Assembly: GCF_001975725.1 (NCBI RefSeq)
Contig: NZ_CP019434.1
Location: 310,001 to 374,000 of the forward strand
Length of the DNA: 64,000 nt
Origin: Acidihalobacter ferrooxydans
GTDB lineage: Bacteria; Pseudomonadota; Gammaproteobacteria; DSM-5130; Acidihalobacteraceae
Direction: 5' to 3'
The notes beneath the pieces were generated by a model. The model made no database searches, was not told the origin of the DNA, and saw nothing but the letters and a program-made list of their open reading frames with translations. Position 1 is the first letter of the stretch; the number at the start of each line of letters is the position of its first letter. Position numbers and translations under genes: made by a program. Below, one piece after another: positions 1 to 64,000 of this stretch.

Positions 1-293
1 TGCCGCCCGAACTGCGCCAACAAGCGGTCAGTACCGAAGGTCTGGACTGGGAGGCGCCGCTGGCGCGCTGGGCGCAACGCCATGTGGCGACTGCACCCGA
101 GCCGTTGCTCGACATTGCGCTGCCGCGTATCGAGCAGATTCTCATCGAAACCGCGTTGCGCCGGACAGGTGGTCGCCGTCAGGAAGCATCGAAGCTGCTG
201 GGTTGGGGGCGCAACACGCTGACCCGCAAAATCAAGGAACTCGGCATGACCGCTGCAGAGGACGCGGATGCCGACGAAACGGATGGAGCCTGA
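1..293 (+). CDS. ntrC: Nitrogen regulation response regulator NtrC, C-terminal end (partial)
   Basis: Only the C-terminus of the protein is present; the reading frame is open from position 3 to the stop at 291-293, so the gene begins before the window. The visible part holds a Fis-type helix-turn-helix with the motif GGRRQEASKLLGWGRNTLTR and the ending KIKELGM, which is typical of NtrC (NR-I), the sigma-54 activator for nitrogen limitation. The tail after that motif is short and acidic. NtrC phosphorylated by NtrB would activate glnK-amtB, which lies in this same window behind an NtrC-like site (32942-32956). Family assignment is good from the HTH, but the AAA+ and receiver domains cannot be checked here. 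Confidence 0.85.
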   Translation, partial: PPELRQQAVSTEGLDWEAPLARWAQRHVATAPEPLLDIALPRIEQILIETALRRTGGRRQEASKLLGWGRNTLTRKIKELGMTAAEDADADETDGA

Positions 294-367
294 GGGCGTG
301 CCGGCGATTGCGCGCTATGATCATGGCGCCCCCTCGACGCGCGTTTCATAGCGGCGCGGGACGGTCG

Positions 368-1189
368 ATGTTGACTCATAAACAGCCCGTGCTGGAACGT
401 ATCCGCATCTACCCGCTAAAGTCATTCGACGGCATGGACGTGGCGATTGCCCGCGTGCTGCCGGTCGGTGCACTGGCCTCGGATCGCCGTTTCGCGCTGT
501 GTGATGCCGGCGGCGCATTCCTCAACGGCAAGCGTGACCCGCGGGTGCATGCGGTGCGGATCGCGTGGCGGATGGAAGCGGACGTGCTGTGCTTCGATGC
601 CACGGTCGGGCAACGCAGCTGCCACGGACGGCTTCCGGAGGATGCCGAGCGTCTTGGCGAATGGTTCAGCGCCCATTTCGGACAAGAGCTCACCGTGGTC
701 GAGGACACACAGCGCGGCTACCCTGACGATACCGACGCGCACGGCCCGACCGTGGTAGCCACGGCCAGCATCGAGCGCGTTGCCGCATGGCTCGGGGAGC
801 CGCTCGCGAGAACCCGGCGCCGTTTCAGGGCCAATCTGGAAATCGGCGGCGTACCGGCGTTCTGGGAGGATGGACTGCTGGGCGAGGAAGGCGCGGCGCC
901 CGGGCGGTTTTTGATCGGTGATGTCGAATTTCAGGGACTCAAACCCTGTGTGCGCTGCCCGGTCCCGACACGCGATCCCGATACAGGTGTGGCCGACAGC
1001 CGCTTGCCACGTGTATTCAGTGCGCAGCGCCGCACGGAACTGCCGGATTGGGCGCCACAGAGTCGCTTTACCCATTACTACCGTTTTACGCTGAACACGG
1101 GCGTGCCTGCCGCTTTCAGTGGTGGTGAATTACACGTTGGGGATGCCCTGCGCGAGGTATTCAGGCCCGCACAGACGCCCCGGGAGTAA
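368..1189 (+). CDS. MOSC domain-containing protein (YcbX/mARC type)
   Basis: 273-aa protein with an N-terminal MOSC beta-barrel (residues about 5-120, beginning LERIRIYPLKSFDG) and a C-terminal MOSC domain containing the conserved Cys region LKPCVRCPVPTRDPDTG. That cysteine is the usual molybdenum ligand in YcbX/mARC enzymes. These proteins reduce N-hydroxylated compounds using a molybdenum cofactor and an electron-transfer partner. No fused 2Fe-2S ferredoxin domain is present (E. coli YcbX has one), so the electron donor would be separate. I chose the ATG at 368 because the family homology begins directly after it; an upstream in-frame extension to 203 overlaps ntrC and looks non-coding. The exact substrate is unknown. 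Confidence 0.85.
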   Translation: MLTHKQPVLERIRIYPLKSFDGMDVAIARVLPVGALASDRRFALCDAGGAFLNGKRDPRVHAVRIAWRMEADVLCFDATVGQRSCHGRLPEDAERLGEWFSAHFGQELTVVEDTQRGYPDDTDAHGPTVVATASIERVAAWLGEPLARTRRRFRANLEIGGVPAFWEDGLLGEEGAAPGRFLIGDVEFQGLKPCVRCPVPTRDPDTGVADSRLPRVFSAQRRTELPDWAPQSRFTHYYRFTLNTGVPAAFSGGELHVGDALREVFRPAQTPRE

Positions 1190-1491
1190 GTGCGCGTCAC
1201 CGCTCAAGGAAGACCGCCCCGGCGTATGGCCAGCGCCGTGCGTGATCGCGTCACCGGATAAGCCATCAGGAGAGGCGTCCTTGCTCGATCTTCGAAGCCA
1301 CTGAAAAACTCATTCGCTCGGGCGTGGCGCAACGAGGTTGCCCGCTGAAGAAATTCGCCGTGAGTCCAGATCTCTGCACAATCATTACTTCGCCGCATGG
1401 AATATCTGGGTGTTTAACCGTTCTCCGGGTTTATTCGGATCGACCCATCGGGTAACGTAGCCGCTCCGTTTTCCGCGAATCGACCAGTCCT
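1190..1491. other. Intergenic region filled by a MITE-like repeat
   Basis: No gene is visible. Most of the gap is repeat copy A1 (1253-1411). The remaining roughly 80 bases before lptM must hold the promoter for lptM-lysA; I see no clear consensus promoter or lysine riboswitch. Confidence 0.6.
1253..1411. repeat. MITE-like dispersed repeat, family A copy 1
   Basis: About 159 bp, bounded by imperfect inverted ends ACCGGATA (1253-1260) and TATCTGGGT (1403-1411). It aligns along most of its length with 61379-61542 and partly with 63432-63522. Shared blocks include CTTGCTYGATCTT, GGGCGTGGCGCAACGA and AATCATT. It has no coding capacity. Confidence 0.75.
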
Positions 1492-1635
1492 ATGAATATC
1501 CGCTCTATCGGGCGCAGTCTCCTCACCGCGCTCCTGACTTCCATGCTCGTTCTCTCGCTAGGCGGCTGCGGGAAGAAGGGGCCGCTGTATCTCCCGCAAG
1601 ACAACGGCGCGAAGACCGCGCAGCAGGGGCGCTGA
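1492..1635 (+). CDS. lptM: Small LptM (YifL)-type lipoprotein
   Basis: A 47-residue lipoprotein. It has an N-terminal basic region, a hydrophobic stretch and the lipobox LSLGGC, followed directly by the family hallmark GCGKKGPLYLP. LptM is the small outer-membrane lipoprotein that helps assemble the LptD/LptE lipopolysaccharide translocon. The gene sits 3 nt upstream of lysA. The order lptM followed by the lysA/dapF region is widely conserved in gammaproteobacteria, which supports the call. The mature protein would start at Cys26. Confidence 0.85.
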   Translation: MNIRSIGRSLLTALLTSMLVLSLGGCGKKGPLYLPQDNGAKTAQQGR

Positions 1636-1638
1636 GCG

Positions 1639-2886
1639 ATGGATTATTTCAATGACCGCGACGGTGTGCTGCATGCCGAAGATGTGCCTGTCACCGAACT
1701 GGCCGAACGTTTCGGCACACCCTGTTACGTGTACTCGCGGGCGACGCTCGAGCGGCACTGGCGGGCGTTCGATGCGGCGCTCGGCGATCATCCCCACTTG
1801 ATCTGTTATGCGGTGAAGGCGAACTCCAATCTGGCCGTGCTGAACCTGTTGGCCCGGCTCGGTTCGGGCTTCGACGTGGTTTCGGGCGGCGAACTCGAGC
1901 GTGTGCTGCGCGCCGGCGGCGATCCGGCGCGGACCGTGTTCTCCGGGGTCGGCAAGCAGGTGTGGGAAATGCGCCGCGCGCTAGAAGTCGGCATCCGCTG
2001 CTTCAACATTGAATCCGGGGCCGAACTCGAACGGCTGAACGATGTGGCCGGAGCAACAGGCTGTCGGGCGCCGGTCTCGCTGCGCGTCAACCCCGACGTG
2101 GATGCCGGCACGCACCCCTACATTTCCACCGGTCTGCGCGAAAACAAGTTCGGCGTGGACGTGGACACGGCCATGGCGCTCTATCGGCGCGCGGCCGAGC
2201 TGCCGCATCTCGATGTTGCCGGGATCGATTGCCACATCGGCTCGCAACTGACCCGGCTTGCGCCGCTGCGCGATGCGCTGGATCGGCTGCTCGACATGAT
2301 CGACCGACTGGCGGCGGAAGGTATTGCCGTGCGTCATCTGGACCTCGGCGGCGGGCTCGGTATCCGCTATCGCGACGAAACGCCACCCGGACCGGCTGCG
2401 TACGCCCGCGCCCTGCGCGAGCGTATCGGAGACCGCGCGCTGGAAATCATGCTCGAACCAGGCCGCGCGATAGCCGGCAACGCAGGCATTCTACTGACGC
2501 GGGTGGAGTATCTGAAACACACCCCTGAGCGGCACTTTGCGCTGGTTGACGCGGCGATGAACGACCTGATCCGACCGGCACTGTACGGTGGCTGGCACGA
2601 CATCGTTCCGGTCGTGCAGGGCTCGCCGGCCGAGATGCGCGCCTACGACGTGGTCGGGCCGGTGTGCGAGTCGGCGGACTTTCTGGGCAAGGAACGCATG
2701 CTGGCGCTGACGGCCGGCGATCTGCTGGCGGTGCGTTCAGCCGGTGCGTATGGCTTTGTGATGAGTTCGAACTACAACACGCGTCCGCGGGCTGCTGAAC
2801 TGCTGGTGGACGGGACGCAGGTATACGTAGTGCGCGAGCGGGAGAATTTCGAGCAGATGGTGGCCGGGGAATGCCTGCTGCCCTGA
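1639..2886 (+). CDS. lysA: Diaminopimelate decarboxylase
   Basis: 415 aa, normal family length. PLP-dependent fold-type III decarboxylase making L-lysine from meso-diaminopimelate, the last step of lysine synthesis. The PLP-binding lysine is in YAVKANSN (K60). Other signatures are HIGSQ, the phosphate-binding GGGLGIRY, EPGRAI and the C-terminal VGPVCESADFLG and YGFVMSSNYN segments of the active site. It starts 3 nt after lptM and is probably cotranscribed with it. Two GC-rich hairpins follow the stop (2896-2950). dapF, which supplies its substrate, is in the same neighbourhood at 3580. Confidence 0.97.
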   Translation: MDYFNDRDGVLHAEDVPVTELAERFGTPCYVYSRATLERHWRAFDAALGDHPHLICYAVKANSNLAVLNLLARLGSGFDVVSGGELERVLRAGGDPARTVFSGVGKQVWEMRRALEVGIRCFNIESGAELERLNDVAGATGCRAPVSLRVNPDVDAGTHPYISTGLRENKFGVDVDTAMALYRRAAELPHLDVAGIDCHIGSQLTRLAPLRDALDRLLDMIDRLAAEGIAVRHLDLGGGLGIRYRDETPPGPAAYARALRERIGDRALEIMLEPGRAIAGNAGILLTRVEYLKHTPERHFALVDAAMNDLIRPALYGGWHDIVPVVQGSPAEMRAYDVVGPVCESADFLGKERMLALTAGDLLAVRSAGAYGFVMSSNYNTRPRAAELLVDGTQVYVVRERENFEQMVAGECLLP

Positions 2887-2895
2887 GCCCTGAGC

Positions 2896-2950
2896 GGACC
2901 GTCGAAGCGACGGTCCCAGAGTAGTGGGAAGACGGCGACGCCGCCTTCCC
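2896..2950. terminator. Two stem-loops between convergent lysA and tusA
   Basis: The first hairpin has a perfect 9-bp stem (GGACCGTCG / CGACGGTCC, 2896-2916) with a 3-nt loop. The second pairs GGGAAG with CTTCCC (2926-2950) around a GC-rich core. There is no U-tract, so this is a likely bidirectional barrier rather than a textbook intrinsic terminator. Confidence 0.5.
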
Positions 2951-2963
2951 AGCGAGAGGCGGT

Positions 2964-3194
2964 TTAGCCTTTTTTCATGAAGAAAGTGAACTCGCCGCCC
3001 GCTTCGCCGTGTTCCAGCAGCTCGTTGCCGGTCTGCTTGGCGAAAGCTTCGAAGTCCTTCACGGCGCCCGGATCGGTCGCCACGATCTTCAGCACGTCGC
3101 CACTGTTCAGATCGGCAAGCGCTTTCTTCGTGCGCAGGATCGGCAGGGGGCAGTTCAGGTTGCGGGCATCCAGTTCCTTGGTGAAATCGGTCAT
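2964..3194 (-). CDS. tusA: TusA-family sulfur carrier protein
   Basis: 76-aa SirA/TusA/YeeD fold protein with the essential CPxP motif (LNCPLPIL) near residue 15; the cysteine carries a persulfide. TusA proteins relay sulfur for tRNA thiolation. In sulfur oxidisers, paralogues shuttle sulfane sulfur in the cytoplasm together with rhodanese, DsrE or Hdr-like systems. No such partners are next to it here, so a general TusA role cannot be separated from a dissimilatory one. It is transcribed convergently to lysA. Confidence 0.85.
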   Translation of the reverse strand: MTDFTKELDARNLNCPLPILRTKKALADLNSGDVLKIVATDPGAVKDFEAFAKQTGNELLEHGEAGGEFTFFMKKG

Positions 3195-3579
3195 TTCTGA
3201 GTCACTCCTACGTTGACTGTGTGGTTGAAGTTTTCGGTACCACCGTAAACGCGAAAGGCCACTGCGAGGTGGTGTCGTGATGGTGTACGATCAGCACCGC
3301 GACAGTCGAACCCGCATCAGGGCTTGCTCCACGTGCACACGGGGCGGCTTGAAAACCGTCGCAGTATTACCCAGCGGAGGGCTGGATTCAAGATTAACAC
3401 GGCTGTTGTTGTCTGCAGATGCGGCGCGACAGGGTATCGGAGCAGGCCTCGCAAGGCGTATTCGCACCCATAAACGGCGTTGTTCGAGCTGTTTTACATT
3501 ATCCTGGTTTGTTGCCGGGTTCGCCTGAACGACGCCAACAACCCTGGGTCAGGCTCCTGGGACCGGGGCGGAGGACGAC
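3195..3579. other. Intergenic region upstream of tusA and dapF, with repeat-C-like segment
   Basis: 385 bp without a supported gene; it must carry the divergent promoters of tusA and dapF. About 3397-3465 resembles the reverse complement of about 61765-61835: both contain a GGCTRTTGTTGTCT core followed by ATGCGGCRCGMCAG. This points to another dispersed element. No tRNA or riboswitch was recognised. Confidence 0.5.
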
Positions 3580-4437
3580 ATGGATCTGAGTGGCCTGCGT
3601 TTCACCAAGATGCACGGTTTGGGTAACGACTTCGTCGTGATCGATGCCGTGCGCCAGTCCGTCAGGCTGGATACGGCGACGGTACGCGCGCTCGCCGAGC
3701 GTCATCGCGGCGTGGGCTGTGACCAGTTGCTGATTGTGGAGCCGGCGCAGGGCGGGCAGGCGGATTTGCGTTACCGGATATTCAACGCAGACGGCGGCGA
3801 GGTCGAGCAATGCGGAAACGGTGCGCGCTGTTTCGCGCGTTTCGTGGTCGATCAGGGGCTGGCTAAAGGCCCGGAAATCCGGGTCGAGACACTGGGTGGT
3901 CTGATGACGCTGCGGCTGCTGGACGACGGACAGGTGACGGTGAACATGGGTGTGCGGCGGCTGGAACCGGCACAAATCCCGTTCGAAGCCGCCGCCATGG
4001 CGCCCGGTTATCCCTTGACGGTGGACGGCGCGACCTACGAGATTGGCGCCGTGTCGATGGGCAATCCGCATGCCGTACTGCGCGTGGCGGACATTGACAC
4101 GGCGCCGGTGGCTGCGCTGGGGCCGCTGATCGAGGCGCATCCGCGCTTTCCGCAGCGGGTGAACGCCGGCTTCATGCAGGTGCTGTCGCCCGCACATATC
4201 CGGCTGCGCGTCTATGAACGCGGCGCGGGCGAGACACAGGCCTGCGGCAGCGGCGCCTGCGCAGCGGTGGTCAGCGGGCGTGTGCGCGGCTGGCTGGCGC
4301 CGCGCGTGGCGGTTGACGTTCTCGGTGGCCGGCTTATGATTGAATGGCAGGGCACGGGCGAGCCGGTGTTGATGACGGGGCCGGCCACCACCGTATTCGA
4401 GGGGCGAATAACCGATGAGCCTACACACCACGCCTGA
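3580..4437 (+). CDS. dapF: Diaminopimelate epimerase
   Basis: 285 aa. Converts LL- to meso-diaminopimelate for peptidoglycan and lysine. Both catalytic cysteines of this PLP-independent epimerase are present: C78 in [10 protein letters not shown] and the second in QACGSGACA near residue 225. The N-terminal [15 protein letters not shown] is diagnostic. The 3' end overlaps the DUF484 gene by 23 nt, so translation is probably coupled. The order dapF-DUF484-xerC matches the E. coli dapF-yigA-xerC cluster. Confidence 0.97.
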
Positions 4438-5116
4438 GGCGCCACGAGCGGGCGAATTGACCGAAGAAGAGATCGCCGTTTTCCTGCGCGACCATCCCGA
4501 TTATTTCACGCGGCATATCGAATTGCTCGACGTGCTGCGTCTGCCGCATCCCACGCATGGGGCCGTCTCGCTGGTCGAACGGCAACTCAGTCTGCTGCGC
4601 GAACGTAACCGGCAACTCGAGCGCAAACTGGGTGAGCTGATCCGGGTCGCGCGCGGTAATGAACAACTGAGCGCGAATCTGCATCAGCTTGCGCTCGGCC
4701 TGATGCGTGCGGACAGTCTCGACAGTGTACTGGCCAGCGCGCGCGATCTGCTGTGCAGCGAGTTCAATGCCGATCAGGTCGTGATTCGGGTGATCGACCG
4801 CGAGGGCGAGTTGCTGGCACCTTACAGTGTGGCGCAGGGCGATCCCGGCCTCAACGAATTCCAGACGGTCTTCGAGCGGCGCCGCCCGGTGTGCGGCCAG
4901 CTCCGACCCGCGCAGCTCGCCTGGCTGTTCGGCGACTATGCCGACACGGTCGCTTCGGCCGTGGTTACGCCGCTGTTCGATACGCAACCGCTCGGCCTGC
5001 TGGCGCTGGGCAGCGCTGAGGCCGACCGTTTTCATCCGAGTATGGGCACTTTGTTCCTGGGCTATCTCGGTGAACTGCTGGCGGCGGCGGTGGACATCCG
5101 GCTGGACCGGGCGTGA
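4415..5116 (+). CDS. DUF484 family protein (YigA-like)
   Basis: 233 aa. The N-terminal third has the DUF484 signature, including FLRDHPDYF and LRLPH, followed by a predicted coiled coil rich in Arg/Glu/Leu ([13 protein letters not shown]). The C-terminal half looks like a GAF-type domain. No ligand or biochemical role is established for the family. It overlaps dapF by 23 nt and xerC by 4 nt, so it is co-translated with both, as in many gammaproteobacteria. Confidence 0.85.
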
Positions 5117-6027
5117 GCCGCGTGTCTGCCGAGGACTGGATCGCGCGGTATTTGCAGAACCTTGGCACGCAGCGCAACTATTCCGCCCACACCGTCGCCG
5201 CTTACCGCCGCGATCTTGATGCGTTCGCCGCTTTCCTTGCTTCACGCGCACGCGCGCTGAGCGAGGCCAGCCCCGACGATGTGCGCGATTTCGTGGCGAC
5301 CGGCCATCGTCAGGGGCGTTCCTCCACCACGCTCAAGCGACGCCTGTCGGCGGTGCGCGGGCTGTTCCGTTTTCTGCAAACCGAGGGTGTGGTCGAAAAT
5401 CACCCCGCGCTTGATCTGCGTGCACCGAAAGGGGCCAGGCGCCTGCCCGAAGTGCTCGATCCGGAACAGATGGCGGCGTTGCTGGAGCAGGCGGGCGCCG
5501 ATCCGCTGGCCGTGCGCGACCGGGCTTTGTTTGAGCTGATCTACTCGTCGGGTTTGCGTCTGGCTGAAGTTCTCGGACTGGATCTGGTTTCGCTCGATCT
5601 GGCTGCCGGGCGTGTGCGCGTGCTCGGCAAGGGTCGCAAGACCCGCGAAGTGCCGGTCGGGCGCAAGGCACGCGAGGCGCTGGCTGCCTGGCTCAAGGTG
5701 CGACCTGAGCTGGCCGCGGCCGATGCGGCTGCGGTGTTCGTCGGCCGCCGCGGAGTGCGTCTGGGTGCGCGCGGCGTGCAGCAACGTTTGCGGCGGCGTG
5801 GCATCCGCGCCGGGCTCGATGCGCCGGTGCATCCGCACATGCTGCGGCATGCTTTCGCCAGTCATCTGCTGGAGTCGTCCGGCGATCTGCGTGCGGTGCA
5901 GGAACTGCTCGGCCACGCTGATATCGGCACGACGCAGATTTATACGCATCTCGATTTTCAGCACCTGGCGCAGGTCTACGACCGTGCGCACCCGCGTGCG
6001 CGACGACGCACGGACGAGGAGGCCTAA
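5113..6027 (+). CDS. xerC: Site-specific tyrosine recombinase XerC
   Basis: 304 aa; the GTG start overlaps the preceding stop (GTGA). It has a SAM-like N-terminal core-binding domain (residues about 8-95) and a C-terminal catalytic domain. Catalytic residues are visible: Arg in SSGLRLAEVLGL, Lys in GKGRKTREVP, HxxR in HPHMLRHAFASHLL, His in LLGHADIGTTQ and the nucleophile Tyr in IYTHLD. With XerD it resolves chromosome dimers at dif. Position and size fit XerC rather than a phage integrase. The 3' end is followed within 10 bp by a MITE-like repeat. Confidence 0.95.
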   Translation: MSRVSAEDWIARYLQNLGTQRNYSAHTVAAYRRDLDAFAAFLASRARALSEASPDDVRDFVATGHRQGRSSTTLKRRLSAVRGLFRFLQTEGVVENHPALDLRAPKGARRLPEVLDPEQMAALLEQAGADPLAVRDRALFELIYSSGLRLAEVLGLDLVSLDLAAGRVRVLGKGRKTREVPVGRKAREALAAWLKVRPELAAADAAAVFVGRRGVRLGARGVQQRLRRRGIRAGLDAPVHPHMLRHAFASHLLESSGDLRAVQELLGHADIGTTQIYTHLDFQHLAQVYDRAHPRARRRTDEEA

Positions 6028-6037
6028 CAAAGCTTCT

Positions 6038-6204
6038 GGCCCGGATATGCCACAACTACTACCGCCGCTCTGGCGGGACTTCCGATTCCATAAGGGCTTA
6101 TCCCCTCGGTCGGCCGTCATCACCGATACGCGCTCCTGCTGAAACCCCCTTGTGAAAACCCTATCCGGTGCCATATCAGCACACCGTTATGAATCATCCG
6201 GGCC
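6038..6204. repeat. MITE-like dispersed repeat, family B copy 1
   Basis: 167-bp element with perfect 9-bp terminal inverted repeats, GGCCCGGAT (6038-6046) and ATCCGGGCC (6196-6204). It aligns with 48576-48731. Shared blocks are CCATAAGGG, GTCATCACCGATAC, TTGTGAA, CCTATCCGG, TCAGCAC and GTTATGAA. It has no coding capacity and sits between xerC and hslV. Confidence 0.8.
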
Positions 6205-6293
6205 AAGCGAAAATGCTAGACTGCCACTCTTGATCAGACGCGGCGATGCGCGTCATTGAACTGACTGAACAGACCCTGGCAGGAGGGCGAAAC

Positions 6294-6833
6294 ATGGAGC
6301 AGTTTCGGGGCACCACGATTCTTTCGGTGCGGCGTGGCGATCAGGTGACGATGGGCGGCGACGGCCAGGTCACGCTGGGCAATACGGTGATGAAGGGTAA
6401 TGCACGCAAGGTGCGCCGTTTGTATCACAACCACATTCTGGCCGGTTTCGCCGGTGGCACGGCTGACGCCTTTACCCTGTTCGAGCGCTTCGAGGGGCAA
6501 CTGGAGAAACATAGCGGCAACCTTACCCGCGCCGCCGTCGAGCTGGCCAAGGAATGGCGCACGGACCGCGCATTGCGCCGTCTGGAGGCGTTGCTTGCCG
6601 TCGCCGATCGCGAGGCTTCGCTGATTATTTCGGGCAACGGTGACGTGATCGAACCCGAAGGCGGCCTGATCGCCATCGGGTCGGGCGGGCCGTTCGCCCA
6701 GTCCGCGGCGCGGGCGCTGGTCGAAGGCACGGACTTCGATGCGCGGGAAATTACCGAACGGGCCTTGAATATCGCCGCCGACATCTGCATTTATACCAAC
6801 CACAACCTCACCATCGAAACGCTGGGTGAGTGA
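6294..6833 (+). CDS. hslV: ATP-dependent protease proteolytic subunit HslV
   Basis: 179 aa. Proteasome-like threonine peptidase that partners with HslU. The mature N-terminal threonine lies in [10 protein letters not shown] after a short MEQFRG propeptide. The start at 6294 follows a strong GGAGG site; an in-frame ATG at 6246 would add 16 residues not typical of the family. Other conserved elements are [19 protein letters not shown] and the C-terminal region near YTNHN. hslU follows directly, and this pair-order is universal in proteobacteria. Confidence 0.95.
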
Positions 6834-6900
6834 CCTGACCGGATCGGATCGGATCAGATCAGGCCGTTTCCCCACCCGCGACCAACAAGCGTGCATCATC

Positions 6901-8241
6901 ATGATTCCCATGACACCCCGCGAAATCGTCCAGGAATTGGACAAACACATCGTCGGCCAGGCGCAGGCCAAACGCGCCGTCGCCATCGCGCTGCGTAATC
7001 GCTGGCGGCGCCAGCAGTTATCCGACGAACTGCGCCAGGAAGTCACGCCAAAGAATATTCTGATGATCGGTCCGACCGGCGTCGGCAAAACGGAAATCGC
7101 GCGTCGCCTCGCGCGCCTGGCCAATGCGCCGTTCATCAAGATCGAAGCGACCAAGTTCACCGAAGTCGGCTACGTCGGGCGCGATGTCGAATCGATCATC
7201 CGCGATCTGGCCGACATCGCGGTCAAGCTGGCACGCGAGACCGAAGTCGAGAAGGTGCGCTTCCGTGCCGGCGAGGCTGCGGAGGAACGCATACTCGACG
7301 CTTTGCTGCCCGGCGCCAGCCCGCGCAACGAATTTCTCGCCGAACCGGCGAGCAAGCCGGGAGAAAGCGTGGCGCGGCAGAAACTGCGCGAGCGGCTGCG
7401 CGCCGGCGAACTGGATGAACGCGAGATCGAGCTGGAACTGAGCGTGGCGCCGTCCGGCGTCGAAATCATGACGCCGCCGGGTATGGAGGAAATGGCCAGC
7501 CAGTTGCAGGGCATGTTCCAGAACCTGGCCGGCAACAAGACCAAGCGCCGCAAGCTGAAAATCAGTGAGGCGCGCAAGCTGCTCGCCGACGAGGAGGCGC
7601 TGCGGCTGGTCAACGAAGAAGACCTCAAGCTGCGCGCGGTGCGCGAAGTCGAGCAGAACGGTATTGTGTTCCTCGACGAGATCGACAAGATTGCCAAGCG
7701 TGGCGAGCACGGCGGCACCGACGTGTCGCGCGAAGGCGTACAGCGTGATCTGCTGCCCCTCATCGAGGGCAGTACGGTGAGCACCAAATACGGCACGGTG
7801 CGCACCGACCACATCCTGTTCATCGCATCGGGCGCGTTTCATCTTTCCAAACCATCGGATCTGGTGCCCGAATTGCAGGGGCGCCTGCCGATCCGCGTCG
7901 AACTCGATGCGCTCACGGCGGAAGACTTCGTGCGGATTCTCACCGAGCCGGATGCCTCGCTGGTCGAGCAGTACATCGCGCTGCTCGCGACCGAAGGTCT
8001 TACTGTCGAGTTCACCGAAGATGCCGTGCAACGCCTCGGTGCGATTGCCTACGAGGTCAATGCCCGCACCGAGAACATCGGGGCGCGCCGCCTGCACACG
8101 GTCATGGAGCGTTTGCTCGAAGAGGTCTCGTTCAACGCGCCTGACCGCGCCGGTGAAAAGCTGGTGATCGACGCCGCCACGGTGGAGTCCACGCTCGGCG
8201 AACTGGCGCATGATGAAGATCTGAGCCGCTACATTCTTTGA
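6901..8241 (+). CDS. hslU: HslU AAA+ ATPase of the HslVU protease
   Basis: 446 aa. Unfoldase ring subunit that feeds substrates into HslV. Walker A is [13 protein letters not shown] (about residues 57-69), Walker B is [12 protein letters not shown], the pore loop is GYVGRD, and the C-terminus ends DLSRYIL, the tail that docks into HslV. I chose the ATG at 6901 ([13 protein letters not shown]); the in-frame ATG at 6826 would add a low-complexity stretch encoded by GGATC repeats. The intermediate I domain (about residues 105-240) is present. Confidence 0.95.
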
Positions 8242-8270
8242 GCGTCACGCCACATTCACGAGAGCCCTTC

Positions 8271-8636
8271 ATGTCCGCACCCCGCCTTACCGATATCCGC
8301 CTGCACCAGCAGTCGCGCATTCTCGAACTGGTCTTCGATGGTGGCGCGCATTTTCGCCTGCCCTGCGAATACCTGCGCGTGTTCTCGCCTTCGGCCGAGG
8401 TGCGCGGTCACGGTCACGGGCAGGAAGTGCTGCAAACCGGCAAGGAATCGGTCAACATTACGGCTATCGAGCCGGTAGGCAACTACGGCGTCAAACTGGT
8501 GTTCAGCGACGGGCATGACACCGGCATCTATGACTGGAACTATCTTTACGAGCTGGGCGAAAATCAGGCGCGTAACTGGCAGGCCTATCTCGACCGTCTG
8601 AGCGAGAGTGGTTATCAGCGTCAGGAACCGGACTGA
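8271..8636 (+). CDS. DUF971 (GBBH-like N-terminal domain) protein
   Basis: 121 aa. Single DUF971 domain, with features such as FRLPCEYLRVFSPSAEV and YGVKLVFSDGHDTGIY. This zinc-ribbon-like fold is also the N-terminal domain of gamma-butyrobetaine hydroxylase. Biochemical function is unproven; homologues are often linked with Fe-S or ubiquinone genes. The TTG at 8238 overlapping hslU is possible, but the ATG at 8271 begins the conserved part. The placement hslU-DUF971-ubiE is conserved in gammaproteobacteria. Confidence 0.85.
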   Translation: MSAPRLTDIRLHQQSRILELVFDGGAHFRLPCEYLRVFSPSAEVRGHGHGQEVLQTGKESVNITAIEPVGNYGVKLVFSDGHDTGIYDWNYLYELGENQARNWQAYLDRLSESGYQRQEPD

Positions 8637-8711
8637 GCAGCGCCGCGCGCGCCGACATGTGTGAGCGACGCCGCGCAGCCCCCACCCAAACGCCGCCGCG
8701 CGGAGCAGCAT

Positions 8712-9461
8712 ATGGACAAGCAAGACACCACCGATTTCGGCTATCAGCAGGTCAGGGCGGAGGAAAAGGCGCGCAAGGTCGCCGCGGTTTTCCACTCCGT
8801 AGCCGACCGCTACGACGTGATGAACGATCTGATGTCGCTCGGCGTACATCGCCTGTGGAAGCGCTATACCATCGAACTGGCCGGCGTGCGCAGAGGCCAG
8901 CCTGTGCTCGATCTGGCCGGCGGCACCGGCGATCTGGCTGGTCGTTTCGCGCGCATGGTCGGGCCGGAAGGCGAAGTCGTGCTGGCCGATATCAACGCCT
9001 CGATGCTGCGCAATGGCCGCGAACGCATGCTCGACAAGGGGCTGGCCGGCAATCTGCGTTTTGCCCAGGTCAACGCCGAATGTCTGCCTTTTCCCGACAA
9101 TCACTTCGATCTTGTCACTATCGCCTTCGGCCTGCGCAACGTCACCGACAAGGCTGCCGCGCTGCGGTCCATGTACCGTGTGCTCAAGCCGGGTGGGCGC
9201 CTGCTGGTGCTGGAGTTTTCCAGGCCGGTAGTGCCGGGTCTCAAACCGATCTATGACCTGTACTCCTTCACCGCGCTGCCGCTGATGGGCAAACTCGTCA
9301 CGGGAGACGCGGCCAGCTACCGCTATCTCGCCGAATCCATTCGCATGCACCCGGACCAGTCGACGCTAAAGAGCATGATGGAGGAGGCCGGTTTCGAGCG
9401 TACCGAGTTCTACAATCTCAGCGGCGGTATCGTGGCCGTTCATCGAGGCTATAAGTTTTGA
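8712..9461 (+). CDS. ubiE: Ubiquinone/menaquinone C-methyltransferase UbiE
   Basis: 249 aa, the same size as E. coli UbiE. SAM-dependent C-methylation of the benzoquinol ring in ubiquinone synthesis. Motifs seen: [18 protein letters not shown] near the N-terminus, the SAM loop [15 protein letters not shown], and [11 protein letters not shown]. The start at 8712 follows GGAG; a GTG at 8661 would add 17 poorly conserved residues. It is the first of three ubiquinone genes (ubiE-ubiJ-ubiB). Confidence 0.95.
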
Positions 9462-9509
9462 TGGCCGTCTGCGGATCGCCGTCCATGGCCGGGGTTTGAG
9501 GAAAGCGCG

Positions 9510-10139
9510 ATGAATCTGCCCGTCGCTCTGAGCGCCGCACTGGAAACCGCACTCAACGCCTATCTCACGCAGGACCCCGAGGCGGCGGCCGGCCTTGAGC
9601 GGCTCGACGGGCGGCGGGTTGCGGTTCATCTTGAAGGCCTCGACCTGCACTTCGTGCTGGCGCCGCAAGGGGCGCGTCTCCATGTCTGCGGCAGCGAGGA
9701 AGATGCGCCGGATGCAGTCATTCGCGCGACGCCGCTGGCCTTGTTGCGCGTCGCCCTGGCCGAGCAACCTGCCGCGGCCATGGCCGGTGGCGAGGTGCGC
9801 ATCGATGGCGATGTCGAAACCGGTGAGCGCCTGTGGCGCGTGCTGCGCGCGGTCGAGTTCGATTGGGAAGAGTTGCTGAGCCGCTACATCGGCGACCCGC
9901 TTGCGCATACGCTCGGCACCAGAGCGCGAGCGCTCGGTGCGCGGGTGCGACGCAACCTCGCCCATGCGGTCGAGGACCTGGGTGACTACCTTACCGAGGA
10001 AGCGCGGCTGAGCCCGGCGCGGCCTGAGCTGGACGACTTTCTGAACGCCGTCGATCGGCTGCGCGAGGACTTCGACCGGCTCGACGCCCGGTTGGCCCGA
10101 CTTGAAGCTGGCCGCAGGGACGCCGCCGACAAATCATGA
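9510..10139 (+). CDS. ubiJ: Ubiquinone biosynthesis accessory factor UbiJ
   Basis: 209 aa. The N-terminal SCP2 sterol-binding-like domain (residues about 10-110) is thought to bind hydrophobic ubiquinone intermediates within the cytoplasmic Ubi complex. The C-terminal part is charged and coiled-coil-like ([20 protein letters not shown]). It lies between ubiE and ubiB, overlaps ubiB by 4 nt (ATGA), and has a good ribosome-binding site. The fold and position give the assignment; sequence identity in this family is generally low. Confidence 0.88.
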
Positions 10140-11821
10140 GCGACTCCTACCGGTCACCGCTGCGTCTGCTGCGTCAGGCGGTGCGCCTTGCGTATATTAA
10201 CTTCGTCCTCGTGCGTCACGGACTGGACGAAGTTGTGTTTGCGATTCATCTGCTGCGTCCGCTGCGGTTTTTGCTGCTGCTGATGCCCTGGCACTGGTTT
10301 CGCGACCTTGATGTCAGCCGCGGCGAGCGCATTCGCCGCGCGCTGGAAGACCTGGGACCGATTTTCATCAAATTCGGTCAAATGCTCTCCACCCGCCGCG
10401 ATTTGCTGCCGGACGATATTGCCGTCGAACTGGCCCGCTTGCAGGACCGTGTGCCGCCATTTGAAGGCGCGCGCGCGGTCATCGAGCGCGCCTACGGCCG
10501 TCCCGTGACCGAGTTGTTCCAGCGCTTCGAGGAACAGCCGATTGCCTCGGCATCGATTGCGCAAGTACACGGTGCCGTGCTGCACGACGGTCGTGAGGTG
10601 GTAGTCAAGGTGGTGCGGCCTGAAATCGAGCGTACCATCCGCCGCGATCTGGACCTTCTGCACGTGGTCGCCGAGCTAGCCCAGCGGTATTGGCCCGAGG
10701 GTCGGCGCTTGCGGCCACGCGAGGTCGTTGATGAATACGAAAAGACCATCATCGACGAACTCGATCTGTACCGCGAAGCGGCCAACGCAAGCCAGTTGCG
10801 GCGTAACTTCGAGGGTTCGCGCGAGCTGTACGTGCCGGAAATTCATTGGGATTTCGTACGCCGTAACGTGCTCGTGATGGAACGGATTCACGGCATACCG
10901 GTCGCCGAGATAGGCCGTTTGCGCGCCGCCGGCGTGGACCTTAAATTACTGGCCGAGCGTGGCGTGGAAATCTTTTTTACCCAGGTTTTCAGGCACAATT
11001 TCTTTCATGCCGATATGCATCCGGGGAATATCTTCGTGGACAGGAACCGTCCAGACGATCCCCGCTATCTGGCCATCGATTTTGGTATCGTCGGCAGCCT
11101 CGCGCCGGAAGATCAGCGCTACCTCGCCGAGAACTTCTACGCCTTTTTCAATCGCGATTACCGCCGCGTGGCCGAGCTGCATGTCGAGTCCGGCTGGGTG
11201 CCGGGGACCACACGGATCAACGAGTTCGAATCCGCGATCCGCACGGTCTGCGAGCCTATTTTCGAGCGCCCGCTCAAGGATATTTCCTTCGGCCATGTGC
11301 TGTTGCGTCTGTTCCAGACAGCGCGGCGCTTCGACATGCAGGTTCAGCCGCAGCTCGTGCTGCTCCAGAAAACGCTGCTCAACATCGAGGGTATCGGTCG
11401 CCAGCTCTATCCGGAGCTGGATCTGTGGAAGACCGCCAAGCCATTTATCGAGCGCTGGATGCATGAGCAGATGGGCGCATTGGCGTTTCTGCGCAAGACG
11501 CGCCAGCACTTGCCCAAGCTGTTCGAACAACTGCCCGACATGCCGCAACTCGTGTACGAACTGATGCAGAAAGGTGCGGATGGACGGATCACGATCCAGG
11601 CGCATTCGGATGAGATTGCCGCCTTGCGGGCCGAACTGCGCCAGGCGCGCCGTTTGGATGTGATGCGTGTGCTTGGGGCGTCATTGCTGATCGGCGCAGT
11701 CGTGGCGATCGGTCTGGCGCCCGGCGATGCCAGCCGCTGGCTCGGCGTGTCCGTACTCGGTTGGGTGCTGGGCGGCGGGAGCGTGCTGGCGTTTGCCGGC
11801 GCGTGGTGGAAAACCCGTTAA
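10136..11821 (+). CDS. ubiB: Ubiquinone biosynthesis kinase-like protein UbiB
   Basis: 561 aa. Atypical ABC1/ADCK protein-kinase-like ATPase needed for ubiquinone synthesis. The invariant KxGQ motif is [16 protein letters not shown] (residues about 77-92), the Ala-rich nucleotide loop is [10 protein letters not shown], and the catalytic elements [13 protein letters not shown] and IDFGIVGSL are intact. Two hydrophobic helices at the C-terminus (from about residue 510) anchor it in the inner membrane. Its start codon overlaps the ubiJ stop. Confidence 0.95.
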
Positions 11822-11828
11822 CCCGGTT

Positions 11829-12989
11829 TCAGCCGCGCAGATAGCGACCAGAGGCGATGTCGTGTTCGTCGCGTTCATGGACCACGCTGGCGCGCCCGAC
11901 CAGTAATCGATCCAGCTGACCGATGCGTTTCAAGTCCTTGTCCGTATAGGGCAGCGACAACAGGATGTAGCGCATGGCGTTGAGTCGAGCGCGCTTCTTG
12001 TCGTCGGATTTGACCACCGTCCAGGGTGAGTCGGCCGTGTCGGTGTGGAAGAACATCGCTTCCTTGGCGCGGGTGTAGTCGTCCCATTTGTCCAGCGAGG
12101 CCAGATCGATGGGCGACAGTTTCCATTGCTTGAGCGGATGCACACGCCGCTCCTTGAAGCGTCGGCGCTGCTCTTCGCGGCTGACTGAAAACCAGAACTT
12201 GATCAGGTGGATGCCGCTGCGCACCAGATTGCGCTCGAATTCGGGCGCCTGACGCAGAAATTCCTGATATTCGTACTCGCTGCAAAAGCCCATAACGCGC
12301 TCGACGCCGGCGCGGTTATACCAGGAGCGGTCGAACAGCACGATTTCACCGAAGGTTGGCAGGTGCCTGATGTAGCGCTGGAAGTACCATTGGCCGCGTT
12401 CGGTTTCGCTGGGTTTGTCCAGGGCGACCACGCGCGCGCCGCGCGGGTTGAGATGCTCCATGATGCGTTTGATCGTCCCGCCCTTGCCGGCTGCATCGCG
12501 GCCCTCGAAGAGAATGACGAGGCGCTGGTTGGATTCCTTGAGCCAGGCTTGCAGCTTCAGCAGTTCGACCTGCAACTCGAATTTCTGGTCTTCATAATCG
12601 CGGCGGCGCATTTTGTACCGATAGGGATAGCCCCCGTCGCGCCAGTCCGCGGTCAGTTCGTCGTTGGTTTTGCCGGGAGGTGCCGGCAGGGGGTGACGCA
12701 GTTCTTCGCGCATGGCGTCGACATCGTCGGGTGCGTCACCGGCCAGAATGGCTTCGATATCGGCCTGAGCCTGCTCGCCTTCGCTGCGCTGGAGTTCGCG
12801 GAGGGTCGCGGCTTCAGCGTCCTGCGCGGCATGCAGTGACTCTGAGGTGGTGTATTTTTTGATTCCGGAAGGCGTGAGTCGTGGAGCGGTATCGCCTTTG
12901 TTCGGCCGGCGCGGCAGTTTTTCATCGTTTTTTGCCGCGCCGGCACGGCGCTTTGGGGTTGGTTTTTCGATCGGCCCATGATCGTCCAT
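11829..12989 (-). CDS. ppk2: Polyphosphate kinase 2
   Basis: 386 aa. PPK2-family enzyme that phosphorylates nucleotides from polyphosphate. Walker A is FEGRDAAGKGGTIKR, the lid/Walker B region is LFDRSWYNRAGVERVMGF, and VALDKPSETERGQWYFQRY is characteristic. The first 110 residues form a basic, low-complexity extension not required by the core fold. The class (ADP- or AMP-phosphorylating) cannot be fixed by eye, though single-domain architecture suits class I. A good sigma-70 promoter lies upstream on this strand (13059-13087). It converges on ubiB with 7 bp between the ends. Confidence 0.92.
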   Translation of the reverse strand: MDDHGPIEKPTPKRRAGAAKNDEKLPRRPNKGDTAPRLTPSGIKKYTTSESLHAAQDAEAATLRELQRSEGEQAQADIEAILAGDAPDDVDAMREELRHPLPAPPGKTNDELTADWRDGGYPYRYKMRRRDYEDQKFELQVELLKLQAWLKESNQRLVILFEGRDAAGKGGTIKRIMEHLNPRGARVVALDKPSETERGQWYFQRYIRHLPTFGEIVLFDRSWYNRAGVERVMGFCSEYEYQEFLRQAPEFERNLVRSGIHLIKFWFSVSREEQRRRFKERRVHPLKQWKLSPIDLASLDKWDDYTRAKEAMFFHTDTADSPWTVVKSDDKKRARLNAMRYILLSLPYTDKDLKRIGQLDRLLVGRASVVHERDEHDIASGRYLRG

Positions 12990-13058
12990 TGAAATCCCCT
13001 GTCCGCTGTCTCCCCGCGAGCATCCGCAAGTGGTGTTCGCAGATGCTTTGCTGACTCT

Positions 13059-13087
13059 AGTTTACAGTGTAAGCGCGTTGCGAACAA
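13059..13087 (-). promoter_or_regulatory. Sigma-70 promoter for ppk2
   Basis: Read on the minus strand: -35 TTGTTC (13082-13087), a 17-bp spacer and -10 TAAACT (13059-13064). It lies about 70 bp upstream of the ppk2 start. Confidence 0.5.
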
Positions 13088-13273
13088 ATTCCATTTATAG
13101 GCCGATCGTTTTGAATCATGAGCCAGGTATTCTGATACGTCATGCGTCATACCCGCGTCGCCGGGCATGGTGAATCAGCGCGCCCGCTGCAGCGGGCTCA
13201 TCCAGTTGGGTCTGCCTCGGCGGCAAGGGGTTCACGCGCCGGAAATTCGAGCACAATGAACACGAGACTCCCG

Positions 13274-14206
13274 CTATCCAGTCCGCTTGGCCGGCTCGAC
13301 GACCACGACTGCATCCATTACATAGGGGAAACCACCGTAGAATCTGTGTGATTTGTAGGTGTGCTTCCACGCGTAGGAATGAATGATGCAAAGTATGTGG
13401 TACAGCCCCGGTTTGTCGAACGTGATGACATGATGGCCACCGTTGCTCTGCAAAATAAAGCCGGAGAAGGTGTGGTGGTAATAGCTCACTTTACCGTGAT
13501 CGAGGTACATGACGGGGTAGTGACCGGGGAAAAACGCGTGATCCATCATGTCGTAGTCGAAGACATGAATCGGCGTGCCCGCGCGCACGACCAGCACCCA
13601 GGGCTTGAAGGTCATGGTGCCGCCGGGCACTTCGATCCACGGCATGTCCTTGGTGTTGTGCATGAACGGGTGTTCGTGCTTGCCGGTCAGGCTGCTCTTG
13701 CCCGGCACTTCCATCGGGCCGTAACTGCGGCTGAGCGGGATGCCGCCGCCATCGGCAGCGGTCACCGCGACGATGCCGTAGACCGGCGCGGGGAAGTCGG
13801 GCGAGTGCTTGCGTGCGACGGGCTGATAAACCTTTTCGCCGTCTTCGCCTGCGAGCGGTACGTCGCCGTATGAGGTGTTTCGTGTGTCGTAGAACACGTA
13901 AACGCCATTTTTGACCGGTTTCCATGCCGCAGTGCCGCCATGCGCGGCGAGCGTCAGTGTGTCCACCTTGCGGCCGCGCCAGGTGACAATGGCCAGATGC
14001 AGCGGGCGTGCGCTCGGGTTGGAGAAATGCAGTGTCGAACCGCGTACGAGCTGCGTGTTCATGTGGTTGAATCCGGTCCGGTCAAACCGGATGGTGCCGG
14101 CGGCCGTAGCGGCCTGCGCCGCATCAAAAGCGCCAAGCGTGAGGAAGGCAGCGCAGATGCCTGCAAGTATGACACCCGTTTTGCGGATGCTGATGCGTGG
14201 TTTCAT
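13274..14206 (-). CDS. Secreted two-domain cupredoxin-like protein
   Basis: 310 aa with a signal peptide (cleavage likely after AAQA near residue 32). Two beta-sandwich repeats of cupredoxin type are visible. The first (about 35-110) has no copper ligands. The second (about 190-305) has a His in DYDMMDHAFF (H223) and a C-x2-H motif in LYHILCIIHSYAWKH (C273, H276), with another His at 282. This Cys-x2-His spacing is plastocyanin- or nitrosocyanin-like; the usual Met position is not Met. It is the third gene of the exbB-exbD operon, opposite the oxidase operon, so a periplasmic electron-transfer or copper role with that oxidase is an inference. I do not recognise a named family. Confidence 0.7.
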   Translation of the reverse strand: MKPRISIRKTGVILAGICAAFLTLGAFDAAQAATAAGTIRFDRTGFNHMNTQLVRGSTLHFSNPSARPLHLAIVTWRGRKVDTLTLAAHGGTAAWKPVKNGVYVFYDTRNTSYGDVPLAGEDGEKVYQPVARKHSPDFPAPVYGIVAVTAADGGGIPLSRSYGPMEVPGKSSLTGKHEHPFMHNTKDMPWIEVPGGTMTFKPWVLVVRAGTPIHVFDYDMMDHAFFPGHYPVMYLDHGKVSYYHHTFSGFILQSNGGHHVITFDKPGLYHILCIIHSYAWKHTYKSHRFYGGFPYVMDAVVVVEPAKRTG

Positions 14207-14298
14207 GTCTCGTGTTTCCTGGTTCGATCAGTGATGGGAAAAGTCTTTGTTTACTGTAAGGTCTTGTTTTTGTCGTGATGACTACTCATCCGGTTCGA

Positions 14299-14724
14299 TC
14301 AACCGCCACTAGCTGTGGTGCGCACGGCGACGCCGACGTCATGTATGCCGGCGGCGCTGATGGCAGACATCACATGCACCAGGCGCTGCAAGGATACACG
14401 GCGGTCGCCGGCAATGAGAACGTGCGGAGCGCTGCCGCCGGCCGTGACACGGGCGTGCAGTCGGGTGCGCAACTGGGCGAGCGTCAAGTGCTGGCCGCCC
14501 AGGCTGATGATGCCACCGGGTGCGACGTTGACGACGAGGCTGTGTTGCGGCATCCGCGCCGCGTGGTCGGTTTGCGGCAATGTGAAATGCAGGCCCTGAT
14601 CGGGTATCGAGCGCAGCACGATGAGCACGAAGAACACCAGCATGAACATCATCACGTCGATCATCGGAATGATGTTGAGGCGAGGCTCGGTCTTGCGCAG
14701 GTAGCGGCGTTCAGTCGTGTCCAT
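14299..14724 (-). CDS. exbD: ExbD/TolR-family biopolymer transporter
   Basis: 141 aa. A single N-terminal transmembrane helix carries the essential proton-relay Asp in NIIPMIDVMMFMLVFFVL, followed by a periplasmic domain. With ExbB it converts proton-motive force into TonB movement. It begins 5 nt after exbB. The adjacent oxidase operon ends with a TonB (24359-25147), which would complete the complex. Confidence 0.9.
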   Translation of the reverse strand: MDTTERRYLRKTEPRLNIIPMIDVMMFMLVFFVLIVLRSIPDQGLHFTLPQTDHAARMPQHSLVVNVAPGGIISLGGQHLTLAQLRTRLHARVTAGGSAPHVLIAGDRRVSLQRLVHVMSAISAAGIHDVGVAVRTTASGG

Positions 14725-14729
14725 GGGGG

Positions 14730-15407
14730 TCAGTTCGCATGTACGGTTCGTGTTGCGTTCACCACGTGGGGGCTTGTGGTTTCCGCGGGTGGTTGCTGTT
14801 CGCGCCTGGCGATGGTCAGCGCGGCGAGCTTGACGGTGTCCATCCGCCGCACGATTTCGCGGACGCGGTTGTTGTAGATGTTGAGTCCGATCACCGCGAT
14901 GATCGCAACCAGCAGTCCGGCGCCGGTCGCGATCAGCGCGTTTGCGATGCCGCTGGTCGCGCCTGCGGCACCGATGCCCGCTGCGCGACCGCCAAGCAGG
15001 TTGAAGGTGTGGATCATGCCGATGATGCTGCCAAGCAGTCCGAACAGTGGGGCGAGGGTCACCGTGGTATCGAGAATCCAGAGGCCGCGATCAAGGTTCG
15101 GCAGGGTGGCCAGCACACGCTGCTCCAGGCTTTGCGTGAGGACATCGGGGGGCGTGTCGAGCTGGGTCAGTGCAAAGCGGGCGAACTCCCCCTCGGGGGC
15201 GCCGGCACGGCGTTCGGCATAAGCGCTCAGGGCGGCCCGCTCCGCATCCGGCGCGGCAGCCGATTCCGGGCCTGCCGCGCGTGCCGCGTAACTGAAGTAC
15301 CAGCCACGCTCGATGATGACGGCGAGCGCCAGCAGCAGCATCAATGCGAGCAGCACCAGGATGCCGCCCGATAGGCTGAACAGTGCATAGACTCCAGCTG
15401 CCGTCAC
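14730..15407 (-). CDS. exbB: ExbB/TolQ/MotA-family proton channel protein
   Basis: 225 aa with three transmembrane helices: one near the N-terminus (about 10-32) and two in the C-terminal half. The C-terminal half holds the MotA/ExbB signature LAPLFGLLGSIIGMIHTF and a long helix through GIANALIATGAGLLVAI. It forms the proton channel with ExbD. First gene of the minus-strand operon exbB-exbD-cupredoxin. A plausible sigma-54 promoter is at 15452-15467, divergent from that of the oxidase operon. Confidence 0.9.
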   Translation of the reverse strand: MTAAGVYALFSLSGGILVLLALMLLLALAVIIERGWYFSYAARAAGPESAAAPDAERAALSAYAERRAGAPEGEFARFALTQLDTPPDVLTQSLEQRVLATLPNLDRGLWILDTTVTLAPLFGLLGSIIGMIHTFNLLGGRAAGIGAAGATSGIANALIATGAGLLVAIIAVIGLNIYNNRVREIVRRMDTVKLAALTIARREQQPPAETTSPHVVNATRTVHAN

Positions 15408-15451
15408 GCGTTACCTCCTTAAAGTCGCGGCTGTAGGACACTGAAAACCAG

Positions 15452-15467
15452 AGCAAGGTTCACGCCG
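15452..15467 (-). promoter_or_regulatory. Possible sigma-54 promoter for exbB
   Basis: The minus strand reads CGGCGTGAACCTTGCT. It keeps the GG-N10-GC spacing and the full TTGCT -12 box, but the -24 box (CGGCGT against TGGCAC) is imperfect. It ends about 45 nt before the exbB start. Confidence 0.4.
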
Positions 15468-15595
15468 TCACATTGCCTGGTTTTGTAGTGAGCGCCTGTT
15501 TCGCGCGCAAGTGTCTGTCGTTTCTTTATATTTTTTGCGGCTGCGGAAAATGCCGGGATGAGCTGCATGCTTGTGTCATAGCCAATTCTCGGTCG

Positions 15596-15640
15596 AGTGG
15601 TTCGAAATTGACCACGGACAGTGGTCAAAAACACGCCACT
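15596..15640. promoter_or_regulatory. Nested dyad: likely enhancer (UAS) for a sigma-54 activator
   Basis: Perfect 8-bp inverted repeat TTGACCAC-N5-GTGGTCAA (15608-15628). An outer pair, AGTGG (15596-15600) and CCACT (15636-15640), shares exactly the same centre at 15618. The centre is about 95 bp upstream of the -24 box at 15713, in the range normal for bacterial enhancer-binding proteins. The response regulator at 25258-26646 is the natural candidate to bind it. Confidence 0.6.
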
Positions 15641-15712
15641 GGACTATTACGTGCCACGCAGAAAACCCACTCAAAAACGCCAAGTCATTGTCCTTGTGGA
15701 CTTTTGTATCGA

Positions 15713-15728
15713 TGGCACGCCTGTTGCA
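15713..15728 (+). promoter_or_regulatory. Sigma-54 (-24/-12) promoter of the oxidase operon
   Basis: TGGCACGCCTGTTGCA matches the consensus TGGCACG-N4-TTGCW at every defined position. Transcription should start near 15739, about 57 nt before the first gene of the operon at 15796. Confidence 0.8.
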
Positions 15729-15795
15729 CATTGGAATACGGCAAGGGCGCGGGTGCGCCGTGATGTCGATAACAAAAGCTTAAGGAGATTGACGC

Positions 15796-16467
15796 ATGTC
15801 GGGATTGTCGCCAGGCAAGCAAATAGGGTTGTCCATCCTCGCTCTCGTGATCGTCGCGGGAGGCGCATCGTGGTGGAACTCGGCGCGGAAGCCACATGAT
15901 GTGGTTGCGGCGGATGGGGTTCACCATTTCACGGTCTGGATGCGCAACTGGTATTTCGTGCCGGATCACATGTCGTGGTATCCGGGCGAGAAGGTCGCTC
16001 TGACATTGGTCAACGAGTCGCAGTTGGTGCCGAAGCTGAACGAGCAGTTCACCGCCGGCAAGGAGCTCCTGCGGGCGCCGCCGGGCAATGTGCTCGGGTA
16101 CGGCAACCCGCTCGGCTGGAAGAAGGATTTGTTCTCCGGCGTCACCCTGAAGACGGCCTCCGGCGAGTTCAAGCCGCATGGCGCTTTCGCGGTCAGCCTG
16201 AACCCCGGCAAGAGCAGCACGATCGTGTTCACGGTGCCCAATAAGCCCGGCGCGTGGTGCTACACCTCGTTCCTGCAGGCCGGCTTTCAGTACATGAACA
16301 ACATGGTCGGCGAGATCACCATCAGGCCGTCAAAGAACGCGGCCGCACCGCATGTGCCGATGATCGGTCGCAACGGTGTCTGTGGCCGGCCGTCCGCAAG
16401 CCCGCTCCCCAATCCGGTCAAGCCCAGCCCGAGCGGCGTGGGTGTATCCGGTCTGGGCCAGAGCTAA
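15796..16467 (+). CDS. Membrane-anchored cupredoxin-fold protein, AcoP-like position
   Basis: 223 aa with one N-terminal transmembrane helix (about 10-25), then a periplasmic beta-sandwich and a Pro/Ser-rich tail. The gene sits immediately before coxB. In A. ferrooxidans this slot in the rus operon encodes AcoP, a cupredoxin that partners the oxidase. Here the C-terminal strand reads PGAWCYTSFLQAGFQYMNNM. By alignment of PGxWxY with rusticyanin's GTYYY, the copper Cys position is Ser158 and no His follows at the expected spacing; C155 is off-register. So the fold looks retained but the type-1 copper site is not evident. A strong AAGGAG ribosome-binding site precedes the ATG. Confidence 0.65.
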   Translation: MSGLSPGKQIGLSILALVIVAGGASWWNSARKPHDVVAADGVHHFTVWMRNWYFVPDHMSWYPGEKVALTLVNESQLVPKLNEQFTAGKELLRAPPGNVLGYGNPLGWKKDLFSGVTLKTASGEFKPHGAFAVSLNPGKSSTIVFTVPNKPGAWCYTSFLQAGFQYMNNMVGEITIRPSKNAAAPHVPMIGRNGVCGRPSASPLPNPVKPSPSGVGVSGLGQS

Positions 16468-16489
16468 GTCAGCGCAAGGAGAGCAAATC

Positions 16490-17371
16490 ATGAAACTTCG
16501 TCAACGGCTCTGGTTGGATTTCTTCATCGTGATCGGAGTCTCGATTCTGATCATCGTGCCAATGCAGTTCTATCTGTTCGATGTGGTCGTCGCCAAGCTC
16601 TGGCCGATCAAGTTCACGGCCCAGGGGCAGATCACCAAGGAGGCCTCGACCTTTCTGGTGCACGTAACGGCCACGGTGTTCGTGCTGGTAGCGGTCACCC
16701 TGATTTATGCCGCCTTGCGCGGTCGTATCAAACGCGGTCCGTATCAGCCGGCCGAATTCGTGCGCAAGAACTGGGGCGTGTGGACGATTGGTTGGTTCGT
16801 GATCACGTTGATGATCAACGGTGTTTTCTTCGTCTACCCCGGCATGGCTGGCTTGTTGGCGATATGGGACGCGCACATCGGGCAGGAGGGCAAGAACCCG
16901 GTCGTGGTCGATGTGGTGGCCCACCAATGGGGCTGGAGCGTGAGTTATCCCCAATTCGGTGTCTACGGGGTCGGCACCCTGGAACTGCCGATACACAAGA
17001 CCGCGCAGATCTGGGTGACCTCGCAGGATGTTTTCCATTCGTTCTGGGTGCCTGCGTTCGGCTTCAAGCTGACCGCGATTCCCGGCGAAAACCGGGTGAT
17101 GTACGCCACGCCGATCCGGCTGGGTACGGGCACCGCAATGGTGATGGGTAATTTCAAGGATAACGGCGCGCCTTTGAACGCCAAGGCGGAAGCCAATAAC
17201 TACCAGACCGGTGATCCATTGCTGCGCGTGCAGTGCTCATGGGATTGCGGTATGGGTCATCCGGTGATGCGCTTCCCCGCCAATGTGGTGACCTGGAAAA
17301 ACTTCAAGAGCTGGGCCGCAGGTGCGCAGGTCGTCAAGAAGACGATCGGCGACGGCTCTAAATACTACTGA
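16490..17371 (+). CDS. coxB: Cytochrome c oxidase subunit II
   Basis: 293 aa. Hydrophobic helices at about 10-30, 57-75 and 97-120 precede a periplasmic CuA domain. The CuA ligands are complete: H183 in FHSFWVP, then C249-x3-C253-x3-H257-x2-M260 in QCSWDCGMGHPVM. The residue after the first CuA Cys-Ser is Trp251 instead of the usual Glu, whose carbonyl binds copper and whose side chain binds Mg in other aa3 oxidases. The start at 16490 follows AAGGAG; the longer reading frame from 16376 overlaps the previous gene. It begins 22 nt after that gene and is cotranscribed with coxA. Confidence 0.92.
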   Translation: MKLRQRLWLDFFIVIGVSILIIVPMQFYLFDVVVAKLWPIKFTAQGQITKEASTFLVHVTATVFVLVAVTLIYAALRGRIKRGPYQPAEFVRKNWGVWTIGWFVITLMINGVFFVYPGMAGLLAIWDAHIGQEGKNPVVVDVVAHQWGWSVSYPQFGVYGVGTLELPIHKTAQIWVTSQDVFHSFWVPAFGFKLTAIPGENRVMYATPIRLGTGTAMVMGNFKDNGAPLNAKAEANNYQTGDPLLRVQCSWDCGMGHPVMRFPANVVTWKNFKSWAAGAQVVKKTIGDGSKYY

Positions 17372-17391
17372 TTGGCGCGGAGGAGATCACA

Positions 17392-19347
17392 ATGGCAGCA
17401 TCAATGAAGGATTGGGCGGGCCTACCGGTTGAAAAGGGTCGCCCCTTCGACGTCCGGCCGTGGCTGCGGCTGGAAACGTACTGGCCCATGCTGCGCGCTG
17501 CGCTGTGGGGGTATATCGGCTATTTCCTGGGTGCTTGGCTCGAAGCGGCGCTGACCTGGGCCATCGTGGGCAACGATCCGATCGGCAACATGATCAATAC
17601 GCCTCGCGCGATCGCCGTGGGCTATCTGTTCGCCGTTATAGGGTGGTTTCTCGGCGGCGGTGTGCTGGAGGGCTGGATTATTCCGGCGATCACCGGCGAC
17701 GAATCCTGGCACAACGTACCCGACGGGCCGGCCAAGTATTTCCGCTTCAGCACGGATTACAAGTCCTCGTCGGTACGCTACACCGTGTGGGTCATGTTCA
17801 GCTTTCTGGTGGGCGGACTGTTCGCAATGGCGATTCGCGTGAACCTGCTGTACCCGCAGTTGTTTCTGTTCTCGTCCTTCAGAGTTTACAACGAGTTCTT
17901 CAGCGCCCACGGCATCATGATGCTACTCGGTGTGGCCGCGGTCGGTCTGATCGGCGGTGCGGGCTACTGGGCGGTGCCGCTAATGCTTGGTGGCCGTTCG
18001 ACGGTGTATCCGAAGCTCGGCGGCCTGAGCTGGTGGTTCCAGCCGATCGGCTTCATGGCCATCCTGATGTCGCCAATGGTTGGTGGTTTCCAGTCCGGCT
18101 GGATGGGGTTCGAGCCGCTGGGCGACTGGTCCGGTTCGGGTATGGTGCTGTACAACCTCGGTGTGACCACCATGCTCCTGTCGTCCTGGGTGAACGGCCT
18201 GATTTTCGTCACCTCACTGGTGCATATGCGCGCCAAGGGCATGTCGTTGTCGCGTGTGCCGATTTTCGTTTGGGGTATCTTCGCTGCCTCCGTGCTGCTG
18301 CTGGTGTTCGTGCCGTACACGGCGGTGCCGGTGATGATGAACCTGTTCGACGAAGTGATCGGCTCGAACTTCTTCGGCCCGGTGGGCGCGTTGCCAATGG
18401 CCTATCAGAATATGTTCTGGTGGCTGTTCCATCCCGAGGTGTATGTGTTCGTACTCCCAGCCTGGGCGCTGTGGCTGGAGATTGCGTCGGTGTTTACGGG
18501 GCGTCCGGTATTCGCCAAGAACTGGGCGATCGCCGGTCTGCTGGCGGTGGCGTTTATCTCTATCGCTGTCGGCGTGCATCATTATTTCACCGAGGTGAAG
18601 CCGGCCGAGCAGGCGCTGTTCATGGGTATCACGGAAACCGTTTCGGTACCGACCGGGTTCATGTACATGGCTTTGATCGGTACGTTGTGGGGCGGCAAAA
18701 CGCGCTTTTACGCGCCGATGCTGATCGTGCTGATGTCGGCACTGACCTTCCTGATCGGTGGTTTCACCGGTGTGTTTCTCTCCGACGTGCCGGCCAACTT
18801 CATGCTGCACAACACGTTTTTCGTCATCGGGCACTTCCATTACACGATTCTTGGAGGTTTCCTGTTTACCTTCGTGGCTGCGCTGTACTTCTATTTTCCG
18901 AAGGTTACCGGGCGGATGTACAACGAGTTCTGGGCGCATGTCCAAGCCTGGATCATGTTCATTTCCTTCCAGTTCACTTTCTTCCCGATGTTTATTCTCG
19001 GCTACATGGGTATGAATCGGCGTATCGCGGTGTACCTGCCGTACCTGCAGCATCTCAATGTAGTTGTATCCATATCCGCATTCATTCTCGGCGGCAGTTT
19101 CTTTATTGCCCTGGGTAATCTGGTCTGGAGTGCGATGTACGGGCCCAAGGCGCCGCAGAACCCGTGGGGCGCGAAGACGCTCGACTGGCAGGTGCCATCG
19201 CCGATCGGCAAGAATAACTTCCAGCGTATCCCTGTGGTCATCGGCGATTGCTATGACCCGAACGCCAAGCCCGAGGACGTGGTGAAGTGGGTCGATCCGC
19301 CGTGGGCCGAGGGTGATCGTGAGCAAACCGAGGAGGGCGCGCGCTGA
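17392..19347 (+). CDS. coxA: Cytochrome c oxidase subunit I (heme-copper oxidase)
   Basis: 651 aa, at least 12-14 transmembrane helices, with an N-terminal extension of about 90 residues containing two extra helices. Heme and CuB ligands are present: H173 (SAHGIMMLLG), H347 with cross-link Tyr351 (HPEVY), H396/H397 (VHHYFT), H481/H483 (IGHFHY). Proton-channel residues differ from A-type oxidases. The D-channel Asp aligns with Ser203 (LGGRSTVYPKLGG), the Asn pair is Gly210/Gly211, and the K-channel Lys aligns with Met424 (VPTGFMYM). Glu349 in HPEVY is kept. It reduces O2 to water; how many protons it pumps is uncertain. Overall order coxB-A-C-D matches the rus operon. Confidence 0.93.
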   Translation: MAASMKDWAGLPVEKGRPFDVRPWLRLETYWPMLRAALWGYIGYFLGAWLEAALTWAIVGNDPIGNMINTPRAIAVGYLFAVIGWFLGGGVLEGWIIPAITGDESWHNVPDGPAKYFRFSTDYKSSSVRYTVWVMFSFLVGGLFAMAIRVNLLYPQLFLFSSFRVYNEFFSAHGIMMLLGVAAVGLIGGAGYWAVPLMLGGRSTVYPKLGGLSWWFQPIGFMAILMSPMVGGFQSGWMGFEPLGDWSGSGMVLYNLGVTTMLLSSWVNGLIFVTSLVHMRAKGMSLSRVPIFVWGIFAASVLLLVFVPYTAVPVMMNLFDEVIGSNFFGPVGALPMAYQNMFWWLFHPEVYVFVLPAWALWLEIASVFTGRPVFAKNWAIAGLLAVAFISIAVGVHHYFTEVKPAEQALFMGITETVSVPTGFMYMALIGTLWGGKTRFYAPMLIVLMSALTFLIGGFTGVFLSDVPANFMLHNTFFVIGHFHYTILGGFLFTFVAALYFYFPKVTGRMYNEFWAHVQAWIMFISFQFTFFPMFILGYMGMNRRIAVYLPYLQHLNVVVSISAFILGGSFFIALGNLVWSAMYGPKAPQNPWGAKTLDWQVPSPIGKNNFQRIPVVIGDCYDPNAKPEDVVKWVDPPWAEGDREQTEEGAR

Positions 19348-19385
19348 GGCGCGCCCATCGAAGACAGGCAAAGGAGTGATTCGAA

Positions 19386-19997
19386 ATGGATAAGGAAGAA
19401 CGCTTGGGGCCAGTCGGTTCGCTGGGTAACGGCTATCGCCAGGAGACGCCCTACTACATCGACGACGCGACCCCACGGACTAAACGCTCGGCCTTTTTCA
19501 CCATTACGCTGGCCTCGGTGATGTGGTGGGTGCCGCTGCTCTGGGCTCGCTTTCTCTACGCGCCAGGCGTGGGCCCGCATAAGATCAATCTGTTCGCGTG
19601 GACCGTGGCAATGGTGCTCGTGCTGGCAAGCGGCGCGCAGGCATACAGGCTGCTCCGCGCATTGCGCGCTGGTGAGTATAAAGAGCTTTACCCCAAGCTC
19701 GTCAGCATGGTGGTGCTGGGGCTGCTGGTGTGTGCCTCAATCTTCTGGGGCTGGGCGAGTTCCAGCGTCTCGATCGCGACCCCGTATGGCAGCATTTATT
19801 ACTTTTTTTCCACGGCACTTGGCGTTTTCTTTCTCGTGTCGATTTTTACCGAAACGCTCCACGCCATGCGTGCCGGTTCACGCTGGGGTGCCGGATACGA
19901 CGTCACGTCAGGATGGCGGGTTGAAAACAGTGCGTATGTCTGGCTATGGAACTGCCTTTGGTTCCTGGTCTTCTACGTGATTTTTTTCTGGGTCTGA
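19386..19997 (+). CDS. coxC: Cytochrome c oxidase subunit III-like protein
   Basis: 203 aa with about five transmembrane helices (approximately 38-57, 68-85, 104-122, 134-155 and 182-201). It lies directly after coxA with an AGGAG site. The sequence is divergent from typical CoxC and shorter than the seven-helix form, so the assignment rests mainly on position (coxB-coxA-coxC) and hydrophobic pattern. Confidence 0.7.
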   Translation: MDKEERLGPVGSLGNGYRQETPYYIDDATPRTKRSAFFTITLASVMWWVPLLWARFLYAPGVGPHKINLFAWTVAMVLVLASGAQAYRLLRALRAGEYKELYPKLVSMVVLGLLVCASIFWGWASSSVSIATPYGSIYYFFSTALGVFFLVSIFTETLHAMRAGSRWGAGYDVTSGWRVENSAYVWLWNCLWFLVFYVIFFWV

Positions 19998-20047
19998 GCG
20001 CGTAATTAACGCGTGCGACGAACTGAGTCGAGATAAGGAGAAATACC

Positions 20048-20275
20048 ATGCTTTTCTATATTCCGACAGGTAAGGGATTCCCGGGACTGCCGTCCTGGTT
20101 CTGGACCGCGGGCTATATCGCCTGGCCGTGGTTCGTCTACATGCTGTTCGCGTTCTGGTTCAAGCGCACGAGTCAGCGTGTCGATCGCGAACACGTGCTC
20201 ACGGCTGATCATCCGAGCAAGGGCTGGCGAGCGCCCTATGTCGGCTCAGACAAATCGGATCAGCAGGATAAATAG
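20048..20275 (+). CDS. Small membrane protein, CoxD-like position
   Basis: 75 aa with one transmembrane helix (about residues 20-38, aromatic-rich WFWTAGYIAWPWFVYMLFAF) and a polar C-terminal tail. It occupies the coxD slot of rus-type operons, after coxC. A strong AAGGAG precedes the start. Probably a small oxidase subunit or assembly peptide; sequence alone does not prove homology. Confidence 0.6.
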   Translation: MLFYIPTGKGFPGLPSWFWTAGYIAWPWFVYMLFAFWFKRTSQRVDREHVLTADHPSKGWRAPYVGSDKSDQQDK

Positions 20276-20351
20276 GGTCCGGATTGGCACACCTAGAGAA
20301 CCGGCGTGGCGCACTGAAACAGTAATCGGCTTCGTCCGAACGGAGAAAGCG

Positions 20352-21308
20352 ATGCAGCGGCAATACAATGCAGTACCTTTAGAGGAGGCGGCGGTCGAAG
20401 CCGCGTCGCCGGCCGGCGGCGGGCTGATCAAGGATCTGCTCGCCCTGTCCAAGGCCAAGGTCGTGTCGTTGCTGGTGTTCACCGGAATCGTCGGTGAGTT
20501 GCTTGCGCCCTCAGTAACCCGGCACTGGGCGGGCGCGCTGGCCGGCTTGGCTGGCATCGCGCTGGCCGGCGGCGCTGGCGGCGTGATCAATCAGCTGATC
20601 GAGCCGGGGCTCGACCAGACGATGCGCCGCACAAGAAGGCGCCCTTTGGCCAACGGGCGCATCAGCCGCGGCGGTGGCATGCTGTTCGCCGGCGTGCTGT
20701 TGGCTGCGGCGGTGATCGTCCTGGCGGTATGGACCAATCCCTTGACGCTGGCTCTGACCCTGGGCGGCACGGTGGGCTACGGCATCGTCTATACGCTGTA
20801 CCTCAAGCCGAATACGCCGTGGAACATTGTCTGGGGCGGCATTGCGGGCGCTCTGCCGCCGCTGATCGGCTGGACAGCGGTCGGTGATCCGATTGCCGCC
20901 ATGCCGCTGGTGCTGGTCGGTCTCGTTTTTCTGTGGACGCCGGCACATTTCTGGCCCTTGGCCTTGTGCTGCCGGGAGGACTATGCCAATGCCTGCATTC
21001 CGATGCTGCCGGTGACCCACGGTGTCGAGCGCACGCGGCGCGAAGTCGTCAATTACGCGGTAGCAACGCTCGCGATCAGTCTCGCACCCGCCGCGCTGGG
21101 GGCCGGACCGCTCTATGGTGTGGTGGCCGCCGTGGCGGGCACCTGGTACCTGTTGCTGACGTTGCGACTCAAACGGATGCCCGAAAGCAAGGCGATGGAT
21201 TTGTATGCGCGCCATGTGTTCAAGGCATCGATCAATTATCTGTTCATCCTCTTTGCCGCCTTGGTGGTCGGCCATATGACCGTGCTGACCGGATGGGTCA
21301 CATGGTAA
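20352..21308 (+). CDS. ctaB: Protoheme IX farnesyltransferase (heme O synthase)
   Basis: 318 aa, UbiA-type polyprenyltransferase with about nine membrane helices. The first Asp-rich region is GLDQTMRRTRRRPLANGRIS, matching the DxxMxRTxxRPL motif of heme O synthases, and a second conserved loop is near WTPAHFWPLAL. It makes heme O, the precursor of heme A, for the oxidase encoded just upstream. Its presence inside the operon implies a heme O or heme A enzyme. The start at 20352 has a GGAG site and removes a spurious extension overlapping the previous gene. Confidence 0.93.
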   Translation: MQRQYNAVPLEEAAVEAASPAGGGLIKDLLALSKAKVVSLLVFTGIVGELLAPSVTRHWAGALAGLAGIALAGGAGGVINQLIEPGLDQTMRRTRRRPLANGRISRGGGMLFAGVLLAAAVIVLAVWTNPLTLALTLGGTVGYGIVYTLYLKPNTPWNIVWGGIAGALPPLIGWTAVGDPIAAMPLVLVGLVFLWTPAHFWPLALCCREDYANACIPMLPVTHGVERTRREVVNYAVATLAISLAPAALGAGPLYGVVAAVAGTWYLLLTLRLKRMPESKAMDLYARHVFKASINYLFILFAALVVGHMTVLTGWVTW

Positions 21309-21357
21309 AGCGGAATTGGACAGCGCATATTCCAAGAATGTTCGAGGAGATACTCAC

Positions 21358-22089
21358 ATGAAGCGTTATCGTCGCCCCACCGCCGTACCGCTGGCGCTCG
21401 GCCTGTTGGCAGGCTCGCTGCTGGCTTATCCGGTCATCACAACCGCCGCCACAAACACCGGGGGCGCCACCATCAGCGCGCAACTCAAGGCGGACAATCC
21501 GCAGGCGGTGCAGTTCGAGAACAATGGCGTGCTCGTCAAATCGACCGAGAATGTTCAGATCAATTCGGATGGCTTTAACGGCATGCACAAGGCGATGCCG
21601 TCCTGGATGGGCGGTTCCGGAGTGTATCTGGATCGCGCTCGTCACGACGGCCTCTACGTGCCGGGTAAAATCAGTTATATGCACTCCGCCAAGCCGCACG
21701 TGGTGCTGGCTCTGATGGGGTCCATCGCGGAGATATTTCAAAGCAGTGTCGGCGGGATCAACGATCCTACACTGATCGTGCCGGCCAACCGGCCGGTGAA
21801 GTTCACCGTGATGGATTTCAGCATCAGTGATCCCGGCACCTTCACCGTTGTGCGCAAGGCGCCGCCCTACACGACGTTCATCAAGCTGTCGCATGAGTCG
21901 CTTGTGTTCGATTCGGGCTGGATCACGCGTACCCCGATGTCCGGGGCCTACTCGCCCTATCGCACGGTTACCTACACGTTTACCAAGCCCGGCACGTATT
22001 ACTACCTGAGCATGCAGCCGGGCAACGCGGCGGGCGGGCAGTGGGGCAAAATCATTGTCAAATTATCCAATTCCGGAGGTGCAGCATGA
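21358..22089 (+). CDS. Rusticyanin homologue lacking copper ligands
   Basis: 243 aa; N-terminal signal or anchor helix (about 8-30). The C-terminal two-thirds aligns with rusticyanin, the blue copper protein of iron-oxidising acidophiles: DPTLIVPAN matches its NPTLEIPAG, and TKPGTYYYLSMQPGNAAGGQ matches TAGTYYYVCQIPGHAATGM. Length is conserved between these blocks, so the ligand positions can be read: His becomes Gly160, Cys becomes Ser218, His becomes Asn223 and Met becomes Gln228. All four type-1 copper ligands are therefore gone. A structural or scaffold role in the oxidase complex is an inference. The rusticyanin sequence used is from memory. It overlaps the next gene by ATGA. Confidence 0.8.
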   Translation: MKRYRRPTAVPLALGLLAGSLLAYPVITTAATNTGGATISAQLKADNPQAVQFENNGVLVKSTENVQINSDGFNGMHKAMPSWMGGSGVYLDRARHDGLYVPGKISYMHSAKPHVVLALMGSIAEIFQSSVGGINDPTLIVPANRPVKFTVMDFSISDPGTFTVVRKAPPYTTFIKLSHESLVFDSGWITRTPMSGAYSPYRTVTYTFTKPGTYYYLSMQPGNAAGGQWGKIIVKLSNSGGAA

Positions 22090-22322
22090 TGCTCGAAGCA
22101 GCTAGTCACGGTTTTCAACACATCAGCGATGTGATGTCGGTCAATGCCATCGTTACCTTGTTTTTCTTTGTGCTTGCCATCGTTTCAGCCAAAGTGACTG
22201 TTACGCTGATTAGCGCGACAGTACGTGACGATGCAGCACTGATGGACTGGTATCAGCGCACGGTCGAGGGCAAGGATTTGCCCAGGCCCGTGAGCCAGAA
22301 TGGAAACGACGACCACGACTAA
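22086..22322 (+). CDS. Small membrane protein of the oxidase operon
   Basis: 78 aa with one hydrophobic helix (about residues 19-40) and a charged C-terminal tail rich in Asp/His. The start overlaps the previous stop and has a GGAGG ribosome-binding site. No family recognised. Size and position suggest an accessory oxidase peptide. Confidence 0.6.
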   Translation: MMLEAASHGFQHISDVMSVNAIVTLFFFVLAIVSAKVTVTLISATVRDDAALMDWYQRTVEGKDLPRPVSQNGNDDHD

Positions 22323-22351
22323 CTGGTGACCATCACGGAGGGTTACGTTCG

Positions 22352-23719
22352 ATGGAACGCTATTTTGGCTTGCAGGTTACCGCTTTGACTATACTCACAG
22401 TGCTTGTGGTGGGTGTGTCGGGGGTTTATTCCTATCAACACGGCGGGGCGCTGATGAATGGCACCAACCGGATCAGCCCGGCGAACGCACCCCGGCCGCC
22501 CGCAGCAGTGGCGGGGATTCCATCGAACTTCGCGCCGTCCAAGCAGGTCGGAGCGTTCGTCCATGCGGTCGAGCAGGGCCGCGGCGTCGTATTCATCGGC
22601 AATCACAATGCGCCGACCGTATTCGTGCTTTTCGACGCCAATTGCATTGCCTGTCATCTTGAATGGCAGGAATTGCAGCGTTACATCGACGCCGGCCAGT
22701 TGCGGGTCGGCTTCGTGCCGGTTGCCGTGGTCAATCACGGCAGTCTCGTTCAGGGCGCGCGCATTCTCGGCGCCAAGGATCGGGCCGGCAAGCTGCGTGA
22801 AGTGCAGGCGGCGTTCACGCCCGCGGATGAGGCGGGCGGTGGGCCGCAGTACAAGCACGTGAAGTTCACCGGGTTGATGAGCCTGTGGGCACAACAGGTG
22901 AAGAACAACACGGCCTGGGTCAAGCATTTTGATTACTATGGTGTGCCGATTACGGTTATCCCCGGACAGGGCGCCTCCGGCTTCACGCATCAGGGTCTGC
23001 TCAGCCCCGGCGATCTGGCGCGGATGATTCAGCGCGGCAACCGCCTGGCGATGCATCATTTCGCCAATGCCGACTCCAAGGTGATGAACGGCGATGGCGC
23101 CCTGGCCAGCGAGACCGCGCGTCTCAGCGCGGGACACTTCATGAAACTGGCAGAACAGAAGGCCTATCTCGCGGCACGCGCTGGCGCCACCGAGCATCCC
23201 AAATCGGCACGGCGCGACTATGAGATGGCCTATTCCTATTATCAGAGCGCGGCCATGATGGGCAGTGCGCAGGCGGCGTATAAACTGGGTCTGTACTGGG
23301 GTTCCGGCAAGGCTAATGATGCGGGGATGATGAATCCTGAAGGCGTCAAGATGTCTGTCTATTGGTTCACCCAGGCCGCCAAGATGGGCGATGCCCAGGC
23401 TGCACAAGGCCTGGGCCTGATGTACATGACCAGTGAAGGCATGCACAAATCGCCGCAGGACTTCAAGCTTGCCGCGAAGTGGCTGGGACTCGCCGCGCAG
23501 CAGGGCAAAGCGATCGCCGAGAACGATCTGGGCATGCTGTACATGTACGGTCGCGGTGTGCCGCGCGATACGCAGACGGCCAAGCACTGGTTCGAGATGG
23601 CGGCGGCGCAGGGTTACCGGCCGGCGCGCATCAATCTGGCCTATCTGAACGGCACGCTCGGCCAGGGCAAGCTGGGTGCGACGAAGGACTACGTCGTGCC
23701 GGCAGTGCGGGTCAATTGA
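22352..23719 (+). CDS. Membrane-anchored thioredoxin-fold / Sel1-repeat fusion protein
   Basis: 455 aa. An N-terminal transmembrane anchor (about 8-28) is followed by a DsbC/DsbG-like thioredoxin domain (about 60-230) with the active-site motif DANCIACHLEW (C-x2-C, CIAC). The C-terminal half (about 280-445) consists of roughly four Sel1-type repeats, for example WFTQAAKMGDAQAAQGLG and LGMLYMYGRGVPRDTQTA. DsbG-like domains reduce or isomerise cysteines in the periplasm. In an oxidase operon an obvious target would be CuA or cupredoxin cysteines, which is inference. I do not know this fusion as a named family. Confidence 0.75.
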   Translation: MERYFGLQVTALTILTVLVVGVSGVYSYQHGGALMNGTNRISPANAPRPPAAVAGIPSNFAPSKQVGAFVHAVEQGRGVVFIGNHNAPTVFVLFDANCIACHLEWQELQRYIDAGQLRVGFVPVAVVNHGSLVQGARILGAKDRAGKLREVQAAFTPADEAGGGPQYKHVKFTGLMSLWAQQVKNNTAWVKHFDYYGVPITVIPGQGASGFTHQGLLSPGDLARMIQRGNRLAMHHFANADSKVMNGDGALASETARLSAGHFMKLAEQKAYLAARAGATEHPKSARRDYEMAYSYYQSAAMMGSAQAAYKLGLYWGSGKANDAGMMNPEGVKMSVYWFTQAAKMGDAQAAQGLGLMYMTSEGMHKSPQDFKLAAKWLGLAAQQGKAIAENDLGMLYMYGRGVPRDTQTAKHWFEMAAAQGYRPARINLAYLNGTLGQGKLGATKDYVVPAVRVN

Positions 23720-23730
23720 GGACGATACAC

Positions 23731-24345
23731 ATGAAGATTGACAAGCCAATACACGTACGCGCCCTCGGATCGGCGCTGCTGAGTGCGGCGCTGGCCGGCG
23801 CTCTTGTGCTCGGTTTCGGCGCGCCCGCGCAGGCTACGGCAGCGCCGACCTGCCCGGCTCAGATCGCCTGGGTGCCGGCGGCGAAAATCGGCGCTCTGCT
23901 GAGCCAGGATTCCGGCATGCCGGAGTTCAATCCGAAGCAGAAGATGAATCAGGTGACTTATGTCGGTCGTTTCGTGCTGGTGCCGCAGATCGGCGTGGTG
24001 GCTGGACTGCCACAGCGCCCGGCGGTGCTCATCTCTGGTCTGGACGCGCCCAAGTTGCGCATCGCAAACCGGGTGCATGTCGTCGAGTGGCGCATGATCA
24101 ATGCCGGCAACACGCCCACGCAACTGCGGGTGGTCGAGAAAGCGGCCGGCGGCGGTGCGAGCGTCGTCGCGCAATGCACGTTGCCGGCCGCGCAGCATAA
24201 GGCTCACGGGAAGCGATTCGCTTATCTGCGCTGGTTCTGGAAACCCGCCGCGGACGGACAGTTTTCCTATCACGTTGCAGCCGGCACGCGGCAGGTATCC
24301 GGACGCATCCTGCGCACGAGCGTTCCGCTGCGCTACGGCGAATGA
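23731..24345 (+). CDS. Secreted protein of unknown function
   Basis: 204 aa with a clear signal peptide (cleavage near APAQA at about residue 34). The mature part is predicted to be beta-rich with two cysteines (in APTCPAQIAW and VAQCTLP) that could form a disulfide. It lies between the thioredoxin-Sel1 gene and tonB and is likely cotranscribed with them. No domain recognised. Confidence 0.65.
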   Translation: MKIDKPIHVRALGSALLSAALAGALVLGFGAPAQATAAPTCPAQIAWVPAAKIGALLSQDSGMPEFNPKQKMNQVTYVGRFVLVPQIGVVAGLPQRPAVLISGLDAPKLRIANRVHVVEWRMINAGNTPTQLRVVEKAAGGGASVVAQCTLPAAQHKAHGKRFAYLRWFWKPAADGQFSYHVAAGTRQVSGRILRTSVPLRYGE

Positions 24346-24358
24346 GCGGAGCGCCGGC

Positions 24359-25147
24359 GTGAGTTCGCGCGCCGACAGTCCGGAAACCGCTGACACGGTG
24401 GTCGATTGGCGCGAAGTCATCGGCTGTCAAGCACCAACCACCGCACAGGCGCCGCGCGTGCGTCAGCCTCTGCGCCCGGCGCACGCGTTGCTGCTTGCTC
24501 TGCTGGTCGAAGGCGCTGTGATCGGGGCCGTTGCAGGGTGGCTCGATTACCATCCGCCTCAGCATGGGGGTGCGACCGCGCGGCAGCCGGCCATTACCGC
24601 GCAACTGCTGCTGCATGCTATGCCGACCGGAGCGCCACATACCGTGCATGACAAGGGCGGTCGCAACCCGCGCGTTGGCCTTGCCGGGGGCCACCGAGCG
24701 GTTGTTGCAAAGCCTGTCACGGCCTCCCGTCAGAGCGGCGGATCTGTTATGAAGTCGAGTGTTTCAGGCCAGTATGCTTCCACGCAGGTAAAGACATCGC
24801 AGCCGGGGCGCCGCCAGACGGTTGCGGCGGTATTGCCGAAAACGGGCAACTGTGCGCGACACACCTGCGTGCAGGCCGATGCATTGCATCGCTACGAAAG
24901 ACGCCTGCACGATTTGCTGCAAACGCGTCTGAGGACTGCGGCCGGCGCGGCGCCGGCGCGGGTGACGTTGCGATTTTACGCTGCACCGCAGGGCGGCGTG
25001 CCGACACAGGTGTCGCTGTTGGATGTGCAGGCTGGCGCGAGTACGGCGCGGAGCCTGTTGCAGCGCGTGCAGCGCACGCGGCTGCCGCCATTTCCGCGTG
25101 ATCTCGGCCGGCGCGCGCTGGCGCTCGAAGTGACATTGCGCCGCTAA
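24359..25147 (+). CDS. tonB: TonB-like energy transducer
   Basis: 262 aa from a GTG start preceded by GAGCGGAG; it starts 13 nt after the previous stop. A cytoplasmic N-terminal segment of about 45 residues precedes one transmembrane helix (about 46-65, ALLLALLVEGAVIGAVAG). A long linker and a C-terminal TonB-type alpha/beta domain (about 165-262) follow, ending in ALALEVTLRR. The linker is not strongly Pro-rich and contains Cys residues near CARHTC. Last gene of the oxidase operon; exbB-exbD are at its other end on the opposite strand. Together they form a dedicated TonB-ExbB-ExbD set. A second tonB is at 58179. Confidence 0.7.
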   Translation: MSSRADSPETADTVVDWREVIGCQAPTTAQAPRVRQPLRPAHALLLALLVEGAVIGAVAGWLDYHPPQHGGATARQPAITAQLLLHAMPTGAPHTVHDKGGRNPRVGLAGGHRAVVAKPVTASRQSGGSVMKSSVSGQYASTQVKTSQPGRRQTVAAVLPKTGNCARHTCVQADALHRYERRLHDLLQTRLRTAAGAAPARVTLRFYAAPQGGVPTQVSLLDVQAGASTARSLLQRVQRTRLPPFPRDLGRRALALEVTLRR

Positions 25148-25257
25148 CAAGTCTGTTGAAACGTCCGACCGGAGCGCGATCAAACGGACGCATCAAGGGG
25201 CATTCAAACCTTCATTGGGCGATCTGTCGTGGCGCAAAGCAGGGCGAAACCGCCTGC

Positions 25258-26646
25258 TCAATCCGTCTCCTCGAGCTTGCGCCGCAAGGTGCCGCGGCTG
25301 ATGCCCAGCGCCTTGGCCGTGGCCAGCTTGTTGCCGCCAAGCCGGTTGAGCACCGTCTGGGCGTAACGGCGCTCAATTTCCTCGAGCGTGAGGATCTCCG
25401 CGCTATCCGGGCCGATTGCATCCGTGATCACATCGCGCGTCGGATGCTGTGGTTCCTGCGCGCCGTTGTCGCCCGGGTGCAGGTCGGCGTCGTCGATATG
25501 CAGATCGATGCCATTCATCTCCACCATGCTGCGCACCAGCACGTTGCGCAGTTCGCGCACGTTGCCGGGCCAGTCATGGTGTTCGAGTGCGCGGAGAGTC
25601 GCCGGATCGAGCGTGGCGTATTCGCGGTTGAAAGAATGGCGCAATTCGTTAACGATTATTTCCGTGATCGGCCGGATGTCTTCGACGCGCTCGCGCAGCG
25701 GAGGGATGGTCAGGGCGACCGTGGAAATGCGGTAGTAGAGATCGGCGCGGAACGTGCCTGTTCGGGTCTCCTGGGCCAAATCGCGGTTGGTTGCGCAGAG
25801 CAGCCGGATGTCGACATCGACGGGTTCGTGAGCGCCGATCGGGCGGATCTGGCCGTCTTCGAGCGCGGTGAGTAATTTGCTTTGCAGGGCGGGCGTCAGT
25901 TCGCCGATTTCGTCGAGGAACAAGGTGCCGCCGTTGGCCTGCTGCAACAAGCCGATGCGGGTGGTGCTGGCGCCGGTGAACGATCCCTTGTAGTGGCCGA
26001 ACAATTCGGCCTCGGCCAGTTCCGGTGGAATCGCGCTGCAGTTGACGGCCACGAACGGTGCCTGCGCGCGTGGACTGAATGCGTGCATCAGACGGGCGAG
26101 AAGGCCTTTGCCGACGCCAGTCTCTCCTTGGATCAGGACCGGGAAATTCTGCTCGACGATGTGTTCCACGCGGCGCAGCAGCGCTTTCATCGCGGGGCTG
26201 CGACAGACCAGCACACGCTCCTTGTCGAAGCGGATGCAGTCGGCGTCCGAATGGATGCGGGTGTCGGCGTGGGTGCTGGGGATGCTTTGCTCGATATAGG
26301 CCAGCCGCATGCGCAACTCGTCCGGATCGACTGGCTTGGTCAGGTAGTCGCGGGCGCCGAGTTTCAGCGCGCGCACCGCGTGTGCTACCGCACTCGTGCC
26401 GGAAGTGACGATCACCGGTGGCGCGTCGGCGTCGGCGGTCAGCTCTTCCAGCAGGGCAAGCCCGTCCGGCGCATCCTGAAAAAACAGATCAAGCAGCATC
26501 ACGTCGATACGCCTGCAGCGTGCGCGTAACACGCTGCGCGCGTCCTGAATGTCCAGTGCCTCTACGACTTGATGCCCGTATGCTTCAAGCAGATAGCGCA
26601 GTGAATCGCGCAGCGGCTGCTCGTCGTCAACAATCAGGATACGCAC
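25258..26646 (-). CDS. Sigma-54-dependent response regulator (NtrC family)
   Basis: 462 aa from a GTG start. Receiver domain (about 1-120) with phospho-Asp D53 (MLLDLF). AAA+ domain (about 140-385) with Walker A GETGVGKG, the sigma-54-contact loop in its GSFTGA variant, Walker [10 protein letters not shown] and the arginine region LYYRIS. C-terminal Fis-type HTH ([20 protein letters not shown]). It overlaps its kinase gene by 13 nt. The perfect sigma-54 promoter and dyad at 15.6-15.7 kb make it the probable activator of the oxidase operon. An upstream extension to 26781 lies inside the kinase gene and was rejected. Confidence 0.9.
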
Positions 26647-27452
26647 GTCTGCGGACTCTCCAGCGCATCGGCGGGGCAACTGCGCGCGCGATTGAGGGTG
26701 AAGCTGCTTTCGAATACGCCGTCCTGCTGTGCCAGGCAAAGTGCAGAACGGTGACGCCTGAGGATGTGGCTGGAGATGCACAGGCCAAGTCCCATACCGT
26801 CATGGCGCTGCGCGGTAGGGCTGCCGGATTCCTGAGCGCATCGATTGCGCATCGTAACTGTAACGCCTTTGCGCAGAGTTTTCACTTCGAGTTCGATATT
26901 TCCAACGCCATGTCGCGAAGCATTGAGCAGCAGGTTCCACAATACTTGGCGGATTTGTTCCGGATTGCCCTTGACGGGTAGCGGGTGTTCGGGAAGGGTG
27001 GCGTTAATTTTGCGGCGCTGTCTGAGCCCGGGCTCCAGCGATGCGAGCAGGAGCAGGTCTTCGAGTACCGGTGTGAGATTGAAACGGGTACGGGTGCAAT
27101 CCTGTTCGCGGCAAAGAATGGCTAACGTGTCTGCGAGGCGATGGATGCGGTCGGCTTCCGTACGCAGTGTGTGTGCCAGAGCTCGCACGTTCGAGTCTTG
27201 CGCGGCGTCCGCGCTGAGCGCGTAGGCGGCATTGACCAGGGTGCCGAGCGGGTTGTTGATTTCATGCAATAACGCAGCCGTTGCATCTTGCGGGGTAAAC
27301 AGCCGGTATGTTTGTGGGCGTTTGCGCCATATAAACAGATGCCTCACGTGGTGCCAGAGGCCAAGCGCCGCCTCTGATAATCTGGTTTTCCACGCGAGCG
27401 AAAATTCCAGCCTGGCTTTTGTGGATGGCCACAAATGTATTTCTCCGTTCAT
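26634..27452 (-). CDS. Soluble sensor histidine kinase
   Basis: 272 aa with no transmembrane helix and no recognisable PAS or GAF domain. The H-box is ALLHEINNPLGTLVNA (H63), the N-box is QVLWNLLLNASRHG and the G-box is DGMGLGLCISS. Its first 55 residues are the only candidate sensory region. It is the cognate kinase of the response regulator that overlaps it. The signal is unknown; redox or electron-donor availability would fit the neighbourhood, as inference only. Confidence 0.88.
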   Translation of the reverse strand: MNGEIHLWPSTKARLEFSLAWKTRLSEAALGLWHHVRHLFIWRKRPQTYRLFTPQDATAALLHEINNPLGTLVNAAYALSADAAQDSNVRALAHTLRTEADRIHRLADTLAILCREQDCTRTRFNLTPVLEDLLLLASLEPGLRQRRKINATLPEHPLPVKGNPEQIRQVLWNLLLNASRHGVGNIELEVKTLRKGVTVTMRNRCAQESGSPTAQRHDGMGLGLCISSHILRRHRSALCLAQQDGVFESSFTLNRARSCPADALESPQTCVS

Positions 27453-28194
27453 CGTTTCGCCTCCCTCTGAATCTTATTTTAGTGTCAGGACTGAGTGCTA
27501 TTTGGTGCGCCGCATCCACATATGTCGTCCTCGGGCGCTGTGTTGAATGTGTAATAGATAGCGCCTGGTTCCGTGTCAAGACTGGGCGACGAAAAGCGGC
27601 TTCACATTACGCAACAACACTAGATGTAGAAAGTGTTCTGTTTGTTTGGAGTTGAACAAAGGATGAATAGTTCCCTCGATTAACGTTTCGACATGAAAAA
27701 AATACGAGAGCAAATCAATGCGAATGAGAACAATTCTTTTTCGTATGTTTATTTGTGTTTCTTTTGAACGGCGGCGCATTTTCCAAGGATGCTGGGTGTC
27801 TCACGTTCTGCCCTGAAGGAAAGCCGGTTCTTAATCGGTTGACTGGTATTCAAAGTCGTCGGATGCTGCGTAAGTATTTAATATATTGGCGTTAAGCCGT
27901 GTCATTCGTGATTTTTGAAGCTTTAACGGTGATGAAAAGTGACAGAATTCTCTTTTTTCCATGCGAGTGGGCTGATTTGTTGCGGATTTTATTGTCAAGC
28001 ATAAGGGGGCAGGCTTCCAGGGTGCAGTGACCTGAAGCGCACCCGCCATTTGAGCAGCGACATGCTGCTGTCTGCATTGCGCTGACGGGTATTGAACGCG
28101 TGGGGTCAACGCAACGGCGGTCCACGCAAATGGACTCGGCGCCTTTCGAGTTCGTTACACTTGCAGGCCGACTTCTCACGAAGGACCGTGCGCC
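27453..28194. other. AT-rich intergenic region with Fur-like site
   Basis: About 740 bp with no supported gene, visibly richer in A/T than its neighbours (especially 27480-27990). It carries the kinase promoter on the minus strand. AATGAGAACAATTCT at 27723-27737 resembles a Fur box, but only about 12 of 19 positions match by eye. A GGGTGC / GCACCC hairpin lies at 28020-28044. Small reading frames here have no family features and poor start contexts. Confidence 0.45.
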
Positions 28195-29121
28195 ATGTCC
28201 GTTCTCTACTGGTCTCACCCCAGCTTTCGCCTGCATGAATCGGCCCCGGATCACCCCGAATGCGGTGCACGACTGGATGCGATCAATGACCAGTTGATTG
28301 CCGCCGGTATCGAACCCTGGCTGATGCACCGCGTAGCGCCGGCCGTGACGCGAGAGCAGCTGGAGCGGGTACATGATGTGGCGTATGTCGATGAAATCGA
28401 ACGTGTGGCCGGTGGTTGCATGACGTTGCAGCATCTGGATCGGGACACGGTAATCGGCCCGCACAGTCTGGAGGCTGCGCGTCATGCTGCCGGCGCGGTG
28501 GTGGCCGCCGTGGATGCCGTGATGACGAGCATGCCCCGGCGGGCGTTCTGCGCCGTGCGCCCGCCGGGGCACCACGCGACCCGCAATCGGGCCATGGGCT
28601 TTTGTGTATACAACAACGTTGCGGTCGGGGCCGCGCATGCGCTGGCCGTTCAAGGGCTGGAGCGTGTCGCTATCGTCGATTTTGACGTGCATCACGGCAA
28701 CGGCACCGAGGATGTTTTCCGCCATGAACCCCGCGTGTTCATGGCATCTGCGTTCGAGGGGTCGCTGTGGTCGACCAGCGATCCGCAGGAACCGGCGCCG
28801 CACAATGCCTGTTGGCTCGATTTGCCTGCCGGCACCCGGGGCCGGGCCTATCGTGCTCGCTTTGCTGCAGATCTGCTGCCGGCCATCGATGCATTTGCAC
28901 CGCAGTTACTGATGATCTCGGCCGGATTCGACGCGCATTGCGCGGATGACATTTCGCATCTCTATCTGGTTGAGGACGATTACGCCTGGATCACCCGCGA
29001 GCTGGTGGCGCTGGCCGAGCGGCATTGCGCCGGGCGATTGGTGTCCGTGCTTGAAGGCGGCTACAACCTGCCGGCGTTGGGGCGCAGTGTCGTGGCGCAC
29101 CTGCGCGCATTGCTGGAGTAG
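28195..29121 (+). CDS. Histone deacetylase-like amidohydrolase
   Basis: 308 aa, arginase/deacetylase fold. Zn and catalytic motifs are intact: the His-His dyad in RPPGHHATRNRAMGFC, DFDVHHGNGTEDVF, and the Zn-binding Asp in SAGFDAH. The C-terminal GGY of LEGGYNLPAL is also typical. These bacterial class II HDAC-like enzymes remove acetyl groups from polyamines, small molecules or proteins; the substrate cannot be told from sequence. The start has an AAGGA site. Monocistronic, between an AT-rich gap and rarD on the other strand. Confidence 0.92.
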   Translation: MSVLYWSHPSFRLHESAPDHPECGARLDAINDQLIAAGIEPWLMHRVAPAVTREQLERVHDVAYVDEIERVAGGCMTLQHLDRDTVIGPHSLEAARHAAGAVVAAVDAVMTSMPRRAFCAVRPPGHHATRNRAMGFCVYNNVAVGAAHALAVQGLERVAIVDFDVHHGNGTEDVFRHEPRVFMASAFEGSLWSTSDPQEPAPHNACWLDLPAGTRGRAYRARFAADLLPAIDAFAPQLLMISAGFDAHCADDISHLYLVEDDYAWITRELVALAERHCAGRLVSVLEGGYNLPALGRSVVAHLRALLE

Positions 29122-29151
29122 CCGTCGAGCGCCGTGGGGTCTGCGGCGCGT

Positions 29152-30108
29152 TCAGTGCACCTCCTGCGACACTTTATCCAGCCTTTCGCGTTCGGCTTCC
29201 CGCCGTGCGTCCTGACGGCTGCGGCGCGCGGCGCGGATCGCATCGGTACTGAAGAGGCTCAGCGCGATCCAGATGAGGGCGAAACCGATCCAGCGCAGCG
29301 GCGACATTGGCTCGTGCAGCACGACGACGCCAATCAGAAACTGCATCGAGGGCGTGAGATATTGCAGCATGCCCAGTGTGCTCAGCGGCAGGCGCCGCGC
29401 GGCTGCGGCAAAGCTGCCGAGCGGCGCGGTGGTGGCCAGGCCGGTCGAGGCGAGCAGCAGCATGGAGGTCAGGCCGTCGCTGGTGAAGTGCGTTTGTCCC
29501 TTGCTGCCCAGCCACAACAGAATCAGCAGCGCCACGGGCGCGAGCAGCAGGGTTTCGATGGCGAGGCTCTGCACCGCACCGGTCTGGCGTCCGGCGAATT
29601 TCTTGACCAGCCCGTAAAGGCCGAAGCTGAAGGCGAGCATGAGCGATATCCACGGCGGGTGACCGTAGGCGATGCCGATGGTGAGTACGCCGACCAGCGC
29701 CAGCGCAATCGTCGCCCATTGTATGGCGCGCAGCCGTTCGTGCAGCACGATGACGGCGAGCAGAACCGTGACCAGTGGGTTGATGAAGTAGCCCAGCGAG
29801 GCCTGCAGCACCTGATTGTGATTGACGGCGTAGACGTAGCCGAACCAGTTCACGCTGATCAATGCGGCGGCGCCCAAGAGATATGTGAGTTGACGACGAT
29901 TACCGAGGATGCGGCGCAGATCGCCCAGGTGGCGCGTCGTGGCGAGAATGAGCAGGCACAGCAGCAGCGACCAGATGATGCGGTTGGCGACGATTTCCAG
30001 CGCCGAAGCAAAGTCGACCAGCATGAAATACAGCGGGAACAGACCCCACAGCGTGTAGGCGGTCAGGCCGAACAGCAGGCCGCTGCGTGTGTTGCCGGAA
30101 TCGGGCAT
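29152..30108 (-). CDS. rarD: EamA-family transporter RarD
   Basis: 318 aa, ten transmembrane helices in two EamA repeats. The RarD-specific start is GLTAYTLWGLFPLYF, followed by IISVNWFGYVYAVNH-like and GYFINPLVTVLLAV segments. RarD is a drug/metabolite-superfamily permease whose substrate is not established. The start at 30108 has a GAGG site; the longer frame to 30195 adds a Pro-rich non-family leader. It ends about 30 bp from the convergent deacetylase gene. Confidence 0.88.
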   Translation of the reverse strand: MPDSGNTRSGLLFGLTAYTLWGLFPLYFMLVDFASALEIVANRIIWSLLLCLLILATTRHLGDLRRILGNRRQLTYLLGAAALISVNWFGYVYAVNHNQVLQASLGYFINPLVTVLLAVIVLHERLRAIQWATIALALVGVLTIGIAYGHPPWISLMLAFSFGLYGLVKKFAGRQTGAVQSLAIETLLLAPVALLILLWLGSKGQTHFTSDGLTSMLLLASTGLATTAPLGSFAAAARRLPLSTLGMLQYLTPSMQFLIGVVVLHEPMSPLRWIGFALIWIALSLFSTDAIRAARRSRQDARREAERERLDKVSQEVH

Positions 30109-30291
30109 GAAGAGGTTCCTCGGGAAAGCCGAACCCTGACCACGGCCGGGAATCGGCGGCGGCGAGAGGGGATGGGCGGGGAGTGTGCGGAGCATAGCCG
30201 AAGTGGTGCGTGGTGGGGAAGGTTCGGCGGAGCGGCATGACTCGTGCTAAGAATATTTTTAGCGCCAGCGCAACAAAAGGAGTATGTCGCG

Positions 30292-30861
30292 ATGAATACC
30301 TTGATCCTGGAACCCACGCAGCAGGCTTTGTGGCATCGCGTTTTGCGTGATGCCGCAGCAACGGCGGGGCAGTCGCTTGACGACACCCTGGAGGCCTACC
30401 TGCTCATGTTATTGCTGCGATTTACCCGTAAACCGGAATTGTTGCGCACCATTATGGCGCGCGAATATCTCGAAGGGATGCAGCATAGCGGCCGGGTGCG
30501 CGATGAGCGTCTGCGCGACGTCGGCGATCAATGCCTGCTGCTGGCGGGGCTGTTTCCGGGGCTGGCGCAGCGGCGGCGGGTGTCGGCGGTCTATTTTATC
30601 GATCTGGGGCGTGGCGCGTATGGCGAACTGGCCGGACGGCTGGCGCAGTCCGCAGCCCAGCTTTATCGTGAGCTGGCGCTGGGTTTCGGCGCCTTGCTGG
30701 ATGTGTTGCACGCCTTGCGCGGCAGCACGGCGCTGGAGGCGCTATCGCCGCTGGAGTGCTGGGAGTTGTGGGGGAAAACGGGCAGCCGGGCGGCGCGGAC
30801 AGCGCTGGCGGGAGCGCGGGATGCGTTACCGGTTTTTACCGCAGCGCCTGGACGTCATTGA
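30292..30861 (+). CDS. Conserved hypothetical protein
   Basis: 189 aa, mostly alpha-helical and soluble, with no signal peptide. The start has an AAGGAG site. The sequence has a long Leu-rich helix (ALAYLLML-type, residues about 28-45) and a central block RLRDVGDQCLLLAGLFPGLA with the following RRVSAVYFIDLGRGAYGELA. These blocks recur in uncharacterised gammaproteobacterial proteins as far as I recall, but I cannot assign a function. It stands alone between divergent rarD and convergent comM. Confidence 0.65.
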   Translation: MNTLILEPTQQALWHRVLRDAAATAGQSLDDTLEAYLLMLLLRFTRKPELLRTIMAREYLEGMQHSGRVRDERLRDVGDQCLLLAGLFPGLAQRRRVSAVYFIDLGRGAYGELAGRLAQSAAQLYRELALGFGALLDVLHALRGSTALEALSPLECWELWGKTGSRAARTALAGARDALPVFTAAPGRH

Positions 30862-31027
30862 ATCCGGAGGGCTGGCGGGCGGTGTGATGCATGCGCAGGG
30901 GTCGGGATTGATGGCGGATGCTGTGCGTGTGCGTTCCAGAAGCCTGCAGCCTGGGCAAGGCTAAGCCCCGGTTGGCGCAGGGATCGTGGCAAGCACGTCG
31001 CGCCGCGCCGGGTAACCGGTTGCCGCG

Positions 31028-32548
31028 TCAGCGCTGCTGCGCGCCGTGCCAGCGGTCCATGGCGCGATAGCCCAGTGCTTCGGCCAGATGGGGCGCCTCG
31101 ATGCGCGTGCTGTCTTGCAGATCGGCGATGCTGCGCGCCACCTTGAGGATGCGGTGATAGGCGCGAGCGGATAGCCGGAAACGCTGCATGGCCTGCTCCA
31201 GCAGCGCCCGGTCGGGATCGGCCAGCGCGCAGTGGCGATCCACGTCGCGCGCTGTCAGCAGGGCGTTGGCGCGGCCCTGGCGTTCGAGCTGGCGGCCGCG
31301 GGCGGCGGCGACGCGGGCGCGTACCACGGTGCTGCTCTCGCCGCGCGGGGCGTCCGCGCGCAACGCCTCGCGGGGCAGTTGCGGGACTTCGATCTGCAGG
31401 TCGATGCGGTCGAGCAGCGGCGCGGAAATGCGTGCGCGGTGCCGACGCTGCTGCTCTGGGGTGCAACTGCAGTTCGCGCCAAGATCGCAGGCATAGCCTT
31501 GGGGGCAGGGATTCATGGCCGCGACGAGTTGAAAGCGGGCCGGGAAATCGGCCTGGCGAGCGGCGCGCGAAATGGTGATATGGCCGGCTTCCATGGGTTC
31601 GCGCAGAACGTCGAGCACGCGCCGGTCGAACTCGGTGAGTTCGTCGAGGAACAAAACACCCCAATGAGCCAGTGAAATTTCGCCCGGCCGCGGCTGTGAG
31701 CCGCCACCCACCAGGGCGGGGCCGGAGGCGGTGTGATGTGGCGCGCGAAACGGTCGCCGGCCCCATTCCTCGATGCGCAGACCCTGGTCGCTGATAGAGG
31801 CGACCACGGCGCTTGCCAGTGCCTCGGCTTCGCTCATCGGCGGGAGAATGGTGGCCAGGCGGCTCGCCAGCATGCTCTTGCCGGTACCGGGCGGGCCGAC
31901 CATCAGGAGGTTGTGCGCGCCGGCGGCAGCCACTTCGAGCGCCCGCCGGGCTTGATGCTGGCCGCGTACATCCGCCAGGTCGATGGTGTAGTCGGCCGCA
32001 CGCACGGCGGGGTTTTCGCGATGGGCCGGGAGTTCGGCCTGTCCTGCGAGGTGGCGGCAGACGTCGAGCAGATGCGCCGCGGGCCGTGCCGTGAATCCGT
32101 CGAGCAGCCCCGCTTCGGCGGCATTGTCGGCGGGCACGACGAGTTCGCGGTCGCTGTCGCGCGCCGCCATCGCCGCCGGCAACACGCCGCGCACGCCGCG
32201 CAGTTCGCCGCCGAGCGCCAGTTCGCCAAGAAATTCCGTGCGCTCCAGCGCATCGGTGGGTAACTGCCCGGAGGCGCAGAGGATGCCGAGCGCGATGGGC
32301 AGATCGTAACGCCCGCCTTCCTTGGGCAGGTCGGCGGGAGCCAGATTCACGGTGATCCGGCGGGCGGGGAAGTCATAGTGGCTGTTCAGCAGCGCGGCGC
32401 GCACCCGGTCTTTGCTCTCGCGCACCGCCGCTTCCGGCAAGCCGACAATGTTGAGGCTCGGCAAGCCGTTGCCCAGATGCACCTCGACGCATACTTCCGG
32501 CGCGTCGATGCCGAGCTGCGCGCGGGTGTAGACCCGTGCCAGAGACAC
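31028..32548 (-). CDS. comM: ComM/YifB-family Mg chelatase-like AAA+ ATPase
   Basis: 506 aa from a GTG start. The N-terminal RARS/ChlI domain (GIDAPEVCVEVHLGNGLPSL) is followed by an AAA+ core with Walker A GPPGTGKSMLASRL and Walker B LFLDELTEF. The Cys-rich insert PCPQGYACDLGANCSC and a C-terminal Mg_chelatase_C domain complete it. ComM is a branch-migration helicase promoting recombination during natural transformation. Normal length. It starts just after the ubiK stop on the same strand. Confidence 0.95.
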   Translation of the reverse strand: MSLARVYTRAQLGIDAPEVCVEVHLGNGLPSLNIVGLPEAAVRESKDRVRAALLNSHYDFPARRITVNLAPADLPKEGGRYDLPIALGILCASGQLPTDALERTEFLGELALGGELRGVRGVLPAAMAARDSDRELVVPADNAAEAGLLDGFTARPAAHLLDVCRHLAGQAELPAHRENPAVRAADYTIDLADVRGQHQARRALEVAAAGAHNLLMVGPPGTGKSMLASRLATILPPMSEAEALASAVVASISDQGLRIEEWGRRPFRAPHHTASGPALVGGGSQPRPGEISLAHWGVLFLDELTEFDRRVLDVLREPMEAGHITISRAARQADFPARFQLVAAMNPCPQGYACDLGANCSCTPEQQRRHRARISAPLLDRIDLQIEVPQLPREALRADAPRGESSTVVRARVAAARGRQLERQGRANALLTARDVDRHCALADPDRALLEQAMQRFRLSARAYHRILKVARSIADLQDSTRIEAPHLAEALGYRAMDRWHGAQQR

Positions 32549-32555
32549 CGCCGGG

Positions 32556-32856
32556 TCAGTCCGCGGTGGCTTCGTCGTCGTCCGGTGCGGTGCTGGCAGC
32601 GGGGGGGGGCGATGCCCAGCTTCGCTTCAAGTGCGTGGACGCGCGCTTCCATGGCGTCGAGCTTTTCGCGGGTGCGGGCCAGCAGCGCCGACTGCACCTC
32701 GAATTCCTCGCGGCTGACGATATCCAGCCGCTGCATGGCGCCATTGACCCCGGCGCGGACGGTTTTTTCGATGTCGTGCTGCATGGTGCGCAGCGATTCG
32801 GGGATGGCGCCATTGAGTTTGGCGGCGAGTTCATCCAGGGTTTTTGCGTCAAGCAT
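32556..32856 (-). CDS. ubiK: UbiK accessory factor, frameshifted in a poly-G tract
   Basis: BMFP/YqiC family. The N-terminal 80 residues are intact: MLDAKTLDELAAKLNGAIP and a coiled coil over EFEVQSALLARTREKLDAME. A run of nine G (nine C on the coding strand, 32601-32609) throws the frame off. With eight C the protein would end in the usual Pro/Ala plus acidic tail (PDDDEATAD, stop at 32556). With nine it runs on to 32386 in a foreign frame. It could be a sequencing error, a true mutation or a slippage-variable tail. UbiK aids ubiquinone synthesis with UbiJ (gene at 9510). A strong GGAGGT site precedes it. Confidence 0.75.
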
Positions 32857-32941
32857 GGGGTACCTCCGGTCTGTATGGGAATTTGAGCCTAATGATCCCC
32901 AGGGGATCAAGCCCGCAGGTGAGTCTGTTTGCGGGCATTGC

Positions 32942-32956
32942 GCACCAATATGGTGC
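32942..32956. promoter_or_regulatory. NtrC binding site upstream of glnK
   Basis: GCACCAATATGGTGC is a perfect palindrome matching the NtrC consensus GCACC-N5-GGTGC. It lies about 80 bp upstream of the -24 box at 33033. Confidence 0.75.
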
Positions 32957-33032
32957 ATTCGTGCTGGTGATGGGTGGCGTTGTCAGGGTCGATTAATCAT
33001 CAATGAGCTGTTTTTTTTGAAAAAAACAAGAA

Positions 33033-33048
33033 TGGCACGGGTTCTGCT
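33033..33048 (+). promoter_or_regulatory. Sigma-54 promoter of glnK-amtB
   Basis: TGGCACGGGTTCTGCT keeps the complete TGGCACG -24 box and the GG-N10-GC spacing, with one mismatch in the -12 box (CTGC for TTGC). It lies about 87 nt upstream of the glnK start. Confidence 0.75.
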
Positions 33049-33101
33049 ATGTGCAGTCATACGCCACGCGATCCGCGTGGTCAACTTGGACGTTACGTTA
33101 G

Positions 33102-33473
<372 letters not shown>

Positions 33474-33516
33474 TTTGATAACACATCACGAATACGACAA
33501 CCCAGAGGAATTATCG

Positions 33517-34824
33517 ATGGATAAAAAACGCTTGATCGCCACGGTTGGGGGAGGCCTGCCACTGGCCGGCCTGTGGCTTCTTCCTTCTCTTGCCATGGCC
33601 AGTACGCCGACACTCAATTCCGGCGACACCGCGTGGATGCTTACCTCCACCGCGCTCGTCCTGCTGATGACAGTTCCCGGCGTGGCGCTTTTCTACGGCG
33701 GCATGGTGCGCCGCAAGAACCTGTTGTCGGTCGCGGCGGCGACTTTCGCCGTGACCTGTCTGATCACCGCGATCTGGGCGATCGCGGGCTACTCGCTGGC
33801 GTTCAAGGGCGATGGTCCGTTCGTCGGTAACCTGAGCGCCCTGTTTCTCAAGGGCATGGGCTACGACACCTTGAGCGGCTCGATTCCTGAGTCCGTGTTC
33901 ATGACCTTCCAGATGACCTTCGCCATCATCACGCCGGCGCTGATCATCGGCGCGGTCGTCGAGCGCATGAAGTTCTCCGCGCTGCTGTGGTTTCTGGGGC
34001 TGTGGTCGCTGCTGGTCTACTCCCCGATCGCGCACATGGTCTGGGGCGGCGGCTGGCTCGGCGGCGACGGCGTGCAGGACTTTGCCGGTGGCACCGTGGT
34101 GCATATCAATGCCGGTGTTGCCGGTCTGGTCGCCGCGCTGATGCTCGGCAAGCGCAAGGGCTACGGCACCGAACCCATGCCGCCGGTGAACCTGGTGTAC
34201 ACCATGACCGGCGCCGCACTGCTGTGGGTGGGTTGGTTCGGCTTTAACGCCGGCTCCGAGCTGGCAGCTGACGGCACCGCGGGCATGGCCATGGCAGTGA
34301 CCCAGATCGCCACCGGCGTTGCGGCGTTGTCGTGGATGTTCGTCGAATGGGCGGCACGCGGCAAACCGACCCTGCTGGGGATGAGTTCGGGCGCGGTGGC
34401 GGGCCTGGTTGCCATCACTCCGGCATCCGGTTTCGTCGGGCCGATCGGCGCCTTCGTCATTGGCATCGCGGCTGGTCTCGGCACCTTCTGGGCGTCAGTC
34501 TATTTGAAGAAAATGCTCGGTTACGACGACTCGCTGGACGCCTTCGGCGTACACGCCGTTGGCGGTATCATCGGTGCGCTGCTGACCGGTGTTTTCTCTG
34601 CCGCGATCTTCGGCGGCGCGGGCCTGAGTTCCAATGCGGGCGGCAGCATCCTGCATCAGTTCTGGATCCAGTGCACCGGCGTTGGTTTTACCATCGTCTA
34701 CGACGCGATCATGACCTTCATCATCATCAAGGTGCTCGACGTGATCATGGGCGTGCGCGTGACCGAAGAGCAGGAGTCCGAAGGTCTGGATACCTCGCTG
34801 CACGGCGAACAGATCTACGAGTAA
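33517..34824 (+). CDS. amtB: Ammonium transporter AmtB
   Basis: 435 aa with an N-terminal signal sequence (ending near AMAS at about residue 29) and 11 transmembrane helices. The twin pore histidines are in GGTVVHINAGVAG and DAFGVHAVGG. It conducts ammonium and is gated by GlnK, encoded 43 nt upstream. A strong intrinsic terminator follows (34850-34881). The ATG at 33517 with AGGAA upstream is the true start; the longer frame overlaps glnK. Confidence 0.95.
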   Translation: MDKKRLIATVGGGLPLAGLWLLPSLAMASTPTLNSGDTAWMLTSTALVLLMTVPGVALFYGGMVRRKNLLSVAAATFAVTCLITAIWAIAGYSLAFKGDGPFVGNLSALFLKGMGYDTLSGSIPESVFMTFQMTFAIITPALIIGAVVERMKFSALLWFLGLWSLLVYSPIAHMVWGGGWLGGDGVQDFAGGTVVHINAGVAGLVAALMLGKRKGYGTEPMPPVNLVYTMTGAALLWVGWFGFNAGSELAADGTAGMAMAVTQIATGVAALSWMFVEWAARGKPTLLGMSSGAVAGLVAITPASGFVGPIGAFVIGIAAGLGTFWASVYLKKMLGYDDSLDAFGVHAVGGIIGALLTGVFSAAIFGGAGLSSNAGGSILHQFWIQCTGVGFTIVYDAIMTFIIIKVLDVIMGVRVTEEQESEGLDTSLHGEQIYE

Positions 34825-34849
34825 GTATCGTCCTGGGCAACAAGCCAAA

Positions 34850-34881
34850 GCGGGGGCGCCAATGGCGCCCCCGTTTCTTTT
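34850..34881 (+). terminator. Intrinsic terminator of glnK-amtB
   Basis: A perfect 10-bp stem CGGGGGCGCC / GGCGCCCCCG with an AAT loop, followed by TTTCTTTT. It sits 27 bp after the amtB stop. Confidence 0.9.
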
Positions 34882-34940
34882 CCGTTCGGGATTTCACGGT
34901 GGCGCATTTGCGGGATAAAATTTGCTGGATAATACCGGGC

Positions 34941-35573
34941 ATGCAACCATCCCCCCCGCTTGCAACAACCTCTCTGCTCGATGTGTGCGCACTGCGCGGC
35001 AGTGTATTCGCCGACATCAATCTGCAACTCGCCGCGGGCGAATGCGTGGCGTTGTCCGGCCCTTCCGGCAGCGGCAAGACGGTACTGCTGCGCGCCCTGG
35101 TGGATCTCGATCCGAACGAGGGCGAGGTCGCGCTCGATGGCGAGCCGCGGCGCAGCTTCGCACCGGCCGAATGGCGGCGTTCGGTCGCGCTGGTGCCGGC
35201 CGAGCCGGCGTGGTGGGGTACCTTGGTGAGCGAACATTTCCCGGTCGGTTGCAAGCCACCGTTGGCCATGCTCGGGCTCTCCGCGCAGGCGCTTGACTGG
35301 GAGGTGGCGCGTTGTTCCAGCGGCGAGCGTCAGCGCCTGGCGCTGCTGCGCGCGTTAGTGCGCGAGCCGCGCGTGCTGCTGCTGGACGAGGCCACAGCCA
35401 ATCTCGATGAGACCAGTCGCGGCAGAGTCGAGGTGCTGATCGCCGACTTCCAGCGCAGCGGTGGCGCGGTGCTTTGGGTCACGCACGACGCTGCGCAGGC
35501 GGCACGCGTCGCGCAACGGTGGCTGACGTTACGCGACGGTCGCCTGCTGCAAGTGGACACCGCACACACATGA
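34941..35573 (+). CDS. fetA: ABC transporter ATP-binding protein, FetA (YbbL)-like
   Basis: 210 aa. Walker A is GPSGSGKTVLLRAL, the signature is CSSGERQRLALLRAL, Walker B is VLLLDEATANLD and the H-loop is VTHD. It is short for an ABC ATPase, as is typical for FetA/YbbL. It overlaps the permease gene by 4 nt (ATGA), and this pair corresponds to FetAB, implicated in iron export and peroxide resistance in E. coli. The substrate is not proven here. Confidence 0.85.
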   Translation: MQPSPPLATTSLLDVCALRGSVFADINLQLAAGECVALSGPSGSGKTVLLRALVDLDPNEGEVALDGEPRRSFAPAEWRRSVALVPAEPAWWGTLVSEHFPVGCKPPLAMLGLSAQALDWEVARCSSGERQRLALLRALVREPRVLLLDEATANLDETSRGRVEVLIADFQRSGGAVLWVTHDAAQAARVAQRWLTLRDGRLLQVDTAHT

Positions 35574-36367
35574 ATCTCATTAGCCTCACGCCGCTCGACC
35601 TGGGTCTGGCTGCCCTGCTGATTCTCGCGCTGGCAGCCCTCAGCCTGTGGTTGAGTCTCGGGCTTGAACGCACCCTGCTGGTCTCTGCCGCACGCATGAC
35701 CTTGCAGCTCTGGCTCGTCGGCCTGGTGCTCAAGGTGTTGTTCAACAATGCCACTATTGGCTGGATCGCGCTCGGCGCGGGCTTCATGATTCTGGTGGCC
35801 GGGCGCGAGGTCATGGCGCGCCAGCAGCGCCGTTTCGCGGGAGTCTGGGGTTACGGGCTCGGCACCCTGGCGCTGGCGGTGCCCAGTCTGACGATCATTC
35901 TGCTCGCCTTGCTCGTGCTGGTGCGCCCCGCGCCATGGTATGAGCCGCAATATGCGATTCCGATGTTCGGAATGCTGCTCGGCAATTCCATGACCGGCGT
36001 CGCGGTGGGACTGGATCGGCTCACCCAGACCGCCTGGCAGCAACGCAGTGTCATCGAAGCACGTCTGCTGCTCGGGCAGACCTGGGATCAGGCCATCTCC
36101 GATCTGCGCCACGAGGCGGCGCGAGCCGGCATGATTCCGATTATCAACTCCATGGCCGCTGCCGGCGTGGTCAGCCTGCCGGGCATGATGACCGGTCAGA
36201 TACTCGCCGGCAGCCCGCCGACCGAGGCAGTCAAGTATCAGATTCTTATCATGTTCCTGATCGCGGCGAATACGGGTTTCGCGGCGCTCGGTGGCGTGTG
36301 GCTGGGTTCCAGGCGTTTGTTCGACGAGCGCGAACGCCTGCGGCTGGATCGTTTGAAGAACCGATAA
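35570..36367 (+). CDS. fetB: ABC transporter permease, FetB (YbbM)-like
   Basis: 265 aa with about seven transmembrane helices. UPF0014 family features are present: AARMTLQLWLVGLVL, the central MFGMLLGNSMTG, and INSMAAAGVVSLPGMMTGQI. It forms an iron exporter-type complex with the ATPase encoded just upstream. Start overlaps the fetA stop. Confidence 0.88.
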   Translation: MNLISLTPLDLGLAALLILALAALSLWLSLGLERTLLVSAARMTLQLWLVGLVLKVLFNNATIGWIALGAGFMILVAGREVMARQQRRFAGVWGYGLGTLALAVPSLTIILLALLVLVRPAPWYEPQYAIPMFGMLLGNSMTGVAVGLDRLTQTAWQQRSVIEARLLLGQTWDQAISDLRHEAARAGMIPIINSMAAAGVVSLPGMMTGQILAGSPPTEAVKYQILIMFLIAANTGFAALGGVWLGSRRLFDERERLRLDRLKNR

Positions 36368-36669
36368 GCAATCTGAAACGAAAATGGTGTCTTGCAATCA
36401 AGCAAATGGATCATTGGTGTAACAAAATGGCCAGACCAATCAGAAACGTGAAGGATTGCATGATCGGCCCTATGTTTTCACATAAACCGCTCGCGGACTT
36501 GATCGAGCAATCGGGGCTTTTGGCGCGCGCTCAAGGTGTGATCGCTTTTGACGTCGCCTCAAACATGAAACTTGAGGTCTTGCAATCCTCCAAATCCATC
36601 AGCCTCCTAGGCTTTCTACTCAAAAGCGGGCGGTCGGATGAGTTCGATACAGGCGCTTAAAAAGCGGCT
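36368..36669. other. Intergenic region, doubtful small reading frame
   Basis: 302 bp between convergent fetB and the EAL-domain gene. A frame from the ATG at 36427 to 36660 could encode 77 aa, but it has no ribosome-binding site and no recognisable features, so I do not call it a gene. No clear terminator; a short CGCTT / AAGCG pairing near 36655 is weak. Confidence 0.4.
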
Positions 36670-39600
36670 TTATTCCCGGTATTCGTTGCGCGCCTGTTCG
36701 AGCAGGCATTCCATCAGCTTGAGCCGCGCGCGTTCAAATTCTTTGTCTATCAGGCCGCGTGTGCTTGCCTCCGCCAGCCGGTCGCAGGCTTGGCCAAGCG
36801 TTGCGGCCTGCTCACCGAGACCGGCGATATACGTCTGCACGGGATTGTTTCCCTGACAAAAGCGCTGTACGACTTGCGCCTCATCCGTGAAAGACGCCTT
36901 ATCGGCCAGACAGGGCGCGCAGCCGCCGTTGTCCAGATACACGGCCAGTGCGCCTAGCGCGGTACTCGGCATGTCGGGCGCGAGACACGCCGGCATGTTG
37001 TCGATCCAGGTCGGCAGGTCAGTGGCAGGCATCGGCCGGGCGATAGCATAGCCTTGGCCGTATTCGGCGCCGAGATAGGCGGACGCTTCGACCAGTGCCG
37101 GGGTTTCCAGCCCTTCGACCGTCACCCACTTGCCCATGTCTTGCGCGAGTCGGGTCAGATGACGGATGAAGTTGAGCGTACGCAAGGGGTTTTGCCGATA
37201 GTGGCGCACCAGTGTCTGATCGATCTTGACGCCATCGAAGGGGAGGCGATCGAGGCGCAGCAGGCTGCTGTAGCCCGATCCGAGGTCGTCCTCGAGCAGA
37301 CGCACACCCAGACCCTTCAGGGTATCAAGGGCGCGGTCGCGCGCGCTCGCATCGGTACTCTCGGCGGTTTCCAATAGCTCGAGCTTGAGCCGCTGGGGCG
37401 ATATTGAATGATGCGTCAGAGCACGTTCGATGAGGCCCAGATAGCGGCTGTCGCTCAGGCCCTGCGGCGGGAGGTTGAGCGAAATATTCAGGGTGTGGCC
37501 CTGCGTTTCCCAGTCGATCGCGGTCTCCAGTGCGTGGTGGAGGCCGAATTCGAACAGCCGCCTGAGCTCATGCTCGCCGAAGCTCGGCAGGAACTGGCCG
37601 GGCATGATCAGCGTACCGCTGGGTTCCCGCAAGCGGGCGAGCGCTTCCGCGCCGACCACCTGGCAGCTACGCAGATCCAGGATCGGCTGGTAATGCAGCT
37701 CCAGCGCGTCTTTCTTCAGAAGCTTGCGCCAGCGGTCACGCAGCGGCTGGGCGAGGATGTCCTGTTCCGTATGAGCGACGCGTTGCAGGGCCTGGCCGAT
37801 GAGATGACGCAACTGCTGAAGCATGCGTTCCTGATCCTGGCCCGAAAAACCGCCGACGTGTTTGAGGTACAGGGTGAGCACCGCCTGGGGTGGACCGTTC
37901 GGGGGGACGAGCGGGATAGCCACGGAAGAGCGTACCCCCAACGCCAGGCCGTGTTCGCGCCAGGGCCGCAGGCGCGGGTCGGTGGCGTAGTTCAGGCAAC
38001 GCTCGATCGCGCCGCTGCGCCAGGCTCGGCCGGTGGGGCCTTGTCCTTTCTCGCTGGGGTTCACATCAATCGGGCGGGCGCGCCCTTCAGCCAGCGCCTG
38101 GAGATACTGCCGGAAGGCGTCGCCTGCGATGAATTCAAAGACGTAGTGCCCGGCCGCATCCGGCCGACCCAGGGTGACCGAAACCACGCCGCTGAGTGCG
38201 GCCAGCGCCTCGACCATGCCTTCGCCCAGTTCGGTGAAGCGCTGGGCGCGCATCGCCAGGGAGGTAATGCGCTGCAGTGCCGCGTCGTACTCGGCAGTAA
38301 TGTCCGCATGGCCGGTGAGCTGCGCCTGCAGATCGATCGCGAGGCGGCGACTGAGCAGGCTGAACAGCACCGCCGAGCTTGGCAGGCTGATGTGCAGGCG
38401 TTCGAGGAGCAGGCCGTAGGCGCCAACCACCCATTCGGGGCGGATGCCGACCATGGCGTGGATGCGGCCGAGTTGACGGGAGGCGTCGCGATGCGCGTTT
38501 TCGTCTAATTCGGAGGCGAGCAGCTGGCCCAGATGGTTCTCCATCTCCGCGCGGTGTTGGCGCTTTTCTTCGCTGGAAAAGGTCTGGATGAGCACGCCAC
38601 TTTCAGGGTCGACGCTCAGCTTGGCATAAACCGCTTCCACTACCGCCGGCAGCGCGAGCGCGAGTACAGGTTCGATGCGCTTGAACGCCTGGGTAGCGGC
38701 GGTGCCATAAGCCGGCACATCAATGTCGGCCATGCTTTCGTTCGAGGTGGCGGCAAGGCCGGCGAACGAGCGGGTGGCATCGAACAGGGTCCACCAGCGC
38801 TCGCGAGCGTTCTTTTGCGCCTTGGCCTGATACAGCGCCTGATCGGCGGCGCGCAGCAGAATGCCGGCCGCGTCCTTGCCGCAGTCGAAGCACAGCGGAT
38901 AGATCACCAGCCCCAGACTCAGGCTAATAGCAACTTCGACCGTATCGGACACCTGGATCGGTGCGGTCAGAGTGGCATGCAGACGTGCGAGCAGTGTTTC
39001 GAGGTCGTCCAGATTGTCCAATTCTTCGAGCAGCAGCACGAATTCGTCGCCACCCAGGCGGCAGGCAAAGTCGTTTTTGCGCAACTCGGCCTGTAGCCGA
39101 TGGGCAAATTCGATCAGCAAGGCATCGCCGGCTGCGTGGCCATGGAGATCGTTGATCAGCTTAAAGTCGTCGAGATCGAGCAGGGCGACGGCCAGCAGCC
39201 GCTCCTGGCGGTCGGCGCGGGCCAGGGCTTCTTCGACACGGGTGTCCAGCGCGGCGCGATTGGGCAGGTCTGTCAGCGGGTCGTGGAAGGCGAGCCGAGC
39301 GAGCTTGCGTCTTTCTTCGTCCAGCGCGGCGTCGCGGGCGAGGGTCGCTTCCAGGAAATGACCCAGTTCCTCGATTTGGGTTTGAGTATGGTGCTTTCCG
39401 AAGGTGCCAGACGTGCGACTGTACAGGCTCAGGACCAGGCGGCGGTCGCCGGCCTGCATCGGCAGGGCGACGGTGGAGCGCCACTGATGATGCTCGATGG
39501 CAGGCTGGAATGGCGAGGATTTGTCTGCTTCCCGCCAGTCTGGAATATGGCAGGGCTTGCCTGATCGTAGCGCCTGGCCGGTTGGCCCCTGCGCCCATGG

Positions 39601-39834
39601 ACCCTGATCCCAGTGCACCTGCAATTGCGCAAGAAATTCCATCATTTCCTGGCTGGATGCGTAATCGACCAGGACGCGTCCGTCCGCCTCCGCGTGGCCC
39701 AGCCAGTAGCCATCGACATGCCAACTCTTGAGCAGCGGAGCGAGGTCTTCGAGCAGGCCGCGCGTTGTGGTCGCTTTCGAGAGCAGGCGCGCTAAGCGGC
39801 GGAAGAACTGGATTTCATTTGTTCTGTTACTCAT
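36670..39834 (-). CDS. GAF-GGDEF-globin-GAF-EAL cyclic di-GMP signalling protein
   Basis: 1054 aa, no transmembrane helix. Order: GAF (about 15-170); GGDEF (about 180-340) with intact RLGGDEF; a globin-coupled-sensor-like domain (about 375-530) with LGRIHAMVGIRPEWVVGAY, matching the proximal-His region of sensor globins; a second GAF (about 545-715); and EAL (about 735-985) with AEALARL, EDDLGSGYSSLLRLD and TVEGLETP. Both diguanylate cyclase and phosphodiesterase sites look competent. A heme globin suggests O2 or NO control of c-di-GMP. A mid-protein globin is unusual because sensor globins are normally N-terminal. Monocistronic; no partner nearby. Confidence 0.85.
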   Translation of the reverse strand: MSNRTNEIQFFRRLARLLSKATTTRGLLEDLAPLLKSWHVDGYWLGHAEADGRVLVDYASSQEMMEFLAQLQVHWDQGPWAQGPTGQALRSGKPCHIPDWREADKSSPFQPAIEHHQWRSTVALPMQAGDRRLVLSLYSRTSGTFGKHHTQTQIEELGHFLEATLARDAALDEERRKLARLAFHDPLTDLPNRAALDTRVEEALARADRQERLLAVALLDLDDFKLINDLHGHAAGDALLIEFAHRLQAELRKNDFACRLGGDEFVLLLEELDNLDDLETLLARLHATLTAPIQVSDTVEVAISLSLGLVIYPLCFDCGKDAAGILLRAADQALYQAKAQKNARERWWTLFDATRSFAGLAATSNESMADIDVPAYGTAATQAFKRIEPVLALALPAVVEAVYAKLSVDPESGVLIQTFSSEEKRQHRAEMENHLGQLLASELDENAHRDASRQLGRIHAMVGIRPEWVVGAYGLLLERLHISLPSSAVLFSLLSRRLAIDLQAQLTGHADITAEYDAALQRITSLAMRAQRFTELGEGMVEALAALSGVVSVTLGRPDAAGHYVFEFIAGDAFRQYLQALAEGRARPIDVNPSEKGQGPTGRAWRSGAIERCLNYATDPRLRPWREHGLALGVRSSVAIPLVPPNGPPQAVLTLYLKHVGGFSGQDQERMLQQLRHLIGQALQRVAHTEQDILAQPLRDRWRKLLKKDALELHYQPILDLRSCQVVGAEALARLREPSGTLIMPGQFLPSFGEHELRRLFEFGLHHALETAIDWETQGHTLNISLNLPPQGLSDSRYLGLIERALTHHSISPQRLKLELLETAESTDASARDRALDTLKGLGVRLLEDDLGSGYSSLLRLDRLPFDGVKIDQTLVRHYRQNPLRTLNFIRHLTRLAQDMGKWVTVEGLETPALVEASAYLGAEYGQGYAIARPMPATDLPTWIDNMPACLAPDMPSTALGALAVYLDNGGCAPCLADKASFTDEAQVVQRFCQGNNPVQTYIAGLGEQAATLGQACDRLAEASTRGLIDKEFERARLKLMECLLEQARNEYRE

Positions 39835-40176
39835 GAATTCAATGCCCGCCTTGGGAAAGGGTACTCGTCCTCAACACGGGTACTGTTCATTCCTGGAAGC
39901 CTGCCGGACTTGGAAAGAATCGGCTGTGGCAATGGGATAATGGGTCCATTCCCCGCCCTTTTTCGTAGAATTAGATCTACTCTTGTCCTCAAAAGACCGA
40001 CAACAGGTCTCTTTTCTCCGCTTGCCTCGCCACGATCCTCCAAGTCTGACAGGCTCCTGTCTGTTTTGTGTCCATTAACAGTGTAGCCTACGGCGATACC
40101 CTGTAGGTGCTGTGGTTATTCGACAGGCGCGAACGAAGGCGCTGGATCGATGACAGAAATTGGCGTAGGGGGGATG
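39835..40176. other. Divergent intergenic region
   Basis: About 340 bp between the divergent cyclic di-GMP gene and the TMEM175-like gene. Two hairpins are visible: AAAAGACC / GGTCT followed by CTTTT (39991-40014) and GACAGG / CCTGTC near 40050. No gene and no clear promoter seen. Confidence 0.4.
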
Positions 40177-40752
40177 ATGCAAACAACACGGATGGAAGCG
40201 TTCAGCGATGGTGTGATGGCCATCATCATCACCATCATGGTGCTGGAGCTCAAAGTGCCGCATGGCGAAGAACTCGCCGCGCTGTGGCCCTTATTGCCGG
40301 TGCTGCTGAGCTATGTATTGAGTTTTGTGTACGTGGGAATCTATTGGAATAACCACCATCATATGCTTCATGCGACAGAGCATGTATCCGGCAGCGTCAT
40401 GTGGGCCAATCTTCATTTGTTGTTCTGGCTGTCACTGTTTCCTTTCGTCACGGGCTGGATGGGCGAAAATCATTTTGGCGCCGTGCCGACCGCGCTGTAT
40501 GGCGTGGTGCTGCTGATGGCTGCGATGGCGTATTGGATCCTGGTGAGTCGCATCATCGCTGCCAATGGCGCAGAGTCGCAGCTTACCCGCGCCATCGGCA
40601 GCGACCGCAAGGGTAAGCTGTCGGTCGCGCTGTATGCCGTCGCCATACCTGTGGCCGTCTACCTGCCCTGGTTGGCTCAGGCGGCCTATGTCGCTGTTGC
40701 GGCGATGTGGCTGATCCCGGACCGAAGGATCGAGCGGCAGCTTACCGATTGA
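40177..40752 (+). CDS. TMEM175-family potassium channel-like protein (DUF1211)
   Basis: 191 aa with six hydrophobic helices. The family signature is TTRMEAFSDGVMAIIITI, the RxxxFSDG motif that lines the channel in bacterial TMEM175, followed by LELKVP. Bacterial TMEM175 proteins form potassium-leak channels. Start chosen at 40177 just after a G-rich site (40168-40173); ATGs at 40174 and 40150 are alternatives. Monocistronic. Confidence 0.85.
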   Translation: MQTTRMEAFSDGVMAIIITIMVLELKVPHGEELAALWPLLPVLLSYVLSFVYVGIYWNNHHHMLHATEHVSGSVMWANLHLLFWLSLFPFVTGWMGENHFGAVPTALYGVVLLMAAMAYWILVSRIIAANGAESQLTRAIGSDRKGKLSVALYAVAIPVAVYLPWLAQAAYVAVAAMWLIPDRRIERQLTD

Positions 40753-40758
40753 GCCGCA

Positions 40759-41673
40759 TCAGGCCGTGACCGGCTCGGTGCCTGGTACCAGAAAGGTCGC
40801 CGCTTTGTCGGCCGGCATGTCGGCCAGGTCGGCGGCGGTCATCTCGGCGTAGATTTCCAGCAGGTAGCCGGTCGGGTCACGCAGCCAGAGTTCGTGCAGC
40901 GGCAGCCCGTGCCAGGTGCTGCGCGGCGGCTTGACCACTTCGGTGCCGGCGCCCAGCGCGGTGTGGTAGGCGGCGATGACCGCCACCTTGTCCGGCACGC
41001 GCAGGCCGAGGTGATACAGGCTGTAGGTGTCGAGTTTTTCTCCGGAGTCGTTCACCAGCAGCACCAGGTTTAGCTTGAGCCAGGGCACGATAAAGGTGCT
41101 GTAGCGCGCTTCGCGGTCTTTGGGCTGAATGCCGAACAGGCGGGTGTAGAAGGCGGTGCTGGCGGCCAGATCGGCCACCCGGAGGCTGATGTGAAACTCG
41201 TCGTTGCCGGGAATCAGTTTGGGCGTGGCGTCGGGGGCGAGCGGTTCGATGCCTTCGGCGCGCAGCAGGTCGGTTGTTCGCTGGCGTACCTCGTCGCGCA
41301 CGCGGCGGAACTCGGCGATGATTTGCTCGTCGGTGCCGGTCGCCTTGGCCGGGTCTTGCAGCGGCCAGTGAATCTTGCGTGTGCCGGGCGGCAGGATCGG
41401 GCAGTGCTCGTCGGCATGGCCGCAGACAGTGACCACCAGATCGGCACGCGCCAGCATGGCATCGTCCAGTTTGGTCGATTCCTGGCGGCTGATGTCGACG
41501 CCGGCCTCGCCCATCACGGCGATGGCGCGCGGGTTCTTGCCGTGTGCTTCGATGCCAGCGGATTCGGCGACCACGCGCGCGCCACCGAGCGCGCGTGCCC
41601 AGCCTTCGGCCATCTGGCTGCGGCAGGAATTGCCGGTACACACGAACAGGATATGCAAGGGTTTGTCTGACAT
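40759..41673 (-). CDS. arsC: Arsenate reductase ArsC fused to a VOC (ArsI/CadI-like) domain
   Basis: 304 aa. Residues 1-145 are a thioredoxin-coupled, low-molecular-weight phosphatase-type arsenate reductase. The P-loop is CTGNSCR (C12-R18) and the redox pair C84 and C91 (VTVCGHADEHC) has the spacing of Staphylococcus ArsC. Residues about 155-280 are a vicinal-oxygen-chelate domain with metal ligands His (DEFHISL), His (YHLGL) and Glu (LLEIYAE). The Cys pair used by ArsI C-As lyases to bind arsenicals appears absent. Start at 41673 has AGGAG. It follows arsB by 11 nt in a minus-strand operon. Confidence 0.88.
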   Translation of the reverse strand: MSDKPLHILFVCTGNSCRSQMAEGWARALGGARVVAESAGIEAHGKNPRAIAVMGEAGVDISRQESTKLDDAMLARADLVVTVCGHADEHCPILPPGTRKIHWPLQDPAKATGTDEQIIAEFRRVRDEVRQRTTDLLRAEGIEPLAPDATPKLIPGNDEFHISLRVADLAASTAFYTRLFGIQPKDREARYSTFIVPWLKLNLVLLVNDSGEKLDTYSLYHLGLRVPDKVAVIAAYHTALGAGTEVVKPPRSTWHGLPLHELWLRDPTGYLLEIYAEMTAADLADMPADKAATFLVPGTEPVTA

Positions 41674-41684
41674 TAGGGTTTCTC

Positions 41685-42995
41685 CTAGGGTGAAACGAAC
41701 GGTAGCCACGCGGCCAGCGCGAGCAGGGTCAACAGCAGCACCGGCGGGGTGAGAATCAGACCGACCTTCATGTACTGCCCCCAGGTGATGGTCTTGCCCT
41801 TGCGCGCCAGCACATGCAGCCACAGCAGGGTGGCGAGGCTGCCGATGGGGGTGAATTTCGGCCCCAGATCGCAGCCGATCACGTTGGCGTAGATCATCGC
41901 CTCGCGCACGGCGGGGGCGAGGCCATGGGCCTGATCGATGGCCAGTGCGCCGACCAGTACGCTGGGCATGTTGTTCATCACCGAAGACAGCCCGGCGGCA
42001 AGAAAGCCGGTGCCGACCGCGGCGGCGACCGTGCCGTGCGTAGCCAGCCATTCCAGCGCGCGGGCCACATAGTCGGTGAGTCCGGCATTGCGCAGGCCAT
42101 AGACCACCAGATACATGCCCAGGCTGAAGATCACGATCTGCCATGGCGCATCTTTCAAGACCTTGCGCACGGCGATCCGTGCGCCGCGCCCGCCGGCATG
42201 CCAACGCCCCGCCACCGCCAGCAGCACCAGCGCGCCGGCGCTGGTGACCGCCGATACCGGTACCTGGAAGGGTGCGGTCACGAAGTAGGCGAGCAGCAGC
42301 ACGCCGAGCAGCGGAAAGGCGGCGCGGAACACCAGCGGATCGCGGATCGCCGAGGCCGGCGCTTCCAGATCGTGGGTGGCGTAGTGGCGTGGCAGGCGGC
42401 GCCGGAAATAGAGCCACAGCACGCCGAGCGTGGCGGCCAGCGCGACGAGATCGACCGGCACCATGACCAGCGCGTAGCGATCAAAGGGGATGTCGAAATA
42501 GTTGGCGCTGACGATGTTGACCAGATTGGAAATCATCAGCGGCAGGCTGGTGGTGTCGGCGACGAAGCCGGTGGCGATCACGAAGGCGAACGCGGCGGTT
42601 TCGGCAAAGCCCAGGCGCAGCAGAATCGCCAGCACGATGGGCGTGAGCAACAGGGCGGCGCCGTCGTTGGCAAAAAACGCGGCAATCACCGCGCCGAGCA
42701 CGATCACCAGCGGAAACAGGCGGCGCCCGTCGCCGTTGCCCCAGCGGGCCACGTGCAGCGCCGCCCAGTGGAAAAAGCCGGCTTCGTCCAGCAGCAGCGA
42801 GATGATGATCAGCGCCACGAAGGTAAAGGTGGCATCCCAGACGATCTGCCACACCACCGGGATGTCGCCGGGCGTGATCACGCCGGTCGCCAGCGCCAGC
42901 ACGGCGCCGCTCATGGCGCTCCAGCCGATGCCCAGCCCGCGTGGCTGCCAGATGACGAAAATCAGGGTGAGGATGAAGATGCCTAGAGCGAGCAT
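41685..42995 (-). CDS. arsB: Arsenite efflux permease ArsB
   Basis: 436 aa, about 11-12 transmembrane helices, IT superfamily. Motifs: [35 protein letters not shown] and [16 protein letters not shown], all typical of ArsB. It exports arsenite or antimonite after arsenate has been reduced by ArsC. It is divergent from arsR, with a dyad operator between them (43049-43072). Confidence 0.94.
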
Positions 42996-43048
42996 ACGGT
43001 ATAAAGTCCGGACTGAGGCGAGGAGTTACAGACTATAATCGTCTATCC

Positions 43049-43072
43049 ATATATGCGCAATATCGAATATAT
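43049..43072. promoter_or_regulatory. ArsR operator-like dyad
   Basis: ATATATGCG-CAATAT-CGAATATAT is a 9-bp inverted repeat with one mismatch, lying just downstream of a TATAAT box (43034-43039) and 9 bp before the arsR start. Its position fits autoregulation by ArsR and control of divergent arsB. Confidence 0.6.
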
Positions 43073-43081
43073 TAAGTTCTC

Positions 43082-43429
43082 ATGACACCTGAAACATTCT
43101 TTCGCGCCCTGTCCGACGGCACCCGACTGCGCTGCCTGATGCTGCTGCAGCGTGAGGGGGAACTGTGCGTGTGCGAGCTGACGCAGGCGCTGGATCTTTC
43201 TCAACCCAAAATTTCGCGCCATCTCGCCGCGCTGCGCGAGGCCGGTGTGGTGCTCGATCGGCGCGCCGGGCAGTGGGTGCATTACCGCATTCATCCTGAA
43301 CTGCCGGGCTGGGCGCAAAAAGTTCTTGCAGACACCGCAGCCGGTTTGGCGCAGGACCCGGTTTATGCGCAGGATGCGGCACATCTGCACGTGCGGGTAG
43401 AGCATCGCGAGCCCGTATGCCCGGAGTGA
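43082..43429 (+). CDS. arsR: ArsR-family arsenic-responsive repressor
   Basis: 115 aa winged-helix repressor. The classical arsenite-binding motif ELCVCEL (C29 and C31) precedes the recognition helix LSQPKISRHLAAL. Arsenite binding to the cysteines releases DNA. It is divergent from arsB-arsC, with the operator in between; extra residues at the C-terminus contain another Cys. Confidence 0.93.
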   Translation: MTPETFFRALSDGTRLRCLMLLQREGELCVCELTQALDLSQPKISRHLAALREAGVVLDRRAGQWVHYRIHPELPGWAQKVLADTAAGLAQDPVYAQDAAHLHVRVEHREPVCPE

Positions 43430-43661
43430 GCGCCATGCGGAAAGCGGGCGCGGGGCAGACGCTAACCGACGCCGAAGTGGCCGGCGAGGCTGCCATCAAA
43501 GGCAATGGTGGGGCAAAGGCAACGTGAGCCGCGCCGCTTACGCGGGCTGACGAGAGGGCGTTTCCTGCCGAAGCATGCCCGTAGCGCAGGGTGGGCGGAT
43601 TGCCATGCAGCGTCTCATACAAGTTGTTCTTTGGTTGATTTCGTGTTTACATAATTTTACC

Positions 43662-43808
43662 TTCAGGACGGAACTCTCAGCGCGCAGACCACTCAAACGT
43701 AGTGAGCACTTAGCCCGGTGCTCCCCGCTACCCCCTAGCGGGATTCGACTTGTCTCCCCCCCTTCAAGTCGATTGATCTGCCCCGGCCTAGCGCCGGGGC
43801 TTCTTTTT
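43662..43808 (+). ncRNA. Candidate small RNA with C-rich hairpin loops
   Basis: Four stem-loops in series. Stem 1 is GAGCAC / GTGCTC (43704-43723). Stem 2 is CCCGCTA / TAGCGGG with a CCCCC loop (43724-43742). Stem 3 is TCGACTTG / CAAGTCGA with a loop of seven C (43745-43772). Stem 4 is the terminator CCCCGGC / GCCGGGG followed by CTTCTTTTT (43781-43808). A -10-like CATAAT at 43650-43655 suggests a start near 43662; no strong -35 is visible. C-rich exposed loops recall proteobacterial sRNAs that pair with G-rich ribosome-binding sites (e.g. sX13 of Xanthomonas, by analogy only). Confidence 0.55.
43781..43808 (+). terminator. Intrinsic terminator of the candidate sRNA
   Basis: 7-bp GC stem CCCCGGC / GCCGGGG with loop CTAGC, followed by CTTCTTTTT. 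It is 350 bp past arsR, which argues for a separate transcript ending here. Confidence 0.8.
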
Positions 43809-43812
43809 GTGC

Positions 43813-43902
43813 GCCAATCGTTTGTCTGCCAATCGTTTGTCTGCCAATCGTTTGTCTGCCAATCGTTTGTCCGACAATCGTTTGTCCGACAATCGTTCGC
43901 CC
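43813..43902. repeat. Six-copy 15-bp tandem repeat
   Basis: Six consecutive 15-mers of consensus GCCAATCGTTTGTCT. Copies 1-3 are identical, copy 4 has a 1-bp change (terminal C), copy 5 starts GAC and copy 6 is more divergent. It starts 5 bp after the sRNA terminator. Not a CRISPR, as there are no spacers. Confidence 0.9.
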
Positions 43903-44200
43903 GGAACGGAAAATTTATCCGTGATGTTCGGTTGACCTCGGATTCTCCTGAGCGATGCGTTCTTGCCTGATCCGTGCGTCCATAGATGGCTTTGCTCGGG
44001 CAGGGTGCATGGCGATGAGCGATGCGGCTCATTCAGAAGCTTCCCGCCGAATCCAAATCTCTGCGCAAGCATCGCCGCGCCGATGAATCGCTTCGTCTGA
44101 TGAATTTCAGAGGTAAACCCCATAGACACACACGGGGTGACTTTTTGTTGCGGCTCGCAGCCCGTATGCTACCGGTCTGTGTCAAGAGTCCGCATGCTCC

Positions 44201-47200
44201 ATGCTCGAACGTATTCGCGAAATTCCTTATAACTACACATCGTTTTCCGACCGCGAGATTGTTATTCGTTTTCTCGGCGAGCCGATGTGGGAGACCCTCA
44301 ATCGCCTGCGCGGCACACGCCGTACGGGGATTTCCGCGCGCATGCTGTTCGAGGTGCTGGGTGACATGTGGGTCATTACCCGCAATCCCTATATTCAGGA
44401 TGATTTGCTCGGCAACCGCAAGCGTCTGAAGCAGTTGGTCGATGGCATGAATCACCGACTCGACCAGATCGTCATGCGCGCAGCCGGCAACGAGGATGCG
44501 CTGACGCTTGCGCAAGCCGCGCGGCAGGCGGTTGAAACCTTCGCGGAAGCATTCCCGGAGCAGCGCAAGCGCCGCGCCCGCGCGCTGCGTCGCTTCTCCC
44601 GGCACACCCGGCGGGACAACATCGATTTTGGCGGATTGGCGCGCGTATCGCATGTCACCGACGCGACCGACTGGCGCGTGGAACTGCCCTTCGTGGTGCT
44701 CACGCCCGATAGTGAAGCGGAAATGGCGCGGCTGGTGGCGGACTGCATTGCCCTCGGCCTGACCGTGATTCCGCGCGGCGGCGGCACCGGCTACACCGGC
44801 GGGGCGATCCCGCTGACGCCGGACAGCGCGGTCATCAACACGGAAAAACTCGAAAACCTGTCTGCCGTGGAGCGCAGGCAATTGCCGGAGGTTGAGGGCG
44901 AGGTGCCGACGGTGCGCGCCGAGGCCGGCGTGGTGACCAATCGGGTGTCCGAACTGGCCTCAGCTCAGGGTCTGGTGTTCGCGGTCGATCCGACCTCGCA
45001 GGACGCCTCGACCATCGGTGGCAATGTGGCGATGAACGCCGGCGGCAAGAAGGCGGTGCTGTGGGGCACGACGCTGGACAATCTGGTTTCCTGGCGCATG
45101 GTGACGCCGGATGCGCAGTGGCTGGAGGTCGAGCGGCTGGGCCACAATCTGGGCAAGATTCACGATCAGGATACGGTGCGGTTTCGCCTGACGCGGTTCA
45201 GGCCGAATGGCCGCACGCCGGTCGGCAAGCCGGAAATCCTGACGTTTCCCGGCAGCGCGTTTCGCAAGGCGGGGCTGGGCAAGGACGTGACCGACAAGTT
45301 CCTTGGCGGCCTGCCGGGCGTACAGAAGGAAGGCTGTGACGGGCTCATCACTTCGGCGGTGTTTGTGCTGCATCGCATGCCCCGCTGTATTCGCACGGTG
45401 TGCATGGAGTTCTACGGCGCCGATCTGCGCGAGGCGGTGCCGGCCATCGTCGAGATCAAGGACATGCTGGATGCGGATGCCGAGGTGGTGTTGTCGGGTC
45501 TGGAGCATCTGGATGAGCGCTATGTGCGCGCGGTGAAGTACACGCCCAAGGGTGCGCGCGGCGAGCGGCCGAAGATGGTGCTGATCGCCGACGTGGCGGG
45601 CGACGACGAGGACGCGGTGGCGCGCGCGGCCTCGCGCGTGGTGCGCCTGACCAATCAGCGCGGTGGCGAAGGCTTCATCGCCGCCAGCCCCGAGGCGCGG
45701 CGGCGATTCTGGGCCGACCGCGCGCGCACCGCCGCCATCGCGGCGCACACCAACGCATTCAAGATCAACGAGGACGTGGTCATCCCGCTGGCACATCTTG
45801 CCGCGTACAGCGAAGGCATCGAACGCATTAATATCCGCCTGTCGGTGCGCAATAAAGTGCGCATGATCGAGGCGATGGCCGATTGTCTGCGCGGCGACCT
45901 GCCCGAGCTCAAGCGCGTGCCCGGGTACGAGGCGAGCGCCGAAGGCACGGCGGAGCTGGCGGCGAAGCGCGATGCGGCCCTGAATCACCTGTACGGCGTC
46001 AAGGCCCGCTGGGAAGCAGTGCTGGCGCACGCCGACGAGCCGGTCAACGCGCATCTCGGACTGCTGCCGGAGTCGCTGCGCGCGACGGTGGGCGCAGACG
46101 ATACCCTGATGCAGCTGCTGCTGCGCCGCGATTTGCGCGTGTCCTACCGCGCCGAGGTCGAACGCCCGCTCAAGGAAATGTTCGAGGGGCGTGCGTACGA
46201 ACCCTTGTGCGAACGCCTCGACCGGTTGCACGCCAGGGTGTTGTCGAGCCGGCTGTTCGTGGCGCTGCACATGCACGCCGGCGATGGCAACGTGCATACA
46301 AACATTCCGGTCAATTCCAATGACTACGCCATGCTGCGCGAGGCCGAGCAGGTCGTCGACGAGGTCATGGCGCTGGCGAGTTCGCTCGATGGCGTGATAT
46401 CCGGCGAACACGGCATCGGCCTGACCAAGATGCAGTATCTTGACCCGCAGGTGGTCGAGGCCTTTGCCGCGTACAAGCAGCAGGTCGATCCCGAAGGGCG
46501 TTTCAACCGGGGCAAACTGATGCCCGGCTCGGGGCTGGCGCATGCGTACACGCCATCGCTGCGCCTGGTCGAGCAGGAGGCGTTGATCCTGGAGGCGAGC
46601 GAACTCGGCGACCTCAATAACGACATCAAGGATTGCCTGCGCTGCGGCAAATGCAAACCGGTCTGCACCACGCATGTACCGCGTGCGAATCTGCTGTACT
46701 CGCCGCGCAACAAAATTCTTGCCACCGGGCTGATGATCGAGGCTTTTCTGTACGAGGAGCAGACGCGGCGGGGTATCTCGCTGCATCACTTCGAGGAAAT
46801 GAACGAGGTCGCCGACCACTGCACGGTGTGCCACCGGTGCCTGGCACCGTGCCCGGTGAACATCGATTTTGGCGACGTCACCGTGCGTATGCGCCATATA
46901 CTCAAGCAGCGCGGTCAGCGGCGCAAGAGTCCGGTGACGGCGCTGTCCATGGCATTTCTGAACGTCAAGGACCCGACCACCATCCGCGCCATGCGCAAAG
47001 CGATGATTCAATGGGGCTACCAAGGCCAGCGCCTGGGGCATCAGGTGTTTCGCCGGCTCGGGCTGCTGCGCAATGGCACGCGTCCGGCGGCCACCGTCGC
47101 GCGCGCCGCGCCGCCGGCGCAGGTCGTGCAGTTCATGAAAAAGCCGATGCCGGGCAAGTTGCCGTCGCGCACGATGCGCGCGCTGCTCGACGTCGAGGAC

Positions 47201-48043
47201 AACTCGCTGGTGCCCGTGCTGCGTGACCCCGAGCGGACCACCGAGGACTCCGAGGCGGTGTTCTACTTCCCCGGCTGCGGTTCCGAGCGGCTGTTCAGCC
47301 AGATCGGGCTCGCCACCCTGGCGATGCTCTACGAGACGGGCACCCAGACCGTGCTCCCGCCCGGTTACCTGTGCTGCGGCTATCCGCAGACTTCCGCGGG
47401 CGACGCCGAGAAGGGCAAGGCGATTACCACCGAGAACCGCGTGCTGTTTCATCGCGTAGCCAACACGCTCAATTACCTCGATATCAAGACTGTGATCGTC
47501 TCCTGCGGCACCTGCATGGATCAGCTGCTCAAATACGAATTCGAGCAGATATTCCCCGGCTGCCGTCTGCTGGATATCCACGAGTTTCTCATGGAAAAAG
47601 GCGTCAAGCTGGATGGCGTCAAGGGCGTGCAGTACCTGTATCACGAACCCTGCCACACGCCGATGAAGACCTATTCCTCGACCGCCGTGGCCGCCACACT
47701 GCTGGGCCAGGACGTGCAGCTATCCGACCGCTGCTGTGGCGAGGCGGGCACCTTCGGCGTCAGCCGGCCCGATATCGCCACCCAGGTGCGTTTTCGCAAG
47801 GAAGAGGAACTGCGCAAGGGGATTCGTGACCTGACCGGCGCGGATACCGCGCGGGGCGGCAACGTCAAGGTGCTGACAAGCTGCCCGGCCTGCCAGCAGG
47901 GGCTGTCGCGCTATAGCGAAGACACCGGCCTCGACACGGACTACATCGTGGTGGAAGTCGTGCGTGAACGCTTCGGCGAGGATTGGGCCGAGGCGTTCGT
48001 GAAGCGGGTCAACCGCGGCGGTATCGAGAGAGTCTTGCTGTAA
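44201..48043 (+). CDS. DUF3683 FAD / iron-sulfur oxidoreductase
   Basis: 1280 aa. N-terminal DUF3683 (about 1-150); FAD_binding_4 domain with [17 protein letters not shown] and [13 protein letters not shown] (about 165-330). An FAD-oxidase C-terminal domain includes [12 protein letters not shown] and ISGEHGIGL (about 690-750). Two 4Fe-4S motifs follow, [11 protein letters not shown] and [12 protein letters not shown] (about 810-890). Two CCG (heterodisulfide-reductase-like) domains carry [30 protein letters not shown] and CPACQQG. It resembles a fusion of GlcD, GlcF and DUF3683; such proteins are proposed to oxidise D-2-hydroxy acids such as D-lactate. The substrate is inferred from the family. 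Monocistronic. Confidence 0.92.
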
Positions 48044-48156
48044 GCGCGCGGATTCATCGGGCGTGAAGCGGGTGCGCGTCTGTGTGGCTTTCATGGGGAA
48101 TGCATCCGTCCTGCCGCTACGCAACGCATGCCCATCGGGCGCCCGAAAACCCTGGC

Positions 48157-48471
48157 TCAGGGCGCATCGCTGTATTCGATTTCCTGTACCAGTAACCACG
48201 GCGCTGCGACCACCGCCCAGAACAGCGGGCGGCGCGCGCCCCAGATTCTCGCATCATCATCGCTTGCGCGGCATAGCGTGCCGGCTTCCATCCAGCCGCG
48301 GATCGCCGCGACATCGTCGCCGGCCATCCGCGCCGCGACTTCAACCAAATCGAGGGAGGCGCTCACTTTAACCACCGCGCCGCGGGCGAAGTGGCGTTCC
48401 ACCTCGGGCCATTCGAGCTTGCCGGTTTCGGCGTTCAGACGGGCGCGTAGCGTGCGTTCTTCATCGTTCAT
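48157..48471 (-). CDS. DUF2288 family protein
   Basis: 104 aa from the ATG at 48471. The full DUF2288 pattern is present: ARLNAETGKLEWPEVERHFARG, then VVKVSASLDLVEVAARMAGDD and the C-terminal WLLVQEIEY. No function is known for the family. It converges on the FAD/Fe-S oxidoreductase gene. Confidence 0.85.
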   Translation of the reverse strand: MNDEERTLRARLNAETGKLEWPEVERHFARGAVVKVSASLDLVEVAARMAGDDVAAIRGWMEAGTLCRASDDDARIWGARRPLFWAVVAAPWLLVQEIEYSDAP

Positions 48472-48806
48472 GGTGGAGAGTGTAAAAGATTCATCGCCTG
48501 CGTGGTTTGCACAAATCGCACGTTGCGATCTTCGCATGGCATGGTCCCGCGATACGCACTGGCATCTACACTTATCCCGGATGTTTCAGAATGACCACCG
48601 ACCTCGCGGGTCTTGTGATCCCATAAGGGATATTGCCTCAGTCGGTCGTCATCACCGATACACCGTTTCTGCGGGACTTTCATTGTGAACCCCCTATCCG
48701 GCGCGTTTTCAGCACTCGTTATGAAACATCCAAGTGATGAGGCGGTCGCCACCTTGCGTCCTGAGCCGGGGTTGGCGGGATTTTGGATGACCAGGAGGTG
48801 TTAGGC
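48472..48806. other. Intergenic region containing MITE-like repeat B2
   Basis: About 335 bp. Mostly repeat copy B2 (48576-48731). The short stretch to 48806 contains the GGAGG ribosome-binding site of the next gene. No other feature seen. Confidence 0.6.
48576..48731. repeat. MITE-like dispersed repeat, family B copy 2
   Basis: About 156 bp, aligned along its length with 6038-6204. Terminal inverted repeats GGATGTTTCA (48579-48588) and TGAAACATCC (48722-48731) are perfect; the left end extends to CCC (48576). Confidence 0.8.
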
Positions 48807-49688
48807 ATGTTTGGTGAGAAATTCCCGCCGAGCGATGTGATCGACAAGCTCAATGAACTCATGACAAGCCTGCAGGGGCATTTGCAGGAAACGCACAAGA
48901 CGATGCTCGCGCGCCGGGAGACCGCGGCCAGGGCCGGAGCCATCATTCAGCAGGTTGTCGAGTCTGCCGCGGGTTGGGAGCAGCTTGCGAAAGAAGGCAT
49001 GGAATTGGCGGCAAAGTTTGCGACCGAAGGCATGGAGCTGGGCTACGAGTTCGCCACTCATGGCATGGATCTGGGCTATGAGTTCGCCTCCAGGGGCGAA
49101 GCCGTTGGACCGATGGCGAACCGAGTGCTGTTCATGGCGGTGCAGATCGGCGTCATGGCGGACCGTATCGGTGAAATGTCCGACCGTATTCTGTTTATGG
49201 CCGACAAGATCGGAGAATTCGGCGACAAGATTCTCTATGAGTCGCAGTTGGTCATATACACCGAACAACTGATCATCGACGAAAGCGTGTTACTGGAAAA
49301 CGCGATTCGCACGTTCGCTGAGGTCATCGCCGAGGGGGTCGCGACGGTCACGGGCAATGCGGCGTTCTTCGAGTACAAGCGCGCCGTGCGGGAGTCCAGC
49401 CAGGACGTGTATGAGCATATCTACGGCAATATGAATCTCATGTTGAGCAACATGCATGAATACTCACTTGCCGTGTTGCAAAAAGAAGAGCGTGATCGTG
49501 AACGCGAGCTACAGGTCAGGGAGTTGCAGGTCAAGTTGCGTGAGGCGACGCTGAGCGCCAACGCCTGCTACTGTCCGTGTTTCTGCACTGATACCGTACC
49601 CGCGGCGAGCGGGAGCGCTGTCGCGCCGACAGGTACGCCTGTAGACAAAGCGCCTGGCGACGGAGCGGGAACGAAGCCGGTCGAATAA
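48807..49688 (+). CDS. Amphipathic-repeat protein of unknown function with Cys cluster
   Basis: 293 aa, predicted largely helical. Residues about 58-95 hold three imperfect 12-residue repeats (AKEGMELAAKFAT, EGMELGYEFAT, HGMDLGYEFAS). These run into a stretch of MADRI-type repeats (VQIGVMADRIGEMSDRILFM, then ADKIGEFGDKI). Near the C-terminus is a dense Cys motif, NACYCPCFCTD, followed by a Pro/Ala/Gly-rich tail. Met-Ala-Asp-Arg-Ile repeats recur in unnamed proteins of environmental proteobacteria as far as I recall. Strong GGAGG upstream; an intrinsic terminator follows. Confidence 0.7.
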   Translation: MFGEKFPPSDVIDKLNELMTSLQGHLQETHKTMLARRETAARAGAIIQQVVESAAGWEQLAKEGMELAAKFATEGMELGYEFATHGMDLGYEFASRGEAVGPMANRVLFMAVQIGVMADRIGEMSDRILFMADKIGEFGDKILYESQLVIYTEQLIIDESVLLENAIRTFAEVIAEGVATVTGNAAFFEYKRAVRESSQDVYEHIYGNMNLMLSNMHEYSLAVLQKEERDRERELQVRELQVKLREATLSANACYCPCFCTDTVPAASGSAVAPTGTPVDKAPGDGAGTKPVE

Positions 49689-49715
49689 GAAATGACTGAG
49701 CGATTCAGGTACAAC

Positions 49716-49744
49716 GGCCAGGGCTGACCGGCCCTACGTTTTTT
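49716..49744 (+). terminator. Probable intrinsic terminator
   Basis: Stem AGGGC / GCCCT (49720-49735) with a 6-nt loop, three bases, then TTTTTT (49739-49744). It follows the gene at 48807 by about 30 bp. Confidence 0.6.
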
Positions 49745-49838
49745 GATGTTCTCTTACGAACTTTTTGCCCGTTGAATTCTGGTCACACACAGGGCTTGTG
49801 TATGCTGATCAGACTTTTTCGCCGGCAGGAAATCATCT

Positions 49839-50327
49839 ATGCATCAATTGCGATCCGTTTACGAATCCTTTTCGACCGGTGTTTATCTACTCGCTGCGGT
49901 TGCTCTGACGTTGTTGTCGATCTCGATTATGGGGTGGTCGGTATTCGAGGTTATTGACACGATGTTTCTGGCCAAGAGGCATCTGGAAGGCTCGTTCGTG
50001 CCCGTGATGTTGCAGTCCGTCGGCGCCATTGTCATCGCCGTGGCCATTCACGATGTGGCCAAATACATGGTCGATGAGGAGGTGTTGCGCACCAAGGAGC
50101 TGCGCTCGGCGGTAGAGGCGCGAGAAACGCTGACAAAAATCATCGTGATCGCGACGATCGCGGTGACCACGGAAGCGCTGGTTTACATATTCAAGGCCGG
50201 CATGCGGGATTTGAGCCTGCTGGTGTATCCGGTGCTGTTGCTGTTCGCGGTCGTGCTGCTGTTGGTGGGGCTCGGGGTGTATCAGCGCTTGAGTTTTCAG
50301 GTCGAAAATGGCAACAAGAAGACTTGA
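49839..50327 (+). CDS. Four-helix integral membrane protein of unknown function
   Basis: 162 aa, four predicted transmembrane helices (about 13-33, 55-75, 99-117 and 128-148), with a charged loop RTKELRSAVEARETL between the second and third. The topology recalls PsiE-like small membrane proteins, but I see no decisive motif. AGGA precedes the start. Separated by a terminator from the preceding gene. Confidence 0.65.
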   Translation: MHQLRSVYESFSTGVYLLAAVALTLLSISIMGWSVFEVIDTMFLAKRHLEGSFVPVMLQSVGAIVIAVAIHDVAKYMVDEEVLRTKELRSAVEARETLTKIIVIATIAVTTEALVYIFKAGMRDLSLLVYPVLLLFAVVLLLVGLGVYQRLSFQVENGNKKT

Positions 50328-50413
50328 TTTAGCGACCCGACAGGCTCCTGTATCCCCGGTTGACACGGCCGTGGCGGATGAACTCCTATGCCATGGGCCA
50401 CGGATGCGCGTGA

Positions 50414-51619
50414 TTATTCGGCGTCGTTTTGCGGCGAGCCGATGCCACGGCCGATGCCGTAATTGAGCTTGCGTGCCGGCAGGTACCAGATGAGTCCGTC
50501 GATCAGCATCAGCACGCCGGCTGCGGCGAGCACGTAATCGGTCACGCTGTAGGGGCCTGCGTGCAGCATCCTGTTCATGGCAATCGCCAGACCGATGAAG
50601 GAGACACCCGTGCGGATCAGCGACAACCCGGTTCTGGCGCGGGCATAGGAGGTTCGGTGGCTGCCGGCGATGGTGCGCTGCGCGGCGAGGATGTTGCGCT
50701 CACGGGCGAGATGGGTGCGTTCCTTGCTGGCGGGGACGGGGCGCAGGATGGAGCAGTAAGGGGGAATCGTGGCGGCCAGTCGTGCCAGCGGCGAGGCGTC
50801 CGCAGGCGTGACCGGCGCGTCCTCCAGGTGATAGCGCCGGGTAAAGCGGACGGTTTCGCCGGTAATCTGCAGCAGCGCGTTTTGCAGGGGCAGATCCATG
50901 CGTGAGCGGCGTGCCTTGAGGTAGTCGAACAGGCCGATGGCGGCCAGCGCGCTGCCGGCGAGCAGGATGGCGAGGTGATGCGGGGCCAGCACGTTGTCAT
51001 TGAGGCGGGTCAGGGCGTTCGACAGCGCCACCATCGCCAGCCCCCAGCGGAGCAGTTTCATCGAGGTACGCGCGCGGGCGTGGCCGGTGCGGTGGCAGGC
51101 CAGTTTGGTGCGCCAGAGCGCCATGGTGTTGCGCCAGTACGCGAGGCCGGTGCGTTCGATGCCGATGAGCAGGCTCGCCTCGGCGTGGAGGTAGTCCTGG
51201 ATGTACCAGCGCACGTCCTCGTTGAGCGCGACGCGATACTCGTAAGCCGCCGCGGGCAAGGATTCCTGCACCTGCGCGCGCATCGTTGCGCTGGCCGGGT
51301 TGACTGCTGCGATCACGACAGTCTCGCCCACTTGCATGACCGGGAACCAACGCCCGGCGCGCAGCGCCTTACCGTCCAGTCCGGCAAACAGGTCCGAAGG
51401 CACCGACAGGCGCTCATCGTACTGCACGCTCAGGCAGTCGTAGTGCCTGGACAGGGCATTCAGCAGCGCGCAGCGCGAGACGCCGGATTCGTGCAAGAGC
51501 ACACGCTCCGTGTCGATTCCGCGTGCGGCCGCGCTGCGCTGCGCGGCGTCCAGTTGCGCCGCGCTGAGCACGCCGTCCTCGACCAGGGCGGTATAGGCGG
51601 GGTCTTCAGTCGTTGTCAT
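50414..51619 (-). CDS. MshEN-like domain fused to two DUF202 modules
   Basis: 401 aa. The N-terminal region (about 1-145) resembles the MshEN / T2SSE N-terminal c-di-GMP-binding fold, including DGVLSAAQLDAA and YDCLSVQYDERLSVP. Two DUF202 (YidH-type) modules follow (about 150-240 and 295-390). Each has an Arg-Thr ladder such as IGIERTGLAYWRNTMALWRT or RARTGLSLIRTGVSFIGLAI and then a transmembrane pair ending IWYLPARK or similar. The gene overlaps its upstream neighbour by 14 nt. No function known. It is likely an inner-membrane signalling or scaffold protein, as inference. Confidence 0.75.
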   Translation of the reverse strand: MTTTEDPAYTALVEDGVLSAAQLDAAQRSAAARGIDTERVLLHESGVSRCALLNALSRHYDCLSVQYDERLSVPSDLFAGLDGKALRAGRWFPVMQVGETVVIAAVNPASATMRAQVQESLPAAAYEYRVALNEDVRWYIQDYLHAEASLLIGIERTGLAYWRNTMALWRTKLACHRTGHARARTSMKLLRWGLAMVALSNALTRLNDNVLAPHHLAILLAGSALAAIGLFDYLKARRSRMDLPLQNALLQITGETVRFTRRYHLEDAPVTPADASPLARLAATIPPYCSILRPVPASKERTHLARERNILAAQRTIAGSHRTSYARARTGLSLIRTGVSFIGLAIAMNRMLHAGPYSVTDYVLAAAGVLMLIDGLIWYLPARKLNYGIGRGIGSPQNDAE

Positions 51620-53183
51620 GGTAATGGGTTCGCTTCCAGGTGTTTTTCGGCTGGCTGTAGTCGGCGTCGGCGATTTCGAAACCGGCGGCGCAGAAAGTCG
51701 AGCGCCGTTTGATTCGTTCGGCAGCCAGATACCAGCGCAGGCCGTCGGCGATCAGGTACAGGCCAATGAGCATGAGTGCGCTGTCGAAGGCGGTCCACAG
51801 CGGGTGTGCGCGGCCGAAAAAATCAAAATAAATGAACAGGCCGGCGCCGACCGAGAGGATGCTGAAGCCGGTGCGGATGAACGCCATGCCGGTGCGGGCG
51901 CGCGCCATGACCGTGCGCAGGTGCGACATGGCGTTGCGCTGGTCGGCCAGCGTGGTGCGCTCCAGTGCCAGCCCGGTGGTGGCCCACACGCCGGGCCGCG
52001 CCTGACTGACGTTTGCCTCCGCCACCGGATCGCGCTGCGCGGCGTAAAGACAGGCGGAAGGGAAAATCGTATCCCACGGGCCACGCCGTTTGCTGGCCTT
52101 GTCGACGGTGTGCCGCGCGGCGTGTGCCGCATCCCTGCCGGGCCAATACCAGATAAAGCCTTCGACCAGCATCGCCACGCCGACGACGATCAGTGTCCAG
52201 TCGAACACCGACCACGGACCGGGGGGGAATTTGCGCAGAAAGGCGATGCCGAGGCCGGCAAAGGCGACGCCGGTGCGTGCGAAGGCCAGTCCGGTGCGCG
52301 CCTTGGCCATCAGAGTGCGCAGATAGGCCAGTACGGTGCGTTCTTCGGCGAGCGTGGTGCGATCGTTGGCCAGAAAGCGCCGGCGCTCGACGGGCGAGAG
52401 CGCGTCCCAGTGCTCGCGCAGCTCCTGCGCACTTGCCACGCACGCGCTTCTGTGGAATTCGAAAGCGCCGCCGGGATCGGAGACTTCAAGCGCGGTGTAG
52501 TCGTCCGGGACCGTGTAGGGCGGGTAGGGTTTGATGGCCTGTTGTATATGCCGTGCCGGCAGATACCAGAGCATGCCGTCGACGATGGCGGCAAGGCCGA
52601 GAATCAGCAGTGGAATCTCGAACAGCAGCAACTCGCCGCCGCCGAACAAGCGCAGAAACACCACCGCAATGCCGATAAAGGCCAGCCCCGTGCGGGCGAG
52701 CGCCAGCCCCGTGCGGCCACGCGCGAATTGCGTACGCTGATCCGCATAGCGGGTACGCAGCACGGCCAGATATGTTCGGACTTTGGCCAGCGGCGTGCGC
52801 CCGCCAGAGACCGGGAATTCGGGGTTAAGGTCCGCGCTGTTCTCGATCAGACGGAGCATGTCGGCACGCGTGGTTACGCGAAACGCGATGTCGTCGACGC
52901 CGAGCGTCGCGCGGATGTGCTGTTGCAGTGCCGGATCGTCCGGCGTGCAGGCGACGACTTCCGCGCTGTGTTCGGTCCAGCTGAGCGGCAGCCAGAGTTC
53001 GTCGCGCAGCCGGTCGATGTCCAGCCGCCGCACGATGGATTGCGACGCGGTCAGACCTTCATCGTATTCGACGGACGGGCAATCGCAGCCTGCCGCCAGT
53101 TGCGTGAGTTCGATATGTTTGGGTAAGCCTTGCGGGTATATCGTTCTGCTCCTGGTCAATGCGGTTGTGCGGGGCGCAGGCAC
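51606..53183 (-). CDS. MshEN-like domain fused to three DUF202 modules
   Basis: 525 aa from a GTG start. The N-terminal region (about 20-115) is related to that of the neighbour (CDCPSVEYDEGLTASQSIV). Three DUF202 modules follow, at about 130-215, 273-362 and 400-485. The RT ladders are RTGLALARTGLAFIGIAVV, RTLMAKARTGLAFARTGVAF and RTVMARARTGMAFIRTGFS. Each is followed by a hydrophobic helix pair ending in W-Y-L/W-P/A-A/G-R. Three tandem DUF202 modules in one protein is an unusual architecture; normally a single module makes a small membrane protein. It forms a two-gene unit with 50414-51619. Confidence 0.75.
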   Translation of the reverse strand: MPAPRTTALTRSRTIYPQGLPKHIELTQLAAGCDCPSVEYDEGLTASQSIVRRLDIDRLRDELWLPLSWTEHSAEVVACTPDDPALQQHIRATLGVDDIAFRVTTRADMLRLIENSADLNPEFPVSGGRTPLAKVRTYLAVLRTRYADQRTQFARGRTGLALARTGLAFIGIAVVFLRLFGGGELLLFEIPLLILGLAAIVDGMLWYLPARHIQQAIKPYPPYTVPDDYTALEVSDPGGAFEFHRSACVASAQELREHWDALSPVERRRFLANDRTTLAEERTVLAYLRTLMAKARTGLAFARTGVAFAGLGIAFLRKFPPGPWSVFDWTLIVVGVAMLVEGFIWYWPGRDAAHAARHTVDKASKRRGPWDTIFPSACLYAAQRDPVAEANVSQARPGVWATTGLALERTTLADQRNAMSHLRTVMARARTGMAFIRTGFSILSVGAGLFIYFDFFGRAHPLWTAFDSALMLIGLYLIADGLRWYLAAERIKRRSTFCAAGFEIADADYSQPKNTWKRTHYHDND

Positions 53184-53373
53184 TGCGCCCTCGCCTTGAC
53201 GCGCGCGGTGACGCGAAGCGCCGTGCAGTCATTCAGGTCCGGTGAGCCCAGCGGGCGTGCGCAGACGCGCCTTGCGCGATCGATGGACGCAAATGCATCT
53301 TTCGACCACATTGCCTTGCGCGAGTTCCGCAGCTCTCCGGCTACACCGGAGGATATTGTCAGAGAAGGCGTTG

Positions 53374-54249
53374 TCAGAACAGGACGGACTCGGCGGCGAA
53401 GACCGGGCCGTCCGCGCAGACCCGTTTCATCGCCGGGCCTTCCGGGGTGGCGATACGCACCGTGCAGCCTGCGCAGCCGCCGACGGCACAGGCCATGAAT
53501 TCTTCCAGCGAGACTTGCGCCGGAAGGCCGAATTCGGCGGCCAGCGCGGCGACTGCCTTGAGCATCGGATGCGGGCCGCAGGCGAAGAACTCGACCTGCT
53601 CGCGTTCCTCGTCCGGCAGGGTCTGGAGCCAATGCCGCGCGAGGTCGGTGACGTAGCCTTCGTGGCATCCGGCATAGCCTTGCAGGCTGGTCAGGCGTGC
53701 GGCGATGCCCCAGTCCTCCAGCAGCGGCATCGTTGCGATGACCCCTTCCGGCAGGCCCGGAACCATGATCGCCGACGGTTTCGCGGTGAACGGGAACGGC
53801 ACTTCCGAGCCCAGCACGGCGAACGGCCGGTACTGCGCCAGGCGCCGCAACCGGCTGGCGAGAAACACCATCGGCGGGATGCCGACGCCGCCGCCGAGCA
53901 GCACGGCGCGGCGGCGCTCCGGGTGCAGCTCGAAGGGCTTGCCGATGGGGCCCATCAGGCTCAGCGTCTCGCCGATCCGACGGCGGGCGAGCAGTGCGGT
54001 GCCGGCACCGACGGCCTTGTACAGAAACTCCACCCAGCCGGCCTCGGGGTCGGTACGCATGATCGACAGGGGGCGGCGCAGCGGTCGCTGCGGGTCGCAG
54101 GTCAGGTGCGCGAAGCTGCCGGGCTTGGCCTCGGCGGCGCAGCGCGGGGCATGCACGCGCAACACGTATTGTTCTGCCGGGTAGGCCTGGTGGGCAAGGA
54201 TTTTCGCGTCTTCGACGTGGATGGTGTCGCGGTGCGGTTTGGCGTTCAT
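53374..54249 (-). CDS. pyrK: Dihydroorotate dehydrogenase electron transfer subunit (PyrK-type)
   Basis: 291 aa, ferredoxin-reductase-type FAD/NAD-binding fold. The FAD motif is RRPLSIMR, the NAD loop is LLGGGVGIPPMVFLA, CGPHPML follows, and the [2Fe-2S] cysteines are ACAVGGCAGC plus a distal Cys. It passes electrons between NADH and the PyrD catalytic subunit. No pyrD is in view. The start at 54249 overlaps pyrC' by 4 nt; an upstream extension is Arg/Pro-rich and antisense-like. Confidence 0.9.
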   Translation of the reverse strand: MNAKPHRDTIHVEDAKILAHQAYPAEQYVLRVHAPRCAAEAKPGSFAHLTCDPQRPLRRPLSIMRTDPEAGWVEFLYKAVGAGTALLARRRIGETLSLMGPIGKPFELHPERRRAVLLGGGVGIPPMVFLASRLRRLAQYRPFAVLGSEVPFPFTAKPSAIMVPGLPEGVIATMPLLEDWGIAARLTSLQGYAGCHEGYVTDLARHWLQTLPDEEREQVEFFACGPHPMLKAVAALAAEFGLPAQVSLEEFMACAVGGCAGCTVRIATPEGPAMKRVCADGPVFAAESVLF

Positions 54250-55580
54250 GCGCTGGGGTCTTCGTCGGCGAGGTAGACGGTGTGTCCGCCGCGCAGCGTG
54301 CGGCGAACGCGGCCGCGCAGCGGCCAGCCGTGGAATGGGGTGTTGTGGCCGCGGCTGTGCAGGCGGTCGGCGTCGAGTTCCCACTCAGCGTCGGGGTCGA
54401 GCAGGCAGAGATCGGCGGGCGCGCCGGCGCTCAGCGTGCCGGCCGGCACGCCGAGGATGCGCGCGGGCGCGGCGGTGACGCGGGCGATGGCTTCGCGCAG
54501 CGTCAACACGCCCTCGTCGGCCAGGCGCAGGGTCAGCGCGAGCAGGGTTTCCAGCCCGGAGATGCCGGGGCGGGTCTCGGCGAAAGGGGCGAGTTTGGCG
54601 TCGATTTCGTGCGGCTGGTGGTCGGAGCAGACCGCCGTCAGCGTGCCATCGGCCAGCGCGGCGCGCAGGGCGGCTTGATCGCGTTGACTGCGCAGCGGCG
54701 GGAGTACGTGGCACTGCGGGTTGAAGTCGGCGATATCCATTTCGCTGAGAAAGAGTTGATGCGCGGCCACATCGCCGCTGACCGGCAGGCCGTCGGCGAT
54801 GGCGCGGGCCAGCATGCGGACCCCGACGGCGCTGGACAGCCGGCCGAAATGCACGCGCGCGCCGGTCTGCTCGACGAGCGCCAGCCACTGGCCCAGCGCG
54901 GCGGTCTCGGCGGCGATCGGGATCGCGGCCAGTCCGAGGCGCGTGGCGATCGGGCCTTCGTGCGCGCAGCCGCCGCGAGTGAGCGTTGCGTCCATCGGTT
55001 GCGCGTGGACGCTCAGGCCGAGGCCGCTGGCGTATTCCAGCGCGCGGCGCAGCACGAGCAGGTCGGGCACCGGGCGTTGCGCATTGCTCACGCCGATGCA
55101 GCCGGCTTCGGCCAGCGCGGCCATGTCGGTCAGGTGCTCGCCGTCCAGGGCGCGGGTCAGCGCGCCGAGCACGACGACGCGCGCGCGGCCCGCCGCGGTG
55201 GCCTTCTGGTGCAGCAGGCGCACGTCGGCCGGCGTGTCGATGGGTGGCGCGGTGTCCGGCTGGGCGCAGATGGTGGTGATGCCGGCGGCGACGGCGGCGC
55301 GGCATTCGCTCGCCACGGTGCCCTTGTGTTCCGCGCCGGGCTCGCGCAGCCGCACGGCGAGGTCGACCAGGCCGGGAATGACCAGCAGTCCGCGTGCGTC
55401 GAGGGTTTCGTCGGCCTGGAACGCCTGCGGGTCGAGGCCGACGATGCAGCCGTCGGCGATGGCCAGATCGGCCACGCGGTCGATGCCGTTGGCCGGGTCG
55501 ATGACGTGGCCCTGGCGGATCAGAAGGCGGCTCGTTGCGCCCTCCGCGGCGCAGGGATGCGTCCCGTGTTGCATGCTCAT
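54246..55580 (-). CDS. pyrC: Non-catalytic dihydroorotase homologue PyrC'
   Basis: 444 aa, amidohydrolase fold. The metal-binding HxH of active dihydroorotase (DxHVHLREPG) reads [11 protein letters not shown] here, so both histidines are gone. The carboxylated-Lys/His regions are also altered, though [10 protein letters not shown] is retained. It matches the inactive PyrC' of Pseudomonas, which assembles with PyrB as a structural subunit of aspartate transcarbamoylase. A true dihydroorotase must be elsewhere. It overlaps both neighbours by 4 nt in pyrR-pyrB-pyrC'-pyrK. Confidence 0.9.
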
Positions 55581-56572
55581 GTATCGAATGCGTCCTTGAC
55601 GCCCATCACCATGGCCATCACGGCCATGCGCACCGACAGACCGTAGGTGACCTGCTCCAGAATCACCGAGCGCGGCCCGTCGGCGACCTCGGAGGTGATT
55701 TCGACGCCACGGTTGGCGGGGCCGGGGTGCATGACGATGGCGTCCGGAGCGGCCAGCGCGAGGCGTTCTTCCGTCAGGCCGTAGCGCTGGAAGTATTCGT
55801 GTTCACTGGGAATGAAGGCGCCGTGCATGCGCTCGCGCTGCAGGCGCAGCATCATCACCACGTCGACATCGCGCAAGCCTTTGTCCATGTCGTGATAGAC
55901 CTGTACGCCGAGTTGCTCGACGCCGGCGGGCAACAGGGTGCGTGGGCCGATCACGCGCACTTCGCCGGTTGCGAGCGTGTTGAGCGCGTGGATGTCCGAG
56001 CGGGCCACGCGCGAGTGGAGTACGTCGCCGACCACCGCCACGCGCAAGCTGGACAGATCGCCCTTGTGACGGCGGATGGTGAACATGTCGAGCAGGGCCT
56101 GCGTGGGGTGCGCGTGGCGACCGTCGCCGGCATTGACGACGGCGATGTTCGGCGCGACATGGCGGGCGATGAAGTGCGCGGCGCCGGCCTCGGCGTGGCG
56201 CACGATGAACAGGTCGCACTGCATCGCTTCGAGGTTGCGCAGGGTGTCGAGCAGGGTCTCGCCCTTGGTGGTGGATGAGGCGCTCATGGTCAGGTTCATG
56301 ACGTCCGCGGAGAGGCGTTTGGCGGCCAGTTCGAAGGTGGTGCGGGTGCGCGTGCTCGGCTCGAAGAACAGGTTGGCGATGGTTTTGCCGCGCAGCAGCG
56401 GCACCTTTTTAACGCCCTGTTCGTTGAGGCTGGCGAAGGACTCGGCATTGTCGAGAATCTGCTCCAGCAAGGGCCGGCCGAGCCCTTCGATGGTGAGCAG
56501 GTGGCGCAACTGGCCATCGCGCACCTGGAGCGTGCCGGGCAGTGGGCCGGGGCGCGGGATGGCGGTGCTCAT
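55577..56572 (-). CDS. pyrB: Aspartate carbamoyltransferase catalytic subunit
   Basis: 331 aa. The carbamoyl-phosphate motif is [28 protein letters not shown] and the C-terminal [13 protein letters not shown] are typical. First committed step of pyrimidine synthesis. The N-terminal extension of about 20 residues before the catalytic fold is like Pseudomonas PyrB. Start at 56572 overlaps pyrR by 4 nt; the longer frame to 56830 is antisense-like. No pyrI in view, consistent with a PyrB-PyrC' complex. Confidence 0.95.
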
Positions 56573-57108
56573 CGGGTGTCCCCGGCGCGCATGGAGCGGC
56601 CGTCGCCGAGTTCGAGATGGAGCGGGTCGGGGCCGTGCAGGCGGACGCGGCGCTGCGCCGGCAGCGCGTCGACACGGGTGCCGACCAGGTCGGCGCGGAT
56701 CGGCAGTTCGTGCCCGCCGCGGTCGACCAGCACCAGCAGGCGCACGCGGGCCGGGCGGCCAAAGTCGAACAGTTCGTTGAGCGCGGCGCGCACCGTGCGG
56801 CCGGTGTGCAGCACGTCGTCGATCAGCCACACGGTCTTGCCGTCGACGCCGCCGGGCAGGGCGGAGGGTTGCTGGCGTGGGCGCAGGCCGCCCTGCGCGA
56901 GGTCGTCGCGGTAGTAGCTCACGTCGAGTGTGCCGAGCGGCACCGGCAGGTCAAGGCGCCGGTGCAGCGCGGCGGCAAGCCAGGCGCCGCCGGTGTGGAT
57001 GCCGACCAGCAATGCCGCCTCGGGCGCGGCAGTCAGTTCGGCGTGCAGGCGGGTCGCCAGCGCGTCGAGCAGCGGTGCGACGGCGGGCAGTGTGGTGGTT
57101 TCAGTCAT
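56569..57108 (-). CDS. pyrR: PyrR bifunctional pyrimidine regulator / uracil phosphoribosyltransferase
   Basis: 179 aa. The PRPP loop is [19 protein letters not shown] and the earlier PyrR block is [15 protein letters not shown]. In Gram-positives PyrR attenuates pyr transcription; in proteobacteria it is often the conserved first gene before pyrB with unclear regulation. It overlaps ruvX by 8 nt and pyrB by 4 nt. Confidence 0.94.
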
Positions 57109-57544
57109 GCGTCGTGGCCGGATGCGGTTGGGCGAGCCAGTCTTCCAACATCAGGGCGGCAGCGTAACGGTCCACGTCGGCCTTGTCGATACGCCCGCGC
57201 CGGCCGTCCGTCCGTTGCTCGCGCAGCAGTTCTTCGGCGGCGCGCGAACTCAGCCGCTCGTCCGCCATCGAGACGGGCAGGCTGTAGCGTTCGCGCAGAG
57301 TCGCGGCGAAGGCTTCGGCGGTGGCGGTCAGCGTGGAAGCGGTTCCGTCCAGATGGGTGGGCCTGCCAACCACCAGGTCGCTCGGCCGCCATTCCTTGAG
57401 CAGGGCGTCGAAGGCCGCCCAGTCGGGTTGACCCTGGGGCATGGCCAGCGTGGTGAGGGGGCGCGCGGTGCCAGTCAGGCGCTGACCGACCGCCACGCCG
57501 GTGCGGCGCGTACCGTAGTCGAAGCACAGCACGACACCGCTCAT
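57101..57544 (-). CDS. ruvX: Holliday junction resolvase-like RuvX (YqgF)
   Basis: 147 aa, RNase H-like fold. FDYGTRRTGVAVG, VVGRPTHLDGT, DERLSSRAAEELL and the final KADVDRYAAALMLEDWL are all present with catalytic acids. Needed for 16S rRNA 5' end maturation; the nuclease role in recombination is less certain. It overlaps yqgE by 4 nt. The order yqgE-ruvX-pyrR is conserved. Confidence 0.95.
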   Translation of the reverse strand: MSGVVLCFDYGTRRTGVAVGQRLTGTARPLTTLAMPQGQPDWAAFDALLKEWRPSDLVVGRPTHLDGTASTLTATAEAFAATLRERYSLPVSMADERLSSRAAEELLREQRTDGRRGRIDKADVDRYAAALMLEDWLAQPHPATTHD

Positions 57545-58110
57545 GCGTGTCCGCTGTCGGGGCTGAGCAGGGTCAGGTCTACGCCGAGCCGCGTGGCGGC
57601 TGCTTGCCAGCGGGTCGGCAGCGGTTCGTCGAACAGGATGTCCTCGTCCGCCGCCAGCGTGAGCCAGGTATTGTCGACCAGTTCGGCTTCGAGTTGGCCT
57701 GCGCCCCAGCCGGCATAGCCGAGCACGACGAGGGCATTGCGTGGCGCGTCGTCGCGATGTCCGGCCATTGCCTGAAGAATGTCGCGCGAAGCGGTCAGGC
57801 CGACCGTGGCGCTCAGCGCGATGGTGTTTTCCCACGCGCCCAGCGGACGGTGCAGCACGAATCCACGCCCCATTTCGACCGGCCCGCCGTAATGCACCGG
57901 GCGCTGCGCGAGCGCGGTATCGTGCGTGGCGATGTCCATATGTTCCAGCAACTGCCCGACACGCAGGTCCAGCGTGCGGTTGACGACCAGCCCCATCGCA
58001 CCTTCTTCGCTGTGTTCGCAGATCAGGGTGAGGGTGCGGGTGAAGCGCGGGTCCGTCATCTGCGGCATGGCGATCAGAAAGTGATTCGTGAGGGACGTGA
58101 CGGCGTTCAT
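57541..58110 (-). CDS. YqgE/AlgH family protein
   Basis: 189 aa, UPF0301. Typical blocks: FLIAMPQMTDPRFTRTLTLI, HSEEGAMGLVVNRTL, YGGPVEMGRGFVLH and LGYAGWGAGQLEAEL. Structure is known for the family; the role is unclear (AlgH was named for alginate regulation). Start at 58110; an in-frame ATG is at 58116. Confidence 0.93.
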   Translation of the reverse strand: MNAVTSLTNHFLIAMPQMTDPRFTRTLTLICEHSEEGAMGLVVNRTLDLRVGQLLEHMDIATHDTALAQRPVHYGGPVEMGRGFVLHRPLGAWENTIALSATVGLTASRDILQAMAGHRDDAPRNALVVLGYAGWGAGQLEAELVDNTWLTLAADEDILFDEPLPTRWQAAATRLGVDLTLLSPDSGHA

Positions 58111-58178
58111 GCACATAGTATCCGGCGCGCGCGGCGCTGCTGGCAAGGCGTCACGATGGCGATGGTCGGGCGGAGCGG

Positions 58179-59060
58179 TCAGCGCGTGCGCAAGGTGTTG
58201 TTCGGGCCGAAGATCCAGGTGCGGGTAATCATCAGTTGGTCATAGTGCTTGCGCACGGATGCGGGGAACGGCGCGAACGGCGAAGCCAGCTCGACGATCC
58301 GCTTGGCCGCCTGATCGAGAATCACGGAGCCGGAGGATTTGGCGATCTGCGTGCTGACCACCCGTCCGTTCGGGTCGAGCAGCACGTTCAGAATGAGCCG
58401 ACCGTGGAGATGGCGGCGAATGGCGGCGTCCGGATAGTTCAGGTTTCCAATACGCTCGACCCGATGCACCCAGCGGGCGAGATAGGCCGCTTCGACGCTG
58501 CTCTTGGCGTTGACGGTGTCCAGGAACAGGCGGCGCGGCATTTTGTTGTAATCATGCACGGCCTTGCGGATTTCGGCAGTGAGTCGCGCCTGTTCCAGAT
58601 TGAGTTTGATGGTATGCGCATTGGTGGGTGCGTTCGGGTTCGGCGGGGTTGGCTTGGGGGCGTGTCGGGGCAGCGCGTAGGGCGAGTTGCGCTGCGTCAG
58701 GGTCTTGGACTTATCGCGGGTCGTTTGCGCCGGCGCATTGGCAGCCTGCAGGTCAAGCGGCGCGGCGTCCTGGCTCGGCATGGGGTTGAGCGCAATGAAC
58801 GGCTTGCCGGGATGACCGTTCTTGTCCGTGGTGCCGCTGGCTTTTTGATTGGTCTGGGCGAGGTAGTCCGCCACTTTCGGTGCTTCGGCCGAGGATGTTT
58901 GCACCAGCGTCACATTGAGTTTCGGAGGCGCGGGGCGCGGGCGGTCGGAAAACGCCTTGAACGACAGGCCGAGAATCAGAATACCGTGCGCGACCAATGC
59001 CACGAACAGCGTCATGCCAAGGCGGTCCCTTGAGGTGATAGTGGGGCGGGCGGAGTCCAT
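58179..59060 (-). CDS. tonB: Energy transducer TonB
   Basis: 293 aa. One transmembrane helix (about 15-36, LFVALVAHGILILGLSFKAF), a Pro/Asn-rich linker and a TonB_C domain with YPDAAIRRHLHGRLILNVLL and the SSGSVILDQAAKRIVELASP block. Upstream of yqgE this TonB is common in gammaproteobacteria. It lacks adjacent exbB/exbD, so it may share the ExbB-ExbD at 14.3-15.4 kb or others elsewhere. Confidence 0.9.
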   Translation of the reverse strand: MDSARPTITSRDRLGMTLFVALVAHGILILGLSFKAFSDRPRPAPPKLNVTLVQTSSAEAPKVADYLAQTNQKASGTTDKNGHPGKPFIALNPMPSQDAAPLDLQAANAPAQTTRDKSKTLTQRNSPYALPRHAPKPTPPNPNAPTNAHTIKLNLEQARLTAEIRKAVHDYNKMPRRLFLDTVNAKSSVEAAYLARWVHRVERIGNLNYPDAAIRRHLHGRLILNVLLDPNGRVVSTQIAKSSGSVILDQAAKRIVELASPFAPFPASVRKHYDQLMITRTWIFGPNNTLRTR

Positions 59061-59179
59061 GACAGCGTAGTTTACAGCGACGGCACGCGCCGTGAAGGGT
59101 TGCGTTCCGATAAAACCGATCCGGGTGAGTGGCCGGCGCAGGCAACAAGTTAACGCTCGGCGCATGGCGCATCAGTTTG

Positions 59180-59227
59180 CCATCGATACCATCTGGCCAT
59201 ATATTTATAACCAGATGGTATCGATGG
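59180..59227. promoter_or_regulatory. Palindromic operator of the RES/Xre module
   Basis: A perfect 17-bp inverted repeat, CCATCGATACCATCTGG (59180-59196) and its reverse complement (59211-59227). It is separated by 14 bp containing TATATTTATAA, which may hold the -10 box. It ends just before the GGAGG ribosome-binding site of the antitoxin, as expected for autoregulation. Confidence 0.7.
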
Positions 59228-59235
59228 AGGATGCG

Positions 59236-59724
59236 ATGACAAGCACAACCCGGTTTTCGAGCACACCCGATTCGGACGCGAAGCGGCGACATTTCGCATT
59301 CAAGGCCTCGCCACGTACGTTTTTCGATTTCAAGGAGGGGGTGCTCCAGCTTCCCAAAGCGCTGGTTGCCTGGAAGATGATTCGCGAGGGCCTGGAGTTT
59401 CACGTTGTCGAAGCGGTCGCCGAGCATCTGGACACGGATCTTGAGGTCGTGCTTCAGGTCATCGGCTTGACGGGAGGTACGGTCACGCGGCGCAAGAAAG
59501 CGAATCTGCTTAATCCGCAAGAATCCGATCGTCTGTACCGCGTATTGAAAGTGACCGCCCTGGCAGAGCGTGTGTTGGAAAATCCGCAAAAAGCCAAGGC
59601 ATGGCTGTTGCGAAACAACCGCGCGCTGGGCGGTCAATCCCCATTCTCACTTTTGGATAACGAAGCAGGGACGGAAGCGGTAGAGGATCTGCTTATCCAA
59701 ATCGACCATGGCGTGTATAGCTGA
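59236..59724 (+). CDS. Xre/MbcA/ParS-type antitoxin
   Basis: 162 aa. The central HTH_60-like region contains VTRRKKANLLNPQESDRLYRV, and the C-terminal DUF2384 toxin-binding part contains ENPQKAKAWLLRNNRALGG followed by PFSLLDNEAGTEAV. It binds and neutralises the RES toxin encoded 1 nt downstream and is expected to repress its own promoter. I chose the ATG at 59236 because a GGAGG lies 5 nt upstream, after the palindrome; a start at 59164 would place the operator inside the gene. Confidence 0.88.
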   Translation: MTSTTRFSSTPDSDAKRRHFAFKASPRTFFDFKEGVLQLPKALVAWKMIREGLEFHVVEAVAEHLDTDLEVVLQVIGLTGGTVTRRKKANLLNPQESDRLYRVLKVTALAERVLENPQKAKAWLLRNNRALGGQSPFSLLDNEAGTEAVEDLLIQIDHGVYS

Positions 59725-60188
59725 TGCGGCTGTTCCGGCTGGCCAAGGCCAGGCATGAACACACCAGCCTGGAAAACGAGAGTGTAGGCGCTCAAAGAGC
59801 CGGTGGCCGCTGGAACAGCAAAGGGACGGCGGTGGTGTATTCATCCTGCACCATTGCTACGGCAGCACTGGAAACGTTGGTGCGCTTAGACTGGGATCTC
59901 GCGCCGGCGTTTGTGCTCCTTGCGATCGATGTTCCTGGCAATCTCGAAATGGATGTCATCGATCAGAGGGCGTTGCCGAGGAACTGGATGGATTTTCCTG
60001 CACCCGGCACTCTGGCCGGGATCGGGGATGAATGGGTAAAACAGGGCCATGCGCTCATGCTGGAAGTGCCGTCTGTCGCTTCTCCATACGAGCGCAACGT
60101 GCTTCTCAATCCTGCTCACCCGGACGCTGGCCGTTGCTCGATAACGGTGCTGGGGCCCTACCCGTTCGACGGTCGACTTGAACCGTAA
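59724..60188 (+). CDS. RES-domain toxin (NAD-depleting)
   Basis: 154 aa. The RES signature residues are visible: Arg in MRLFRLAKARH, GGRWNSKGTAVVYSS, Glu in ALETLVRLDW, and Ser in PSVASPYERNVLLNP. RES toxins (MbcT, ParT) degrade or ADP-ribosylate using NAD. The start overlaps the antitoxin stop by 1 nt. Together they form a type II toxin-antitoxin module. Confidence 0.9.
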   Translation: MRLFRLAKARHEHTSLENESVGAQRAGGRWNSKGTAVVYSSCTIATAALETLVRLDWDLAPAFVLLAIDVPGNLEMDVIDQRALPRNWMDFPAPGTLAGIGDEWVKQGHALMLEVPSVASPYERNVLLNPAHPDAGRCSITVLGPYPFDGRLEP

Positions 60189-60439
60189 CTGCCTCTAAGC
60201 CATAGAAATGTCGTCTGCGACAGATTCACCTGTCTCGGCGTTCCACGGTGGATTCCGGATATCCCAAAAAAGCCCGCCGTACGGATTCGGCTTAATACCT
60301 TATTGTGAGCAACGGCTCGCACCCCGGATCACCGGAATGGATCGGGGTCAATGCTTATATTCCAGTGTAGGCGTAATTTGTTGGAGATACTCCATCAATA
60401 ATGCCGGCTTTATTGAGTTTACTTAGGTGATGCCTTAGC

Positions 60440-61366
60440 TTATTTTTTTCGCTGCATCGGCGTGCTTAGCGATTCCGCTTCGATGAAAATTTTCTTCACT
60501 TCCGGGTAGTCGATTTTGATGGCTTTGTCCAGGCGTGCAATTGTGCGTTCGATGGCTGTGGCGTCCATTTCGTCCTGAAAGTCGACGGCGACGGTGACGA
60601 GGATGAAATCCGGCCCCATGTGCATGGTGAGCAATTCTTTGACGCCAAGAATACCGGGTTCTCGTTGCAATAATGCGCGAATGCCATTGACTACTTCACG
60701 GCTGGCGCTTTCGCCGATGAGCAGGCCCTTGGTTTCGATAGCCAGAAACACGGCGGTGAGCCCGAGAATCAGCCCGATGACCACGGAAGCTGCGCCATCG
60801 AACCAGGCCAGGCCGGTGATTTGCGCCAGTGTGATGCCGATCAGGGCGACCAGCAGGCCGATCAGCGCAGCCGAGTCTTCGAACAACACCACGAACATGG
60901 AAGGATCTTTGCCACGGCGAACCGCTTCGATATAGCCGAGTCTGCCCTTGGTTTTGCCGAACTCCTTGAAGGCCACCCACCAGGAAAACCCCTCGAACAG
61001 CATCGCGGCGCCTAGAACGAGATAGTTGATCAGCGGATCGCTCATCTGATCGGGATGAAGTATGTGTGTGATTCCTTCGTAGATCGAGACTCCGGCGCCC
61101 ACCGAGAAAATCAGGATCGCAACCATGAAGCTCCAAAAATAGATTTCCTTGCCGTGGCCAAAAGGAAACAAGGCGTCCGGCGGGCGCTTTGACTGTCGGA
61201 TGCCGTACAGCAGCAGGCCCTCGTTCCCGGTGTCGACCAGGGAATGGATGCCCTCTGAAAGCATGGCGGAGCTACCGGTGATAAAGGCCGCGACGAACTT
61301 GGTCAGGGCAATCGCGGTGTTTCCGGCGAGCGCGGCAAAAATGACCTTGGTGCTTGAGTCTGTCAT
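60440..61366 (-). CDS. Cation diffusion facilitator (CDF) exporter
   Basis: 308 aa, six transmembrane helices and a C-terminal cytoplasmic metallochaperone-like domain. Helix II carries HSLVDTGNE and helix V carries FEDSAALIG, so the second metal motif is ExxxD rather than HxxxD; this resembles the ZNT9-like CDF subgroup. Metal is likely Zn, Co, Fe or Mn, not defined by sequence. Confidence 0.88.
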   Translation of the reverse strand: MTDSSTKVIFAALAGNTAIALTKFVAAFITGSSAMLSEGIHSLVDTGNEGLLLYGIRQSKRPPDALFPFGHGKEIYFWSFMVAILIFSVGAGVSIYEGITHILHPDQMSDPLINYLVLGAAMLFEGFSWWVAFKEFGKTKGRLGYIEAVRRGKDPSMFVVLFEDSAALIGLLVALIGITLAQITGLAWFDGAASVVIGLILGLTAVFLAIETKGLLIGESASREVVNGIRALLQREPGILGVKELLTMHMGPDFILVTVAVDFQDEMDATAIERTIARLDKAIKIDYPEVKKIFIEAESLSTPMQRKK

Positions 61367-61827
61367 GCAGTGGCCTTGAACCCGGATAATGCTTCAGGCG
61401 AGGCGCCCTTGCTTGATCTTTGGGAATCCACAGAAAACTTCTTCGCTGGGGCGTGGCGCAACGATGTCGCTCACTGAAGAAAATCTCCTGTGAATCAAAC
61501 TCCCCGCGCAATCATTGCCTTGCCGAATGGAATATCCGGGTTTATGGATAAGAAAGCCGGAAATCCGGTTTCGGCGCGAATACCGCTGCACCACAACGGT
61601 TGAGTCGGTGAGGCGTCTGCCTTCAATTCGCCGTTGGCGCGGTATTAAAGCACATCATCGGTTTTGTGGTGGCTACACTCCGGGTTAGCAAGGCTGTTGT
61701 TGTCGCTCAGGCGAGTGCGAGAGAAGGATTGTCGGGAGAAAAAGCGCAGTTTACAGCGCGTAAATGAGCATTATGAGCCCGATTTTGACGCTCTGGCGTG
61801 CCGCATGGGTAGACAACAATAGCCTTG
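61367..61827. other. Intergenic region with repeats A2 and C
   Basis: About 460 bp without a gene between the CDF and MFS genes, both on the minus strand. It contains MITE-like copy A2 (61379-61542) and an element with long inverted ends (61686-61836) that overlaps the MFS stop codon. Confidence 0.6.
61379..61542. repeat. MITE-like dispersed repeat, family A copy 2
   Basis: 164 bp with perfect 10-bp terminal inverted repeats AACCCGGATA (61379-61388) and TATCCGGGTT (61533-61542). It is the best-preserved copy of family A and aligns with 1253-1411 and 63432-63522. It begins about 10 bp upstream of the CDF start codon, so it may carry that gene's promoter. Confidence 0.85.
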
Positions 61828-61836
61828 TTAGGTCAC
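61686..61836. repeat. Short element with ~20-bp inverted ends (family C)
   Basis: TTAGCAAGGCTGTTGTTGTC near 61686 and GACAACAATAGCCTTGTTAG near 61817 are inverted copies with two or three mismatches, about 150 bp apart. The right end includes the stop codon of the MFS gene. One arm with its flanking bases also resembles about 3397-3465. Confidence 0.55.
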
Positions 61837-63306
61837 TTCTTTGTTTGCGCGAGCTCCGATGTGCTCGGAGGCGATGACGGTGGCTACGTCTCGGGCATAG
61901 GAATATCCGGCAAACAGCATGATGATTCCGGCGGCCAATAGGAGGATCAGCAGGAACTCGAAGCTCAGACCAAGTCCGGTGCCATGCATGGCTTTCGTTG
62001 AACCGGACGCGGGGATCAAGAGGTCTGAAATCAGGCCGATGATTACGGGGGCAAAGGCGACGGGGATATAACGCAGCGCATTGCGGATTCCTTCCGCCCG
62101 ACCCCAAAGACGCGAATGCATGATGTCCAGGCGTGCTGCATCCAGTGGCGCGGTGGTTGCCCCGAGACTGAACGCGGCGAGGAAAAACAAAGTGATCGCG
62201 AGGGGTAAGACGGGCAGTAAAAACGCCGGTAGAAACGTTGCGACGGCGAGAAAAAACGCACTTGCGCTGACCCAGACGCGCGCGGCAATAATGCCGCGGC
62301 GCAACAGCCGGTCTGCAAGCCAGCCGCTCAGCAGATTGCCCAGGATGCCGCCACTGCCAGCGACCAGGAATAGCAGACTGGCCGCGCTGGTGCTCAAGTC
62401 GAAATGCTGCATGAGGTACAACTCGGCAAAGGTCAGCAAGCCGGTGAAGTAGAAATAACTGGCGGTCGATCCGGTGAGCAGGATGGCATTGGTCCGGATC
62501 GTGATGATGTAGCGGGCGGCCTTGAGCCAGGGCCAGTCCGTGGGGTCGTCTTCGATGACGCGATGAGCATGCGGCTCGATGCCGCGGGTTTGAACCAGGG
62601 TGTTCACGGCACGCGGCTGCTCCTTGGCGTCTTGTGGGCACACGCTGTTGCGGGCAAGTTCGCCCATCCGGCCACGCGATGGCTCCGGCAGATAGTTCCA
62701 GATCAGCCAGGCGGCAATGAAACCGATCCCCGCCAGTTGCCAGAAAGCGGCGTGCCAGGAAAAATAATGTTCCATGATCGTGGCCCATACCACGCCCATG
62801 CCGCCGCCGAGCATCTCTCCGCCGACGATCAGGCCGAAGATCCGGCCACGCTGCGAGGGCGAAAAATAATCGCCGGTCAAAGAGGCGACCACCGCTCCGA
62901 TGGAAACACCGCTGATGCCGACCACGAGTTGGGCGATAAGCAAATCGAAATAGGTTTGGATAAAACCGCTCCAGGCCATGCCGGCAGACCAGACCAGTGT
63001 CAGCAGAACCAGCAGGGTGACGCGATTCCACCGATCCACCAGGATGCTCACAGGCAGGGCGGCGATGGCGCCCACCAGCGTGGAGACAGTAGCTATGAGG
63101 CCAAAGCTTGCGTTGTTCAGGTGAAGCGATCTTTCGAGGGCATTCGCCATGACGCCCAAGGCGGCCAGATCGGCTGCGGTCAGCCCCAGAACCACGGCCA
63201 TCAACGCAATGATGACATTGCGTTGGGTGAACAGAGTCCCTATTTCGGATATTTCGGACTCAATCCAGTTTTGTAAATTGATGCGCGTGTTTTTGTTTGA
63301 TTCCAT
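61828..63306 (-). CDS. MFS transporter
   Basis: 492 aa, 12 transmembrane helices with a roughly 25-residue N-terminal and a 50-residue central cytoplasmic loop. The MFS motif A region is SILVDRWNRVTLL and the helix IV-V region includes GRIFGLIVGGEMLGGGMG. Similar to spinster-type or sugar-phosphate-like MFS; substrate unknown. Its stop codon lies inside a repeat element. Confidence 0.85.
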   Translation of the reverse strand: MESNKNTRINLQNWIESEISEIGTLFTQRNVIIALMAVVLGLTAADLAALGVMANALERSLHLNNASFGLIATVSTLVGAIAALPVSILVDRWNRVTLLVLLTLVWSAGMAWSGFIQTYFDLLIAQLVVGISGVSIGAVVASLTGDYFSPSQRGRIFGLIVGGEMLGGGMGVVWATIMEHYFSWHAAFWQLAGIGFIAAWLIWNYLPEPSRGRMGELARNSVCPQDAKEQPRAVNTLVQTRGIEPHAHRVIEDDPTDWPWLKAARYIITIRTNAILLTGSTASYFYFTGLLTFAELYLMQHFDLSTSAASLLFLVAGSGGILGNLLSGWLADRLLRRGIIAARVWVSASAFFLAVATFLPAFLLPVLPLAITLFFLAAFSLGATTAPLDAARLDIMHSRLWGRAEGIRNALRYIPVAFAPVIIGLISDLLIPASGSTKAMHGTGLGLSFEFLLILLLAAGIIMLFAGYSYARDVATVIASEHIGARANKEVT

Positions 63307-63710
63307 CCCGGAGCGTCCCAGCTTGAGCGCCGGCCAAATGCCGGCTTCGCAGGTAATAGGATGGTGAAAAGCGTCCTCAAGTTCCTTTTGTCAGGATCAT
63401 GAGCGCATTGGCATGCCTGATCACATAGACGCCTGGATGATCCATTGGGAGAGACTCCCTTGCTTGATCTTTGCATTCAAATTGCTGGGCATTGAGCACC
63501 TCGCCGAATGGATTATCTGGGATCGGGAATGTGATTCAGGTCCGCCTACGTGCCGGGCAAGCGGATTGCCACGCGGGCATATTCGTTGCGGGATATGCTG
63601 CGCGACCGTGCTGCCCCCGTGCGGTCATGGCAGCGCCCAGTTCGATGCAGGCCGAGTGGTCGAATCAGCGGTGCGCCGCATGAAAGGAGGCGACCCGCTG
63701 TTGGCGTGAT
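63307..63710. other. Intergenic region with truncated repeat A3
   Basis: About 400 bp upstream of the MFS gene and downstream of the alcohol dehydrogenase gene. It contains the shortened repeat copy A3 (63432-63522); otherwise nothing recognised. Confidence 0.5.
63432..63522. repeat. MITE-like dispersed repeat, family A copy 3 (internal deletion)
   Basis: About 91 bp. Its left part (including CCCTTGCTTGATCTTTG) and right part (CTCGCCGAATGGATTATCTGGG) match copy A2, but about 70 bp of the middle is missing. Confidence 0.7.
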
Positions 63711-64000
63711 TTACTGCGTGGCGGCTTTGAGCGTCGCCATGTCGATCACGAAACGGTACTTCACGTCGCCCTTGACCGTGCGGTCGTACGCGGTGTTGAC
63801 GTTTTTTATGTCGATCATTTCGATGTCGCAGGTAATGCCGTGTTCGCCGCAAAAATCGAGCATTTCCTGCGTTTCAGGCAGTCCGCCGATCAGCGAGCCC
63901 GCGAGGCTGCGACGCTTGCGGATGAGCGGGACGCCGTTGACCCGGGTGAGCGGTTCGACCGAACCGACGATGACCATCGCGCCATCGCGCTTCAGCAGGT
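63711..64000 (-). CDS. Zinc-type NAD(P)-dependent alcohol dehydrogenase, C-terminal end (partial)
   Basis: About 96 residues of the C-terminus; the gene continues past the window. KRRSLAGSLIGGLPETQEML and the following CGEHGITCDIE are typical of the YahK/CAD branch of medium-chain dehydrogenases, and KNVNTAYDRTVKGDVKYRFV is the usual terminus. The N-terminal Zn-binding part cannot be seen. Confidence 0.85.
   Translation of the reverse strand, partial: LLKRDGAMVIVGSVEPLTRVNGVPLIRKRRSLAGSLIGGLPETQEMLDFCGEHGITCDIEMIDIKNVNTAYDRTVKGDVKYRFVIDMATLKAATQ

Follow-up and report, generated by a model that had tools for sequence, protein, structure and literature searches.

A 3+2 gene pair encoding five arginine-ladder DUF202-like modules: a possible pseudo-pentameric membrane complex

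Two overlapping genes of Acidihalobacter ferrooxydans, here named A and B, encode five DUF202-like modules, three in A and two in B, and each module carries a ladder of arginines seven residues apart. The genes lie in a stretch of 64,000 nucleotides (contig NZ_CP019434.1, positions 310,001 to 374,000) that is referred to as the window. Together, the two proteins may build a single pseudo-pentameric membrane tube, or anion conduit, lined with arginines, a tentative reading to which a probability of about 0.45 is given; we infer the pentamer and the conduction, with the yeast VTC complex as a precedent.

DUF202 proteins are widespread in bacteria. We know of no established function for the bacterial proteins; the polyphosphate channel VTC is built by a relative in eukaryotes. 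Among the literature matches listed, no paper was titled on DUF202 proteins and none covered both DUF202 and MshEN, the family that the heads of A and B resemble. A constant total of five, split as 3+2 over distant bacteria, provides genetic evidence on the oligomeric state of bacterial DUF202 proteins, and every position can be altered separately in such a construct. The five-module count was a mere detail in a first-pass annotation of this DNA, and it is the most informative feature of the pair.

Organization of the gene pair

The two genes are on the minus strand and share 14 bp, as the first-pass annotation had described. Window positions of the features are:

51606..53183, minus strand: gene A, 525 aa as called from GTG; MshEN-like C-half head and three DUF202-like arginine-ladder modules
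50414..51619, minus strand: gene B, 401 aa; MshEN-like head and two arginine-ladder modules
53139..53141, minus strand: candidate non-canonical start codon (ATA) of gene A, 7 nt downstream of GGAG; from comparison
52830..53120, minus strand: head of A, C-terminal part of the predicted MshEN/XpsE fold; from PF05157 and structure alignment
52545..52805, minus strand: module A1, Arg 129, 136, 143, 150, 157 and 164, then the second helix
52128..52400, minus strand: module A2, Arg at every 7th residue, 268-303
51702..51989, minus strand: module A3, Arg at every 7th residue, 409-437, with Thr as the first rung
51185..51607, minus strand: head of B, entire predicted MshEN-like fold, c-di-GMP motif absent; from Foldseek
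50900..51178, minus strand: module B1, Arg at every 7th residue, 156-191
50450..50740, minus strand: module B2, Arg at every 7th residue, 301-336

Comparison across relatives points to ATA, an AUH-type codon, as the candidate start of gene A.

Modules and arginine ladder

In a Pfam profile search, DUF202 (PF02656) matched A with 55.9 bits, above the cut-off of 23.4, and B of the window with 22.5 bits, just under it. B proteins of two relatives exceeded the cut-off (32.1 bits in L067 and 28.4 bits in L102). A profile built from the modules themselves found three modules in A and two in B. The two profiles together bear out the earlier count of two plus three DUF202 modules, five in total.

Arginine runs at a spacing of seven occur three times in A (6, 6, and 5 Arg) and twice in B (6 and 6 Arg). 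The observed totals were not attained in any of 20,000 shuffles, either for A or for B, and the arginine ladder of the first-pass annotation is confirmed. Other spacings between 3 and 13 gave no run of at least four arginines in A or B, and a spacing of 14, the double of seven, gave 8 in A and 8 in B. Among 15-16 species, all five modules keep the arginine without exception (100%) at five heptad positions, and four of the five modules do so at a sixth. Helix positions 0, 1, 3, and 4 show a conservation of 2.4-4.1 bits, and positions 2, 5, and 6 of 0.6-0.9 bits. In other words, the helix has a conserved face on one side only that takes in the ladder arginines, which is what a packed or lumen face should look like. 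In the window modules, the net charge of the ladder segments is +4 to +9.

AlphaFold predicts a helix of 50-58 residues followed by one of 26-40 residues in all five modules, in line with the membrane helix pair proposed earlier. The single-chain models of A and B have middling confidence (mean pLDDT 67.6 and 76.2, pTM 0.57 and 0.52) and are incapable of revealing a ring. A Kyte-Doolittle scan found five of six expected hydrophobic segments in A and three of four in B of the window, with weakly hydrophobic first helices, and as few as three (A) and one (B) in some relatives.

Conservation of the 3+2 arrangement and its neighbors

A had three modules and B two in all 26 genomes carrying the pair. 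The loci were intact and adjacent in 23 of these; in the other three the genes were fragmented with agreeing counts (A of L068 is split over two frames, and A and B of G667 and G669 are on separate contigs). One search matched 23 genomes, and nine (G708, G719, G778, G799, G803, G867, G899, G926, and G941), each with one match per open frame, are outside the counts. A search of the plasmid collection gave no match, and an initial scan of genome contigs with one protein as query gave no relative.

What accompanies the pair? Of 18 window proteins compared with six relative loci, A and B alone recurred in every locus. The DUF2288 gene (48157-48537) was beside B in one of them (L048), and the GGDEF-EAL protein and a 1280 aa protein had partial matches (25-37%) in one locus each. 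The GGDEF-EAL-globin protein noticed in the first pass is indeed present, as a GGDEF-protoglobin-GAF-EAL protein encoded at 36670-39834, ~10 kb from the pair, and none of the tests linked it to A or B. Acidithiobacillus and Igneacidithiobacillus loci have a DsrE-like protein beside the pair (11 loci; 21.2 bits, below the cut-off of 22.7) and a barrel-like protein that has no Pfam match (10 loci). A DsrE/porin operon was rejected as the function because DsrE had no match in the window's genome and is away from the pair in four of five family genomes, which makes the association merely local.

A signaling link is plausible outside the window's genome, judging from gene order. The pair lies directly upstream of a histidine kinase and receiver in seven deltaproteobacterial genomes, and in an eighth the kinase and receiver are divergent and next to the pair. 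The window's genome has no such histidine kinase. Thus, the earlier idea of a membrane signaling or assembly system draws support from all eight deltaproteobacterial carriers, but it extends neither to c-di-GMP nor to the window's genome.

A model for the complex and its comparison with VTC

In the favored model, the five modules would be arranged around a common axis in one membrane complex. The topology that we infer has the arginine-laddered first helices side by side in parallel, entering the membrane from the cytoplasm with their arginines facing inside, and this arginine-lined cytoplasmic tube would run on into a membrane pore, comparable to the pentameric DUF202 channel of VTC. The even number of helices per module (two, not three) would permit tandem stringing with every ladder on one side. 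The MshEN-like heads would lie at the mouth on the cytoplasmic side, where they would serve in protein-protein contacts or in regulation rather than as c-di-GMP receptors. Such a complex would most likely bind, sense, or conduct anions or an anionic polymer, and in deltaproteobacterial carriers its state would probably be read by the adjoining histidine kinase and receiver.

The stoichiometry of the complex could also be a multiple of A+B.

VTC is described in the available part of one study as a 3:1:1 pentamer (three Vtc1, Vtc3, and Vtc4) whose five transmembrane domains, of three helices each, surround one channel; the channel is formed by the five TM1 helices and lined with basic residues, some of them in pairs at a spacing of seven, such as K24/R31 in Vtc1 and K622/R629 in Vtc4 (PMC9911596). 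DUF202 is listed for VTC4 in the available text of another source (PMC4400040). A and B share the DUF202 class with VTC, encode five modules between them by gene count, and have basic residues at a spacing of seven along the first helix. However, VTC has three membrane helices per subunit, whereas each A/B module has two in the models. The A/B modules are also fused as 3+2 without a polymerase or SPX domain, and, on what is presumed to be the cytoplasmic side, each has two or three arginine rungs more than VTC.

In a search with L076, a single-module RT-ladder DUF202 protein, ladder arginines aligned to K24 and R31 of Vtc1 with an E-value of 0.06-0.09, which alone is not significant, and an unrelated BCCT transporter (E 0.022) ranked above Vtc1. 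Positions 1 and 8 of the Pfam profile fall on ladder columns 31 and 38. PDB searches with the module profile and with the canonical DUF202 protein of the window's genome found no VTC chain, and PDB sequence searches with A1, A2, A5, and canonical DUF202 as queries returned heads only or nothing convincing. For the membrane part, the best 50 matches of each Foldseek and VIA-align search gave ABC transporters, ExbB, and long helices at helical-bundle values, with no VTC chain among them.

Canonical and single-module relatives

Canonical bacterial DUF202 proteins (PF02656), of which E. coli YidH is a member, share the profile and the RT..LA..RT motif with A and B. They differ in their single module with three arginine rungs, as opposed to five or six per A/B module. 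The one canonical protein of the window's genome (L001, 67.2 bits) has three hydrophobic segments, whereas each A/B module has two predicted helices. The canonical arginines fall on ladder columns 17, 24, and 31 by MAFFT but on 31, 38, and 45 by Pfam ranges, leaving the register uncertain. When YidH was examined as a possible D-alanine exporter, it did not lower D-alanine accumulation, according to the available text of that study (PMC10299036).

Ten proteins (L100, L101, and L132-L139) combine one module with a long ladder of up to 40 heptads. They share the module and the heptad R-T-x-L-A/S-x-x with A and B but have only one module, and the MshEN head was absent in all eight that were scanned. 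A histidine kinase and receiver homologous to those of the pair are downstream of three of the ten genes, as they are for the pair; one gene reused and a 3+2 pair therefore look interchangeable.

The long ladders also bear on an alternative in which the proteins form a non-conducting scaffold. A long parallel coiled-coil ladder would connect a membrane anchor to the heads or the kinase, and its arginines would bind acidic partners or lipid. Forty heptads are far beyond the need of a membrane pore. The kinase, receiver, and PPDK-like neighbors point to signaling, a receiver domain is fused to two of the single-module proteins, and the long ladders have weak matches to Pfam coiled-coil families, most of them under the cut-off. 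However, the arginines are located on the conserved helix face, the ladder segments of the window modules have a net positive charge, and the constant total of five would be left unexplained. A scaffold is thus a serious but somewhat unlikely explanation.

The favored reading of an arginine-lined tube can be taken further. Arginine-heptad DUF202 proteins might constitute a new bacterial class of helical tube, in which arginine rings line five parallel helices that lead into a DUF202 pore, and a dedicated histidine kinase reads the state of a conduit or gauge for an anionic polymer; this generalization is speculative, and we hold it to be unlikely. If true, five copies of a single long-ladder protein would assemble the tube as a homo-pentamer, or a fixed 3+2 pair would supply it, 40 rungs would span roughly 400 angstroms given full helicity, and the anionic polymer handled would be other than, or beyond, polyphosphate. 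A heptad ladder with this many arginines is an extreme repeat, and it raises the physical question of what neutralizes their charge.

Polyphosphate as a cargo

Could the pair be, strictly speaking, a polyphosphate channel of bacteria, with PPK-made polyphosphate as cargo, as in yeast VTC? The shared DUF202 class, the five modules, and the Arg/Lys-lined TM1 of VTC, as given in the available text (PMC9911596), favor this explanation. PPK1 was found in 16 of 23 carrier genomes and in all 15 searched carriers outside the deltaproteobacterial group. A search of 18 genomes, including 11 carriers, found PPK2 in three; the window's genome has it twice, with one copy in the window at 11829-12989, ~37 kb from the pair. 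However, seven of the eight deltaproteobacterial carriers, some possibly incomplete MAGs, had neither PPK1 nor PPK2, a further difference from VTC. PPK2 was also missing in all seven single-module-ladder genomes (PPK2 search only; again some possibly incomplete MAGs). PPK1 was at least 95 kb from the pair where both were on one contig (five genomes), and neither a polyphosphate polymerase (VTC/TTM) nor an SPX domain was among the Pfam matches up to E 1 for A or B. Because of the deltaproteobacterial carriers, polyphosphate is unlikely as a cargo common to all carriers, and a strict polyphosphate channel is improbable.

Head domains

MshEN (PF05157) matched both proteins, with 29.7 and 32.9 bits (cut-off 23.1) and an E-value of 6.7e-8 for the head of A. 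The predicted head of A aligned to XpsE (2d27; VIA-align Z 11.3, 97 residues, rmsd 2.8) and MshE (5htl; Z 10.2, 101 residues, rmsd 2.9), and the best Foldseek match of the predicted head of B was MshE 5htl_B (E 4.7e-5). An MshEN-like head, as first proposed, is therefore supported by predicted fold and profile score, for A over the C-terminal part only; A is without the N-terminal half that holds the c-di-GMP motif.

Do the heads bind c-di-GMP, as the first-pass annotation suggested? The two RLGxx(L/V/I)... 24-residue motifs of Wang et al., as given in the available part of their paper (PMC5013675), were searched for in strict and relaxed form. They were absent from all 31 aligned heads, among which 16 A rows begin at the match start and part of some heads is missing, and from all 53 A/B open frames with two or three modules, in a scan without a positive control. 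The frames were read from the upstream stop; L066 and L103 represent one gene, and L068 and L102 have cut heads. With the NCBIfam c-di-GMP model NF053729, B scored 13.4 bits against a cut-off of 38, and A was not listed. A role as c-di-GMP receptor was rejected on the absence of the motif and the NCBIfam score.

XpsE has the MshEN fold and lost c-di-GMP binding by such motif changes, according to the available text (PMC5013675). The A/B heads share their predicted fold with the N-terminal domains of MshEN, XpsE, and PilB (PF05157) but lack the motif and are not joined to an ATPase. The best-matching heads outside the A/B family belong to GAF-MshEN-T2SSE ATPases, and both of the two checked are without the motif. 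A membrane complex under c-di-GMP control, to which the predicted fold and the GGDEF-EAL protein of the window had pointed, is highly improbable given these heads, the truncated head of A, the precedent of XpsE, and the missing motif. The GAF-MshEN-T2SSE proteins are open frames of ~765-800 aa that, in contrast to A and B, carry GAF and ATPase domains and no DUF202 modules, an architecture seen by Pfam in L024 and L071.

Five arginine-ladder modules in an overlapping gene pair

The two genes of the pair overlap by 14 bp and encode proteins that differ in their number of DUF202-like modules.

51606-53183, minus strand: gene A, 525 aa, MshEN-like head and three modules (A1-A3)
50414-51619, minus strand: gene B, 401 aa, MshEN-like head and two modules (B1, B2)

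Pfam matched MshEN in both proteins, and matched DUF202 above its cut-off in A and one bit under it in B. The module counts come from a profile built from the modules themselves. AlphaFold models (mean pLDDT 67.6 and 76.2) predict two helices in each module, the first 50-58 residues long and the second 26-40. Arginines recur at an exact 7-residue spacing in runs of 6, 6, and 5 in A and 6 and 6 in B; none of 20,000 shuffles of either protein matched the observed run totals. The first-pass annotation had described multi-DUF202 ladder proteins with MshEN-like heads, and the module profile, the ladder statistics, and the head fold confirm that description in a stronger form than originally given.

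Across 16 species for A and 15 for B, alignment columns 17, 24, 31, 38, and 45 are Arg in every sequence of all five modules. Column 10 is Arg in four of the five and Thr in A3. The heptad consensus from 78 modules is R-T-x-L-A/S-x-x, with Arg in 452 of 468 cells at position 0, hydrophobic residues in 91% at position 3, and small residues in 96% at position 4. Conservation is 2.4-4.1 bits at positions 0, 1, 3, and 4 and 0.6-0.9 bits at positions 2, 5, and 6. On a helix wheel of our own geometry, the ladder Arg falls between the hydrophobic and small positions; its place in the conserved face suggests that it points toward partner helices or a lumen.

A constant three-plus-two arrangement

All 23 loci in which the pair is intact and adjacent carry three modules in A and two in B. 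The same 3+2 holds in three more genomes with fragmented genes, namely L068 (A over two frames) and G667 and G669 (A and B on separate contigs). Each of 13 single-module proteins examined has exactly one module, and counting with the module profile revealed no frame with four or more.

The pair is present in 5/5 genomes of the window's family and 2/2 of another family. Of 274 genomes sampled from the class, 5 encode a whole B. A sample of 398 genomes from the phylum, with at most three candidates scored in each, yielded a whole A in the window's own genome alone; the other 25 genomes with a match contributed either the head of a long open frame (23) or a single DUF202 protein (2). When named genomes were searched by alignment, 78 candidate stretches yielded 16 loci, belonging to Acidithiobacillus, Igneacidithiobacillus, an Acidihalobacter MAG, bacterium BMS3Bbin13, a gammaproteobacterial MAG, a Desulfobacterales MAG (G667), and a Deltaproteobacteria MAG (G666). 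In a sample of 297 genomes from the phylum to which G667 belongs, 23 had a ladder module and 7, including G667, had the pair. Together with G666 they make eight carriers, here called deltaproteobacterial after G666 and G667.

Seven of the deltaproteobacterial carriers encode a histidine kinase and then a receiver after B, on the same strand (the kinase contig of G669 holds just the tail of A). In G667 the two lie beside A and are divergent. The kinase sensor region was matched in 8/8 deltaproteobacterial carriers vs 0/15 other carrier genomes searched. The order ladder-kinase-receiver recurs in 3 of 10 single-module ladder loci (L133-L135), whose sensor regions share homology with their counterparts at the pair loci (67-118 bits); an unrelated kinase showed no such match. 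A single self-associating module and the 3+2 pair thus seem to fill the same slot, the pattern expected if a homo-pentamer were replaced by a fixed hetero-pair.

Possible register with the VTC channel

VTC, the yeast polyphosphate-channel complex, has DUF202 transmembrane domains. As described in PMC9911596, it is a 3:1:1 pentamer of Vtc1:Vtc3:Vtc4 whose channel is formed by five TM1 helices, with lining residues that include Vtc1 K24 and R31 and Vtc4 K622 and R629; PMC4400040 lists DUF202 for VTC4. By Pfam match ranges and our own arithmetic, DUF202 profile positions 1, 8, and 15 correspond to ladder columns 31, 38, and 45 in all five window modules. This register was also drawn from the canonical single DUF202 protein of the same genome (L001) and from L076, an RT-ladder DUF202 protein with a single module, encoded in a different genome of the phylum. 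A MAFFT alignment places the canonical Arg two rungs earlier than the Pfam ranges do, and this disagreement casts some doubt on the register. L076 matched Vtc1 chains 9umg, 8i6v, and 7ytj (E 0.06-0.09, ranked under an unrelated BCCT transporter at 0.022), and this weak match aligns its ladder Arg to Vtc1 K24 and R31 if the numbering offset is as we infer. Neither the module profile nor the genome's own canonical DUF202 recovered VTC in direct PDB searches. Under the Pfam/Vtc1 register, columns 10, 17, and 24 would extend the ladder on the cytoplasmic side relative to VTC.

The most likely mechanism is a DUF202 tube or channel that is pseudo-pentameric and lined by arginines, to which we assign a probability of roughly 0.45. 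Its main rival, a non-conducting signalling scaffold, is less likely.

What such a tube might carry was approached through polyphosphate kinases. PPK1 was found in 16 of 23 carrier genomes (1/8 deltaproteobacterial, 15/15 others). PPK2 was found in 3 of 18 genomes searched: 2/3 other carriers, 1/8 deltaproteobacterial carriers, and 0/7 with single-module ladders only. The window genome has two PPK2 genes, one at 11829-12989 on the minus strand, ~37 kb from the pair. On this distribution, polyphosphate from known kinases is unlikely as a common ligand. It may be a ligand in the acidophiles, and an anion or another polyanion is also a possible ligand.

The heads

Structure comparison of the models showed that the predicted heads resemble the N-terminal domains of MshE, XpsE, and PilB (B head, Foldseek E 4.7e-5; A head vs 2d27, VIA-align Z 11.3 across 97 residues). 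The interpretation in the first-pass annotation is partly supported: the MshEN-like head is upheld, but c-di-GMP binding is not. None of 31 aligned heads and none of 53 open frames contained the 24-residue c-di-GMP motif in either its strict or its relaxed form (PMC5013675), and the NCBIfam c-di-GMP model scored B at 13.4 bits against a cut-off of 38 and did not list A. The same paper reports that XpsE lost binding via changes at such motif positions. The heads may instead mediate protein interactions at the cytoplasmic mouth. Their nearest relatives are GAF-MshEN-T2SSE ATPases, encoded by open frames of 765-800 aa such as L024 and L071; in the two ATPases checked, the motif is missing from the MshEN-like domain.

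Neighboring genes and long ladders

The nearest same-strand upstream genes in the window resemble pyrimidine genes, with Pfam matches to DHODB Fe-S, amidohydrolase, and carbamoyltransferase; none of six relative loci had them next to the pair. Two small genes at 48783-50327 (plus strand) converge on the pair, one encoding a membrane-like 162 aa protein and the other a 301 aa protein with repeated MELGYEFA-type segments. Neither had a Pfam match above cut-off or a match in the six relative loci. A DUF2288 gene at 48157-48537 (minus strand) lies ~1.9 kb from B, and one adjoins B in a relative (L048:10829-11134). In Acidithiobacillus and relatives (L054-L062, L068, L069), the pair has barrel-like and DsrE-like genes next to it, which are either upstream in the same direction or downstream and convergent.

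Some single-module proteins carry far longer ladders. L133:3269-4390, L134, L135, L137, and L139 have 16-39 Arg at strict 7-residue spacing over 17-40 heptads, with one two-helix DUF202 module at the end; the longest ladder has 39 Arg across 40 heptads (L133). Two other single-module ladder proteins, L100 (3725-4840) and L132 (5717-6775), end in a response-regulator receiver domain, and their genes are directly followed by one for a PPDK_N/PEP-utilizer-like protein (L100 by Pfam, L132 by similarity). L127, L128, and L129 likewise have genes of this type close to the pair. Related Cytidylate_kin2-type genes precede ladder genes in L138 (by Pfam) and in L101 and L139 (by tblastn to that of L138).

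A candidate non-canonical start codon

Comparison among loci suggests that gene A begins at a non-canonical AUA, AUU, or AUC, ~7-9 nt past GGAG, GAGG, or GGGG. The candidate start lies at 53139-53141 (minus strand) in the window and recurs in L048-L050, L054-L060, L062, and L069. Of 19 readable loci, 13 show the pattern, which in L054, L055, L056, and L058 was identified by eye and lies two codons later. In 5 of the 19, the stretch from the upstream in-frame stop to the conserved EYDE motif has no ATG, GTG, or TTG, and L048 has an additional ATG two codons ahead of the candidate start.
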